DNA from: Oscillospiraceae bacterium
GTDB taxonomy: Bacteria > Bacillota > Clostridia > Oscillospirales > Ruminococcaceae
Direction of reading: 5' to 3'
DNA: 48,983 bases
NCBI GenBank assembly: GCA_018434245.1
Contig: JAHDPQ010000010.1
Location: forward strand, 1-48,983
Below the pieces are notes generated by a model. It had not been told where the DNA came from. It was given only the letters and a program-made list of their open reading frames with translations, and made no database searches. Positions within the stretch are counted from its first letter, which is position 1. Each line of letters opens with the position of its first letter. Shown here in pieces: positions 1 to 48,983 of this stretch. A program made the position numbers and the translations under genes.

Positions 1-926
1 ACCAGATGTACGGCGTTGCGCAACAGCTCCTGCAATCCCTCGTAAGTGTTGGAGGTGTCGTACCCCACAAATTCTCGGGTAGAACCAAAGAGCACGTTTC
101 CCTTATGAGATTGGGTAAGGGAAATGCCAACCCCCAGCTTTGCCATGGCAGAATGGTCGTTTTCCAGTGTTTCTGGGTGGTGCTTGGCTACGATATAGCG
201 GGCATTGAGGGTGCATTTGTGGACAAAGGGAGCCACTGCCTCGGTGATGTAGATTTGCCCCCGGCGGGGCCGGATGGGAAGCTTCAGCCCAACCGTTTCC
301 GCCAGCAGGGGAGACCACGCTCCCGCCGCGTTGACTACCACCGGGGCATGAAAATTTCCCTTGGGAGTTTTGACGCCGACCACCCGCCCGTTTTGAGTGA
401 GCAGGCTTTCCGCCGGTGTATAGGGGTGAATTTCCGCTCCCCGGGCAGCGGCACCCTCCAAATATCCCAGATTCAGCTGGAAGGGGTTTACTTCCCCGTC
501 TACAGGACAATGAGTGGCCGCCACAATGGCCTCTGAGTTCAGCCCCGGCTGCAGCTTTAACGCGTCCTGTACCGAGACAAGCTCTACATCCAGCCCTCTT
601 TCCCGCTGCTGAGCCACCACCCCTTCCATGGTCTCAAGCTCCAAGGGTGTTTCAATAAGCACCATGCCGCCCTTTTGCACATATTCAATATCACGGTTTA
701 GATCCCGGGCCAGCTGTTTATAAAGCTCCACACTGGCAAGAGCCAGAGTCAGGTGCTCGTTGGGGGCCTTGGATTGGGGGATTACCATCTGATCGCAGGA
801 ACCGCTGGCCCCCGAGCTAAAGTAGTTGCGCTCCAGCAGGACAACCTTTTTGCCCCGCAGGCTCAGATAGTAGGCTGCAGCACTTCCGATGACGCCGCCC
901 CCTACAATGATCACATCGGCGCTCAT
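1..926 (-). CDS. FAD-dependent amino/imino acid oxidoreductase, DAO family (3' end beyond window)
   Basis: The visible 308 residues start with an ADVIIVGGGVIGSAAAYYL-type Rossmann motif that binds FAD, followed by features of the DAO family (glycine, sarcosine, D-amino acid and proline dehydrogenases, including HcnC and LhpB-like subunits). It would oxidise an amino or imino acid, passing electrons to the iron-sulfur proteins encoded just upstream. The ATG overlaps the stop of the BFD-like gene (ATGA), so the two are translationally coupled. The reading frame is still open at base 1, so the C-terminus, including part of the catalytic domain, is missing from view. The family is clear; the substrate is not. 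Confidence 0.9.
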   Translation of the reverse strand, partial: MSADVIIVGGGVIGSAAAYYLSLRGKKVVLLERNYFSSGASGSCDQMVIPQSKAPNEHLTLALASVELYKQLARDLNRDIEYVQKGGMVLIETPLELETMEGVVAQQRERGLDVELVSVQDALKLQPGLNSEAIVAATHCPVDGEVNPFQLNLGYLEGAAARGAEIHPYTPAESLLTQNGRVVGVKTPKGNFHAPVVVNAAGAWSPLLAETVGLKLPIRPRRGQIYITEAVAPFVHKCTLNARYIVAKHHPETLENDHSAMAKLGVGISLTQSHKGNVLFGSTREFVGYDTSNTYEGLQELLRNAVHL

Positions 927-1210
927 GGGCAATCCTCCTTATCCAGATCGGCTGAAAGGTCGTTTACGCTGACGGTGCGCACCGGAAAGCGATAGGGGGA
1001 ATGAGGGGCAGAGTCTTCCGGCTCCAGGCCCTGCAGCATCCGCTCGATGTTGCGCCGGCAGGTCATCCCCTGACAAACTCCCATACCTGCGTTGGTCCGT
1101 ACCTTGACAGCGGCAAGGGTGCGGGCTCCCTGAGCGATGGCTTGTTCAATATCCGCCAAAGTAATTTCCTCACAGCGGCAAACGATGATCTTGCTTTTAT
1201 CGGGCTCCAT
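923..1210 (-). CDS. BFD-like [2Fe-2S] binding subunit of dehydrogenase complex
   Basis: A 95-residue protein. It has a CRCEE motif near the N-terminus and a CQGMTC motif in the second half, the four-cysteine pattern of BFD-like [2Fe-2S] domains. In proline, opine and hydrogen-cyanide-synthase-type complexes this domain is usually fused to the C-terminus of the HcnB/OoxA FAD subunit; here it is a separate gene. The ATG at 1210 is chosen because the longer in-frame opening lies inside the upstream gene and the protein sequence becomes family-like only from MEPDKSK. It overlaps the upstream [4Fe-4S] gene by 14 bases and the downstream flavoprotein by 4. Role inferred: electron relay. Confidence 0.85.
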   Translation of the reverse strand: MEPDKSKIIVCRCEEITLADIEQAIAQGARTLAAVKVRTNAGMGVCQGMTCRRNIERMLQGLEPEDSAPHSPYRFPVRTVSVNDLSADLDKEDCP

Positions 1211-1715
1211 GAATACCCCTCCCTCTATCGATGGCACGCACTTCCATGCAGTATTCTTTGGGCACTTCCACCGATACCACTGCCGTGGCATCCAGCGCCT
1301 TTCCCGTCATTACCCGCTGCACTATGCCGTCACAGCGGTAGGCTCCGTCTCTTCCTACGCAGGGAACCCTTTCTCCCTGTTGGGGGAGAGGCAGGTACTC
1401 CCACGGAAAGGAGACCAAAGCGGTGGTTTCGGTATAGTCCCGGTGGACTGTAAAGATAGCAAGGCCGGGGCAGCGGGCCACACACAGGCCGCAGCCGTTG
1501 CAGCGATCCCCGGCTAGGGAGGGAAGGGAGGTGATTTCTTCTCCTACGGTGATGGCGCCCCGGGGACAGGCATCCTCGCAGGGATTGCAGGGAATGTTCT
1601 GAGCACACTCCACCACCGCTACCGGTCCCCGGCTCAGACGCTCTTCCGACGGAACGCCGGGCAGATTGGCAAGCTCTTCCGAGCATAGATAGCCGGTTTT
1701 TCTCACGTAGGTCAC
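1197..1715 (-). CDS. Dicluster [4Fe-4S] ferredoxin subunit of dehydrogenase complex
   Basis: A 172-residue protein with two [4Fe-4S] ligand sets: a C-x5-C-x2-C-x3-CP set (VECAQNIPCNPCEDACP) around residues 36-52 and the classical CNGCGLCVARCP set around residues 72-83. The C-terminal half has no recognised domain. The start is a GTG whose bases overlap the TGA of the upstream FAD subunit (GTGA). It probably carries electrons between the flavin subunits of the complex or out to a cellular acceptor. Comparable separate Fe-S subunits occur in the multi-subunit proline dehydrogenases of anaerobic archaea; which of these it resembles most cannot be decided by eye. Confidence 0.85.
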   Translation of the reverse strand: MTYVRKTGYLCSEELANLPGVPSEERLSRGPVAVVECAQNIPCNPCEDACPRGAITVGEEITSLPSLAGDRCNGCGLCVARCPGLAIFTVHRDYTETTALVSFPWEYLPLPQQGERVPCVGRDGAYRCDGIVQRVMTGKALDATAVVSVEVPKEYCMEVRAIDRGRGIHGAR

Positions 1716-2797
1716 GCCATCGCCTCCTTGAATGTCCGCAGAATATCCTCCTTGGCCTGTTGCCGCTTGGCTCCAAACTCCCCGGAGCGCAGAGCCAACA
1801 GACGTTCCTGCACCGCCTGTTGGCGGCCGTCGTCCCCAAGACCGAGACTGCGGGCTGCTGCAATGCCGGCCAGGCGGCCCTCCTCAATGGCGGTGCTGGC
1901 TTCTTCCACGCCGGCAATGTCTCCAGCTACATAAACCATGGGGTTGGTGGTGCAAAGATTCTTATCGTGAAGGGGAATGGTGCCTCCCAACGCAGGGATA
2001 TGAGTCATTTGGCAGCCGGCCAGTGCTGCCAGCTCCACCATGGGGGAAAGCCCCACAGCCATGCAGACAGTGTCGGCACAAAGGATTTCCCCAGTGCCCG
2101 GAACCGGCTGAAAATGCTCGTTGAGAGCAACCAACTCCACACCCTCCACGGTTTTTTCGCCAATGGCCCGGTGGATGGTGCGGGAGGTGTAGATGGGAAC
2201 TCCGGCTCGGCGCAGCTTGGATGCGTGGACTGCGTAGCCGCCGATCTGAGGTGCCGCCTCCACCAGAGCCACCACCTCTGCTCCCGCCTGCAATAGCTGG
2301 TAGGAGATAATCAGACCCACATTGCCGGTTCCTACCATCAAAACCCGTTGCCCCGGCAGAACTCGGTGCTCGTTGATCATGGTCTGGGCGGCGCCCGCCG
2401 TCATGACGCCGGGCAGATCGGAACCTTCAAAATACAGATTGTTCTCGTTGGCTCCGGTGGCGAGGATGATCCGCTGCGCAAAGAGGGAGCGAACCCCCTG
2501 TGCCGTGTTGAACACCACCCGCCCGTCGGGGAAGATGCCCAGAGCAGGGTAGCCCAACTGCACCGAAACACCCAACTCCTCGCAATCTCGCAGCAGACCC
2601 TGACCGATGGCAAAGCCTCGGGTTCCCGCCTGATGCTGCCGGGAGCCAAAAAATTTATGAATTTGCTTAAACAACTGCCCGCCGGGCTTGCGGTTTTCGT
2701 CAATCACGGTGACCTGTGCACCGGCCCGGGCTGCTTCCAGAGCGGCGGAAAGACCGGCCGGCCCTGCCCCGATCACAGCAATCTGCGCTTTATTCAT
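1712..2797 (-). CDS. FAD/NAD(P)-binding oxidoreductase, HcnB/OoxA-like subunit
   Basis: A 361-residue pyridine-nucleotide-disulfide-type flavoprotein without a redox cysteine pair. It has an FAD motif AVIGAGPAGLSAALEAARAG at the N-terminus, a second dinucleotide motif MVGTGNVGLIISYQLLQAG near residue 165, and a C-terminal VYVAGDIAG motif. It matches the alpha subunits of hydrogen cyanide synthase, opine oxidase and D-hydroxyproline dehydrogenase, except that the usual C-terminal BFD domain is a separate gene here. The ATG at 2797 overlaps the end of the ferredoxin-like gene by 8 bases. It likely transfers electrons between the DAO subunit and NAD or Fe-S carriers. Confidence 0.88.
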   Translation of the reverse strand: MNKAQIAVIGAGPAGLSAALEAARAGAQVTVIDENRKPGGQLFKQIHKFFGSRQHQAGTRGFAIGQGLLRDCEELGVSVQLGYPALGIFPDGRVVFNTAQGVRSLFAQRIILATGANENNLYFEGSDLPGVMTAGAAQTMINEHRVLPGQRVLMVGTGNVGLIISYQLLQAGAEVVALVEAAPQIGGYAVHASKLRRAGVPIYTSRTIHRAIGEKTVEGVELVALNEHFQPVPGTGEILCADTVCMAVGLSPMVELAALAGCQMTHIPALGGTIPLHDKNLCTTNPMVYVAGDIAGVEEASTAIEEGRLAGIAAARSLGLGDDGRQQAVQERLLALRSGEFGAKRQQAKEDILRTFKEAMA

Positions 2798-3104
2798 GGC
2801 AGCTCCCTCTGCCCAGACCATACTGGGTCTCCACCCGCATTCCGTCGTGGGCGGGGGTGACGCAGGTGCGGGTATTGGGTACGCCGTCCACAATCATTTT
2901 GCAGTCGTTGCAGCGGCCGATCCCGCAGAAAATACCCCGGCCCCGCCCGGATTTTTCGGTGTGGCGCAGAACCCGCACACCGGCAGCGATCAGTGCCGCG
3001 GCAATGGGTTCCCCTTCTACAGCGGGAATGGGCTTACCGTCAAAGTAGATAGAAATACTTTCCGGCTCCGATTGTCCCAGAATCGGGTGTTCGTGAACTC
3101 TCAT
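2790..3104 (-). CDS. [2Fe-2S] ferredoxin-like subunit (HcnA/LhpF type)
   Basis: A 104-residue protein with the plant-type [2Fe-2S] ligand run FCGIGRCNDC followed 13 residues later by the last cysteine in RTCVTP, typical of the Fer2_4 family that forms the small subunit of HcnABC, OoxAB-associated and hydroxyproline dehydrogenase complexes. The start is the ATG at 3104, 10 bases after the stop of the CyuA-like gene. It is the first of five consecutive overlapping genes for one flavin/iron-sulfur dehydrogenase, so the complex is probably made stoichiometrically. Confidence 0.88.
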   Translation of the reverse strand: MRVHEHPILGQSEPESISIYFDGKPIPAVEGEPIAAALIAAGVRVLRHTEKSGRGRGIFCGIGRCNDCKMIVDGVPNTRTCVTPAHDGMRVETQYGLGRGSCHE

Positions 3105-3114
3105 GAAAAAACGC

Positions 3115-4389
3115 CTACTTTCCCAGCATGATATTAAGAATTTCCACGTCGGTGGCCCGCATACCCTCCCGGCCCAGCCGGGCGATGTTGCGGATAGTAG
3201 CCTCCACATCCCCGGCCACCAGACCGTCCCCGGGGTGGAAAGACCGCTGATCCATACTCATGTAGTGGGCAAAGATGGCCGCGTCCACCGACGATGCGAT
3301 TTTGGCGGCGCAGGAGGGCTTGGCTCCATCGCAGACAATGCCGGAAACGTTGGCCAAAGTGTTGGTGACGGTGCGGGAAATGGCGGCAAAATCCCCGCCA
3401 TGGAGGTAGGTGATACCGGCTCCTGCTCCGGTGGCGGCTCCCACTACACCGCAGTAAGCGGAAAGCTTGCCCAGCCCAGTTTTGACATGGATGGCGGTCA
3501 GGTTGCTCAGAGCCAGTGCCCGGTAGAGCATCTCGTCACTGCTGCCCAGCTCTTCGGCGTAGGCCAGCACCGGCAGGGAAACGGTCATGCCCTGGTTGCC
3601 GCTGCCGGAATTAATCACAACAGGCAACACGCAGCCTCCCATCCGGGCATCGCTGCCGGCAGCGGGGAGAGCACGGGCCCGGGTGCGAATATCCTTTGGG
3701 TAGTGGGCCAGCAGGCTGGAACCCACATTGGCTCCATAGTTGCCTCGCAGGCCCTCCTGAGCAATGGCCCGGTTATATTCCACCTGACGGCTGAGAATGG
3801 GCTTTAGATCTTCCAGCGCCGCCGATACGGCAAAATCGTAGATGTTGCGCATGGTGAGCAGTTCCAGCTCAGCCATGCGGTTACGGCCCTGGACAGAGTC
3901 TGTCTGGTTTTGGTATAATATCGTTCCGTTGAGCTCCTCCCGGACAATGTTGGTGTGGCCGTCGCAAATTTCCACAATGGCCTCGTCCTCTCCGGCGTAG
4001 GAGTGGAGGATGATATGCAGGTTGGAAACCCCTTCCAGAAGGTCCACCTTACACATGCCGGTTTTAACAAGCTCCCGGGTGCGCTCAATATCCTCCGGGG
4101 TTGCCGCTGTCAGCACCTCCAGCCCCCGAGCACTGGCGGTGAGCAGGGAGCCTAAAATGGCACTGGTGTCGATGCCCCGCATGTCTCCGGTGGTGGGTAC
4201 GGTGACACCCATAACGTTTTTAATGATGTTGCCGCTGCACTCGACTAAAATCTTTTCCGGCATCCGGCCCAGAATTTCCCGGGCGCGGGAGGCTGCGTAG
4301 GCAATGGCAATTGGTTCGGTACATCCCAGCGCCGGGATCAATTCCTCCCGGAGGATTTCCAGACAGGCGCTGTACACCGATTGATCCAT
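3115..4389 (-). CDS. cyuA: L-cysteine desulfidase / serine dehydratase-like protein (UPF0597, CyuA family)
   Basis: A 424-residue protein of the UPF0597 (YhaM/CyuA) family, marked by ALGCTEPIAIAYAA near the N-terminus, GMTVSLPVLAYAEELG in the middle and TYLHGGDFAAISR near the end, with conserved cysteines that bind a [4Fe-4S] cluster. Known members eliminate H2S from L-cysteine to give pyruvate and ammonia. The ATG at 4389 follows AGGAAGG by 9 bases; an ATG three codons earlier abuts that RBS and is less likely. It leads the operon of five dehydrogenase genes, which is unusual, so a different beta- or gamma-eliminated amino acid is possible. The symbol reflects family only. Confidence 0.8.
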   Translation of the reverse strand: MDQSVYSACLEILREELIPALGCTEPIAIAYAASRAREILGRMPEKILVECSGNIIKNVMGVTVPTTGDMRGIDTSAILGSLLTASARGLEVLTAATPEDIERTRELVKTGMCKVDLLEGVSNLHIILHSYAGEDEAIVEICDGHTNIVREELNGTILYQNQTDSVQGRNRMAELELLTMRNIYDFAVSAALEDLKPILSRQVEYNRAIAQEGLRGNYGANVGSSLLAHYPKDIRTRARALPAAGSDARMGGCVLPVVINSGSGNQGMTVSLPVLAYAEELGSSDEMLYRALALSNLTAIHVKTGLGKLSAYCGVVGAATGAGAGITYLHGGDFAAISRTVTNTLANVSGIVCDGAKPSCAAKIASSVDAAIFAHYMSMDQRSFHPGDGLVAGDVEATIRNIARLGREGMRATDVEILNIMLGK

Positions 4390-4467
4390 ATGGTTCATCC
4401 TTCCTGTAAATGGCAGATTTCCTGTATCAACGCAAAAAAGCAACCCACAAACAAACCCGAACCCTGC

Positions 4468-4486
4468 TTGCGCGAAAAGCAAAGGA
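4468..4486 (+). repeat. 19-bp element, copy A, in the cyuA upstream region
   Basis: The sequence TTGCGCGAAAAGCAAAGGA here is identical to 5522-5540. In this copy it lies about 79 bases upstream of the cyuA start and points away from it, so it is not acting as that gene's ribosome binding site. Confidence 0.85.
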
Positions 4487-4562
4487 GACGGATTTGATGT
4501 GTATTGCCTTAAATTGCGTGTGCTTGTATTGTTAAGGATAACAGATATTTGATTACATTTCC

Positions 4563-4576
4563 GTATCGCATGATAC
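4563..4576. promoter_or_regulatory. Candidate Crp-family operator upstream of the cyuA operon
   Basis: GTATCGCATGATAC is a perfect GTATC-N4-GATAC palindrome lying 174 bases upstream of the cyuA start and 31 bases past the end of the Crp-family gene. The same half-sites recur at 5458-5471 in the divergent promoter region. The size and symmetry suit a Crp/Fnr-family dimer; assignment to the regulator encoded here is inference. No convincing core promoter could be placed for this operon. Confidence 0.6.
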
Positions 4577-4607
4577 AAAAAGGCCAGAATAGGGAACAGA
4601 TCGCAGA

Positions 4608-5297
4608 TTACATGTCGTCCTCGCTGGAATGCACCAGCTTGTGGTATTCCTCTGCATTCATTTGCACCCGGCGGTTGACCATACGGATGTAGCCCTCGCA
4701 GCACAGCTCGTTCATCTGGCGGCTGATGGTGACTCTGGCCCCTCCGATAATCTCCCCCAGCTCCGATTGGGTGTAGCGGATTTTCAGGTTATACCAGCCG
4801 GGATCGGTGACGTTTTCGGTGTCTACCGAGGAGGCAAACAGCCTGAGTAGCCGTTTTTTGCAGGAGTGAAAGGTAAGGTTTGCCACCTCGAACCGCAGGA
4901 TCAAAAGCTTGTAGCAAGAACATTGCAGCAGCTTTTGGCGGAACAGTTCGTTTTCCACCAGCAGCCTCTGAATGACGTCGTTGGGCACCTTAAAAAGCAC
5001 CGTCTCTGTCTCGGTTTGGGAGTACAACCCGGTGGGGATATCCAGAAAGCACGGGGTTTCGCCAAAAAACCAGCCCGGGGTTAGGGTATAAAGTATCTTG
5101 CTCAGGCCGTCGCTGTTGTCCATAAAGTGTTTTGTACGGCCTTTTCGCACAAAATAAATGAAGCCAAGATTCTCGCCGGGGCGGGAAAAAATATATTTGG
5201 CGGGCAGCGAAAGCTTGACAGAGAGCGGCTCCAGCAGCTCGACTATCCTGTCATCATATAAATCGGGGGTTGTCAGCGTAGAATAGCCAAAATCCAA
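4608..5297 (-). CDS. Crp/Fnr-family transcriptional regulator
   Basis: A 229-residue regulator with an N-terminal cyclic-nucleotide-binding-like beta-barrel (about residues 20-130), a dimerisation helix, and a C-terminal winged helix whose recognition part reads TQSELGEIIGGARVTISRQM. It lacks the N-terminal cysteine cluster of oxygen-sensing FNR, so it probably senses a small molecule or nothing bound. The start is a TTG, chosen because it sits 7 bases after AGGAGG and begins the family-like sequence; no ATG is suitably placed. It lies between the two catabolic operons and is the obvious candidate to bind the two matching palindromes. Confidence 0.9.
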   Translation of the reverse strand: MDFGYSTLTTPDLYDDRIVELLEPLSVKLSLPAKYIFSRPGENLGFIYFVRKGRTKHFMDNSDGLSKILYTLTPGWFFGETPCFLDIPTGLYSQTETETVLFKVPNDVIQRLLVENELFRQKLLQCSCYKLLILRFEVANLTFHSCKKRLLRLFASSVDTENVTDPGWYNLKIRYTQSELGEIIGGARVTISRQMNELCCEGYIRMVNRRVQMNAEEYHKLVHSSEDDM

Positions 5298-5456
5298 AAT
5301 GGTTCCTCCTTAGTTTTTTAAAACATCCTGCCCGGCTGTAAATGATCGTTTCTTATTATATCTTATCATAAATTCGTTTTTTTTTCAGCGAAGGTTCCAT
5401 TGCCTCTATTAAGTTTAATACAGTTCCGACAAAAAATGATGTTACTTTTGATTACT

Positions 5457-5472
5457 TGTATCATCCGATACA
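5457..5472. promoter_or_regulatory. Candidate Crp-family operator upstream of the dapA-like operon
   Basis: TGTATCATCCGATACA is a perfect 6+4+6 palindrome containing the same GTATC-N4-GATAC core as 4563-4576. Its centre is about 58-60 bases upstream of the start point predicted from the promoter at 5488-5516, close to the spacing used by class I Crp activation. Confidence 0.6.
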
Positions 5473-5487
5473 TTGGGCCGGACATAA

Positions 5488-5516
5488 CAGACATTGCCTT
5501 AAACCACTGCTATACT
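5488..5516 (+). promoter_or_regulatory. Predicted sigma-A promoter of the dapA-like operon
   Basis: CAGACA (-35, 4 of 6 consensus) is separated by 17 bases from TATACT (-10). The weak -35 fits an activated promoter. The start point would fall near 5523, leaving a leader of about 50 bases. Confidence 0.5.
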
Positions 5517-5521
5517 ATATA

Positions 5522-5540
5522 TTGCGCGAAAAGCAAAGGA
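5522..5540 (+). repeat. 19-bp element, copy B, in the dapA-like leader
   Basis: TTGCGCGAAAAGCAAAGGA is identical to 4468-4486. Here it begins at the predicted transcription start, 34 bases ahead of the start codon. The adjacent blocks ATTGCCTTAAA, ATAACAGA and TTTGATTAC also occur in both regulatory regions. Confidence 0.85.
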
Positions 5541-5574
5541 AACCTGTACGACAATTATAGTTGAGGTGAATAAA

Positions 5575-6489
5575 ATGATCAAACCGACCGGTTCCTGGGT
5601 GGCTATGCCGACCCCCTTTTCCAGCGACAATAAGATCGATTTTGGCGCCTTTAAAGTTCTGATTGACCGCCAAATTCAATATGGTACCTCCGAGCTGTTT
5701 GTTCTGGGCTCAGCAGGAGAGACCACTCTGCTGGATCTGGAAGAAAAGAGGGAAATTGTTCGCAACGTCATTAAAATGACCAAGGGACGCATTCCCGTAT
5801 TCTTCAGCTGTGCAGCAAACACCACCGAAGGTTCTGTGGAGTTTGCAAAATTCTGCGAGGCCGAAGGCGCCGACGGCGTTATCTTTACCGTGCCCCCTTA
5901 TGTGCTGATTCCTCAGGCTTCTGTCTTTGCTCATATGGATGCCTGCATGGGTGCCACCAAGCTGCCCTGCGGAATTTACAACAACCCCACCCGTCTGGGC
6001 GTCAACGTGGACCCGGACACTATTAAAAAGCTCTTAGACAAGCATGAAAACTTTGTGGTAGACAAAGAGGCCATGCCCAATGTCAGCCAGCTGGTAAAAG
6101 TGCAGCGGGCTTGTGGCGACAAGATTAATATTCTCTGCTGCGATTTCCCTAAGTATTCTATTGTTATCCCCACTCTGGCAGTGGGCGGCGCCGGAACCGC
6201 CAACATCGGCGGCAACATTATCCCCGAAGAAGCTGCCAAGTACTCCCGTCCCTGGACTGATATGACCATCATTGAGGAGTGCCGCTCCGAGTACTTCAAG
6301 TGGTTTGACTTGCTCAGCGAGCTGTACCGTCTTTCCAACCCCATTGTCATTAAAGCGGCACTGAATATTCTGGGCCTGCCCGGCGGACATCTGCGCCGTC
6401 CCTATCAGGACTATGCCGGTCCCCACTACGATGCACTGGAAACCATGATGCGGGAAATGGGCGTTATTGAAAAGTACTCTGTAAAATAA
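5575..6489 (+). CDS. DapA-superfamily class I aldolase/lyase (substrate unknown)
   Basis: A 304-residue (beta/alpha)8 barrel of the dihydrodipicolinate synthase/N-acetylneuraminate lyase superfamily. Tyr135 in IYNNPTRLG and Lys164 in VVDKEAMPN match the catalytic Tyr and Schiff-base Lys; GSAGE (45-49) replaces the usual GTTGE pyruvate-carboxylate loop. The ATG at 5575 is preferred to the GTG at 5566 because GAGGTG lies 6 bases before it. Next to a DAO-type dehydrogenase, a DapA relative could be a deaminase or aldolase such as the one in hydroxyproline catabolism (LhpC). A biosynthetic DapA role is less likely given the operon. The function is inferred. Confidence 0.85.
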   Translation: MIKPTGSWVAMPTPFSSDNKIDFGAFKVLIDRQIQYGTSELFVLGSAGETTLLDLEEKREIVRNVIKMTKGRIPVFFSCAANTTEGSVEFAKFCEAEGADGVIFTVPPYVLIPQASVFAHMDACMGATKLPCGIYNNPTRLGVNVDPDTIKKLLDKHENFVVDKEAMPNVSQLVKVQRACGDKINILCCDFPKYSIVIPTLAVGGAGTANIGGNIIPEEAAKYSRPWTDMTIIEECRSEYFKWFDLLSELYRLSNPIVIKAALNILGLPGGHLRRPYQDYAGPHYDALETMMREMGVIEKYSVK

Positions 6490-6526
6490 TCAACCAGATA
6501 CCGCGCTGCGAAAGGAAGATGTCCCT

Positions 6527-7876
6527 ATGGCAAAAAGGCTGGTGGTAATCGGCGGCACCGCGGCGGGGCTCAGCGCCGCCTCCAAGGCGAAGCGCAGCTG
6601 TCCGGAGCTTGACGTTACCGTATTCGAGCGGACCTGCTACACAAGCTATGGTGCCTGCGGCCTGCCCTATTTTGTAGGTGGCCTAGTTGCCGAGCCCGAG
6701 GACCTGATTACACTAAACGTGGAGCAACTGGCCCGCCGCGGCATTGACACCCACGTGCGCCACGAGGTGCAAAAGATTGATCGGGAGCGCAAATGCGTCG
6801 AGGTGGTTCGCCTCACCGATGGTCGGGTGTTCGAGGCTCCCTATGATATTTTGGTTCTGGCCACCGGTGCAAAGCCTCTGGTGCCGGACATCCAAGGTCA
6901 CGATCTCAAGGGTGTGCACTCTCTGCGCACCGTAGAAGATGGCATTATGCTCCGCTCCATTGTCCGCGAGTCCAAGCGGGCGGTGGTAATTGGCGGAGGC
7001 TTCATCGGTCTGGAAGTGGCGGAACAGCTGCGGGAAACCGGGCTCCATGTAGAAGTGGTGGAGCTGGAAAACCGCCTGCTGCCCATGTTGGAGGAATCCA
7101 ACTCCCAGATGGTGAAGGATGCACTGGAATCTCACGGGGTGGTGGTTCACACCGGAGCCAGCGCCACCGAGATTTTGGGAACCGACGGCTTTGTCCACGG
7201 AGTAAAGCTGGCAAATGGAGAGGAAATCTCCGCAGATTTGGTGCTGCTGTCCATAGGAGTATCCCCCGAAACCTCCCTTGCCGCCCAGTGCGGCTTGGAG
7301 CTTGGCCCCAAGGGAGCCATCAAGGTGGATGCCCACCAGCGCACCTCTGATCCCGACATCTACGCCTGTGGCGACTGTTGCCACAGCTTCCACACCCTGA
7401 CCGGAAAGCCGGTCTATGTGCCTCTGGGCACAACAGCCAACAAGCAAGGGCGAGTCGCCGGAGAAAACATCGTCGGCAATCCCGCCACCTCTCCCGGCGT
7501 TCTGGGCTCTCTGGTCACCAAGGTGTTTAACCTGACGGTGGCCGCCACAGGATTGGGAGAAGCGCAGGCCAAACGGGAAGGCTTTGATGCCGTTTCCTGC
7601 ACCATTGTCAAAAGCGACAGAGCGTCCTACTATCCAGGGGGTATTGATACCCGAATGACCCTTGTGTTTGAACAGAAGGGCGGTCGGCTTCTGGGGGCTC
7701 AGGCCTTGGGCGGCCCCACCGCAGCAGGGCGGGTAAACGTACTGGTTGCTGCCATTGCAGCAGGAATGACGGTGCAACAGCTGGGTGAGCTGGATTTGGT
7801 CTACTCTCCTTCGGTGGCGCCGGTATACGATCCCATTTTGATTGCCGCCAGTCAGGCGCTCAAGCTGGTTCAATAG
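6527..7876 (+). CDS. CoA-disulfide reductase / NADH oxidase-like flavoprotein
   Basis: A 449-residue single-cysteine member of the pyridine nucleotide-disulfide oxidoreductase family. It shows an FAD motif VVIGGTAAGLSAA at the N-terminus, the redox cysteine Cys44 in SYGACGLPY, an NAD(P) motif VVIGGGFIGLEVAEQL around residue 150, IYACGDC near residue 283 and a C-terminal dimerisation domain. Relatives reduce CoA disulfide, peroxide or oxygen via a cysteine sulfenate or mixed disulfide. RBS AAAGGAAG precedes the ATG by 8 bases. It is 37 bases after the DapA-like gene and probably in the same operon. Whether it takes part in the pathway or protects against oxygen and thiol stress is open. Confidence 0.88.
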   Translation: MAKRLVVIGGTAAGLSAASKAKRSCPELDVTVFERTCYTSYGACGLPYFVGGLVAEPEDLITLNVEQLARRGIDTHVRHEVQKIDRERKCVEVVRLTDGRVFEAPYDILVLATGAKPLVPDIQGHDLKGVHSLRTVEDGIMLRSIVRESKRAVVIGGGFIGLEVAEQLRETGLHVEVVELENRLLPMLEESNSQMVKDALESHGVVVHTGASATEILGTDGFVHGVKLANGEEISADLVLLSIGVSPETSLAAQCGLELGPKGAIKVDAHQRTSDPDIYACGDCCHSFHTLTGKPVYVPLGTTANKQGRVAGENIVGNPATSPGVLGSLVTKVFNLTVAATGLGEAQAKREGFDAVSCTIVKSDRASYYPGGIDTRMTLVFEQKGGRLLGAQALGGPTAAGRVNVLVAAIAAGMTVQQLGELDLVYSPSVAPVYDPILIAASQALKLVQ

Positions 7877-7886
7877 GAGGTATCCC

Positions 7887-8291
7887 ATGAATAAAGTCTG
7901 CGAATTGTTGATTGAACGGGGTCAGGATATCCGAAAAGCCATTGGCGATTACGTGCTTGAACAGGGTTGGGAGGCCGCCTATGTCAGCGGGGCGGTAGGG
8001 TCTGTGCAGGATGTTTGCCTGACAGCTCCCAAATGCCGCGAGTTGCCGCCTCAAGTGAACCGTACAGAGGTGGAAGGCCCCGGAGAAATTCTTGCCTTTA
8101 CCGGAGAGGTTATGGTAAAAGACAAGATGGACCCCAATCTTAAGTCTGTTTACAAAGATGATGGACATCCCCTGTTTATTCACATTCATGCCTCGTTGGC
8201 TGTTTCCGGTGCCCATGTGTACGGAGGTGGCCTACAGGAAGGGAAGGCGTTTCGCCTGCTAAAGGTTTACCTGCAGCAGGTGTCCGCATAA
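7887..8291 (+). CDS. PPC/DUF296-domain protein
   Basis: A 134-residue single-domain protein of the PPC (DUF296) family, with the signature HIHASLAVSGAHVYGGGL near residues 92-109; the histidines resemble the metal-binding pair of bacterial members. Family proteins form trimers; plant versions have AT-hook DNA-binding partners, but bacterial stand-alone ones have no settled function. The ATG at 7887 follows TAGGAGG by 7 bases and lies 10 bases after the previous gene. Constant presence in a catabolic operon hints at an enzymatic or ligand-binding role, which is inference. Confidence 0.85.
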   Translation: MNKVCELLIERGQDIRKAIGDYVLEQGWEAAYVSGAVGSVQDVCLTAPKCRELPPQVNRTEVEGPGEILAFTGEVMVKDKMDPNLKSVYKDDGHPLFIHIHASLAVSGAHVYGGGLQEGKAFRLLKVYLQQVSA

Positions 8292-8327
8292 ATAAAAAAG
8301 ACCATGGTAAAAACGAGGAGGATTATA

Positions 8328-9425
8328 ATGAAAAAGCTGCTTGCACTATTGTTGACCCTGACTATGATCGCAGGATTGACGGCCTGCGGTTCATCCAATG
8401 CACCATCTGCTTCTTCTGCCGCTCCCGCACAGTCCGAAGCTGCTTCCGAGCCTCAGGCCGAAAGCGAAACCCCTGCCGATAACGGCGCCGAAGAAATTGC
8501 TCCCCCTGCTTCTCCCTACAAGTACTCTATGGCCAGTGGCTCGGTAGGCGGCAACTTCTACCTCATGGGTGGCGGTATTGCCCAGGTGATCAACCAGCAC
8601 CTGCCCGAGTACTTTATGTTCACCTCCGAGACCACCGGCGGAAGTACCGCCAACCTGAGCATGCTGCAGAGCGGCGACGCCGAGCTGGGTATCAGCATGA
8701 CCGCCTCCCTGGGTGAATCCCAGAAGGGTGAAGTGGAGTGGACTGCCGGAGTCAAGCACGATAAGCTCCGCGGCGCCCTGGCTCTGTACCCCTCCTGGCT
8801 GACCATCTACACTCTGGAAGGCTCCGGCATTGAGACCATGGCTGATCTGGAAGGCAAGATTGTTGGCCTGGGTTCCAAGGGTATGGCCATGGATACCATC
8901 TTCCGCCAGTTCTTCGAGGATCGGGGCATCACCCCCAAGCAGATCCACAACGACGGCCACGCTGCTACCGCCACCGCTCTGGGCAACGGCGTTATCGATG
9001 CGGCTATCCTGTTTTCCTTCCCTCCCTTTGCTGCTATCAGCGAGCTGGAGAGCACCAAGAACCTGAAGTTTATCGCCCTGAACGACGACGAGCAGAAGTA
9101 CCTGACCGACACCTATGACTTCTATAAGGCCGACGCTATGCCCGGCGGCTCCTACAAGGGCGCTCCCGAGGATGTACAGGGTGTTTCCGAGTGGAACATG
9201 CTGGTTTCCAGCGTGGATGTTCCCGAAGAACAGGTATACCTGATGGTTAAGGCTCTTTGCGAAAATCAGGCCGATATGATTGCTGTACACCACAGCGCTG
9301 AGTATATGACTGCCCAGAACACTCTGAACTTCAACATTCCCCTTCATGCAGGCACTGTCCGTTATCTCAAAGAGATTGGGATCGATGTCCCTACTGAGCT
9401 GGTTCCGCCGGAATACGCAGAATAA
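8328..9425 (+). CDS. TAXI-family TRAP transporter solute-binding lipoprotein
   Basis: A 365-residue extracellular receptor. A signal sequence ends in the lipobox LTACG, followed by a Ser/Ala/Glu-rich linker to about residue 62 and a TAXI-type binding domain with ASGSVGGNFYLMGGGIAQVIN, GGSTANLSMLQSGDAELGIS and GLGSKGMAMDTIFRQFFEDRG. TAXI receptors usually bind carboxylates such as glutamate or 2-oxoglutarate. The start is the ATG at 8328 because GAGGAGG lies 7 bases upstream and the lipoprotein signal begins there. It supplies ligand to the fused permease encoded next, and likely imports the substrate or an intermediate of the surrounding pathway. Confidence 0.93.
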   Translation: MKKLLALLLTLTMIAGLTACGSSNAPSASSAAPAQSEAASEPQAESETPADNGAEEIAPPASPYKYSMASGSVGGNFYLMGGGIAQVINQHLPEYFMFTSETTGGSTANLSMLQSGDAELGISMTASLGESQKGEVEWTAGVKHDKLRGALALYPSWLTIYTLEGSGIETMADLEGKIVGLGSKGMAMDTIFRQFFEDRGITPKQIHNDGHAATATALGNGVIDAAILFSFPPFAAISELESTKNLKFIALNDDEQKYLTDTYDFYKADAMPGGSYKGAPEDVQGVSEWNMLVSSVDVPEEQVYLMVKALCENQADMIAVHHSAEYMTAQNTLNFNIPLHAGTVRYLKEIGIDVPTELVPPEYAE

Positions 9426-9440
9426 TTTTCCCCCACATCT

Positions 9441-9468
9441 CCCCTTTCCCCCCATGGGGGGAAAGGGG
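9441..9468 (+). other. Perfect 28-bp palindrome between TRAP receptor and permease genes
   Basis: CCCCTTTCCCCCCA is followed at once by its exact reverse complement, giving a very stable RNA hairpin 15 bases after the receptor stop and 18 before the permease start. There is no U tract, so it is more likely an mRNA-stabilising or partial-termination element that raises receptor over permease expression than a full terminator. Confidence 0.8.
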
Positions 9469-9485
9469 TGAATAGGAGTGAGTCC

Positions 9486-11366
9486 ATGGATTCCAAACGA
9501 TTTTCTTATGAAGTGTTTCGCAAATACTTCATCACCGTGCTCTCTGTGTTTACCGGCCTTTTGCACATTGGTAACTTTACCTTTCTCCCCATGGAGAGCA
9601 TCAAGTTCTTTGCATGGCACCTGATGCTGGGACTTGTCTTTGTATTTCTGTATACACCCACCAGTAAAAAAAATCCCAAAGCCTGGCTTTGGCTGGACTG
9701 GCTGTGCATTCTACTCACCATGGTGGTGGGAATCTACGTTATCTTTAGCTACAACCAGTACGTTGTGATGATGCAGACCAACAGCATGACAAAAATTTTA
9801 TATGTATTTGGTTTGATCACCACCCTGCTGGTGCTGGAAGCCGCTCGCCGGGTGCTGGGACTGGTGCTGCCCCTAATTGCAGTGATCACCATTCTCTATG
9901 CCCTGTACGGCAGCAACCTGCCCGGACTGCTGGGCCACAGAGGCTACAGCTTTGCCCGGGTAGTCACCACCATCTTTAGTGATCAGGGCGTCTACGGCAC
10001 ACCCATTGGAGTTTCCGCTTCCAACGTGTATCTATTCCTGCTGTTTGCAGCGTTTCTGGCGGCTTCCGGCGCTGATGAGATTTTCCAGAACATCGCCATT
10101 GCCCTGACCGGACGCAAGCGGGGCGGCCCCGCCAAAATGGCTGTTGTGGCCAGTGCCCTGTTTGGAAGCATCTCGGGCAGCGCTGTGGCCAACGTGGTCA
10201 GCACCGGCGCCTTTACCATTCCCCTGATGAAGCAGCAGGGCTACAAGAAGCGCTTTGCAGGCGCGGTGGAAGCCGTAGCCTCTACCGGCGGGCAGATTAT
10301 GCCTCCCATCATGGGGGCGGCAGCCTTTGTGCTGTCCGACATTTCTGGTACTCCCTACGCCACCGTCTGCCTTGCGGCACTGCTTCCGGCGATGATGTAC
10401 TATCTCACCCTGTTTAAGATGGTGGACCTGGAATCGGTGAAGTACAATCTTCAGGGTGTGCCGGAGGATCAGCTTCCCAACCTGAAGGAATCTCTGCGCA
10501 GTGCCTTTAAGCTGTTTATTCCCCTAGCTATTCTGCTATTCCTCCTGCTGGTGGTTCAGACTACCCCCATGCTGGCCGCTATCTGGTCCATGCTGGCCAT
10601 TGTCATCTGTGGTATACTGGACAAACAGGACCGCCTGACTCTGGACGGTATTCTGAATGGCTTTGTGGAGGGCAGCAAGGGCTTGACACAGGTGGTTTCT
10701 GCCTGTGCCTGTGCCGGAATTGTCACCGGTATGTTTGCCCTGACCGGCCTGGGCCTTAAGTTCTCCGACTTTGTGGTGAGATTGGGCGGTTCCTCTATTT
10801 TGCTCAGCCTGCTGCTTTCCATGGTGGTGTGCGTCATTTTGGGTATGGGACTTCCCACCACGGCATCTTACATCATCTGCGCCACCGCCATTGCGCCTGC
10901 GCTGATTAAAATTGGTGTACCCACTCTGGCGGCTCACCTGTTCTTGCTCTACTTTGCCTGTATCTCTGCCATTACCCCTCCTGTGGCGGTGGCGTCCTAC
11001 GCTGCCTCCAGTATCGCGGAGGAAAACGCTCTCAAGGTGGGAACCACCGCTGTCAAACTGGGAATCGCGGGCTTTGTGCTGCCTTTTACCTTTGCACTCA
11101 ACCCCGATTATCTCCACTTTGGACTGGATCTGACCACACTGTGCACCTGGATTTCTGCCGTTACCGTTTGCTATGCGGTGGCCATTGCTATTCAGGGTTA
11201 TGTGGAACAAAAGATCACGGTGGTGGAACGGCTGCTGTATCTGGTGGTTGTTGCTACAGCCATCCAATCCGATTTCCTCCTTTCCGTCTTTGGCTGGACC
11301 TTGTTTGCCGGACTGTACTTCTTCCGGGTTCGTCAGGCCAAACGCGCTACGGTACAAGGCGCATAA
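9486..11366 (+). CDS. TRAP transporter fused permease, 4TM/12TM (TAXI-associated)
   Basis: A 626-residue polytopic membrane protein made of an N-terminal DctQ-like four-helix part (about residues 1-140) fused to a DctM-like part with the hallmark segments AKMAVVASALFGSISGSAVANV and MGLPTTASYIICAT. The fused form is typical of TAXI systems. It imports the ligand captured by the upstream receptor using an ion gradient. The ATG at 9486, 6 bases after TAGGAGTG, is preferred to an upstream GTG that lies in the hairpin. It ends the rightward operon; a strong inverted repeat follows. Confidence 0.93.
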   Translation: MDSKRFSYEVFRKYFITVLSVFTGLLHIGNFTFLPMESIKFFAWHLMLGLVFVFLYTPTSKKNPKAWLWLDWLCILLTMVVGIYVIFSYNQYVVMMQTNSMTKILYVFGLITTLLVLEAARRVLGLVLPLIAVITILYALYGSNLPGLLGHRGYSFARVVTTIFSDQGVYGTPIGVSASNVYLFLLFAAFLAASGADEIFQNIAIALTGRKRGGPAKMAVVASALFGSISGSAVANVVSTGAFTIPLMKQQGYKKRFAGAVEAVASTGGQIMPPIMGAAAFVLSDISGTPYATVCLAALLPAMMYYLTLFKMVDLESVKYNLQGVPEDQLPNLKESLRSAFKLFIPLAILLFLLLVVQTTPMLAAIWSMLAIVICGILDKQDRLTLDGILNGFVEGSKGLTQVVSACACAGIVTGMFALTGLGLKFSDFVVRLGGSSILLSLLLSMVVCVILGMGLPTTASYIICATAIAPALIKIGVPTLAAHLFLLYFACISAITPPVAVASYAASSIAEENALKVGTTAVKLGIAGFVLPFTFALNPDYLHFGLDLTTLCTWISAVTVCYAVAIAIQGYVEQKITVVERLLYLVVVATAIQSDFLLSVFGWTLFAGLYFFRVRQAKRATVQGA

Positions 11367-11397
11367 CTTTTTCTGCTTACCTTGCTTACAGTACTAT

Positions 11398-11448
11398 ATA
11401 AGAAACGGCGTTACAGGCTCCTAGGAAACCTGTAACGCCGTTTCTTAT
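11398..11448. terminator. Perfect 20-bp inverted repeat, probable bidirectional terminator
   Basis: The arms at 11398-11417 and 11429-11448 match over all 20 bases around an 11-base loop. The arms end in AAGAAA/TTTCTT, giving a short U-rich tail on either strand. It follows the TRAP operon and could also stop read-through from the leftward Dpp operon. Confidence 0.75.
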
Positions 11449-11552
11449 TGTGTGCTTCCGATTCCCCTCTGACATGGGAGCTAACGTTCTGTATAGCACC
11501 AAAGGGCGCGGAGAGGCAGGGACACTTGTATTGCTAACCCATGATGTCAATC

Positions 11553-11586
11553 AAAAATCCCCCGGGTACCTAAATACCGGGGGATT
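11553..11586 (-). terminator. Intrinsic terminator of the dpp-type operon
   Basis: Read leftward, a 10-bp stem (AATCCCCCGG with its complement, loop of 11 bases) is followed by TTTTTGATT. It begins 8 bases after the DppF stop codon. Confidence 0.85.
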
Positions 11587-11593
11587 CTTGATA

Positions 11594-12550
11594 CTACGCT
11601 CTTTTACAACCGCAAGAGCAAAAGTGCCCGGGGGCGACTTCGATCATTTCACCGCTCTGTTCAAAGCACTGGGGAATGGCCTGTTCACAGCGGGGCGCAA
11701 ATCGGCAGCCCGGCTTGGGATTGATGGGAGAGGCCACCTCACCCTTGAGCAGCTCGATGGTCTTGTCCCGCATCTTGAGGTCGGGGACAGGGATGGCGGA
11801 AAGCAGTCCCTTGGTGTAGGGGTGGGTGGGATTCTTAAACAGCTCCCGGGAGGGAGCCCGCTCCACACATCTGCCCAGATACATCACCATGATCTCGTCC
11901 GAAATGTGCTTGACCACGCTTAGGTCGTGGGTGATGAACATGTAGGTTAACCCCATATCCCGCTGCAGGTCCATCAAAAGGTTGAGAATCTGGGCCTGAA
12001 TGGAGACGTCCAGAGCGGAAACAGGCTCGTCGCATACGATGAACTCGGGGTTGACCGCAAGAGCCCGGGCCACACCGATTCGCTGGCGGCGGCCGCCATC
12101 CAGCTCGTGAGGATAGGCAGTGGCCAGCCGCTTGGCAAGGCCTACGGTATCCATCAGCTGCTCTACTCGGGCAAAGATTTCGCGGCGGCTACCAAAGGTC
12201 TTGTTGACAATCATAGGCTCGGCGATGATCTCGGCCACCGAAAGGCGGGGGTTGATGGAGGAGTAGGGGTCCTGAAAGATGATCTGAAGCTTCTGGCGCA
12301 TTTGACGCATCTGCTTTTTATCGTAGGCCAGCAGGTCCTCGCCGTGAAAGAACACCTGACCCTCGGTGGGTTCCAGTAGCCGCAGTACCGAGCGTCCCAG
12401 AGTGGACTTGCCGCAGCCGGACTCTCCCACTACGCCCAGAGTTTTGCCCCGGGGGATTTCCAGATCGACGCCATCCACGGCGTGGAGGAAACCACCGGGA
12501 ACCTTAAAGTATTTTTTCAGTCCCACTGTTTTGAGAAGGGGCTGGCTCAT
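11594..12550 (-). CDS. dppF: Peptide ABC transporter ATP-binding protein, DppF/OppF type
   Basis: A 318-residue ATPase: Walker [11 protein letters not shown]-loop [11 protein letters not shown], signature [15 protein letters not shown] (the variant usual in Firmicutes DppF), Walker [13 protein letters not shown], and the oligopeptide C-terminal region with CRFAPRC and a further cysteine cluster CSCGC that resembles the iron-sulfur site reported in DppD/DppF. It energises import with DppD. The start overlaps the dppD stop by 4 bases (ATGA). It is the last gene of a leftward five-gene operon. Confidence 0.93.
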
Positions 12551-13536
12551 GCTTCCTCAACCTCCTTGCCGCTGTAGAGATGACAAGCGATGCGATGGGT
12601 TCCGTTTTGATAGGTGGTGGGTTTCTGCTTGGTGCAGATGTCCATGCACTTGGGGCAGCGGGGGGAAAACTTGCAGCCACTGGGCAGATCGGTGGGGTCG
12701 GGCATCAGGCCGTCGATTGGCTGCAGACGGTCGGTTTCCACCTCCAGATTGGGGATGGAGCCAAAGAGTCCGTCGGTGTAGGGGTGATGCTTATCGGCGG
12801 TGAAGAGATCGAACACGCTGCCGTACTCCACAAATTCCCCGGCGTACATCACCGCCACATGGTCGCAGGTTTGGGCCACAATACCCAAATCGTGGGTGAT
12901 GAGGATCATGGCGGTGTTGAGCTTGTGCTTGAGATCGTTCATCATGGCCAGCACCTGCGCCTGAATGGTGACATCCAAAGCAGTGGTGGGCTCGTCGGCA
13001 ATCAGAAGCTCCGGCTCACAGGCCAGAGCGATGGCGATGACCACCCGCTGCTTCATCCCGCCGGAAAACTGGTGGGGGTAATCTCTCTTCCGACTGCGGG
13101 GAATACCCACCAGCTCCAGAGTCTCGTCCACTCTTGCCTCCATCTGTTCCCGGGTCATGCCGGTATCGTTGTGGAAGGCTAGCGCTTCGAAGATCTGATC
13201 GCCCACCGTCAGGATGGGGTTGAGGCTGGTCATGGGGTCCTGAAAAATCATAGAAATTTGCTCGCCCCGGGTGCTGCGCATTTCCGCTTCCGGCTTTAGC
13301 AGCAGATTCTCCCCCCGGAACAGGATTTCTCCCTTGGGAATCCGGGCGGTTTTCTCCGGCAGCAGCCGCAGGATGGAAAGGGCGGCGGTGGTTTTGCCCG
13401 CTCCCGTCTCTCCCACAATGCCCAGAGTTTCGCCCTTGTCCAGTGCGAAGGAAATGCCGTTGACGGCATACACCGTTTCCAGATCGGTTTTGTATTGGAT
13501 TTCAAGATTTTTGACTTGCAAAAGTTTTTCGCTCAT
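12547..13536 (-). CDS. dppD: Peptide ABC transporter ATP-binding protein, DppD/OppD type
   Basis: A 329-residue ATPase: Walker [20 protein letters not shown], signature [15 protein letters not shown], Walker [13 protein letters not shown], and C-terminal oligopeptide-transporter region with [20 protein letters not shown] precedes the ATG by 7 bases. It pairs with DppF to drive the DppBC channel. Spacing to dppC is 12 bases. Confidence 0.93.
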
Positions 13537-13548
13537 ACAGGCTCCCTC

Positions 13549-14394
13549 CTAGCTCTTCAGGCGCGGGTCGAGGGCGTCGCGCAGGCCGTCACCCACAAGG
13601 TTGAGGGACAACACCGAAAGCACAATGGCCGCCCCGGGGAAAATCATCAGATAGGGGGCCCGGCGCATGAACTCCCTCGCCTCCGACAGCATGGTGCCCC
13701 ACTCCGGTGCGGGAGGCTGCACTCCCAGCCCGAGGAACGAAAGGCTGGCCGCCAGAAGGATCATCTTGGAAATAGACATGGTGGCCTGAATGACAATGGG
13801 CCCCATGGCGTTTTTAAGGATATGGCGGTGAATGATCCGCCAGTCCCGGGTGCCGCAGGCCTTGGCGGCCTCGATGTAGTCGTTTTCCACAATGGAAAGA
13901 ACCACCGCCCGGATGATCCGGGCAAACACCGGGATATTGGAAATGGTAATGGCGATGAGCAGGTTTCCGATACCGGAGCCCAGAGCCGCTACAATGGAAA
14001 GGGCCAGCAGCATGTTGGGAATACACATGATGGTGTCCAGCACACGCATGATAAAGTCATCCAGCCGCCCGCCATAGTATCCGGCACAAGCCCCTAGAAC
14101 GCCACCGCCGACAGCGGAGATCAGGGTGGTGACCAGCCCCAGGGTCAGGGAGGTGCGGGCTCCGTGGATCACCCGGGTAAAGACATCCCGGCCGTTTCCG
14201 TCGGTGCCGAAAAGATGGGTGGAACTGGGGGGCAACAGCCGCTCCTTGGAGTTCTGCTTAATGCCATATTCGTAGGGAGAGATAAAGTCTGCGAACACAG
14301 CCGTCAGAATGATAAGGGTAATGATGACAAGGCCGATCATGGCAGCCTTGTTCTTTTTCATCCGACGAAAAATCTCTTTAAAATTTTGCTTCAT
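13549..14394 (-). CDS. dppC: Peptide ABC transporter permease, DppC type
   Basis: A 281-residue permease with an N-terminal cytoplasmic stretch, a first membrane helix (MIGLVIITLIILTAVFADF), the FGTDGNGRDVFTRVIHGAR motif found in DppC/OppC proteins, and the EAA loop YIEAAKACGTRDWRIIHRHI that contacts the ATPase. AAGGAGG lies 9 bases before the ATG. It starts 6 bases after the dppB stop. Confidence 0.93.
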   Translation of the reverse strand: MKQNFKEIFRRMKKNKAAMIGLVIITLIILTAVFADFISPYEYGIKQNSKERLLPPSSTHLFGTDGNGRDVFTRVIHGARTSLTLGLVTTLISAVGGGVLGACAGYYGGRLDDFIMRVLDTIMCIPNMLLALSIVAALGSGIGNLLIAITISNIPVFARIIRAVVLSIVENDYIEAAKACGTRDWRIIHRHILKNAMGPIVIQATMSISKMILLAASLSFLGLGVQPPAPEWGTMLSEAREFMRRAPYLMIFPGAAIVLSVLSLNLVGDGLRDALDPRLKS

Positions 14395-14400
14395 TGAGCC

Positions 14401-15336
14401 CTACCTCCTTGCGTATTTGGCCTTGATCCGGGGATCAACAAAGGCGTACAGCAGGTCCACGGCCAGAATGACCAAACAGAAGAAGAAGGCCAGCAGCATG
14501 ACCGAGGCCATAACCACAGGGGTATCCTTCATGCGGATCGCGTTGACAATGTGGGAACCTAGTCCCGGAATGGCAAAGACGGTTTCGATGACGACGGCGC
14601 CGCCCAACAATTGCCCGAACACGTTGCCCAGCTGAGTAATGACGGGCAGCAGTGCGTTGCGGAAGGCGTGCTTCCAGATGATCACCCATTCGGTGACGCC
14701 CTTAGCCTTGGCGGTGCGGATGTAGTCCTGACGCACCGTTTCCAGCATGGTGGAGCGGGTCAGGCGCAAGATGCCCGCCGAATAGGGAATGGCAATGGAC
14801 AAGGTGGGCAGGATGTAGTGCTTAACGGTATCCAGTCCGTTGGAGGGCAGCAGTCCCAATTGCAACGCAAAGAGGAGGATCAGCATCATGCCGAACCAGA
14901 AGCCGGGTACCGAGGCAAAAAACAAAGCCAAAATAGTGGAGATGGTATCAAAGGGGGAGTACTGCTTGATGGCGGAAAACACCCCAATGGATATTCCGAT
15001 GATGGAGCTGAAGATCACGCCCAGAACGGCCAGACGCAGTGTGTAAGGAAAACGGGTAAAGATTTCGTCAAACACCGGACGCTGGCTGTTGTAGGAAAGA
15101 CCAAAATCCAACTTTGTTACTACATTCACAACAAAGGTTCCAAAACGAATCAAAAAGGGCTGGTCCACTCCCAGCTGGGTGTTGAGCATATCCAGCTGTT
15201 CCTGAGTGGCGTTTTCCCCCAGAATAGCCCGGGCGGGATCCCCCGGCGCCAGACTCATAACCGAGAAAACGATGAAGGCGACGCCAAGAAGCACCGGAAT
15301 CATCAGCAGTAAGCGTTTCAACACATATCTTATCAT
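14401..15336 (-). CDS. dppB: Peptide ABC transporter permease, DppB type
   Basis: A 311-residue permease beginning MIRYVLKRLLLMIPVLLGV, the standard DppB N-terminus, with LAPGDPARAILG, an EAA loop YIRTAKAKGVTEWVIIWKH and EPIF-like ETVFAIPGLG. The ATG at 15336 is chosen because GGGGGAA precedes it and upstream codons are not family-like. A terminator-like hairpin separates it from the solute-binding protein gene, which likely lowers its expression relative to dppA. Confidence 0.93.
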   Translation of the reverse strand: MIRYVLKRLLLMIPVLLGVAFIVFSVMSLAPGDPARAILGENATQEQLDMLNTQLGVDQPFLIRFGTFVVNVVTKLDFGLSYNSQRPVFDEIFTRFPYTLRLAVLGVIFSSIIGISIGVFSAIKQYSPFDTISTILALFFASVPGFWFGMMLILLFALQLGLLPSNGLDTVKHYILPTLSIAIPYSAGILRLTRSTMLETVRQDYIRTAKAKGVTEWVIIWKHAFRNALLPVITQLGNVFGQLLGGAVVIETVFAIPGLGSHIVNAIRMKDTPVVMASVMLLAFFFCLVILAVDLLYAFVDPRIKAKYARR

Positions 15337-15397
15337 ATCGTTTCCCCCAACAGATTCTCTTACGGGAATTACCGTTAAGAGGCCCATGCTCTTTTTC

Positions 15398-15433
15398 GGA
15401 AAAAGGCACAGAGGAGAACCCTTTCTCCTCTGT
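15398..15433 (-). terminator. Terminator-like hairpin between dppA and dppB
   Basis: Read leftward, an 11-bp perfect stem (ACAGAGGAGAA, loop AGGG, complement) is followed by GCCTTTTTCC. It lies 25 bases after the dppA stop and 62 bases before dppB, so it is probably a leaky terminator or an mRNA 3'-end stabiliser that favours binding-protein synthesis. Confidence 0.75.
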
Positions 15434-15457
15434 ACCCTTGGTGAGACCGAGGTTTCT

Positions 15458-17038
15458 TTAGTTCCAGGAGACATCAAACATAAAGATGCCGTGGGTGTAG
15501 CTCTTGGCCACGTTCAGATCCTTGTTGTAGGCGCGAATGATGTGAGGATTGGAAAGAGCTGCATAAGGAGCATCCTCCTGAACGATTTCGATCAGCTCGC
15601 CGTAGTACTCTCTGCGCTTTTCTACATCCAGCTCGCCGCGGCCCAGCTCCAGCAGCTCGTCCACCCGGGTGTTGGAATACCGGGGAGCGTTGTGCAGGTC
15701 GATGCGGGCAGAGTTGTAGAAGCGGTTAATCATATCCATATCGTTGTAGATCATGTTAAAGTTGCTGACGGACAGGATGGTGGAGCTGGTGTAAACCTGA
15801 GAGGTAAAAGTGTTGGTTTCCAGAACGTCCAGATTGGCTTTGATGTAAATGGCAGACAGGCACTCCTGTACCACTTCGGCCAGCTTCTGGTTGGCGGTGT
15901 TGGTCAGCATAGTCACTTCGATGGGATTGCTCTCGCTGTAACCAGCTGCCTCCATCAGGGACAGAGCCTTGTCCAGATCGTAGCTGTAACGGGTCTTGGG
16001 CTCCACAAAGCCGGGCATGGTATCCAGGGGCAGATAGTCTTTGATGTCGCTGCGGCCTTCGTCCACAATATCCTGAATCATTTCCCGGTCCATGGCGTAG
16101 TTGACAGCCTGACGAACCTTAACATCGTTGAAGGGAGCGGCCTGAGTGTTCATGGCTACGTAAAGAACGTTGATGGAGGGCTCGCTGAGGAGCACCAGCT
16201 TTTCGTTCTGCTCCAGAGTGGCGGCGGTGGCGGCGTTGGTGGCCCAGATCATATCAATGTCACCGGACTCCAGAGCCACACCGGCGGTAAAGTTGTCGGG
16301 CATGATGCGGTAGACCAGCTTTTTGATAGCGGGAGCACCGTGCCAGTACTCATCAAAGGCTTCAAATTCAATCTTGGAGCCCTGCTCGTTGCTGACAAAC
16401 TTGTAGGCGCCGGTTCCAATGGGATGGTCGCCGTAGTTTTCCACTTCTTCCACAGCCTTCTGGTTGTAGATGGGGAACTTCTCGCCGCAAAACTCGATCA
16501 GGAAGGTGGAAGAAATTTCGTTGCAAACCACCTTGACGGTGTAGTCGTCCAGGGCTTCGATGGTGGCGATGTTGGCGCAGATAGCGGACATTTTGGGGGA
16601 TTCCCGGCCACGCTCTACGGTGAAGACCACGTCGGAAGCCTTCAGCTCTTCGCCGTTGTGGAACTTAACGCCTTCCCGCAGGTAGAAGGTGTACTCCAGG
16701 CCATTGTCGGAAACTTCCCACTTTTCGGCCAGCCAGGGGTTGGGGGTTCCGTCGTTCTCGAACTGCAGCAAGCTGTCGTAAACGTTGATGCCCAGCTGGG
16801 TCATCAGCATGCCGCTGCCGTACATCAGGTCAAAGGTTTTTATATCTTGGTTGATGGCAATGATCAGGTCATCTCTCCCCGAAGAGACGGAAGGAGCAGG
16901 TGTGTTATCCCCTGCGGGTGCGGCGCTCTCGGAACCGGCAGGAGCAGCGGTGGAGCCTCCAGCTTCGCTGTTGCCTGCACAGGCGGAAAAGACACTCAGC
17001 ATCAAGGCTAAGATCAAGAGCAGAGATAGCTTTTTCAT
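15458..17038 (-). CDS. dppA: Peptide ABC transporter solute-binding lipoprotein (family 5)
   Basis: A 526-residue family-5 extracellular solute-binding protein. The signal ends in the lipobox VFSACA, followed by a Gly/Ala/Ser/Pro linker to about residue 52. Typical motifs include PWLAEKWEVSDNGLEYTFYL, LREGVKFHNGE and VRQAVNYAMDREMI. It delivers di/oligopeptides or related ligands to DppBCDF. The first gene of the leftward operon, it has a 100-base leader from the promoter at 17146-17174. Divergence from an amidohydrolase suggests the imported ligand is an amide or peptide split by that enzyme. Confidence 0.93.
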   Translation of the reverse strand: MKKLSLLLILALMLSVFSACAGNSEAGGSTAAPAGSESAAPAGDNTPAPSVSSGRDDLIIAINQDIKTFDLMYGSGMLMTQLGINVYDSLLQFENDGTPNPWLAEKWEVSDNGLEYTFYLREGVKFHNGEELKASDVVFTVERGRESPKMSAICANIATIEALDDYTVKVVCNEISSTFLIEFCGEKFPIYNQKAVEEVENYGDHPIGTGAYKFVSNEQGSKIEFEAFDEYWHGAPAIKKLVYRIMPDNFTAGVALESGDIDMIWATNAATAATLEQNEKLVLLSEPSINVLYVAMNTQAAPFNDVKVRQAVNYAMDREMIQDIVDEGRSDIKDYLPLDTMPGFVEPKTRYSYDLDKALSLMEAAGYSESNPIEVTMLTNTANQKLAEVVQECLSAIYIKANLDVLETNTFTSQVYTSSTILSVSNFNMIYNDMDMINRFYNSARIDLHNAPRYSNTRVDELLELGRGELDVEKRREYYGELIEIVQEDAPYAALSNPHIIRAYNKDLNVAKSYTHGIFMFDVSWN

Positions 17039-17145
17039 AGTTGTTTCCTTTCTTTATGTGAGATTGTTTCTGTATGGCCAGGGATGCAATCATCCCGAAG
17101 CGCTTTGGTTAGGTCCTGTTGGAGCAGGGGCAAAGAGAATTAAAT

Positions 17146-17174
17146 ATTGTAGATTGTATACAATAATATCACAA
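17146..17174 (-). promoter_or_regulatory. dppA promoter with embedded palindromic operator
   Basis: Read leftward: TTGTGA (-35, 17169-17174), 17-base spacer, TACAAT (-10, 17146-17151). The perfect 12-bp palindrome ATTGTATACAAT at 17153-17164 fills most of the spacer, where a bound protein would block RNA polymerase. Confidence 0.65.
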
Positions 17175-17276
17175 TTGCCAACGCGATACAAGCCCTATTT
17201 TTCCCAATAAATTTATGAATTGTATTGCAAAATATACCGCTATTTTGATGGATTTCACGAACTGGGCGTAGAATGA

Positions 17277-17305
17277 TTGACAATGCAAAAAAATGTATAC
17301 ATTAT
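17277..17305 (+). promoter_or_regulatory. Promoter of the M20 hydrolase gene with overlapping operator
   Basis: Consensus TTGACA (17277-17282), 17 bases, then CATTAT (17300-17305). The perfect palindrome AATGTATACATT at 17292-17303 overlaps the end of the spacer and the -10. It shares the TGTATACA core with the operator of the divergent dppA promoter 139 bp away. The leader is about 170 bases and includes a small hairpin with a GAAA tetraloop (TGC-GAAA-GCA) near 17340. Confidence 0.6.
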
Positions 17306-17482
17306 ATAGTATATCGCATGAAAAACGCTGCCCTAAATTGCGAAAGCAGGGATTTTAGGAGCCTTGATGCATCGGAAACATTTTTGCCACCCAGATGGAT
17401 CAAACATTCCGGAAAACAAAATGGGACGCGGTGAATTTTAACCGGCAGTAGCCGGAATAATTAGCGGAAAGGACGGGGTAAA

Positions 17483-18943
17483 ATGAAGGCAAAGGAAGCG
17501 ATTACCTCTTTTGTAGAGCAAAACAGGGAGGCTTTTATCCGGGTCAGCGACGGTATTTGGGATGCGGCGGAGCTGGCCATGCGGGAGTATCAGTCGGCAA
17601 AGCTTCTTATCGACGAGCTAAACAAACACGGGTTTACCGTGGTGACCGGCATTGCGGGGATTCCCACCGCCTTTGAGGCAACATGGGGAAAGGGCCGCCC
17701 GGCCATCGGCTTTTGCGGGGAGTTTGACGCTTTGCCGGGGCTGAGTCAGGAGGCGGGGAACCACTTGCGCAAACCCATTACAGAGGGGGGCTCCGGCCAC
17801 GGCTGCATGCACAACCTGTTGGGGGCGGCAGCCATGGCGGCGGCCATTGCCACTCGCCACTACATGGAGGAGGAAGGCATTCCCGGTTCGGTCAGCTTTT
17901 TTGGCTGCCCCGGTGAGGAAGGCGGCTGCGGCAAAGTCTTTATGGCCCGGGAGGGAGCCTTTGACCACCTGGACGCCGCACTTTCCTGGCACCCCGACGA
18001 CTTAAACTCCCCCTGGTCCACCGGAAACAGTGCCACCGTTACTCTGGACTTCCACTTTTACGGGCAGGCAGCCCATGCTTCCCGCTTTCCCCATCTGGGG
18101 CGCAGCGCTCTGGACGCTTGCGAGCTGATGAACATTGGCTGCAACTATCTGCGGGAACACAAGCCTCCCAACACCAAGATTCTCTACAACTACGAATACG
18201 CCGGAACTCCCCGCAGCGGGGTGGTTCCCGATTACGCCTGTGTCCGCTACTCCTGTGGCGGAGCCAATGTCAAGGATACTAACGAGTTGCGGGACCGGAT
18301 CATCCAGGTGGCGGAAGGCGCTGCCATGATGACCGAAACGCAGGTGAAGTACGAGTTTTTGCAGGGTACCTGCGAGTATGTCCCCAACCTCACCCTCTGC
18401 CGGATTCTCTCCGACGCCCAGAAGGAGGTGGGGCCTCCCCAATGGGATGAAGCCGACCTTGAGCTGGCCCAGCGGATGCGCTCCGGCCTGCCCATGGAGC
18501 AGATTCGCAAGCGGGACCCCTTTATGACCGGCCTTGCACCCGAGGAGGTTCCCGACTGGGTGGAGCAGAACCCTTTGAGCAACATGGTGGCGGACATGTT
18601 GGAATCCACTCCAGTGGTGATTCCCAGCTCCTCCGATATCGGGGCGGTGAGCTATGTGGTCCCCACCGCCCAGCTGGCAGTGGCCTGTAAGGCCTTGGGA
18701 ACCGTCAACCACACCTGGATGACCACGGCTCAGGGAAAGAGCTCCATCGGCCACAAGGGGATGCTGACGGCGGCAAAGGCGCTGGCCTTGGGCGCTGTTC
18801 GGATGCTGGAGCAGAACGCCTGGGAGGAGGGAGGGCTCTTCCGCCGGGCCAGAGAAGAGCTGATGAAAAAGACCGGGGGCAAGCTGGTTCTCCCCATTCC
18901 CGACAGCGTCGCCCCCGATGTGGAGGAAGGCGTGGTTCTGTAG
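17483..18943 (+). CDS. M20 family amidohydrolase, AbgB-like
   Basis: A 486-residue metallohydrolase of family M20D, close in length to AbgB (p-aminobenzoyl-glutamate hydrolase subunit B). Metal-binding and catalytic motifs are visible: GFCGEFDALPG, GHGCMHNLLGAAAMAA, GCPGEEGGCGK and LSWHPDD, then the lid domain with GQAAHASRFPHLGRSALDA. It probably cleaves an N-acyl or peptide amide bond in the cytoplasm. Divergent orientation from a peptide importer with matching operators suggests co-regulated uptake and hydrolysis. No AbgA-like partner is present; the enzyme may be homomeric. Substrate unknown. Confidence 0.88.
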   Translation: MKAKEAITSFVEQNREAFIRVSDGIWDAAELAMREYQSAKLLIDELNKHGFTVVTGIAGIPTAFEATWGKGRPAIGFCGEFDALPGLSQEAGNHLRKPITEGGSGHGCMHNLLGAAAMAAAIATRHYMEEEGIPGSVSFFGCPGEEGGCGKVFMAREGAFDHLDAALSWHPDDLNSPWSTGNSATVTLDFHFYGQAAHASRFPHLGRSALDACELMNIGCNYLREHKPPNTKILYNYEYAGTPRSGVVPDYACVRYSCGGANVKDTNELRDRIIQVAEGAAMMTETQVKYEFLQGTCEYVPNLTLCRILSDAQKEVGPPQWDEADLELAQRMRSGLPMEQIRKRDPFMTGLAPEEVPDWVEQNPLSNMVADMLESTPVVIPSSSDIGAVSYVVPTAQLAVACKALGTVNHTWMTTAQGKSSIGHKGMLTAAKALALGAVRMLEQNAWEEGGLFRRAREELMKKTGGKLVLPIPDSVAPDVEEGVVL

Positions 18944-19031
18944 ACGGCGCAAGACATTGGCCTCATACGGGGGAGAAAACCGGGCAGTGGAACTCCACAA
19001 CAGAAGGACACAGGCGCAAATACAAAGCAAG

Positions 19032-19062
19032 GGCTGAGGCGAATTTTCGCCTCAGCCTTTTG
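19032..19062 (+). terminator. Intrinsic terminator after the M20 gene
   Basis: A 12-bp stem (GGCTGAGGCGAA and its complement, minimal loop) is followed by TTTTGTCC, about 90 bases after the stop codon. Confidence 0.85.
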
Positions 19063-19110
19063 TCCGTTAAAGATCTCATTAAAATTTACACTTCTGTAAA
19101 ACAGAAATAC

Positions 19111-19139
19111 TTGTCACCTGTCTAAAAAGCTGGTAAAAT
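19111..19139 (+). promoter_or_regulatory. Sigma-A promoter of hflK-hflC
   Basis: TTGTCA, 17 bases, TAAAAT. The start point would lie near 19146, giving a leader of about 25 bases that contains the TAAGGAG ribosome binding site. Confidence 0.65.
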
Positions 19140-19170
19140 ATTGACATTATGAATGGTAAGGAGACGACTC

Positions 19171-20085
19171 ATGACGATTAAATCAGTCAAGCGGTTCTTT
19201 TTGGGACTCAATGTAGCGGTTGTTCTGCTGCTGCTGATTCTGCTGGGAAGCAACAGCTACTTTCTGGTGCAGGAGCAGGAGCAAGCCGTAGTAATTACCC
19301 TGGGCAACGCCAGTATAGTGTCTACCCCCGGTATTCACTTCCGCATCCCCTTTGTCCAGCGGGTGGTGCCGGTTTCCATGGCGGTGAAGGGGCTGAACAT
19401 CGGCTATGTGGACGATGACACCAGCGTCTATTCCGAATCCATGATGATTACCTCCGACTACAACTTTGTCAACGTGGATTTCTTTTTGGAGTATAAGGTG
19501 AGCAATCCCGAGCGCTACCTGTTTGCCTCCAACGATCCCGAAGGCATCTTCCGAAACATGGCACTTTCTTACATCCGGGACACCATCGGCCTCCACGGGG
19601 TGGATGAGGTGATCACCACCGGGAAAAACGAGATTCAGGCAGAAATTAGGGAAAAGCTGACCACTCGGCTGGAGGAGGAGGACATCGGCCTGCAGCTGAT
19701 CAACATCACCATTCAGGATTCCGAACCTCCTACCGCCATTGTCAAGGATGCCTTTAAAAACGTGGAAACTGCCAAGCAGGGGAAGGAAACCCGGATCAAC
19801 GAGGCCAGAAAGTATGAGAGCGAGCAGCTTCCGGCGGCCCGGGCACAGGTGGACGCCACCCTAAAGGAAGCGGAAACCCACCGGGAGGTGCGGGTCAACG
19901 AGGCTAAGGCTCAGGTATCGGTGTTTAACGCCATGTATGAGGAGTATGCTAAGAATCCCCTCATGACCCGGCGGCGGATGTTCTACGAGGCCATGGAAGA
20001 TGTTCTGCCCGGCCTCAAGGTAATCATCGACAGCGGAACCGGGTCCACCAGCAAGATTTTGCCTTTGGAACCCTTCATGGATTAA
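19171..20085 (+). CDS. hflK: SPFH/band-7 membrane protein, HflK-like
   Basis: A 304-residue protein with one N-terminal membrane helix (residues about 12-32), an SPFH domain beginning QEQEQAVVITLGN and a C-terminal Ala/Glu-rich coiled coil (ARKYESEQLPAARAQVDA). In other bacteria HflK and HflC form a cage around the FtsH protease and modulate it. The ATG at 19171 follows TAAGGAG by 7 bases; an upstream ATG at 19153 overlaps that site. It is followed 18 bases later by an HflC-like gene. A role with FtsH in this organism is inferred from the family. Confidence 0.85.
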   Translation: MTIKSVKRFFLGLNVAVVLLLLILLGSNSYFLVQEQEQAVVITLGNASIVSTPGIHFRIPFVQRVVPVSMAVKGLNIGYVDDDTSVYSESMMITSDYNFVNVDFFLEYKVSNPERYLFASNDPEGIFRNMALSYIRDTIGLHGVDEVITTGKNEIQAEIREKLTTRLEEEDIGLQLINITIQDSEPPTAIVKDAFKNVETAKQGKETRINEARKYESEQLPAARAQVDATLKEAETHREVRVNEAKAQVSVFNAMYEEYAKNPLMTRRRMFYEAMEDVLPGLKVIIDSGTGSTSKILPLEPFMD

Positions 20086-20103
20086 GAAAGGGGAAAAGAA
20101 ATT

Positions 20104-21063
20104 ATGTTTGATTTTAAAAAGTTTATGGGTAATGAAAATCCTCAGCCTGAAACTGTTCCCGATGGAGAAACCGCAGAGGCCGTCAAGCTGCTTCGGCAGG
20201 GGATCACCCGCCGCCTGATTGTTCTGGCCATCCTCATTTTAGCGGGTCTGCTCCTTTCCCAGATCATCGTAGTCACCATGCCCAACGAGTACGTGGCCAT
20301 CAAGCAGTTTGGGGAGGTTAAGAGCATCACCACCCAGCCGGGAGTTTCCTTCAAGCTCCCCTTTATCCAGACGGTTTCCTGGGTTCCCAAGGATGTCTGG
20401 CATTACGATATGGCTATCTCCGATGTCATCACCCAGGACAAAAAGACCATGGTGGCCGACAGCTTTGTCCTGTGGAGAGTCAACGATCCCATCCGGTTTA
20501 TTCGTCAGGCCTCCGGCTCCATCAGTCAGGCGGAATCCTTCATCGGAAACAACTCCTACAACTCCCTGAAAAACGTTATCAGCCGCCTGCCTCAAAGTGA
20601 GATCATCAGCGGGCGGGATACTTTGGCAGAGCAGATTTTTGCCAATCTGGGTGGGGCGCTGGACTCCTATGGAGTGGAGATGGTGGCCATCGAGACCAAG
20701 CATCTGGACCTGCCCGATGACAACAAGGAGGCGGTGTATGGCCGAATGATTTCTGAGCGGAACAACATCGCCGCCCAGTATCAGGCGGAGGGCGAAGAAG
20801 AGTACCGGATGATTAAGAACGAGACCGACAAAAAGGTGAACATACTGGTTTCCAACGCCAACGCACAGGCCGCCGAAATCATTGCCGAAGGGGAGCGCCA
20901 GTACATGGAGATTCTGGCGGAGGCCTACAACGATCCGGAAAAAGCTGACTTCTATGCCTTTTCCCGCGCTTTGGATGCCGCCAAGGCTTCTTTGAAAGAA
21001 GGCGACACCACCCTGATTTTGGGCAAGGATTCCCCCTTGGCTCAGATTTTCTACACCAACTGA
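20104..21063 (+). CDS. hflC: SPFH/band-7 membrane protein, HflC-like
   Basis: A 319-residue partner of the preceding gene: a 33-residue charged cytoplasmic N-terminus, a membrane helix (LIVLAILILAGLLLSQIIVV), an SPFH domain (MPNEYVAIKQFGEVKSI), a glutamate-rich coiled coil (AEGEEEYRMIKNETDKKVN) and the HflC-like C-terminal stretch DPEKADFYAFSRALDAAKAS. AAAGGGGAAAAG precedes the ATG. A strong terminator follows, so the pair forms a bicistronic unit. Confidence 0.87.
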   Translation: MFDFKKFMGNENPQPETVPDGETAEAVKLLRQGITRRLIVLAILILAGLLLSQIIVVTMPNEYVAIKQFGEVKSITTQPGVSFKLPFIQTVSWVPKDVWHYDMAISDVITQDKKTMVADSFVLWRVNDPIRFIRQASGSISQAESFIGNNSYNSLKNVISRLPQSEIISGRDTLAEQIFANLGGALDSYGVEMVAIETKHLDLPDDNKEAVYGRMISERNNIAAQYQAEGEEEYRMIKNETDKKVNILVSNANAQAAEIIAEGERQYMEILAEAYNDPEKADFYAFSRALDAAKASLKEGDTTLILGKDSPLAQIFYTN

Positions 21064-21085
21064 TGCTTTGACATAACCGCAAAAG

Positions 21086-21130
21086 AGAGCGTGGACTGGG
21101 GGTGTTATCCCTCTTCCACGCTCTTTTTTT
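21086..21130 (+). terminator. Intrinsic terminator of hflKC
   Basis: A 10-bp stem AGAGCGTGGA/TCCACGCTCT with a 19-base loop is followed by six Ts. It overlaps the 3' end of a small leftward ORF. Confidence 0.85.
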
Positions 21131-21275
21131 CGTTGGATGGCTTTGCCACGGCAAGCTCCGGCTCGTCGGAGGCTAGATAGAATTCCTCACATTCCTGCTG
21201 GGCGGCAATGAGAAGATTCAGCGCGTCCTCCGACGCACGGAATAGCTTGAAGTATAGCTCCTTGTAGTTTGGCAC
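21105..21275 (-). CDS. Conserved-looking 56-residue protein of unknown function
   Basis: An open frame of 56 codons beginning GTG, with GAGGTG 6 bases ahead. The product starts MPNYKELYFKLFRASEDALN and is predicted mostly helical and acidic, with no cysteine motif or membrane segment; it has one Cys. Codon use resembles its neighbours. I do not recognise a domain, though short proteins of this composition recur in Clostridia. It is divergent from the RHH/XRE genes and shares their regulatory region. The 3' end runs through the hflC terminator. The good RBS makes it a likely gene rather than chance. Confidence 0.65.
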   Translation of the reverse strand: MPNYKELYFKLFRASEDALNLLIAAQQECEEFYLASDEPELAVAKPSNEKKSVEEG

Positions 21276-21290
21276 TGCATTCACCTCATA

Positions 21291-21320
21291 TAGATATATT
21301 TTAGATACATATTATATCTA
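21291..21320. promoter_or_regulatory. Inverted repeat between the small ORF and the RHH/XRE genes
   Basis: TAGATATA (21291-21298) and TATATCTA (21313-21320) form an 8-bp inverted repeat with a 14-base spacer in an AT-rich divergent promoter region. It is a plausible operator for the RHH or XRE protein encoded immediately to the right. Confidence 0.4.
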
Positions 21321-21387
21321 TATTTTACATTATAACACATAAAACCCCTAATATAAACACATAATGCGTTTAATTGGGGGTAATTGT

Positions 21388-21558
21388 ATGGCTATCAAGA
21401 GCCTTTCTATTCGTATTGAAGAGGAAATGTTAAATAAACTGCATGTAGTGGCAAACTACGAAGGTCGCTCGGCCAACAGCCAGATTTTAATTCTGATCCG
21501 AGACTGCATTGAACATTACGAAAGCAGACATGGCAGCATTGAGTTGAACGGTAAGTAG
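21388..21558 (+). CDS. Ribbon-helix-helix (Arc/MetJ-type) DNA-binding protein
   Basis: A 56-residue protein with an N-terminal beta strand (KSLSIRIEEEM) followed by two helices and the pattern NKLHVVANYEGRSANSQILILIRDCI typical of Arc-like RHH regulators, which bind DNA as dimers through the paired strands. The ATG at 21388 lies 8 bases after GGGGG; an ATG 24 bases upstream has no RBS. One base separates its stop from the XRE gene start, so the two are coupled. It could be an antitoxin-type or simple autoregulator, but no toxin is evident. Confidence 0.8.
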   Translation: MAIKSLSIRIEEEMLNKLHVVANYEGRSANSQILILIRDCIEHYESRHGSIELNGK

Positions 21559-21559
21559 A

Positions 21560-21781
21560 ATGGAAAAATACGAACGAATCCGTGGACTCTGTGAAGATGC
21601 AGACTTGACCCAGCAACAAATAGCGGAGCTGCTTAACATCAGCCAAGCCACCTACTCTCGGTACGAAAGTGGTACGTTGGATGTTCCCAGCTCATCCTTA
21701 ATTGCTCTGGCGCAGTTTTATCGTACCAGCGTGGATTATCTTCTCGGTCTGACCAACAACAAGACACCTTATGGAAAATAA
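21560..21781 (+). CDS. XRE-family helix-turn-helix regulator
   Basis: A 73-residue Cro/CI-type HTH protein: LTQQQIAELLNISQATYSRYESG is the helix-turn-helix, followed by FYRTSVDYLLGLT, the usual end of such domains. It starts one base after the RHH stop without its own clear RBS, suggesting translational coupling. A stem ACCGCT/AGCGGT with AGCTTTTCTG after it (21802-21826) may end the transcript. Confidence 0.88.
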   Translation: MEKYERIRGLCEDADLTQQQIAELLNISQATYSRYESGTLDVPSSSLIALAQFYRTSVDYLLGLTNNKTPYGK

Positions 21782-22407
21782 GTCCAATCGGGCATAGGGG
21801 GACCGCTCGTACCAAGCGGTAGCTTTTCTGCGCTTATGCCGCGCGGGCACATCCTTTCTGCACGAGCAGAAGGGGGCAAGCCCCCTCTGGACTCCCCTTG
21901 GCAGCTTTCCCTGCTGCACGCGATGATAGAATCTGCTGCTTCTGTGTTCAGCGGCCGCAGTCGCCATGGGCGACATTGCGGCCCGGCAGCGTAAAGAGAG
22001 AATATGGGAACCTAACCTGATTCACTTGCGTACCCAAGCATAGATATCGTTAAAACATTCGACCTTCGGGGGATGCTGGAAGAGATAAGTGCTTTTGCAT
22101 AGCTGGGACGGGACGCGGGGTTGCAAAGGGGTGTCAAACCCCTTTGAGAGGGGGCCGGGGACCCTTCCCCGGCGTATTTTGCCTCCTTTTGCACGAGCAA
22201 AAGGAGGGGCCTGCCCCGGCCTGAGGGGTATGAGTGTCGCCCCGGCCTGAGGGGCAGACAAGCTGCGCGGTACGGATACAAAAAAGCTAATCCCCTAGGC
22301 GAGGAGAAAACTATAGACTTACCGCAGCTTAAAGGGCTATTCAGCCCCATGTGGCATAAGTACAGAAACATACCCCTTGGCACAGGAAAGCCCCCACTAG
22401 AGGGGCC
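21782..22407. repeat. Non-coding hairpin-rich tract, likely dispersed intergenic repeat
   Basis: No credible gene in about 620 bases. It contains several strong hairpins: two with the same ACGA loop (21853-21874, flanks CCTTTCTGC/GCAGAAGGG; and 22182-22207, CCTCCTTTTGC/GCAAAAGGAGG), GGGGGC-AA-GCCCCC, CAAAGGGG/CCCCTTTG, GCCGGGG/CCCCGGC, and a direct repeat of GCCCCGGCCTGAGGGG (about 22218 and 22239). Read leftward, CTTTGCAACCCCGCGTCCCG resembles the last bases of the window. This is the pattern of REP- or MITE-like repeats; genome-wide copy number cannot be seen here. Confidence 0.55.
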
Positions 22408-23664
22408 CTACCCCTCGCTACGCCTATAAAAGGTATACTCCCGCTGCACCTCTCCCAAGGGAGCTGCATCCCCCATAAAGAGGGAGACAATCTCCTGATT
22501 GGCCCGTTGCAGGCGGTTGACATCCCAGGAATTGAGCCCCAGAGGGTTATCCCCCGCAAGGCCTTTGAGGGCATCCCCCACCGGCACCACCCGGATGTTG
22601 ACGCTGCCGGTATTGTCCCGGTAGCTGACCCAGGTGGGGACAAACCGCACTTCTTCGATCACCGGGCGCTGCCCCGCCTGCTGGGAAAGGTCTACCTTGA
22701 GAATGATGCCCACATCCCTGGGCTCGTCTCGCTGGACGGCGAGGAAATTCCCCAGGGAGCAGATGATAAAGCCCTGCCGGGTCACGCCCTCTATATCAGT
22801 CAGCTCCCGCATCACCATGGGCTGGAGCACGTGGGGGTGGCTGGCCAGCACCAAATCCGCCCCGTGATAAAGCATTAGGTCCATCCACTCCAGAAACACA
22901 TCCCGGGTGTAGGTCTCGTACTCGTTGCCCATATGCGGCATGACCACAATCAAATCGGGCTCCAGAGCACGGGCCTTTTGAAGATCCGAGACCATCTTCT
23001 CGGTGGTGAGCATGTTCACTATCCAGGGAGCATCCTTTGGCAGGGGAATGCCGTTGGTGCTGAAGGTAAAGGCTAGAACGGCAATCTTCATCCCCTCTGC
23101 CTCCACCACGGTGATCCTTTCCGATTCCTCCCGGGAGGCGTAGCTTCCGGTGTGAGAAAGGCCGATGGAATCCAGAACCTGCAGGGTGCGCAGCACTCCA
23201 AAGGCATCCTTATCCAGGCTGTGGTTATTGCAGGTGGAAAGGAAATCAAATCCCGCCTCTTTTAAAGCTTGGCCATAGGCATCGGGAGTGGAAAAACGAG
23301 GGTAGCTGCTGTACCCCAGAGTTTCGCCTCCAAAGACCGTCTCCAGATTCCCCAAGGTATAGCCCTGAGACAAATCCTCCTTCACTGCCTCAAAGGAATG
23401 GGTGAAGTCGTAGCCCCCCTGGGAGGTGAGAGCATCCTCCACCTGATCCCAGTGGGCCATTAAATCCCCCACCGCCACCAGAGTCAACCGCCGGGGCAAC
23501 TCCGGTTCTGGGGCAGGGATAGGCTCCGGCTGGGACTTCGGCTGGGAAGGGGAAGGCTCCGAGGGGGAGATGGGCATGTCGGGGCGGCAGCGGGGCTGAC
23601 AGCCGGACAGCATCAGCAGGATCAGTAAGCAGGCCATCCAACGTCTATTCAGTAAATTCTGCAT
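22408..23664 (-). CDS. CapA-family (PGA_cap) metallophosphatase-like lipoprotein
   Basis: A 418-residue secreted lipoprotein: signal ending LMLSGC, a Pro/Ser/Glu-rich linker to about residue 50, then a PGA_cap domain with TLVAVGDLMAH, GNLETVFGG, STCNNHSLDKD, VMPHMGNEY and VLASHPHVLQPM, the metallophosphoesterase-like motif series of the CapA/PgsA family. Members are linked to poly-gamma-glutamate export or cell-wall-related phosphoester hydrolysis, but no other pgs/cap gene is here. The ATG at 23664 follows CGGAGA by 8 bases. It appears to stand alone. Confidence 0.9.
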   Translation of the reverse strand: MQNLLNRRWMACLLILLMLSGCQPRCRPDMPISPSEPSPSQPKSQPEPIPAPEPELPRRLTLVAVGDLMAHWDQVEDALTSQGGYDFTHSFEAVKEDLSQGYTLGNLETVFGGETLGYSSYPRFSTPDAYGQALKEAGFDFLSTCNNHSLDKDAFGVLRTLQVLDSIGLSHTGSYASREESERITVVEAEGMKIAVLAFTFSTNGIPLPKDAPWIVNMLTTEKMVSDLQKARALEPDLIVVMPHMGNEYETYTRDVFLEWMDLMLYHGADLVLASHPHVLQPMVMRELTDIEGVTRQGFIICSLGNFLAVQRDEPRDVGIILKVDLSQQAGQRPVIEEVRFVPTWVSYRDNTGSVNIRVVPVGDALKGLAGDNPLGLNSWDVNRLQRANQEIVSLFMGDAAPLGEVQREYTFYRRSEG

Positions 23665-23809
23665 ACGCGTATCTCCGTAGATCTGAACTTGATCTGATTG
23701 TACCCCATCCCGCGGAAGAACACAAGTTTTTCCCATAGAAAACATCCCGCGGCTTTCCTCCAGAGGGGCAGGGTATAGAGAAGGTAAAATCCACATAAAA
23801 TGAAACAGC

Positions 23810-23839
23810 CCGGCACCATCCAAAATAGGATAGTGCCGG
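23810..23839 (-). terminator. Hairpin downstream of spoVT, possible terminator
   Basis: CCGGCACCATCC and GGATAGTGCCGG form a 12-bp stem with one mismatch and a 6-base loop, 29 bases after the spoVT stop. The trailing GCTGTTTCATTTT is only weakly U-rich. Confidence 0.5.
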
Positions 23840-23867
23840 ACAGGTAGAGTCCGGGTGGAACGGGAAG

Positions 23868-24410
23868 CTATTCCTCCATCTGCTTGCCTAAGAAGGCGGC
23901 AGCGGTGCTGATCAACTTGATCTCGGTATCACCGGCCAGGGTGTCGGGGCTTTCGCCCAGCAGCATGATGGAACCACAGACATCTCCGCTGGTGATGATG
24001 GGGGCACCGGAGATGGCAAAGCGGTCAACGCCTTCCACAGGCTGGAGACGGGGAGAATCGGTGCTGACGTAATGGAAGGGCTTGCGCTGTTCCATATGAT
24101 CTTCCAGAGCCGAGGAGACACGGCGCTCCAGCAGTTCTTTTTTGGGGATACCGGCTACTGCGATCACATGATCCCGGTCGCAAACCACTACGGCGTAACC
24201 GCTTGTTTTATGAAGAACCTCGGCGTATTGCACGGCAAAGATGCCCAGCTCTCCAAGGGGCGAATATTTTTTAAAGATAACTTCGCCGTCGTTATCCGTA
24301 TAAATTTCCAGGGGGTCTCCCTCACGGATTCGCATGGTTCTGCGAATTTCCTTGGGGATGACAACACGGCCCAGGTCGTCGATTCTTCTGACGATTCCGG
24401 TGGCTTTCAT
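23868..24410 (-). CDS. spoVT: Stage V sporulation protein T (AbrB-family regulator)
   Basis: A 180-residue protein with an N-terminal swapped-hairpin AbrB domain (MKATGIVRRIDDLGRVVIPKEIRR) and a C-terminal GAF-like domain, matching SpoVT in length and order. In Bacillus it tunes late forespore (sigma-G) gene expression. The ATG at 24410 lies 11 bases after AAGGAGG; an upstream in-frame ATG overlaps that RBS. It indicates that the host belongs to a spore-forming lineage. No obvious sigma-G promoter could be assigned with confidence. Confidence 0.92.
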   Translation of the reverse strand: MKATGIVRRIDDLGRVVIPKEIRRTMRIREGDPLEIYTDNDGEVIFKKYSPLGELGIFAVQYAEVLHKTSGYAVVVCDRDHVIAVAGIPKKELLERRVSSALEDHMEQRKPFHYVSTDSPRLQPVEGVDRFAISGAPIITSGDVCGSIMLLGESPDTLAGDTEIKLISTAAAFLGKQMEE

Positions 24411-24455
24411 ATAGGGAAGTTCCTCCTTCATAGAGTGGTGGAAAGAAAAAAACAT

Positions 24456-24961
24456 CCAAAATCAGCGTGTTACGTCGGTTAATGGGAGCACAATTGCTAT
24501 TATTTACTCCCTCTGTTATTTTATTCCCCGAGCATGCAATATTTTATGCCTTCCCGTTACACTATTAAAATGGCAGAATGGGTACGGACGTTCCCCGAAA
24601 TTGAGCATGACAGGTAAACGGGGAAAGTTATATTTGCATTATTTGGATGCTTATCAGACAATAAATGTTAATTGAACCAAATTATATTATATGGTATATT
24701 TAGTTTTGGTTCAACAAAAATTTACAATTTTGTTTTGGAAACTTATTCCATAATTTTTGTTTTTGGCATGGTTATCCCATTTTTAAAATTTTATCAAAAT
24801 TTCTCTTTAGTGAAATTGAAAAAAAAGTAGCAAAAGTTTTTCAAGGATGCCATTTGGGTTATCTTATCTACGCTTAACCCAACGGCGAAATGTGAAAATC
24901 TTCTCACGATTTGCACATAACCTTGTTACATTGCCGTGCGTAGCGGCCAAAGGATATAATT
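24456..24961. other. AT-rich intergenic region, no gene seen
   Basis: About 500 bases with A/T runs, no open frame with an RBS. It separates divergent spoVT and the ABC operon. The only clear structure is TTGGGTTA (24854-24861) and TAACCCAA (24875-24882), an 8-bp inverted repeat with a 13-base spacer about 80 bases before the ABC gene, a possible operator. Confidence 0.5.
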
Positions 24962-25852
24962 ATGAAAACTCATGCTCCACCCCGTGAGGTGATTATTTCG
25001 GTACAGCACCTCTCCAAAATATACAAAGTTGGTGCCGAACGGGTTGTTGCCCTGCACAACATCAATCTGGATATTCTCACCGGGCAGGTGATCTGCATCA
25101 TCGGCACCTCCGGTTCGGGCAAGAGCACCCTGCTTAACCAGCTGGCGGGACTGGAAAAACCCACCAGCGGAAAGGTGCTGATCGGCGGCCGCAACATCTC
25201 CGCCTTTACTGAGGATCAGCTGGCCCGATTCCGGCAGCGACACATCGGGTTTATCTTTCAGTCCTACAACCTGATGCCCGCCATGACTGCCCTGGAAAAT
25301 GTGCAGATGCCCCTGATCTTCCGGGGAGTATCCAAACAGGCCCGGAACAAGGCGGCCAAGCGGGCTCTCAAGGAAGTGGGATTGGCCGAGCGAATGCGCC
25401 ACAAGCCCAACCAGATGTCGGGGGGACAGCAGCAGCGTGTGGGAATTGCCCGGGCCTTTGTGGCCATGCCCCGCATTATCTTTGCCGACGAGCCCACCGG
25501 AAACCTGGACACCCGCACCACCATTGAGGTGATGCGCATGATGGTGCGCATGAGCCGGGAAAACAACCAGACTCTGGTGATTGTCACACACGATCGGGAA
25601 ATTGCCGAGTATGCCGACCGGATTGTCACCATACGGGATGGGGTACTCATTGAAGATAAGCTTAACAAATCTTTAGCGGATCGCCCCGAGGACGAGCAGG
25701 CCATGCTGGAACGGGAAACCGACCCCGTGAGACAGCAAGAGCCGCAAGGGGAAACAGGGGCTACACCATCCTCCCCCGAACAGGAAAAGGCAACATCAGA
25801 ACTTGAGGAATACAGCCCCGAAGACATGCGGGAGCAAAGGAGCGGGCAATGA
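24962..25852 (+). CDS. MacB/LolD-type ABC transporter ATP-binding protein with C-terminal extension
   Basis: A 296-residue ATPase: Walker A GTSGSGKST, Q-loop FIFQSYNLMPAMTALENV, signature MSGGQQQRVGIARAF, Walker B IIFADEPTGNLD, H-loop VTHD. This is the MacB/LolD/FtsE branch that works with FtsX-like permeases. Beyond about residue 235 it has an acidic, Gln/Glu/Pro-rich tail of some 60 residues not usual for the family. RBS AAAGGA precedes the ATG. Its stop overlaps the next gene (ATGA), the first of two tight junctions in a three-gene operon. Confidence 0.93.
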   Translation: MKTHAPPREVIISVQHLSKIYKVGAERVVALHNINLDILTGQVICIIGTSGSGKSTLLNQLAGLEKPTSGKVLIGGRNISAFTEDQLARFRQRHIGFIFQSYNLMPAMTALENVQMPLIFRGVSKQARNKAAKRALKEVGLAERMRHKPNQMSGGQQQRVGIARAFVAMPRIIFADEPTGNLDTRTTIEVMRMMVRMSRENNQTLVIVTHDREIAEYADRIVTIRDGVLIEDKLNKSLADRPEDEQAMLERETDPVRQQEPQGETGATPSSPEQEKATSELEEYSPEDMREQRSGQ

Positions 25853-27732
25853 AAAACCAGAAGATGATAGCAAGAGTGATGGCAGGGCTGCTGGCCGTAC
25901 TGATGATCGGCGGAGTTTGTATGCAGCTGTTCAGCGTCATGGCCAGCGCGGCTCAAAGCAGTGTTACCATAGATGAGATGACCTATACCAACAATGAGGG
26001 AGTAACCAATCTTACCTCGGGTAAAACCGTCAATGTGACCATGACCTTTATTGACCGACAGGAGACCGCAACGGCTCATCCCCTAAAGAATTGCAAAGGT
26101 GATGAAAAAACTATTAACAACAAATCCGATATCAAATTGGGTAGCGGATTTAGAACCTCCAGCGACACTACCATGAAGGTTGTGGTTACTGATTTCGTGG
26201 CCAATGTGGACGAGGGCTACAGTATTGCTTATGTTATGGTTTATCTGAATAAAGTGGTTTATAACGGCCCACCTAAGTCCCTGCATGTGAGAGATACCGT
26301 TGTTAAATTCCCTAACGCCACAGATTCATATAATATAAACGTAAGTGCCTCTATTCCCGACTTTTACTTTAGCAAGAGCGGCGGCGGTTCCACCGACGAT
26401 GACGACGATGAAACCTTTACCTCCGACATTGTCATCGAGAGCGTGTTTGCCCGGGACAAAAACGGAGCCATCATCAGAGAGGTGACCAAGGATACCGCCC
26501 CCTTTACTCTGGACATCGTCTACACCGACCGGGGATTTCGGCCGGAGCACGAGGATGAATTTAGCGACGATACCCTCTTTGCCTACATCACCGATGCCGG
26601 AGACTTTATTCCTCAAGGCACCAACCGGGGAACTCTTAAGCGAACCGCCTCCTCCGATGGGGATCCTCCCCGGTTCCGGGTCTCCTTCGACAACCTGAAG
26701 TACGGCGGTGCCACCTCCAACTTTGCCAAGCTGGATTTCCGGGTGCAGTATCTGGTCTACGGCGAAAACATCTCGGGTACCGGCTCGGCCCGGCTCTATT
26801 CCATCAAGTCAGACGGAGACGGCACCGACGATGAAACCGCACCTCCCACCCCTTATATCATCATCAGCCAGTACGATCTGGGAGCGGAGCAGATTGAGGC
26901 GGGCAACACCTTTACCCTTTCTCTCAACTTTGCCAACACCAGCAGCGATCTGGCGCTGGAAAACATTATGATGGTGGTCAACCCTGTTTCCACCGAGCAG
27001 CAGCAGAGCTTTTTGTCCATTGCCTCTGCCACCAACACCTACTACTACAATTCCCTGTCGGCAGGGGCAACCCTTTCCCAGAATGTGGATATTTTGGTCA
27101 AGGCATCTGCCACGGTGGGCAGTCAGGCCATCAGCGTAGATTTTAAATACGAGTATCTGGTAGATAAAAAACGGGAATCCGGCACCACCAGTACCACTAT
27201 TTATATTCCCATCACCCAGATCGACCGCTTTACCGTAGACCCTATCACCGATTTTTCCGAGTGGATGCAGGTAGGGGAGGAAGGATACGTCACCGTCTCC
27301 TTTGTCAACCGGGGTAAATCCCCCACCTACAACGTCACCGGATACCTGCTGGACAGCGAGGGTAATCAGGGTCAGACCGAGCACTTTGGTAATCTGGAGG
27401 CGGGAGCCAATGGCACTCTGGACTTTACCCTGATGCCCGAAATGCCCGGAGATTATGAGGGCAAAATTATTATCCGGTACGAGGACGAAAACGGCGAGGA
27501 CAAAGAGGTTCCCGTCACCTTTACCGCCTTTGTGGAGGAGCCGTGGTACCCCGATCCCAACGATCCCGGCATGATCGATCCGGGAATGATGGAGCCACAG
27601 GAGCCTTCTACCCCTTGGTGGAAGTACCTGTTATTTGTAGCAGGGGGACTGGCCATTGCCGTGCCTATCGCTCTGTATCTTGCCAAGCGTGTCATGGCCA
27701 AGGGAAGAGAGGAAATGGATGAAGATTTCTGA
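25849..27732 (+). CDS. Membrane-anchored extracellular protein with CARDB-like domains, ABC partner
   Basis: A 627-residue protein: signal peptide (LLAVLMIGGVCMQLFSVMA), an extracellular region to about residue 590 containing a GGGSTDDDDDE linker near residue 180 and beta-rich segments such as AGNTFTLSLNFANTSSDLALENI and GEEGYVTVSFVNRGKSPTYNV that look like CARDB/NEW3-type Ig folds, a Pro/Met-rich stalk, and one C-terminal helix (YLLFVAGGLAIAVPIALYL). It lies where an HlyD-like adaptor would be in MacAB operons but is not HlyD-like. It likely forms the extracellular part of the ABC complex. Function inferred from position. Confidence 0.82.
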   Translation: MKNQKMIARVMAGLLAVLMIGGVCMQLFSVMASAAQSSVTIDEMTYTNNEGVTNLTSGKTVNVTMTFIDRQETATAHPLKNCKGDEKTINNKSDIKLGSGFRTSSDTTMKVVVTDFVANVDEGYSIAYVMVYLNKVVYNGPPKSLHVRDTVVKFPNATDSYNINVSASIPDFYFSKSGGGSTDDDDDETFTSDIVIESVFARDKNGAIIREVTKDTAPFTLDIVYTDRGFRPEHEDEFSDDTLFAYITDAGDFIPQGTNRGTLKRTASSDGDPPRFRVSFDNLKYGGATSNFAKLDFRVQYLVYGENISGTGSARLYSIKSDGDGTDDETAPPTPYIIISQYDLGAEQIEAGNTFTLSLNFANTSSDLALENIMMVVNPVSTEQQQSFLSIASATNTYYYNSLSAGATLSQNVDILVKASATVGSQAISVDFKYEYLVDKKRESGTTSTTIYIPITQIDRFTVDPITDFSEWMQVGEEGYVTVSFVNRGKSPTYNVTGYLLDSEGNQGQTEHFGNLEAGANGTLDFTLMPEMPGDYEGKIIIRYEDENGEDKEVPVTFTAFVEEPWYPDPNDPGMIDPGMMEPQEPSTPWWKYLLFVAGGLAIAVPIALYLAKRVMAKGREEMDEDF

Positions 27733-29080
27733 CCTGCTGGGCACCTGCCTGCGCAATCTGTCCCGACGCAAGCTGCGCACCATCCTCACGGTGATCGGGG
27801 TGGTGGTGGGCACCTGTTTTATTGTGTTGCCCATCTCACTGGGCATCGCCATCAGCGAAAACAACCAGAAGATGCTGGAGCAATGGGGAGATTTGACTCT
27901 CATTGAGGTGAACAACTACGGCAACACCGAAACCTCTCTGGACGATGCAGCCATCGATGCTATTCGGATGATTCCGGGGGTGGAGGTTGCCACTCCCATT
28001 ATGCAGATGCAGATACAGGGCAGCACCAGAATTTTTGCAGGGCGGAAAAACCGCTATCAATGGTATGCGTGGAATGTGACCGGGATGAGCGCCGATGCTC
28101 TTTCCAAGCTGGGCTATACCGCCGCCGAAGGAAGAATGCTCACCTCCGACGATGAGGGGAGCAAAAAGCTTAGGGTGATGTTTGGCGACCGCACCGCCTA
28201 CGACTTTGAGGACACCAAAAAGCGGTGGCCCAACAATAGAATCGATTACTGGTCGGTGGAAGAAGGGGGCGAACTGCCCGATCCCTTCTTCAATCCACTG
28301 GAAACCGAACTGGTCTACCAGCTGGACCCCGCGCGAGACACCGCCAAGCCCCTTACCTATAATCTGGAAGTGGTAGGTATCTTTAAAGGGGATTACCGCC
28401 GGGGCTACGAGACGGTGTACGGCGCTGTCATGGACATTGAGGACATGAAGCGCATCCAAAAGGAATACGAAAAGGCGAACAATATCAAAAAGGATAAAGA
28501 CGCTGCCAAAGGTTACGAAAACGTCAAGGTGAAATGCATCACCATGGACCATGTGGCGGCAGTGGAACAGGCCATCCATGATTTGGGCTTTGTTAACACC
28601 TACTCCATGGAGCAGGAGCGTCAGAGTATGCAGGAAAGCGCCCGCCAAACCCAGATGATTCTTGGCTTTATCGGCGGTGTTGTGATGATTGCCTCAGCGG
28701 TTTCCATCATGAACACCATGTATACCGCCGTCATTGAGCGCACCCGAGAGATCGGCATCATGAAGGTGCTGGGCTGCGAGCTGGCTCAAATTAGGGCCAT
28801 CTTCCTCATCGAAGCAGGGCTCATCGGCTTTATGGGAGGGGTGATGGGGGACGGCATCTCCTACATCGGCTCCTATATCCTCAACCTCATCGGCAGCACT
28901 GTACAGGAAGAGGGCCGCCGGGGAATGGCGGAGGCCTTTGTTACCAAGATGAGCATCATCCCTCCGTGGTTGGCGGTTACCGGACTGGTGTTCGCCACAC
29001 TGGTGGGGGTTATCTCTGGAGTTTATCCCGCTCACCGGGCGGTCAAGGTCAGCGCCTTGGAGGCCATCCGCACCGAATAA
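27719..29080 (+). CDS. MacB/FtsX-type ABC transporter permease
   Basis: A 453-residue permease: N-terminal KISDLLGTCLRNLSRRKLRTILTVIGVVVG (MacB_PCD start), a large extracellular domain between residues about 45 and 315, and three C-terminal helices around ASAVSIMNTMYTAVIERTREIGIMKVLG, the FtsX signature. The ATG at 27719 overlaps the previous gene by 14 bases. Such proteins do not move substrates across the membrane in the usual way but couple ATP hydrolysis to extracytoplasmic work or lipid/peptide extrusion. Confidence 0.92.
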   Translation: MKISDLLGTCLRNLSRRKLRTILTVIGVVVGTCFIVLPISLGIAISENNQKMLEQWGDLTLIEVNNYGNTETSLDDAAIDAIRMIPGVEVATPIMQMQIQGSTRIFAGRKNRYQWYAWNVTGMSADALSKLGYTAAEGRMLTSDDEGSKKLRVMFGDRTAYDFEDTKKRWPNNRIDYWSVEEGGELPDPFFNPLETELVYQLDPARDTAKPLTYNLEVVGIFKGDYRRGYETVYGAVMDIEDMKRIQKEYEKANNIKKDKDAAKGYENVKVKCITMDHVAAVEQAIHDLGFVNTYSMEQERQSMQESARQTQMILGFIGGVVMIASAVSIMNTMYTAVIERTREIGIMKVLGCELAQIRAIFLIEAGLIGFMGGVMGDGISYIGSYILNLIGSTVQEEGRRGMAEAFVTKMSIIPPWLAVTGLVFATLVGVISGVYPAHRAVKVSALEAIRTE

Positions 29081-29090
29081 TGCCTATGCT

Positions 29091-29127
29091 AAGAGCTGTC
29101 CTCACGCTGGGGGGACAGCTCTTTCTT
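29091..29127 (+). terminator. Intrinsic terminator of the ABC operon
   Basis: An 11-bp stem AAGAGCTGTCC/GGACAGCTCTT is followed by TCTTATAT, 10 bases after the permease stop. Confidence 0.8.
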
Positions 29128-29151
29128 ATATCTGAGAATTTAAGAAACCCC

Positions 29152-29180
29152 TTTACAGGGCAGGGGGATTATGCTACAAT
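29152..29180 (+). promoter_or_regulatory. Sigma-A promoter of the pheA leader
   Basis: TTTACA, exactly 17 bases, TACAAT. Transcription would begin near 29187, 45 bases before the leader peptide start and about 330 before pheA. Confidence 0.7.
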
Positions 29181-29231
29181 GTGACACAATCTCAGACTCA
29201 GTTTGCACGGAGCAGATTAAGAGGTGCCGTG

Positions 29232-29330
29232 ATGGTATACGCTGTTACTTTAGTCGGCTACGTTTTCTTTTTTAGCTTTACCGGCTTTGGAAAGGGTAAG
29301 GCTTATTTGCGTTTGGCCGACAGGGATTGA
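29232..29330 (+). CDS. Phe-rich leader peptide of pheA (attenuation control)
   Basis: A 32-codon ORF with GAGGTG 7 bases before its ATG. The product has five Phe and three Tyr, including YVFFFSFTGF at residues 10-19 (Phe codons at 29265-29273, 29277 and 29286). It lies between a consensus promoter and a strong terminator, directly ahead of the phenylalanine-biosynthesis gene. Phe-codon run, short length, position and overlapping RNA pairings all fit a leader peptide whose translation senses charged tRNA-Phe. It may have no function as a protein. A tiny membrane protein is the alternative. Confidence 0.75.
   Translation: MVYAVTLVGYVFFFSFTGFGKGKAYLRLADRD
29253..29328 (+). promoter_or_regulatory. 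Attenuator segments 1 and 2 of the pheA leader
   Basis: Segment 1 (29253-29259, GTCGGCT) pairs over 7 bp with 29315-29321 (GGCCGAC), one pair a G-U. Segment 2 (29316-29328) can instead pair over 11 bp, with two single-base bulges, with the left arm of the terminator (29365-29375), forming an antiterminator. A ribosome stalled at the Phe codons would cover segment 1 and free segment 2; one reaching the stop codon at 29328-29330 would cover segment 2 and let the terminator form. Confidence 0.65.
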
Positions 29331-29364
29331 TGCTCCGCACTAAAATGCAACCGCTGCATGTGGG

Positions 29365-29397
29365 AGTCCCGTGGCAAACGCCATGGGACTCTTTTTT
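29365..29397 (+). terminator. Attenuator terminator upstream of pheA
   Basis: AGTCCCGTGGC (29365-29375), loop AAAC, GCCATGGGACT (29380-29390), one G-U pair in 11, followed by CTTTTTTAT. It is 118 bases before pheA and 35 after the leader peptide stop, so full termination would silence pheA unless the antiterminator forms. Confidence 0.85.
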
Positions 29398-29514
29398 ATG
29401 GCGGAACCCTGCCAATACAATCAGAACATACAATGGTGACGGCTCTGAATATACCACCGGAGGAAATAAAACGGCGCAAGGTGTGCATCCTGTCATCAGA
29501 AAGGGGAAGATTCC

Positions 29515-30654
29515 ATGGAATTGCAAGATCTGCGCATGAAAATTGATCAGGTAGACACCCAGCTTACCGATTTGTTCTGTCGGCGTATGGAGCTTTGCTC
29601 TCAAGTGGCAAAGCATAAAAAGGGCCAGGGCAAGATGATTCTGGATAGAACCCGGGAGCGGGAGATTCTGGCCCGGGTGGGCAGGCAGGCGGGGGAGGAG
29701 CTGGACCTATATGCCCGGATGCTCTATGGGGTTCTGCTGGATTTGAGCAAAGCCTACCAGAGGAGCTTTTATCACAACGAGAGTCAGCTGTCCCAAAAGA
29801 TTCGGCAGGCTGCCGCCGAAAACCGGCCGTTTCCCCGCCGGGGTACCGTGGCCTGTCAGGGGGTGGAGGGAGCCTACTCCCAAATCGCCTGCGACAAGCT
29901 GTTCCCTATGCCCGACATCACCTACTGTTGGGATTTTGAAGGAGTCTTTCAGGCGGTGGAGCAGGGACGCTGCGACTTTGGCATCCTGCCTATCGAAAAT
30001 AGCTCCAACGGCTCGGTCAACCGAGTGTACGATCTGATGCACCGCTATCAGTTCCACATTGTGCGCAGCATTCGGCTCCACATCGACCACAACCTTCTGG
30101 CAAAGCCAGGGGTGCAGTTCTCGGAACTTAAGGAAATCTACTCCCACGAGCAGGCGCTAGGCCAATGCCGGGATTTTTTAAACCAGCACCCCCATATCAA
30201 GATCATCCCCTGCGAAAATACCGCCGTGGCCGCCAAGCTGGTAGCCGAATCGGACCGCAGGGACATTGCCGCTCTGTCCTCCCGCAACTGCGCCGGACTC
30301 TACGGTTTGCAGGTGCTGTCCCACCGGATTCAAAACAGCGAGAACAACTACACCCGCTTTATCTGCATCGCCAAGGATTTGGCCATCTATCCCGGCGCAG
30401 ACCGAATCAGCCTGATGCTCTCGGTGGAGCACACCCCTGGTGCTCTCTACCATATGCTTGCCAAATTTTCGGCTTTGGGGCTGAATTTAACCAAGCTGGA
30501 AAGCCGCCCCATTGCAGGGCGGGACTTTGAATTCCTGTTCTATTTTGACTTGGAAGCCTCCGTCTGGTCCGAGGATGTCATACGCCTGCTGGGGGAATGT
30601 TCCACCCGCGAGCAGCTCTTTGTATTCCTTGGAAGCTACAGTGAGGTGCGATAG
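29515..30654 (+). CDS. pheA: Bifunctional chorismate mutase / prephenate dehydratase (P-protein)
   Basis: A 379-residue enzyme making phenylpyruvate from chorismate. Residues 1-85 are an AroQ-type chorismate mutase (LRMKIDQVDTQLTDLFCRRM, with a C-terminal helical end); residues about 110-285 a prephenate dehydratase (GVEGAYSQIAC, LPIENSSNGSV, NYTRFICIA, where TRF is the catalytic motif); residues about 298-375 an ACT domain (EHTPGALYHMLAKF, KLESRPI) that binds phenylalanine for feedback inhibition. The ATG follows AAGGGGAAG by 7 bases. A Phe-rich leader peptide and terminator upstream suggest transcription attenuation. No other aromatic pathway genes are adjacent. Confidence 0.95.
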   Translation: MELQDLRMKIDQVDTQLTDLFCRRMELCSQVAKHKKGQGKMILDRTREREILARVGRQAGEELDLYARMLYGVLLDLSKAYQRSFYHNESQLSQKIRQAAAENRPFPRRGTVACQGVEGAYSQIACDKLFPMPDITYCWDFEGVFQAVEQGRCDFGILPIENSSNGSVNRVYDLMHRYQFHIVRSIRLHIDHNLLAKPGVQFSELKEIYSHEQALGQCRDFLNQHPHIKIIPCENTAVAAKLVAESDRRDIAALSSRNCAGLYGLQVLSHRIQNSENNYTRFICIAKDLAIYPGADRISLMLSVEHTPGALYHMLAKFSALGLNLTKLESRPIAGRDFEFLFYFDLEASVWSEDVIRLLGECSTREQLFVFLGSYSEVR

Positions 30655-30812
30655 CTACCCGCACCTTGTGATTTTGGGGGAATCCAGCCTGATACCCCAT
30701 CTCCATCCGCTGCACAGAAGTACTGAGCTATTATATAAAAAAATAGATTAGGCTGGAACAAGAAACCATTCTGCAAGGCTCCCCTTGTTTAGAGAATTAG
30801 AAGGGTGCATTG

Positions 30813-31697
30813 CTATTTTTTAAATAATATCTGTTCGGCGTTTTCCCAGCAGATTTTGCGATAGACTTCCCCTTTCAGCCGGCCCTTTTCGTGCATGGCA
30901 TCCAGCCAAAAGGAAAGGCCGATATCCTCCTCCCGGGCACACAGGTCGGTGGCAAAGAAGAGGCGGTCGGAAAACTCCTCCAAAAACGTCAAGGCAAACT
31001 CCTCATCTCGCTTGAGGGCATTGAAACCGCTGTTGGCGGAAAGGTCAGCATAAAGATTACTGTAATGGCGCATCAGCTCCACCACCCGACCGGGCTTTAC
31101 CAAGCCCTTCGGGTATTGATTGCGGTTTTGAGGAGTGACTCCCTGAGCGATCTCGGCCCAAAAGGGCTGGGAGTGGGCAATAAACACAAGGCTTGGAAAG
31201 GTTTGCAGCGCATTTTCCAGACCGGGCAGTCCCACATCGTCCACAAGGCCGTAACAGCCACCCTGCTGTGGTGCTATGTGGAACAATACCGGCATGCCGT
31301 TTTGCTCACAGTGGGAAAACAGGTTTTTCATCAGGGGATCATCAAAAGGCAGGTTGGCTGTAATTTCTCCCAACCCCAGGGCGCCCTGGTCTTTACAGGT
31401 GCGCAGCAAAGAACTAAAATCGCTATTGGGGCTGTTCCCGCAGGCTCGGGGATCGATGTTGCAGAACCAGGAAAAGCGCTCCGGATATTCCCGCACAAGG
31501 GCTAATACCTCGGCGTTGGTTTGGGTAGGGCCCATGTACTCGGGGCTGACTACGGGCAGCAGAATGCCCGACTTAATGCCGTAAGCATCCCATTTGGCCA
31601 ATACTTCTTCCGGCGTCATAAAGTAAGTGCTTTCACCGGTGTGAGGGGCAAGAGGGCGGGTCCGAAAACAATGCATGTGGGTGTCTATTTTTTGCAC
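30813..31697 (-). CDS. Amidohydrolase_2 (TIM-barrel) family protein
   Basis: A 294-residue metal-dependent hydrolase or decarboxylase of the amidohydrolase_2 family: an N-terminal HxH metal motif IDTHMHCF, VLFHIAP and IAHSQPFW further on, and a late ATDLCAREED carrying the conserved Asp. The start is a GTG 7 bases after AGGAGG; the ATG farther upstream would add a non-family N-terminus containing the RBS. It is last in a long leftward series of genes for a sugar-type ABC importer and two-component system, 173 bases after the response regulator. Members act on aromatic or lactone compounds; substrate not determinable. Confidence 0.83.
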   Translation of the reverse strand: MQKIDTHMHCFRTRPLAPHTGESTYFMTPEEVLAKWDAYGIKSGILLPVVSPEYMGPTQTNAEVLALVREYPERFSWFCNIDPRACGNSPNSDFSSLLRTCKDQGALGLGEITANLPFDDPLMKNLFSHCEQNGMPVLFHIAPQQGGCYGLVDDVGLPGLENALQTFPSLVFIAHSQPFWAEIAQGVTPQNRNQYPKGLVKPGRVVELMRHYSNLYADLSANSGFNALKRDEEFALTFLEEFSDRLFFATDLCAREEDIGLSFWLDAMHEKGRLKGEVYRKICWENAEQILFKK

Positions 31698-31870
31698 GAT
31701 GCTTCCTCCTGGCTTCAGGCTATAGGAACGGCAAGAATGCCTCTCCAAGCGGTTAAATGTTTGCTGTCCATCGACTAAAAACCTTGCAGGGAGTCAGCCT
31801 GGGGAAATATTTTTCCCGATGATCGGTGTTTGCTTTAATGAATGCAAACTGCAAATATTCCAGCGGATTT
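31698..31870. other. Gap with short palindromes between response regulator and amidohydrolase
   Basis: GTTTGC/GCAAAC (31828-31833 and 31844-31849, 10-base spacer), GGGAAA/TTTCCC with a 4-base loop just before it (from 31802), and CCGATGATCGG between them. No U tract follows in either direction. These may be regulator sites for a separate amidohydrolase promoter; nothing decisive. Confidence 0.35.
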
Positions 31871-33469
31871 TTATAAACTAAGACTGTTGCGGTATTCGGT
31901 AGGCGTCAGGCCAGTTTCCTTTTTAAACACACTGGAAAAATATTTGGTTTCGGGGATGCCAACCCGCTCGGCCACCTCGTACACCTTCAGGCTACTGTCC
32001 TGTAACAGCTCCCGTGCTTTTGCAATGCGTGCCTGCAGCAGAATATCCACAAAATTTTTGCCTGTAACTTTTTTGATAATTCTGCTGAGATAGCTGGTGT
32101 TGACGTGGACACGGCCTGCCACATCGCCAAGGGTAATGTTGTCCGGATAAGTTTCCCGGATATATGCCAGTGCCTCATCTACCACGCAATGAAAGTAGCG
32201 GATATTGCTGTCCTGATTGGCGCCCACCAGCCGGCACACGGTTTGGGCCAGCTGCTTTGCCACATCTTCGGCTGTGCGCAGGGTGATGATGCGGGCATAC
32301 ATGTCGCTGGTAATAGCTTGATCCTTGGGGCTGATCAACGCCCAGAGCTCCAGTGTCTTAAACAGGGTGACGGTAAATTCGATATAGCAGGCTTTGGCCT
32401 CCTCCACGGCTCTGCTGCGGTAGGCCGGGCCCGACAGTATATCCGCCAGCAACTGCTCCAAACCCCCGCCCAGCACCACCGCTCTCCGGATATACTCGGC
32501 CACCTGCTTTGCATCGGCTGAGTAGTCGGGCTTTTGGGGAGCTTGGGAGAGGCTTTCGGCCAGGTTTTGATAGCTGATGACGGAGTGTGCTCCCACATAG
32601 CAGGTATGGGAGCATGCCTTGGCCGCCTGATAATAGTAAAACCGCATGCGCTCCAAGGCTGAAAAGCATTCGCTTACCCCGCAGGAAACGGTGAGCCCCA
32701 AAAGGTCTTCCACAACGCCAATGGCTTTTTCCAGCGCGGACAGCACCTGCTCTTCCGGCTGGGGCATCAATACCGCCAGATACCGGTCGATTCCCACCTC
32801 CAGCAGATAGGCTGGCATATGGGGACGCAGCTGGTCCAACAGAAGATTTTTCAGTGTATACAAGGCGGACTGATGATGATATTCCGAACTTTCCGGTCCT
32901 GGGTAGGGTCCTACTTCCAGTACGGCAACCTGATAACGGGCACTAACCAGGTTGAAGAACTCAATTTTTCGCTCCACCTCTTTTGGGGCGGGGGGCAAGA
33001 ATAGAATCTGGCTTAAAAAGCGTTCCCTCAGCTCGTCCTTGCTGGTTTCCAGCATATGGCGGAACAGGTGGTGTTCTTCTTCCAGAGTTTTTTGCCTTTC
33101 CAGTGCACACACTGTTCGGGCCAGAGCACTGCGCAGCTCGGTGGGGTCCACGGGCTTTAGGATATATTCATCCGCCCCGCTCTGAATTGCTTGCTGAGCA
33201 TAGGCGAATTTATCGTGCCCAGTTAAAAAAATGATACGGGTACCGGGTGCCGTTTTGCGCACCCGTGCAGCCAGATCCAATCCACTTTTGCCCGGCATCT
33301 CAATATCGCACAGAAGGATTTCGGGGTGCAGGCGTTCCATCTGCAGAAGAGCCTCCTCATAGTTCTGGGCTTCGCCCGCCACAAAGCAGCCCTCTTGCTC
33401 GTAATCCATGAGAAGGCGCAGGTGCCTGCGTGTGTTCATCTCATCGTCTACCAACAGAATCTTATGCAT
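31871..33469 (-). CDS. AraC-type response regulator, YesN family
   Basis: A 532-residue regulator: receiver domain (ILLVDDE, phospho-acceptor Asp in LLCDIEMPGKSG, FLTGHDKF, ILKPVD), a long central region (about residues 150-420), and a C-terminal pair of AraC helix-turn-helices (LGDVAGRVHVNTSYLSRII and VYEVAERVGIPETKYFSSVF). GGAGG lies 6 bases before the ATG, which overlaps the kinase stop by 8 bases. It probably activates the adjacent sugar importer in response to its kinase. Confidence 0.93.
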   Translation of the reverse strand: MHKILLVDDEMNTRRHLRLLMDYEQEGCFVAGEAQNYEEALLQMERLHPEILLCDIEMPGKSGLDLAARVRKTAPGTRIIFLTGHDKFAYAQQAIQSGADEYILKPVDPTELRSALARTVCALERQKTLEEEHHLFRHMLETSKDELRERFLSQILFLPPAPKEVERKIEFFNLVSARYQVAVLEVGPYPGPESSEYHHQSALYTLKNLLLDQLRPHMPAYLLEVGIDRYLAVLMPQPEEQVLSALEKAIGVVEDLLGLTVSCGVSECFSALERMRFYYYQAAKACSHTCYVGAHSVISYQNLAESLSQAPQKPDYSADAKQVAEYIRRAVVLGGGLEQLLADILSGPAYRSRAVEEAKACYIEFTVTLFKTLELWALISPKDQAITSDMYARIITLRTAEDVAKQLAQTVCRLVGANQDSNIRYFHCVVDEALAYIRETYPDNITLGDVAGRVHVNTSYLSRIIKKVTGKNFVDILLQARIAKARELLQDSSLKVYEVAERVGIPETKYFSSVFKKETGLTPTEYRNSLSL

Positions 33470-35222
33470 CGGAATCCTCCTTTGCCGATACGCCTTTGGG
33501 ATGCTCCTGCCGGGGAAGGAGCACCTGTACCGTGGTGCCCTGATCGGGTGTGCTTTGCACGCGGACAGGCCGGGCAAGTCCAAAGATCAGCTGCAAACGT
33601 TTGTTTACCAGCGTAAGGCCCACACTCCCGGTTTTAGCGCTACTATCGTCCTGCTCCAATACACCGGCCAGAATTTCAGGACTCATGCCCTCGCCGTTAT
33701 CCGATACCTCCAGCACCACATCCTCACCTTGGGCATACACTTTGATCTCGATGATCCAGTTGTCGGGTTTGTTGGCAAAGCCATGGACAATGGCGTTTTC
33801 CACAATAGGCTCAATGGTTAGTTTGGGGATGGTTTGGCCCAGCAGGTCTTCGTTTAGATCGTAGTAAACACGCAGCCTGTCTCCAAAGCGATAGCGTTGA
33901 ATTTCCAAATAATAGTCGGCAAGGGTAATTTCTTCGGTAATGGCCACCATCCTGCCGGGGCTGGTGATGCTCTCCCGCATCAATTTGGCCAGTGCCACCA
34001 CCATATTGCTCACCGGCTGGGCATCCAGCTGACGGGCCAAAGCGCTGATGGACTCAAAGGTGTTGTATAGAAAATGAGGGTTAATCTGGGCCTGCATGGC
34101 CTTGATCTCCTGCTGGCGATTGAGCAGCTCCAATTGGAGCACCTTGTTGATCAGCCGGTCAATTTCGGCGGCCATAGCGTTAAACGCCAGAGACAGCTCC
34201 CCGATTTCGTCCTTCCCACGGTAACTGGTCTGTACGCTGTAATCGCCTTCCTGTACTTTTTTTAAGGAGAGGGACACCTCCCGGATAGGTGCAACCATGC
34301 GGCGAACCACAAAAAGGCAGGCCCCAATTGTGACAACGCTGAAGGCTACCAGCACCAGCAGGCTGGAGGATACCAGGGTGCGGAATTTTTGAGTGATATA
34401 GCTTTTGGGGACCAACAGGGTATAATCCCAACCGCTTTCAGCAGAATGATGAGATACAATTAGCACCGGCTTTCCATCAAGATCCACCGTGCCTCTAAAT
34501 CCGTTGGGCACGGCGGGGGCAGATTTTATTTCTGCAAGGGACAGCAATCCTGCTTGATCACAGGAGGAGAGCGTCTCCCCTCCGCCATTGGTTACAAAAA
34601 AAGCACCGCCATAGCCTGTCACCCGCTCCAGATAGGTTTGGGAGATGACTTCTTCCCTGATATTTACCTGCACATAGCCAATGGGCTCAAAGTTGGCGAT
34701 ACTTCGAATTTCCCGTACCGAGAGGATATAAGGCCTTTGGCGAAAGGAAACCGCCCGAATGGAACGATAGGTGGCGGAAGAAGCTATGGCCTGAAGCGTG
34801 GCCTTATCCAGCAGACGGTTGAGAGTGTTTACCCGTTCGCCCAGCACAAGACGTCCCTGTATATCATAAAGGTTGATGGAGTCGATATCCGGGTTGGAGA
34901 TGACAATGGAATTGGCCACCGATTCCATCTGGTTGAGGTAGGCGGACTCCTCCTCCCGGGTCAGCTGCCCCGGCGGCGTACTCAAGACTTTTTGTACCAC
35001 GGCACTCGAGACGATACCCTTGCTCTGGTCGGCAATGCGTCCGATTTTCTCCTCAATGATGTAGGATACATCATCCAGCAACAGCGCAGAGGATTCGTAA
35101 AACTGATTGGTGACGATATCCCCCACCTGCCACAGGGATAACAGGATAAGTGTCAGCGCCAAAACAATTACCGGCACCAAAACCAGCAAGGTGAATTTTC
35201 CGGTAATGCCCAAATGTTTCAT
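33462..35222 (-). CDS. Sensor histidine kinase, YesM family
   Basis: A 586-residue kinase: first membrane helix near residues 7-30, a Cache-like extracellular sensor (about 31-280), a second helix (SLLVLVAFSVVTIGACLFVV), HAMP (RRMVAPIREVSLSLKKV), the His_kinase motif AMQAQINPHFLYNTFESISAL with the phospho-accepting His, and an ATPase domain with VENAIVHGF and DNGEGMSPE. The ATG at 35222 follows GGGGGCGGG; an ATG 21 bases upstream is possible. It would sense an external sugar or its binding protein. Confidence 0.93.
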   Translation of the reverse strand: MKHLGITGKFTLLVLVPVIVLALTLILLSLWQVGDIVTNQFYESSALLLDDVSYIIEEKIGRIADQSKGIVSSAVVQKVLSTPPGQLTREEESAYLNQMESVANSIVISNPDIDSINLYDIQGRLVLGERVNTLNRLLDKATLQAIASSATYRSIRAVSFRQRPYILSVREIRSIANFEPIGYVQVNIREEVISQTYLERVTGYGGAFFVTNGGGETLSSCDQAGLLSLAEIKSAPAVPNGFRGTVDLDGKPVLIVSHHSAESGWDYTLLVPKSYITQKFRTLVSSSLLVLVAFSVVTIGACLFVVRRMVAPIREVSLSLKKVQEGDYSVQTSYRGKDEIGELSLAFNAMAAEIDRLINKVLQLELLNRQQEIKAMQAQINPHFLYNTFESISALARQLDAQPVSNMVVALAKLMRESITSPGRMVAITEEITLADYYLEIQRYRFGDRLRVYYDLNEDLLGQTIPKLTIEPIVENAIVHGFANKPDNWIIEIKVYAQGEDVVLEVSDNGEGMSPEILAGVLEQDDSSAKTGSVGLTLVNKRLQLIFGLARPVRVQSTPDQGTTVQVLLPRQEHPKGVSAKEDSDA

Positions 35223-35283
35223 GCGCCCGCCCCCAGCACCCATGATTTCTTGTTTCCATTGTATCATATGTGCCAAGAGCTTT

Positions 35284-36132
35284 TTAACCTTTGACAGCCC
35301 CCATGGTAAGCCCCTTTACAAAGTACTTTTGCAGGGCAAAAAATATAAGAGTGACAGGCAGCGCTCCCACCACACCACCTGCCATGGCGTACCCATAGTT
35401 GATGGTGTTGGAGCCACCAATGGTATTTTTGGCCAGGGTAGCGACACCCACATTGATAGTCCAGGATTCAACTTCCCGCAGCACTACCGACTGCCACATA
35501 AAGTCGTTCCAGGAATTCATGAACATGATGACTCCAAGGGCTGACAGGGCAGGGGCCGACAGGGGAAGGATGATCTGCCTGAAAATACGCAGTTCCGAGG
35601 CGCCGTCAATGGTGGCGGATTCGATGAGCTCGTTGGGCAGGGGAGCAATAAACTGGCGCATCATGAATACGCCGTAGGGCCAAACGATGATGGGTACGAT
35701 AGCACCGACAAAGGTGTTGAGAAGCCCCAGATGTTTCACCATCTGGAACAGGGGAATAAGCACCGACTGGCGCGGCAGCATCATAGTGACCAGTACTAGA
35801 ACAAACAGCACATTTTTGCCATAAAATTGTTTTTTTGCAAAGGCATAACCCAGCATGGTACAGATGAGCAGTGCCAGAAAGGTGGCTGAAACAGAAACCA
35901 GGGCACTGTTAAACAACCACCGAAAGGCAGGAAAATGTCCTCCAAAAATAAAGGCGTAGTTTTCCAAAGTGGGATTCTTGGGGAAGATTTCCGGGGGCAC
36001 TATCATAGTGGCCTTCATGACCTTGAAGGAGCCCGTCACCATCCAGTATAGCGGCAACAGAACCAAAATGCCCATCACAGATACAACGGTGAGACGCACC
36101 GCAAAGCCGGGGCTTATTTTTTGTTTGCCCAT
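35284..36132 (-). CDS. Sugar ABC transporter permease, MalG/UgpE type
   Basis: A 282-residue permease with six helices and the CUT1 EAA loop ELIESATIDGASELRIFRQIILPLSAP. An N-terminal PLYWMVTGSFK segment is typical of MalG-type permeases. AGGAGG is 9 bases ahead of the ATG. It overlaps nothing, starting 15 bases after the MalF-like gene stop. No ATPase gene is in the operon, so a shared MsmX-like ATPase must serve it. Confidence 0.93.
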   Translation of the reverse strand: MGKQKISPGFAVRLTVVSVMGILVLLPLYWMVTGSFKVMKATMIVPPEIFPKNPTLENYAFIFGGHFPAFRWLFNSALVSVSATFLALLICTMLGYAFAKKQFYGKNVLFVLVLVTMMLPRQSVLIPLFQMVKHLGLLNTFVGAIVPIIVWPYGVFMMRQFIAPLPNELIESATIDGASELRIFRQIILPLSAPALSALGVIMFMNSWNDFMWQSVVLREVESWTINVGVATLAKNTIGGSNTINYGYAMAGGVVGALPVTLIFFALQKYFVKGLTMGAVKG

Positions 36133-36146
36133 GTTTGTTTTCCTCC

Positions 36147-37037
36147 TCATTTTTCTTCCTTCCCCGACACTGCCCGCAGGGTGGTGAGAGACACCAAAGC
36201 GCACAGCACGATAAGCATGACCCCTTCGGCGGCGGCCAGCCCGTAGTCGCCTAGCAGAAAGGCTTTTTTATAAATATCAAAGGCCAAAGTGGTAGAGGCG
36301 TTCACCGGCCCTCCGTCAGTCAGCAGGTAGATCACTTCCCATAGCTGAAAGCAGTTAATCAGCTGAGTGGTGATGATAAAGGTGGTGACCGGCTTGAGCA
36401 GTGGCAGGGTGATGCGAAAAAATGTCTGAGCGGGGCTGGCACCATCAATTTTGGCAGCTTCCATCAGGCAGGGGTCGATGTTGCCCAATCCTGCCACATA
36501 TAAGATGATGAGAGAGCCGCAGGTCCAGCTCATAATGACCAGCACCACCGAGAGAATCACCGTTTTGGCGTCGGCCAGCCATAAAAGAGGCTGAATTCCA
36601 AACAGGGACAGTACGTAGTTGAGCACGCCGTACACCGGGTGAAAAATCCAAAGCCAAATGGCAGAAATGATGACGCCACCTATCACATTAGGTAGAAAAA
36701 AGGCGCCGCGATATACTGACTGGGCCTTGTTGCCCAATGGAAAGATGGTGGTGGCAATCAACAGGCTTACCACCGTGCTGAGGGGGGTGATGATGACTGC
36801 AAAGAGCAGGGTGTTGCCTACGCTCGCACGAAAGGCTTCGCTACCAAAGAGTTTTATATAGTTGCCAAAGCCCGCAAACTCCATGGTTGTAAGGTTATAA
36901 TCAAAAAAGCTGGTGTATACGGTTCGCAGCGTAGGGATAATATTGAATAGGAGGAAAATGATGTATCCGGGGATGATAAAGAACCAAGCCCATCGCTGCC
37001 TGTACAGGTTAGTCCCCACTTTTTTTAGAGCTTGCAT
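36147..37037 (-). CDS. Sugar ABC transporter permease, MalF/UgpA type
   Basis: A 296-residue permease: WAWFFIIPGYIIFLLFNIIPT at the start, EAA loop CLMEAAKIDGASPAQTFFRITLPLL, and LLTDGGPVNASTTLAFDIYKKAF near the end, all CUT1 hallmarks. GGGAGG lies 6 bases before the ATG. It is separated from the binding-protein gene by 136 bases containing a terminator-like hairpin. Confidence 0.93.
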   Translation of the reverse strand: MQALKKVGTNLYRQRWAWFFIIPGYIIFLLFNIIPTLRTVYTSFFDYNLTTMEFAGFGNYIKLFGSEAFRASVGNTLLFAVIITPLSTVVSLLIATTIFPLGNKAQSVYRGAFFLPNVIGGVIISAIWLWIFHPVYGVLNYVLSLFGIQPLLWLADAKTVILSVVLVIMSWTCGSLIILYVAGLGNIDPCLMEAAKIDGASPAQTFFRITLPLLKPVTTFIITTQLINCFQLWEVIYLLTDGGPVNASTTLAFDIYKKAFLLGDYGLAAAEGVMLIVLCALVSLTTLRAVSGKEEK

Positions 37038-37085
37038 GGTGTGCCTCCCGTGACTTGTATTCCTTGTATGACACGAGCAGGGGCC

Positions 37086-37128
37086 AAAAGCAAAACCGGC
37101 CGGGCGGCCAGTACCAACCCGACCGGTT
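37086..37128 (-). terminator. Terminator-like hairpin between sugar-binding protein and permease genes
   Basis: Read leftward, AACCGGTCGGG and CCCGGCCGGTT pair with one mismatch around a 13-base loop, followed by TTGCTTTTGG. It is 46 bases past the binding-protein stop. It is probably leaky, favouring the binding protein over the permeases. Confidence 0.65.
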
Positions 37129-37173
37129 AGAGCGAAAGCTTCCTGATGCTTTATGTTGACAGGCCCAAGCTTT

Positions 37174-38556
37174 TTACTTGGTCAGGGCGGCATTTAAAGT
37201 CTTCTCAAACCAGGCAAGAGCTTCCTCAGGCGTCTTGTCACCGATGAACAGAAAGGCGTTCATATCCTTAAAGGTGTCGCGGAGCACCGGATAGGCGGGG
37301 GATGCGGTGCCTGAGCCGACGGTTCCTACCTCACCCACCAGGTCCACTACCGCCTGCAGTTCCCCGGTGAGGTTAGCTTCAGCTTTTTGGGACTCTCGTA
37401 CCGGCAAGGCACCGCATACTTCGCTCATAGGCACGGCCCATTTGTCGGCCATAAACTTGGCTAGGGCGACACTGGCTTCTACTTCTGCCGGGTTGTCTGA
37501 CTTCCACACTGTCAGAGCATAGGTAAATTGCCACAGGGGACCGGGCTCCTTGTCTGCAGGGTGGGGGTAGTTGACATAATAGACCTCGAATCCGGCGCTG
37601 GAGGCCATGCCGTCAAAAGCGGGAAGTTCGGGTGCAACAGCCAGAGTCTGATTTTCAAACATGGCCCACATGTCATCGTCGGTCAGAGCAGTGGGACCAC
37701 TTACGGCCAAACCCTCATCCAGAATACCCTTCAAAAAGGTAAGGCCCTGTGCGGTTTCCGGCGAATTCAAGGTAGTTCTACTCAAATCGGAACCGTTAAA
37801 CATTCTGGCGCCAAACGGCCATAAATATCCCATCATGGACTCCTGGGCACTGGCTGTTTTAGCAAAGAGGATGGTGGGGAAGATACCTGCCGATGAATTG
37901 TTCACCGCCCGCAGCGCTTCCATGTACTCCTCTGTAGTCCAGTTGCGGTCGTCCGGCGGGGGCAGCAGGTGGGCTGCGCCGGCGTTTTCAAACAGAGTCT
38001 TGTTGATGCAGATCAGCTTTGGCGCGCTGAACATAGGGATGCGCCACTCGTTCTGATTGGTCATTATACCGCCAATGTAATCAGATATCTCCTGGTCGGT
38101 AAAGTAATTGTCCAGAGTCTGAATCATGCCCATGCCCATGTACTTGCTTTGGTCGGCCTCTTTAGAAAAAAAGAGGTTGGGCACATTGCCGCTTGCAATT
38201 TCTACATCCAGTGTTTCGGTAGTACCGCTGGCTGCATTGTTTACCAGAACTTCTACTTCTATGTGAGGATTCTCGGCCATGAATTCTGCGGCGATAGCCT
38301 TTAGGTAATCCCCCACATTTTGAGTGGTATCCTCATGCCCGGGCACATTGATGATGTTGGAAAAACCGGTACCGGCAAATAGTAGCTTTACTTTTTCGCC
38401 ATGGCCCGCACCTTCCCCAGTGGCGCTGGCCTTTGCTCCACCGGGTGTATCACCCGGAGATTTGGTTGCATTGCCGGAGCCGCCACAGGCAGCCATTGTC
38501 AGAGCCATTGCAAGACACAGTGCCAGTGCCAGCCATTTTTGACAGGTCTTTTTCAT
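37174..38556 (-). CDS. Sugar ABC transporter solute-binding lipoprotein
   Basis: A 460-residue family-1 extracellular binding protein. The signal ends in the lipobox TMAACG, then a Gly/Lys/Ala linker to about residue 52 and a binding domain with AAEFMAENPHIEVEVLVNN, NVPNLFFSKEADQS and ASVALAKFMADKW. It captures a carbohydrate for the permeases downstream. The ATG follows GGAGGGAA. Spacing of 64 bases from the HIT gene contains three copies of TTATGGTAT or CTATGGTAT, possibly regulator sites. Confidence 0.92.
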   Translation of the reverse strand: MKKTCQKWLALALCLAMALTMAACGGSGNATKSPGDTPGGAKASATGEGAGHGEKVKLLFAGTGFSNIINVPGHEDTTQNVGDYLKAIAAEFMAENPHIEVEVLVNNAASGTTETLDVEIASGNVPNLFFSKEADQSKYMGMGMIQTLDNYFTDQEISDYIGGIMTNQNEWRIPMFSAPKLICINKTLFENAGAAHLLPPPDDRNWTTEEYMEALRAVNNSSAGIFPTILFAKTASAQESMMGYLWPFGARMFNGSDLSRTTLNSPETAQGLTFLKGILDEGLAVSGPTALTDDDMWAMFENQTLAVAPELPAFDGMASSAGFEVYYVNYPHPADKEPGPLWQFTYALTVWKSDNPAEVEASVALAKFMADKWAVPMSEVCGALPVRESQKAEANLTGELQAVVDLVGEVGTVGSGTASPAYPVLRDTFKDMNAFLFIGDKTPEEALAWFEKTLNAALTK

Positions 38557-38570
38557 GTGGTTCCCTCCAA

Positions 38571-38629
38571 TTATGGTATGTGGTTGGGTATGGTCGATGT
38601 TAAATGCTCTATGGTATCGCTTATGGTAT
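38571..38629. promoter_or_regulatory. Three YTATGGTAT repeats upstream of the sugar-binding protein gene
   Basis: Copies at 38571-38579, 38609-38617 and 38621-38629, the last overlapping the HIT gene stop codon. Direct repeats are the usual form of AraC-type sites, and an AraC-type response regulator is encoded in the operon. The link is inference. Confidence 0.35.
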
Positions 38630-39034
38630 AGAGAGGGCGGCGCGGATTTTCTCCACCAGCTCGTCGTACTCTTTGCCGGACAAAAATACCTCGTGGCCGC
38701 CCATCAGGAAGGCCTGGCCCCATTCGCAGCCTCCTTTGTACTTAGGTACAATGTGCATGTGAAGATGCTGGTCGATATCCCCACAGATGTAATAGTTGAT
38801 TTTATCGGCGCGAAAAACCTCTTTGACGGCACGCGCCACCTGAGCCACCTCTGCCATGTAGGTGGAAAGCGCCTGAGGCTCCAGCTCAAATAGCTCGGTG
38901 GCATGTTTCCTGGTTACCAAAGCACAGCGCCCTTCATAGGTTTGCTCATTATTCAGCAGTACAATGGATTCTTTCAGCTCGGTGATAAACTGGTAGTAAT
39001 CCTTATATTCGTCGGTACAAAAAAAGCAATCCAT
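38621..39034 (-). CDS. HIT-domain protein
   Basis: A 137-residue HIT-superfamily protein with the nucleotide-binding motif QHLHMHIVPKY near residues 89-99 and an N-terminal MDCFFC cysteine pair. HIT proteins hydrolyse or transfer nucleotide phosphoesters (Ap4A, AMP-amide, sugar-nucleotides). It lies 19 bases after the cysteine-rich gene and 64 before the sugar-binding-protein gene, so probably in the same transcript; a GalT-like or Ap4A role cannot be chosen. Confidence 0.87.
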   Translation of the reverse strand: MDCFFCTDEYKDYYQFITELKESIVLLNNEQTYEGRCALVTRKHATELFELEPQALSTYMAEVAQVARAVKEVFRADKINYYICGDIDQHLHMHIVPKYKGGCEWGQAFLMGGHEVFLSGKEYDELVEKIRAALSIP

Positions 39035-39053
39035 GTAGGTTGTCGCCTCCTAT

Positions 39054-40027
39054 TTATTTTTCCAGTTCCAGCTCTCTCGCAACAATGGCCATCCCTTTTT
39101 CAAAGGTGCCCCAGGGATGAGTGCGGCAATTGCGCCATTCAAAGCCACGGCGTTCCTCAAAGCGACAAAGCCCGTTAACATTTTTGATAGTTATGTAGAT
39201 GCGCCTTAGAATCTCACGGGCTGGCAGGGTCTCTCCAGGTTCGATTCCCAACTTTGCAAAAACATCCAAATCCTTTTTGCGGTCTCGCAGAGAGCATGAG
39301 TAAAAGCACAAACCATTATCGGGATTAAAGGCGTAGCAGGGTGGACATATGATGCATTCGCCGGGCCCTTCAATGACGGTAACGGGAAGATCGGGATTTT
39401 GCTTAATCTTGTCCCATAGTTCATACAGATTATCCTCAGGAATGGGAGCATCGGCGTAGGTGCCTCCTACAAAGCAGATAGTGCACAGAAAATGGTGGGA
39501 TCGTACCTGTACAGCTTGGGCCTGGGTCAGTGCCTTACAGGATTCCGCCTTGCTGCAAGCCATTGCTTTCTCAGAGCGCACGTTGCACAGCGCTTTAAGA
39601 CCTTTGGCATAATAGTCTTCTATTGCATGAGGGCAGTTTTTCCAGCCAGAGCTTTCCGTCTGATAGGGCGCGCATATAGGTCCGGGGTGGGGCAGGTATT
39701 CTTCCAATATCTCGGACCAGCATTGGGCTGTGCGAACCATTTCGGGAATTGCCCCCAGTGCATGCAGGATATCAAGATCCCGTTTGCGCTGTTGGGGAGT
39801 CAATGTCGCATACCATTCATTCCGTGCACCGGCATCGTCAAAGGCGGTGCGAAGCTTGATGTGAACGTTGGAGTCGGCGCGAATTTGTTGCAGCAGATGC
39901 TGAACTTCACCCTTTTTTCTGGAGTGTTGGGGGCGCCGCCTTGGGCACAGCAGGCACACATGAGCACACCGGGCCGGGCTTGGGTGTTGTTCTGCGCCAG
40001 ATCAGAGGCTTCGAAATCACGCTTCAT
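39054..40027 (-). pseudogene. Duplicated cysteine-rich protein with an apparent frameshift at an A6 tract
   Basis: The ATG at 40027 has AGGAGA 6 bases before it and begins a frame reading MKRDFEASDLAQ through LMCACCAQGG. That frame runs off at a run of six A (39913-39918 on the plus strand), while the rest, from GEVQHLL to the stop at 39054, is in another frame. Adding one base at the run restores a single 324-residue protein. Its two halves align: LMCACCAQGG with FLCTICFVGG, RKRDLDILHALG with RKKDLDVFAKLG, and GWKNCPHAIEDYYAKG with EWRNCRTHPWGTFEKG. I do not recognise the family; many Cys suggest metal or Fe-S binding. It could be a mutation, a sequencing error, or slippage-dependent expression. 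Confidence 0.75.
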
Positions 40028-40458
40028 AGTATTTCTCCTGTCTTTTTGGGATGATTCTATTTGCATTTTATCACACATAACTAGAAATACATACCAATAT
40101 TTTTTTACAATGGATTAATTTTTTGACATTATTAGCACTACTTGAAATGGAACACAGACTAAGAAGTAATACAGAGAGTATTGTGCAACTGCCATAAAAA
40201 GAAGTTGTTTTTGCATGTTTCCTTACAGGTAACACTGCATTTGTTATGAGGCATAGCATGGTTATCATACCATCATTGCCATCAATGATTGAGTTTGGAG
40301 TGAGAAAAACCTTTATATTCTAAGCCTATATATTAAATAAGTTTGTTTTACAAATCGGGCATCTTTGTGGTAGTCCTCCGGAAAAACCTTGGCTCAGGGT
40401 TCCGAACTTCAAGCCAGTGCTATCATATTTTTGGCACATATCAAATAGCATCCGATTC
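40028..40458. other. AT-rich intergenic region, no gene seen
   Basis: About 430 bases ahead of the leftward cysteine-rich gene, presumably holding its promoter. A -10-like TAAAAT about 63 bases upstream of its ATG is the best candidate, but no good -35 is present. No credible ORF or RNA fold was noticed. Confidence 0.4.
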
Positions 40459-40499
40459 AAATAAACCGGGCTGTGCGAACCAAATTCGCACAGCCCGGT
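40459..40499 (-). terminator. Intrinsic terminator of the tandem-rhodanese gene
   Basis: A 15-bp perfect stem (40465-40479 with 40485-40499, 5-base loop) is followed leftward by TTATTTG. It is about 43 bases past the stop codon. Confidence 0.87.
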
Positions 40500-40541
40500 A
40501 TTGGCATGTCAAATGTTTGTCAGCAGGTGTTAGGTGTCCAG

Positions 40542-41543
40542 TTAGTCGGTGACAGTCTCGAAGCCGGCACCCAGCCAGCCGGTGCCTTTTTCTGCATTGC
40601 CCATGCCGCCGGACATGGAGTAGGCATCGTAGCCCAGCAGGCGCAGAATGGCGGTAGTCTGGGAAGAAGTCTGGCCGCTGTAGCAGTACACCACAATCTT
40701 TTTGTCGGTGGGCAACTTGACCAGTTCTTCCTGCATGCCAAGGCCGTAAGGGATATTAGAAGCGGTGGAAATATGGCCCTTGGCGTAATCTTCGGCGGAG
40801 CGGATGGAAAGGATGTAGTACTCGTCGTTTTCGTCGTCAATGATCTGCTTGACATCCTCAGGCTTCAGGTTAAAGTTGGCGAATGCAGTTCCGTCCTGTG
40901 CCTGCTTTTCTACAAAATATTCGGAAAGAGCCTTTTGCACAGCCTCATCTACGGGATAGCTCTCGTCAGGCAGGGGATTGGCATCGGTTTCCAGATATTT
41001 TTCGTAGCCTTCGGTGACGCTGATGCCGTTGTTAAAGCCGGACTGGGCGTTTTTGGCCATCTTGCCCGCCACGTTCAGCAGTGCCGTCACCTGAGAGGCG
41101 GTCTGCCCGGTGTAGCAGTACACCATGACAGGCTTGTCGTCGGGAATTTTGTCCAGGTGATCGGAAATATCCGTGGTGAAGAAGGAGAGGTTGACGGCAC
41201 CCTTTAGGTGGGAGGTGTTGTAGTCGTCGGGGCGGCGGATATCCAGAATGAACATATCCTCTTCCGCATCCATCAGGGCAAACAAATCTGCGGAAGCAAT
41301 GACGTTTTTGTCGGAGGGGAAGCTTTCAAAATACTGGTAAGCCAGCTGATACACCACATCGGCCTCGGGGGCGGCGGGCTCAGCTTCGCTGGCTGCAGGT
41401 TCCGAAGAAACCTCGGGGGCGGCACTTTCGCTGGGGGCCGGGGCAGCAGGCTGGGAAGAAGGCGCCGGGCTTTGGCTTGCGCAACCGGCAAAAGTAGCGG
41501 CCAACAAAGCAACAACCAATAAAAGCAATATCCAACGTTTCAT
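40542..41543 (-). CDS. Tandem rhodanese-domain lipoprotein
   Basis: A 333-residue secreted lipoprotein: signal ending TFAGCA, a Ser/Pro/Ala/Glu linker to about residue 62, then two rhodanese domains, each with an intact catalytic cysteine loop (CYTGQTAS near residue 144; CYSGQTSS near residue 296). Rhodaneses carry a persulfide and move sulfane sulfur, here at the outer face of the membrane. RBS AGGAGGAACC lies before the ATG. It follows another rhodanese lipoprotein and faces a set of sulfur-transfer genes, so an extracytoplasmic sulfur-acquisition role is likely. Confidence 0.9.
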   Translation of the reverse strand: MKRWILLLLVVALLAATFAGCASQSPAPSSQPAAPAPSESAAPEVSSEPAASEAEPAAPEADVVYQLAYQYFESFPSDKNVIASADLFALMDAEEDMFILDIRRPDDYNTSHLKGAVNLSFFTTDISDHLDKIPDDKPVMVYCYTGQTASQVTALLNVAGKMAKNAQSGFNNGISVTEGYEKYLETDANPLPDESYPVDEAVQKALSEYFVEKQAQDGTAFANFNLKPEDVKQIIDDENDEYYILSIRSAEDYAKGHISTASNIPYGLGMQEELVKLPTDKKIVVYCYSGQTSSQTTAILRLLGYDAYSMSGGMGNAEKGTGWLGAGFETVTD

Positions 41544-41640
41544 AAAGGTTCCTCCTGTTTGTCTATCATATTGTCAAGCACTTGCGCGCTTGCTGCAAAA
41601 TGGTGGAGTCTATTGACATAAAGTTAACAACCAGATTGAA

Positions 41641-41702
41641 GGAAAAGGGACTTTCAGTGTTTCAGGAAGTTTTTTTCGTGGTTCCCATGGACTGAAAATC
41701 CC
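41641..41702 (-). terminator. Long hairpin after the TST-type rhodanese gene
   Basis: Read leftward, GGGATTTTCAGT pairs with ACTGAAAGTCCC over 12 bp with one G-U pair, loop about 32 bases, then TTTTCCTTC. Probable terminator between the two rhodanese genes, 16 bases after the upstream stop. Confidence 0.6.
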
Positions 41703-41718
41703 GTGTTCATCTTTGATA

Positions 41719-42630
41719 CTAGGAGTTGTTGCGGCTGCCTGCAGCCACCGGCGCTCCGTCCGGCATTTCCAGAGGGTTCTGCCCACTGGCCGACCACTCG
41801 AGGAAGGCGCCATCGTAAATCTTCAGGTTGCGGTAACCGGCATCGTAAAGCCGCAGGAAGGATACCGCCGCCCGCATGGAGGTCCGGCAGTACAGGATCA
41901 TCTCGTTCTCGGGGCGGATGCCGCTTTCAATGTAGTTGATTCTGGTGGCCTGGGTATCCAGATAGGTTCCGTCCTTGTAGAAGTTCTTGGTGTAGTTGTA
42001 CATGACAGCTCCGGGAATTTTGCCTTGCCCCAGATACTCCTCATCGGAGCGGGTATCCAGCAGAATCACATTGGGATCGGGATTGTCCAGCAGAGCCAGC
42101 ACATCTTTCATCTCCACCAGATACTGGTCCCGGCGATCCTCCACCACAAACTCCTTGGGGGTGATCTCCGGCAGATCGGCGGTCATCTCAAGGCCTTGGG
42201 ACTGAATAGCGGGCAGGCCGCCGCTGACCACCTTAATGTTATCGTGGCCATACACCAACATACTCCACCACAGGCGGGCGGAGTTGAGGCTGCCGCCTTC
42301 GTCGTAAATCACAACGGTGGTGCTGTTATCGATGCCGGAGCCCCCCAACACCTTGGCGATTTTGCCTTTGGGAGCCAGCATGTTTTCCACCGGCAGGCTG
42401 ACTGTAATGTCTTTGAGCTGGATATTCACCGCACCGGGAATATGACTGGTGAGATAATCCTCCTCTGCCTGCATATCCACAATCACGGTGTTGTCCTGCC
42501 CGATGTAGTCCGCCAGCTGCTTCGCCGGAATGATGATCTGATCCGACTCTGCATAGCTGACGCTTCCGCAACCGGAACACAAAGCAGCAATGCACACAGC
42601 TGCCAGAACCACACTTATAATTCGCTTCAT
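41719..42630 (-). CDS. Thiosulfate sulfurtransferase-like lipoprotein (SseA/TST type)
   Basis: A 303-residue lipoprotein (signal ending LCSGCG) with two rhodanese folds in TST/SseA order. The first, about residues 30-150, is inactive-type: it has VVIYDEGG where the catalytic loop would be. The second has the catalytic loop CRTSMRA near residue 251 and DGAFLEWSASGQNP typical of the C-terminal end. It would use thiosulfate or 3-mercaptopyruvate outside the cytoplasm. TAGGAGG is upstream of the ATG. Paired with the next rhodanese gene but separated by a hairpin. Confidence 0.9.
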   Translation of the reverse strand: MKRIISVVLAAVCIAALCSGCGSVSYAESDQIIIPAKQLADYIGQDNTVIVDMQAEEDYLTSHIPGAVNIQLKDITVSLPVENMLAPKGKIAKVLGGSGIDNSTTVVIYDEGGSLNSARLWWSMLVYGHDNIKVVSGGLPAIQSQGLEMTADLPEITPKEFVVEDRRDQYLVEMKDVLALLDNPDPNVILLDTRSDEEYLGQGKIPGAVMYNYTKNFYKDGTYLDTQATRINYIESGIRPENEMILYCRTSMRAAVSFLRLYDAGYRNLKIYDGAFLEWSASGQNPLEMPDGAPVAAGSRNNS

Positions 42631-42726
42631 GGCTGCATCCTCCTACTTGTTTGTATCGCTGCCGCTTTGGCAGCATTCTGTATTGCAATACCCACAGGGG
42701 GATTAAAGATGGTATGATAGAACTCC

Positions 42727-42801
42727 CAACGCAAATGTCGGACCGGGAGCTTTGGAGCTGGATTGGCCACGTTGGCGAAAGCCAAAAGGCCGTTTGCGTT
42801 G
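42727..42801 (+). ncRNA. Possible structured leader RNA upstream of the GT39 gene
   Basis: CAACGCAAA (42727-42735) pairs exactly with TTTGCGTTG (42793-42801). Inside it, GGCC, an asymmetric gap, then TTGGC-GAAA-GCCAA and GGCC form a second, coaxially stackable stem with a GNRA tetraloop (about 42764-42791). TATGAT boxes lie just before (about 42706) and after (about 42835). It resembles no riboswitch class I know, and the arms could be coincidental. Confidence 0.35.
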
Positions 42802-42898
42802 TCGGTGCTGCTGCAACCGCAATGCTTTTGTGGTATGATAAGTCTATTAAATCCGGCGGTTGGGGCCGGTTGTTTTCCAATGGATGGGGGGAGAACCT

Positions 42899-44434
42899 TT
42901 GCGAAAAAAGGACAGATGGTTTCTGGTCTATCTGCTGGTTTATTTTATGGCAAACCTTGGGTTCCTCTGTGATTTTCCCTTTGTCCACTCCGACGAGGCA
43001 TGGCTTTCGGGCCTTACCCGCCACATGATGGTAAGGGGAAGCCTTGGGGTAACTGAACCGTTCTTCAACCTAAAGCCCCGGTATCCCCACGGGATTAAAT
43101 CCCTCTTTCATCTGGTGCAAATGCTCTTTCTGCGGCTGTTTGGCTACTCGCTGTTTTCCTTCCGGCTGCTTTCTCTGCTAGGGGGAGTGGCCTGTCTGTG
43201 GCTTTTCTACCGCCTGAGCCTTCGCCTCACCGAAAGCCTGGTGCAGGGAGGACTTTGCGCCGTCCTGCTTTCTCTGGATATTCAGTTTCTCTACGCGGCC
43301 CATTTTGCCCGGCAGGAAATCCTGATTCTGTTCTGTATGCTGGGGGTGTTTTGGCTTTTGCTCTATGGTGGAAAGAACCGGTGTCTTTGGGCAGCTATCC
43401 TCACCGGGCTTTCGGTGGGGCTGCACCCCAACAGTTTTTTGGTGGCCACACTGGGCGGCGCTGTGCTCTGTGCCCGGTGGTGGCAAGTTAAAAAGCTAAG
43501 CGGGCGGGAGCTTGCCGTCTACACCGGATTGACCGGTGCCTTTGCCCTGGGGTTCGTCCTGCTTAGCCTCCACTTTGATCCCCATTTTTTCCGCAACTAC
43601 CTCACCTATGGCTCCGAATTTGGCGTGGACAGCTCCCTGTCTGGCAAGCTGGCGGAAACGGGGCCCTACTTTCAGAGGTTATTCTATCAGGTCAGCGGAA
43701 CCTACTACACCCCGGACATCCGGTTTCAGCTGCTACTGTTTTTGGGCGTGCTCTTCATCGGCGTGGCGGTGCTCATTGGCTACAGGGGGCAAAGCCCTCT
43801 CCTCTATCCTCTGGCTGCCTGTGGGGGGATCTGGGCGGGAATGATGCTGGTGGGACGGTACAGTCAGCCCTATGTCGTCTTTCTGTTTCCCTTTGCCTAT
43901 CTGGGAGCGGCGTGGCTGCTCCATACTCTCAAAAGAAGGCTCCCGGCTCTGGGGATGGTAGCCATCCTCCTGATGGTGGCCTGCTCCACAGGGGTGCAGC
44001 TCTATCCAGTGCTGAAGGAGCAGCGGGGGAGCTATCCCCGTTATCTGGGGGAGATCGCCAAGGTGGTTCCCGCCGATGGCAAGACCCTGGGTAACCTCAA
44101 CAGCGAATACCATTTTGCAGACGGTGCTCTGCTGGATTACCGCAACCTCTCCTACCTAAAGGAGGAGGGGGTGACGCTGGAGGAGTATCTGGAGAAAAAC
44201 GAGGTGGAATATCTTATCATTTCCGATGAGCTGTCCTTCCTGTACGGGATGCGCCCGGTCTGGAACGGCATCTACGGCAACCTGAGCTATCTGGATCAGC
44301 TGGACGAGATTTTGGAACGCAGTCAGCTGCTTCACCGGTTTACCGATAACCTCTACGGTGTGCGGGTGGTTCGCTTCCAAAATAGTCAGCGAGACTTTAC
44401 CGTGAGCATCTACCGCTACCGCCCGAAGTCATAA
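42899..44434 (+). CDS. GT39/ArnT-like polytopic glycosyltransferase
   Basis: A membrane protein of about 511 residues. After the first helix it has HSDEAWLSGLTRHMM, where the acidic pair in the first loop resembles the catalytic DE of the PMT/ArnT (GT-C) fold, then about ten hydrophobic helices and a C-terminal extracellular domain. It would transfer a sugar from a polyprenyl phosphate donor to a lipid, protein or wall acceptor. The TTG at 42899 lies 5 bases after GGGGGAGA; an ATG at 42884 and a TTG at 42860 are alternatives. It is the only rightward gene among the sulfur genes and ends at a strong terminator. Confidence 0.83.
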   Translation: MRKKDRWFLVYLLVYFMANLGFLCDFPFVHSDEAWLSGLTRHMMVRGSLGVTEPFFNLKPRYPHGIKSLFHLVQMLFLRLFGYSLFSFRLLSLLGGVACLWLFYRLSLRLTESLVQGGLCAVLLSLDIQFLYAAHFARQEILILFCMLGVFWLLLYGGKNRCLWAAILTGLSVGLHPNSFLVATLGGAVLCARWWQVKKLSGRELAVYTGLTGAFALGFVLLSLHFDPHFFRNYLTYGSEFGVDSSLSGKLAETGPYFQRLFYQVSGTYYTPDIRFQLLLFLGVLFIGVAVLIGYRGQSPLLYPLAACGGIWAGMMLVGRYSQPYVVFLFPFAYLGAAWLLHTLKRRLPALGMVAILLMVACSTGVQLYPVLKEQRGSYPRYLGEIAKVVPADGKTLGNLNSEYHFADGALLDYRNLSYLKEEGVTLEEYLEKNEVEYLIISDELSFLYGMRPVWNGIYGNLSYLDQLDEILERSQLLHRFTDNLYGVRVVRFQNSQRDFTVSIYRYRPKS

Positions 44435-44451
44435 GGTAACTGTTCACTTAC

Positions 44452-44481
44452 CCGCCCCCTTGGTCAGGGGGCGGATTTTTT
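44452..44481 (+). terminator. Intrinsic terminator of the GT39 gene
   Basis: CCGCCCCCT, loop of 5 bases, AGGGGGCGG, then ATTTTTTG, 17 bases after the stop codon. Confidence 0.9.
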
Positions 44482-44490
44482 GTGAAACGT

Positions 44491-45726
44491 TTATCGGATT
44501 GCCTCGAGAATACACTCCTTTGTAATACCGCACCCGGAAATGCGCTGCTCCACCTTGCCATCCTTGACAATGACGGTGCAGGGAGCCTCACATACATCCA
44601 ACCGCCGGGCGATGCCTTTGGATTTGTACACATCCACCCGCACCACATCCAGACAGTCGGCGCACTCCTGCTCCAGCTGCTCAAACACTGGCAGAAGCGC
44701 CCGGCATTCCGGTTGCACGGCATTCCAGATATACACCGCTTTGGGCTTGCCGTCGCAGAGAATCTGGCGCTCTACGATTTCACTTTCGGCGATGTAGCGC
44801 TCCGCTGAGTATCCGGCAATGGCACCGTCCCCCACAGCGGTGGCCACCTGCTTGAGGAACTTATCGCAGACATCCCCCGCCCCAAATACGCCGGGGAGGT
44901 TGGTTTCCATCCGCTCGTTGACCAGCAGGTATCCCGCCCGGTTCATGTCTAGCTGCCCCTTGAAAATTTCGGTGTTGGGCAGGTAGCCGATGAACAGGAA
45001 GCAGGAGTCTACGGTCACATCGGTGATCTCTCCGGTTTTGACATTGCGCAGGGCCACACTGTTCAGCCGCTCCCCGCCCCTAAATTCCTCCACCATGGTG
45101 TTCCAGAGGAACTCCATCTTAGGGTTGGAAAGAGCCTGATTCTTGGCGATTTCGTTGCAGTCCATCACGCCGGTGTCGTGCATCACCGAGACGATGACCT
45201 TGTCGGCGAATTTGGTGAGGAACATGCCCTCCTCAATGGCTGCGTCACCGCTGCCCACCACCAGTACCGTCTTGCCGGTGTTGGCTGCCGCATCGCAGGT
45301 GGCGCAGAAGGAAATGCCCTTATCGTAGAGGTAGGCATCCTCTCCCTTGGCCCCAGTAAGACGGGGCTTGCCGCCGGATGCCACAATCACCACCTTGGCG
45401 TGGTAATCGGTGCGGAAGGTTTCCACCACCTTGGTTTCCCCTTCCAGATGCACCCCTTTGACATCGGTGAGCTTAAACGTTACCCCAAAGCGCTTGGCCT
45501 GCTTTTGGAACAGGTTCATCAGATCGGTTCCGGTAGCGCCGTCGGGAAAGCCGGGGTAGTTTTCGATCTCGTTGGTATAGGTGGCAAGGCCCCCTACCAG
45601 GGATTTTTCAATCAGCAGGGTCTTTAGCCTGGCCCGGCCGCAGTAGATTCCGGCGGTCAGTCCGGCGGCACCCCCACCGATAATTACTACATCGTACTGC
45701 TCTACTTTTTTTTCTCGTCTATTCAT
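44491..45726 (-). CDS. Thioredoxin reductase fused to a degenerate thioredoxin domain
   Basis: A 411-residue flavoprotein. Residues 1-315 are a thioredoxin reductase (FAD motif VVIIGGGAAGLTAGIYC, redox pair CATC at 141-144, NAD(P) motif VVGSGDAAIE, and FGAGDVCD near 290). Residues about 325-411 have a thioredoxin fold: AVYIWNAVQPECRALLPVFEQL where the WCGPC box should be, with only the second Cys kept, an APC before the cis-Pro region, and an extra CADC. It may reduce a persulfide or a partner protein directly. RBS AGGCGG precedes the ATG 11 bases after the YeeE-type stop, so it ends a sulfur operon. The usual symbol trxB describes only the reductase part. Confidence 0.87.
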   Translation of the reverse strand: MNRREKKVEQYDVVIIGGGAAGLTAGIYCGRARLKTLLIEKSLVGGLATYTNEIENYPGFPDGATGTDLMNLFQKQAKRFGVTFKLTDVKGVHLEGETKVVETFRTDYHAKVVIVASGGKPRLTGAKGEDAYLYDKGISFCATCDAAANTGKTVLVVGSGDAAIEEGMFLTKFADKVIVSVMHDTGVMDCNEIAKNQALSNPKMEFLWNTMVEEFRGGERLNSVALRNVKTGEITDVTVDSCFLFIGYLPNTEIFKGQLDMNRAGYLLVNERMETNLPGVFGAGDVCDKFLKQVATAVGDGAIAGYSAERYIAESEIVERQILCDGKPKAVYIWNAVQPECRALLPVFEQLEQECADCLDVVRVDVYKSKGIARRLDVCEAPCTVIVKDGKVEQRISGCGITKECILEAIR

Positions 45727-45737
45727 TGTGCAACCGC

Positions 45738-46295
45738 CTACATAAAGAATTTGCGCAGCAGCTTGCTGCCAAAGAACGCCCCAATAAAGAGGAAGACCGC
45801 AAATGCCCAGCCGGAAAGGGACAGGGACGCAATGGCGCTGTACAAAGCGCCGATGTTGCATCCGTAGGCAAGGCGGGCACCATAACCCATCAAGAAGCCG
45901 CCCACTACTGCCGCTACCACCTGCTTTTTGGATTTGATCTTCTTAATCTTGAACTGGGACGCCAACAGCACAGCAGCCAGTGCGCCAAAGATGATGCCCA
46001 GATTGCGCATGGTGCCCGGATCGTTAAGGAAGCCTCTGTCCAGAACAGCCTGTGCCCCTGCGCTGCTGAAATAGTACCAGCGGTCCACGTTGCCTCCCAC
46101 CAGCCGGTAGAGCCAGGCTCCCCAGTTGGCAAAGGTGCCCGAAACGCCCCAGGGATCCCCGGTGGCACCAAGGGAGACTACCTGAAAGATGGAGAGCAGT
46201 ATGGCTCCAGTGAGGTATGTAAAAGGGGTCTTAAAAATTTTGACATAGGTCTCATTTTTCCCCAGCTTATCAAAGAACGCCTTCACTGCGCACAC
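45738..46295 (-). CDS. YeeE/TsuA-type sulfur channel, C-terminal half
   Basis: A 185-residue membrane protein of the sulf_transp (YeeE/YedE) family. The C-terminal motif FLMGYGARLAYGCNIGALYSAI holds the conserved cysteine expected in the second half of TsuA. Full TsuA-type thiosulfate channels have about 330-360 residues and two such halves, so this is one half, with the other at 46593-47297. The start is GTG at 46295, though a GTG three codons later is possible. It is in an operon with TusA- and thioredoxin-reductase-type genes. Confidence 0.85.
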   Translation of the reverse strand: MCAVKAFFDKLGKNETYVKIFKTPFTYLTGAILLSIFQVVSLGATGDPWGVSGTFANWGAWLYRLVGGNVDRWYYFSSAGAQAVLDRGFLNDPGTMRNLGIIFGALAAVLLASQFKIKKIKSKKQVVAAVVGGFLMGYGARLAYGCNIGALYSAIASLSLSGWAFAVFLFIGAFFGSKLLRKFFM

Positions 46296-46331
46296 ACACC
46301 TGCCTTTCCAAAATAATGGGTGGGATGGGCC

Positions 46332-46559
46332 TTATTTTGTCTTTTCGATGACAACTTCCCACTCCCCGTCATCCACTTCGTCAATTTCCACGTTGTGACC
46401 CTGCTTGCGGGCCCATTCGGGGATGTTCTTCATGGCGCAGCTATGGTCGATGCTGACAATTAGAATATCGCCTACCGCAAGACCTTCCAGTTTCTTTTCG
46501 GTTTTCATCAGGGGTATGGGGCAAGCCTCGCCCAAGCAGTCCAGTGTAAATTCAGCCAT
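46332..46559 (-). CDS. TusA/TsuB-family sulfur carrier protein
   Basis: A 75-residue protein with the TusA motif LDCLGEACPIPLMK; the Cys of CPxP carries a persulfide or binds thiosulfate. A second Cys is in DHSCAMK. It is encoded between the two halves of the YeeE-type channel, as TsuB-like proteins are adjacent to or fused with TsuA elsewhere. It would accept sulfur entering the cytoplasm and pass it on. RBS GGAGGAAT precedes the ATG by 7 bases. Confidence 0.92.
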   Translation of the reverse strand: MAEFTLDCLGEACPIPLMKTEKKLEGLAVGDILIVSIDHSCAMKNIPEWARKQGHNVEIDEVDDGEWEVVIEKTK

Positions 46560-46592
46560 GGTTCATTCCTCCGTTTGTTATGATTGTGCGGG

Positions 46593-47297
46593 TTAGTCCT
46601 CGCTCCCGCCCATTTTCTTTTCTTCCCATAGTGCCGCCGCCTTATAAAGGCAGGCAATGATCAAAAGCTGCAATACCACAGCGCCTACCCATCCGAATAC
46701 ATCGGGCAGAAAGACGGAAGGGCCGTGGATGATGAACTTTTCTTTCCACCATCCAAAGTGCGCGGCTCCTACCAGAGAGCCCACCACAAAGAAGAACAGG
46801 GAAAGAATCTGCATGAAAAATCCTTCGCCGACACGCATCAGAGTCCCCGATGCGCAGCCGCCCGCAATAACCATGCCGATGCCAAACAGGATTCCGCCTG
46901 CCGCGGTGGCAAAGCTGATGGGCGTGACATAGCTCATGCCCGGTACAGGCAGGCCCATGGATGCATAGCCAAATTTAATAGCGGTAAACATGATGGTTGT
47001 GATGGCAAACGCAATCAGAACCGCCCGGGTTACCGAGGTACTGCCGGTGATACAGGGGTCCCGCATGGATGCGGTAAAGCAGAACCGGGATTTTTGCAGA
47101 ATAAAACCGAAAACACCACCCATCATCCAGTAAAAACCCAGCATGGGCTCCCGGTTTGCCTGCACAAGGCCCACCACCACCATCAGTACCACCACCAGCA
47201 TTCCCAGCGGAATCTGGTTCTTTTTTGGCTTGCGCCGCGAAGAGGTCGAAGAGCGGCGAATCGAGCTGCCGGACGATGCTTGACCAGTTTCGGGCAT
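46593..47297 (-). CDS. YeeE/TsuA-type sulfur channel, N-terminal half
   Basis: A 234-residue membrane protein whose first 30 residues are Ser/Arg/Lys-rich and cytoplasmic. Motifs GFILQKSRFCFTASMRD and VIAGGCASGTLMRVGEG match the N-terminal repeat of YeeE/TsuA and hold two of its conserved cysteines. The C-terminal half is a separate gene (45738-46295), so the channel is assembled from two chains. It is the first gene of the leftward sulfur operon; GGAGGTGAGAAG precedes the ATG. Confidence 0.85.
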   Translation of the reverse strand: MPETGQASSGSSIRRSSTSSRRKPKKNQIPLGMLVVVLMVVVGLVQANREPMLGFYWMMGGVFGFILQKSRFCFTASMRDPCITGSTSVTRAVLIAFAITTIMFTAIKFGYASMGLPVPGMSYVTPISFATAAGGILFGIGMVIAGGCASGTLMRVGEGFFMQILSLFFFVVGSLVGAAHFGWWKEKFIIHGPSVFLPDVFGWVGAVVLQLLIIACLYKAAALWEEKKMGGSED

Positions 47298-47367
47298 ATC
47301 TTCTCACCTCCTTGAAATTGCCGATAGAAACTGCCGAGACGCATTGTTAAAATTCTATCATGGCGTC

Positions 47368-47391
47368 ATTATAACACACAAAGATTGTTAT
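47368..47391 (-). promoter_or_regulatory. Promoter -10 and LysR-type operator ahead of the sulfur operon
   Basis: Read leftward, TATAAT (47368-47373) is a consensus -10 with no good -35, as in activator-dependent promoters. ATAACA-N9-TGTTAT (47371-47391) is a T-N11-A-type palindrome overlapping it, in the intergenic region shared with the divergent LysR gene. The remaining bases to 47609 show no gene. Confidence 0.5.
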
Positions 47392-47609
47392 GGAATATGC
47401 AATCTTATTATCATGTATAAGAAAAGCTTATGGCAAGAAAATGTTTAAAACGGCAAATTTCCCGATGCTATCCGGTAAAATATACTTTTTGTTCCCACTT
47501 TAATTGTACGAGATGCCATTTGAAAGCGGGAATATTTTGTGTTAAACTGTTAACAAGCAAAACGCAACAGAATCATCCGCATCTGCGGCGGATGGTGGAG
47601 AGGTGGCTT

Positions 47610-48506
47610 ATGCAAATCGAAAATATTCGCCTGTTTCATCTGGCCGCTTCGCTGGGCAGCATATCAAAAGCTGCACATGCATCTCACATTTCGCAACCGG
47701 CACTCAGCCAGCAAATCCAGCGCCTGGAGCAGGAGCTGGGTTTTAAGCTGTTCGAGCGCAGCAATCGCGGCGTGGATTTAACATCTGCTGGGCAGATTGT
47801 GGAAAAGTACGCCGGCAACATTGCCCGGCTGTACGATAACCTGATGGAGGACTTGAGCAACCTGCAGCAAAGCAACGGCGTGGTGCGGATTTCGGCGACT
47901 CCTGTGGTAGGGATTTACGGGCTGCCCTGCACTATTTTTAAGGTGAAGGAGAAGTTCCCGTACCACACCTTCAATTTGGAGAGCGCCCCTTCCATGGAGG
48001 TAGAAAAAAGGGTGCTGCAAGGGGAAAGTGATATTGGGTTTATCAATGGCCTGCCTGCCTCTGACGATTTAGTGGCTAAGCGGGTTTACTCCGACCGCTT
48101 GGTGGTGGTGGCAAGCCCTCAGTTCCAGACCAAGCAAAAGCTGGATATGGAGGGGCTGCGTGGCTATCCCATCATTATGCTGTCCTCGGCCTCCAGTCTG
48201 CGCAAGCAGTTGGAGGAGTACTTTAGCACCCATCATCACCCATTGGACCAATATAAGGTACTGTTTCATCTGGATTCAGCGGAATCGGTAAAATCTTCGG
48301 TGTTGCGGGGGCACGGCATTGCCTTCCTACCTTATATGTCCGTAAAAAAAGAGCTGTATCAAAAACAGCTCAAACAGATCGACGTTTCCAATTTTGATAT
48401 GAGTTACGATGTTTACAGCATCTACAAACGGCATGAGAATAAATCCGATATGCTCTACCGCATCTGCGCATATTTTTCCAAAATAGTATCAGAGACCTTT
48501 TGCTAG
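47610..48506 (+). CDS. LysR-family transcriptional regulator
   Basis: A 298-residue LTTR: N-terminal winged HTH (LGSISKAAHASHISQPALSQQIQRLEQELG in two overlapping parts), linker helix, and a substrate-binding domain with RISATPVVGIYGLPCTIFKVK and GESDIGFINGLP. The ATG at 47610 follows GAGAGGTGG by 3-4 bases; the longer open frame upstream is not family-like. Divergent from the YeeE operon and convergent, with a 4-base overlap, with a second TusA gene. It most likely controls the sulfur genes, as CysB-type proteins do elsewhere, which is inference from position. Confidence 0.92.
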   Translation: MQIENIRLFHLAASLGSISKAAHASHISQPALSQQIQRLEQELGFKLFERSNRGVDLTSAGQIVEKYAGNIARLYDNLMEDLSNLQQSNGVVRISATPVVGIYGLPCTIFKVKEKFPYHTFNLESAPSMEVEKRVLQGESDIGFINGLPASDDLVAKRVYSDRLVVVASPQFQTKQKLDMEGLRGYPIIMLSSASSLRKQLEEYFSTHHHPLDQYKVLFHLDSAESVKSSVLRGHGIAFLPYMSVKKELYQKQLKQIDVSNFDMSYDVYSIYKRHENKSDMLYRICAYFSKIVSETFC

Positions 48507-48730
48507 CTTTCTTCCTTGGGGGAAATGGTGATTTCCCATACGCCGTTGATCACCTCTTCGCTGGAACAGAGCAGATTTTGCCTTTTGCAGATGGCTTGAA
48601 TAGAGTTCATAACGCAGGAGTGATCGGTGATCAGCAAGATAGACTGACCGGCACCTTCTTCCTTGAGTGCTTTCTGCAGCCGCATGGCCGGTATGGGACA
48701 CATATCGCCCAGACAATCCAGTTCGATCAT
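48503..48730 (-). CDS. TusA-family sulfur carrier protein, second copy
   Basis: A 75-residue TusA paralogue: LDCLGDMCPIPAMR carries the persulfide Cys, and DHSCVM matches the second Cys of the copy at 46332-46559. The two share the motif spacing and overall length but are clearly diverged. Its stop codon overlaps that of LysR tail to tail. GGAGGG lies before the ATG. It is monocistronic as far as seen. It could serve a different acceptor from the channel-associated copy. Confidence 0.9.
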   Translation of the reverse strand: MIELDCLGDMCPIPAMRLQKALKEEGAGQSILLITDHSCVMNSIQAICKRQNLLCSSEEVINGVWEITISPKEES

Positions 48731-48983
48731 GCTTCAGCCCTCCCTGCTGGTTACGGCGATTTTTACCCATAGTAATGGGATCGTTGTGGTGGTGCGTACA
48801 CCAGCCTATGGCGTGGATATGGTTTTGCGTGGGAGCCACAATTGTTCAGCTAGCGCTTAAACCGCAGGTTGTCGCTGCCGCGACGGGCGTTACTTTTCCC
48901 CACGGAAAAGTAACCAAAACGTGTATTAAGACCTGTGCAGGGAGGCCTGGCCGGCCCCCCTCGCAACCCCCCGCGTCAAAGAA
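48731..48983. repeat. Intergenic tail with strong hairpin, likely dispersed repeat (continues past window)
   Basis: No gene seen. GTTACTTTTCC-CCAC-GGAAAAGTAAC (48889-48914) is a perfect 11-bp hairpin. The end, GCAACCCCCCGCGTC, resembles the reverse strand near 22115-22130 (GCAACCCCGCGTC). These look like members of the same class of hairpin-rich intergenic repeat. Confidence 0.5.

Follow-up and report, generated by a model that had tools for sequence, protein, structure and literature searches.

A putative ribosome-mediated attenuator with a phenylalanine-rich leader peptide upstream of pheA, and a patchily distributed family of related leaders

The leader of about 330 nt that lies upstream of pheA in the window (the whole stretch of 48,983 nucleotides analysed here) is, we propose, a ribosome-mediated transcription attenuator that follows the trpL/pheL logic and senses charged tRNA-Phe, a reading to which we assign a probability of roughly 0.92. 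Judged from its sequence, it belongs to a patchily distributed family of such switches, in which a conserved RNA and conserved codons stand mostly before the gene for the enzyme with which the synthesis of aromatic amino acids begins. The class of mechanism is already known, Firmicutes included; the family itself is named in no source that we found. The versions at pheA (Phe-biased), at tyrA (Tyr-biased) and at aroF (mixed) make codon specificity testable on a single scaffold.

Organization of the leader

The elements, all on the forward (+) strand, are the following.

29152..29180, +: sigma-70-type promoter, TTTACA-17-TACAAT with TG before the -10 hexamer; same hexamers and spacing in the sister loci L031 and L032
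29220..29225, +: Shine-Dalgarno-like AGAGGT of the leader ORF, 6 nt upstream of the ATG, read from sequence
29232..29330, +: leader ORF of 32 codons, peptide MVYAVTLVGYVFFFSFTGFGKGKAYLRLADRD followed by a stop
29253..29263, +: segment 1 (GUCGGCUACGU), partner of segment 2; two-sided change in L032
29274..29303, +: hairpin P inside the ORF, 9 bp, arms AGCUUUACC (29274-29282) and GGUAAGGCU (29295-29303); apical part of the 1:2 domain
29309..29326, +: segment 2 (GCGUUUGGCCGACAGGGA), partner of segment 1 or segment 3
29366..29381, +: segment 3 (GUCCCGUGGCAAACGC), antiterminator partner of segment 2
29362..29397, +: intrinsic terminator (3:4), 14-bp stem at 29362-29393 and U run to 29397
29515..30654, +: pheA, 379 aa, chorismate mutase (CM_2, PF01817) - prephenate dehydratase (PDT, PF00800)

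An earlier note on this DNA, made from the letters, had described the promoter, the 32-codon Phe-rich ORF with its ribosome-binding site, an intrinsic terminator before pheA and the complementarity of segments 1 and 2, and all four are present; the TG before the -10 hexamer is an addition, and the gene it had called pheA carries both expected domains. Segments 1 and 2 are complementary through GUCGGC (29253-29258) and GCCGAC (29316-29321). The proposed complementarity between segment 2 and the left arm of the terminator is likewise real but extends beyond the 11 bp claimed: 29309-29326 pairs with 29366-29381 over 14-15 bp with small bulges, and segment 3 overlaps both the 5′ arm and the loop of the terminator. 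The leader stop codon, which the note had placed inside segment 2, is in fact at 29328-29330, just 3′ of it, and the 9-bp hairpin P had been overlooked.

Mutually exclusive 1:2, 2:3 and 3:4 pairings, as expected of an attenuator, are thus all present, as is an ORF with a Shine-Dalgarno-like site whose translation is predicted. The control codons, five Phe codons at 29265, 29268, 29271, 29277 and 29286 (29265-29288), are positioned between segment 1 and segment 2. The 218-nt leader has a folding z of -4.36, with none of 200 shuffles as good. The gene upstream, which has FtsX and MacB_PCD domains, extends to 29080, and a terminator-like stem comes next (29091-29123); between 24962 and 29080 lie an ORF resembling an ABC-type ATPase, a long ORF that looks secreted and this FtsX/MacB-type permease, the permease being the one that was domain-scanned.

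Folding in three ribosome states and the proposed mechanism

Growing transcripts were folded in three states, with no ribosome, with a ribosome on a Phe codon and with a ribosome at the stop codon, under an assumed start site and an assumed footprint that forbids pairing up to 11 nt past the first A-site base. The classical 1:2 / 2:3 / 3:4 logic invoked by the earlier note emerges in all three outcomes. Free of ribosomes, the transcript keeps about 11 expected pairs of 1:2 throughout, 2:3 reaches at most 3.3 and 3:4 forms. A ribosome whose A site holds a Phe codon (29265 or 29277) rules out 1:2; in transcripts that stop at 29382-29384 the expected pairs number about 14 for 2:3 and 0-0.3 for 3:4, and from 29386 onwards 3:4 can compete. 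With the ribosome at the stop codon, 3:4 is the sole pairing formed. In equilibrium terms, the fold that contains 3:4 is favoured by about 6 kcal/mol over one in which 2:3 is forced (-44.2 versus -38.2), and the full-length transcript with a stalled ribosome still folds to 3:4; the 2:3 antiterminator would therefore have to be trapped kinetically. Kinetic antitermination is accepted for trp attenuation.

We propose the following course of events. Transcription would start near 29187, as we infer, and a ribosome would begin the leader ORF. When Phe-tRNA is scarce, the ribosome would stall on the Phe codons at 29265-29288, cover segment 1 and open the 1:2 domain, and segment 2 could then pair with segment 3 while the latter is being transcribed and segment 4 has yet to be made; with 2:3 formed, no terminator would arise and pheA would be transcribed. 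When Phe-tRNA is plentiful, the ribosome would reach the stop codon at 29328 and cover segment 2, and 3:4 would terminate transcription; after release of the ribosome, 1:2 with hairpin P would re-form, again with termination by 3:4. In the relatives described below, DAHP synthase genes would be under the control of this cassette in a version with mixed Phe/Tyr codons. Pure Phe sensing is uncertain, since the leader ORF also has three Tyr codons (29238, 29259 and 29304).

Attenuation of this kind needs a ribosome close behind RNA polymerase, and the leader would therefore be a natural test of transcription-translation coupling in Firmicutes. Uncoupling of the two has been reported for B. subtilis (PMC7858274) and, if true of the window's lineage, would work against the mechanism.

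Hairpin P may be no more than the tip of 1:2, or it may be a pause element. A pause consensus is matched just after P at 6/6 positions in 9 of 69 aligned members, the window included, and at four or more positions in 52 of the 69, which is only a hint because some of these positions are fixed by the helix itself.

Sister genomes and other pheA loci

In two sister genomes, whose PheA proteins are 94% and 84% identical to that of the window, the promoter, the ORF, the segments and the terminator are kept before pheA. Segments 1 and 2 change together in one of them (L032), from GUCGGC/GCCGAC to GUCAGC/GCUGAC. The earlier note had made its reading depend on the retention of Phe codons and paired arms among relatives, and both are retained.

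A leader placed directly at pheA was found in three sister genomes only, the window's own included. The final model, run over 100 pheA loci (L004-L103), gave two matches, the sisters L031 and L032. By eye, no such leader stands right before pheA at eleven further loci (L033-L043), ten of which seem, again by eye, to have the end of an aroC-like frame before pheA. Two of the eight same-genus genomes in the family scan were matched (the window's own and G004), which points to a patchy distribution. The conserved DNA pattern occurs in one copy in the window's genome, at the pheA leader; the model's other match in the window (19091-19144) was taken as chance at E = 0.42.

A family of related leaders

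A blastn search with the leader against 396 genomes of the bacterial family matched 20 at E <= 0.01. Five of these carry leaders (the window's own genome, G004, G075, G016 and G341), three of them in other genera and each of those three before a DAHP synthase; nine of the other 15 were examined, and nothing leader-like was seen among the matches listed. The preference of the relatives for DAHP synthase could not have been visible to the earlier note from the window alone.

A first covariance model was built from six leaders and covers a 59-nt core, hairpin P plus segment 2, with the terminator left out. Across the bacterial family it matched 41 of 396 genomes at E <= 0.1, in 27 of 126 genera, giving 44 rows. 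Thirty were inspected, 24 judged true and six judged false by eye (L151, L152, L158, L159, L160 and L161), and L205 was added as true, so that the inspection covers 31 of the 44 rows; the other 13 are weak, and L207 repeats L160. Across the order, 44 of 394 genomes were matched at E <= 0.01, in 27 of 169 genera, and 42 of the 45 rows, the window's among them, were judged true by eye and three false (L151, L203 and L204); the true members fall in 12 families besides the window's own, 13 in all. In the class, the first model matched seven of 342 genomes at E <= 0.005, four of them true, and a second model, built from 69 members, matched 12 of 332 at E <= 0.01, seven of them true by eye. Five class members lie in four families outside the order (L208, L209, L212, L213 and L215); the class matches L210, L211, L214, L216 and L217 were judged false by eye. 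Acceptance of a member was a judgement by eye that weighed its peptide, its terminator and its downstream gene jointly, and these three features are therefore not wholly independent of it.

Conservation and covariation

An intrinsic terminator follows the core by 27-67 nt in 66 of 67 members, the remaining one being cut by the contig end. In 66 of 66, a pairing of 9-17 bp joins segment 2 to the terminator's 5′ arm and loop. The mean energy of the 2:3 duplex is -17.7 kcal/mol, compared with -10.0 kcal/mol for shuffled terminator arms. When partners were permuted among 56 non-redundant members, the cognate total for 2:3 was -983 versus -669 (sd 22) and that for 1:2 was -867 versus -647 (sd 20), with 0 of 2000 permutations as good in either case. 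The cognate partner was within the best tenth for 34 of the 56 members in 2:3 and for 30 in 1:2; in some members, for example L136, L141, L142, L167, L201 and L202, 1:2 was no better than many shuffles.

The 2:3 pairing was also examined in a fixed register, over 64 distinct rows and with bulges excluded. Paired cells made up 73.9% (66.1% in shuffles, 0/500 as high; 29-46% in slid registers), and doubly changed cells numbered 62, compared with 30.4 in shuffles (0/500), while the numbers of doubly changed pairs (331/500) and of pair types (91/500) were not above those of shuffles. Bulges shift the register, which makes this test weaker than the one on duplexes. Hairpin P, in 66 distinct rows of an alignment fitted to the covariance model, has 98.5% of its cells paired, compared with 90.6% in shuffles and 29-63% when slid; doubly changed cells number 62 versus 19 (0/500), and five of the nine pairs are doubly changed, compared with 4.0 in shuffles (135/500).

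The reading frame is conserved as well. A Shine-Dalgarno-like stretch (loosely defined, 4-5 nt) precedes the chosen start in 66 of 67 leaders, a figure to be read with the fact that this stretch was a criterion in choosing the starts; the exception, L195, is mis-framed. Upstream of the core, the frame holds no stop in 536 codons (eight codons in each of 67 leaders), and Phe plus Tyr make up 19.6% of its codons compared with 6.5% and 12.3% in the other two frames; at least two Phe or Tyr codons are found among the upstream eight in 40 of the 67 leaders and fewer in the other 27. Inside the core, Phe richness is partly by construction, because the first model contains Phe codons.

Downstream genes and codon content

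Sixty-six downstream ORFs were scanned with Pfam; left out were L132 (the sister pheA, where the automatic choice took a wrong frame), L182 (no ORF long enough downstream) and L205 (contig edge). Fifty-nine of the 66 are DAHP synthases, with matches to DAHP_synth_1 and to the DAHP synthase ferredoxin-like domain, two are pheA, one is aroB and one is tyrA. The other three are taken to be L154, with a convergent gene, and L167 and L196, where a wrong frame was picked and DAHP-synthase-like starts are visible in other frames. DAHP-synthase-like starts are also seen by eye downstream of L212, L213 and L215.

In G016 the leader heads what we take to be an aroF-aroB-aroA-aroC-pheA operon, and in G042 presumably aroF-tyrA-aroB-aroA-aroC-pheA, the gene names being read partly from translations. 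It thus heads a pathway operon in these genomes and stands before pheA alone in the window's clade, a pair of arrangements from which the direction of change would have to be inferred. No PF00793 DAHP synthase was found in the window's genome, listed as 91.12% complete, which suggests that the enzyme has been lost, has been replaced or is missing from the draft; aroC is located elsewhere in that genome, away from the pheA leader.

Over 67 leader peptides, one of them mis-framed, Phe makes up 17.5% of residues, Tyr 10.7% and Trp 0.3%. The pheA leaders are Phe-biased (F5Y3, F6Y2 and F6Y0), and L192, before a tyrA that follows no DAHP synthase, is Tyr-biased (F2Y7); it is from these three related pheA leaders and one tyrA leader that we suggest a tuning of codons to the regulated gene. 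A bolder and rather doubtful extension is that the cassette is old and order-wide, integrates charged tRNA-Phe and tRNA-Tyr, has been retuned in its codons at pheA and tyrA relative to the aroF operon, and uses hairpin P to hold RNA polymerase near the leader ribosome. In the host phylum, transcription is thought to outrun translation.

Several single loci deserve mention. G526 has two copies of the cassette, L242 (G526:C17, core 10128-10183) and that represented by L195 and L243 (G526:C50): one copy is a Tyr-rich leader (MISRLLAATYYYLGFVYYYDKAYLRFAADTV) that precedes a tyrA standing apart from other aro genes, the other a mixed Phe/Tyr leader with a DAHP-synthase-like ORF downstream. L205 (G365:C73:16-74, minus strand) is a second leader, Phe-rich (F8 Y2), with its downstream gene past the contig end, in a genome that already has L141 before DAHP synthase. 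After the leader and terminator of L154 (G366) comes a transporter-like ORF in convergent orientation, with no aromatic gene in view, and the locus is possibly an orphaned attenuator; the similar L153 has a DAHP-synthase-like ORF in that position. L157 (G355) stands before aroB and then an aroC-like ORF, instead of DAHP synthase. Hairpin P is extended, to about 12 pairs by eye, in L182 (G561, core 342-398, minus strand), where the ORF stops inside it; an FMN riboswitch is matched at 621-740 of the same locus.

Other explanations

The conservation of the core peptide over many genera of the order could also mean that the nascent chain itself, FSF(T/A)..F.GKA, stalls the ribosome in the manner of TnaC, in response to free Phe or Tyr or to another signal, with the same 2:3/3:4 readout. 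The conserved residues, however, fall on the arms of hairpin P and on segment 2, which covary as RNA, and the balance of Phe and Tyr suits the regulated gene in four leaders, three at pheA and one at tyrA. Moreover, the ORFs of L147, L176, L182 and L183 end within or right after P and yet P, segment 2 and the terminator are kept, which favours a constraint on the RNA and disfavours an arrest peptide; we regard such a peptide as improbable.

The pheA copy might instead be a relic of a broken-up aro operon that no longer regulates anything. Most relatives of the leader do stand before DAHP synthase, and the window's genome has no PF00793 DAHP synthase, both of which would suit a relic; but all elements are intact in the three sister genomes, where one pair has changed on both sides, and the Phe-biased codons fit pheA, leaving this explanation slightly less credible still. 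Least credible is a riboswitch or protein-binding RNA with hairpin P as its sensor and an incidental ORF: P is kept in 98.5% of cells and no Rfam family explains the leader, but P, one hairpin whose loop varies in length, is no aptamer-like fold, and the 536 upstream codons of 67 leaders, accepted partly on their peptide, hold no stop and lie in the frame richer in Phe and Tyr.

Relation to known systems

Attenuation through a leader peptide is the textbook mechanism of Gram-negative bacteria, and in Firmicutes the T-box is the expected regulator of such genes. The leader proposed here shares with enterobacterial pheL-pheA (and with trpL and hisL) a Phe-rich leader peptide, a 2:3 antiterminator, a 3:4 terminator and the same regulated gene, and its control codons likewise fall in the 5′ side of 1:2. 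It differs in the covarying hairpin inside the ORF and in the phylum, and its relatives stand mostly before DAHP synthase and have mixed Phe/Tyr codons.

With Rfam 15 at gathering score the window gave no matches, T-box (RF00230) and Phe leader-type families included, in agreement with the earlier note, which had seen no T-box at the leader. Five loci (L112, L113, L114, L116 and L032) searched up to E = 1 gave no leader family, and 17 further loci at gathering score gave FMN and tRNA only. A T-box, a riboswitch or another Rfam family was rejected on these searches as the identity of the leader.

Ribosome-mediated attenuation has been either reported or predicted in this T-box-rich phylum for hisS/hisZ in bacilli (PMC2965389), for hisZ in Clostridium difficile as well as lysQ in Lactococcus (both cited in PMC4833913) and, with a Leu-rich peptide, for ilv-leu in Staphylococcus aureus (PMC5794164). 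Those attenuators, compared here by description only, concern other amino acids and genes. As late as 2010, the occurrence of regular leader peptides in Firmicutes was still put forward as something noticeable (PMC2965389).

Two sets of candidate uORFs come closer in subject. uORFC-13-1, described from 24 representatives in Acholeplasma and environmental sequences (Brewer 2021, PMC8632094), is a uORF that lies before aroF, contains one Phe codon or more, is accompanied by a terminator and is proposed to act by attenuation; it was compared with the present family by description, not by consensus. Two candidate uORFs with Phe and Tyr codons at shikimate genes are shown in Fig. 6b of Stav 2019 (PMC6429828) and come from among alphaproteobacterium HIMB5, Clostridium novyi, Thermovirga lienii, Arcobacter and Baumannia; they too were compared by description, and overlap with the present family is possible. 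In a full-text literature search, a scope that leaves supplements and most subscription papers aside, we recognised no paper that describes or names the family.

The window's genome does have T-box matches elsewhere, ten to RF00230 at E <= 0.001, six of them above the cut-off. Among the downstream genes viewed (eight, seven of them domain-scanned), those after matches above the cut-off are pheS, tyrS, a tryptophanase-family gene and two acyl-CoA ligase-like genes, and those after matches below it are thrS and cysE. A T-box is a tRNA-binding leader, whereas the sensor of the pheA leader would be its ORF. We infer that this bacterium senses charged tRNA-Phe in two ways, by a T-box for the synthetase and by the ribosome for pheA. 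One T-box match (L237, C121:34093-34350) precedes the gene of the tryptophanase/tyrosine phenol-lyase family, a target that seems unusual.
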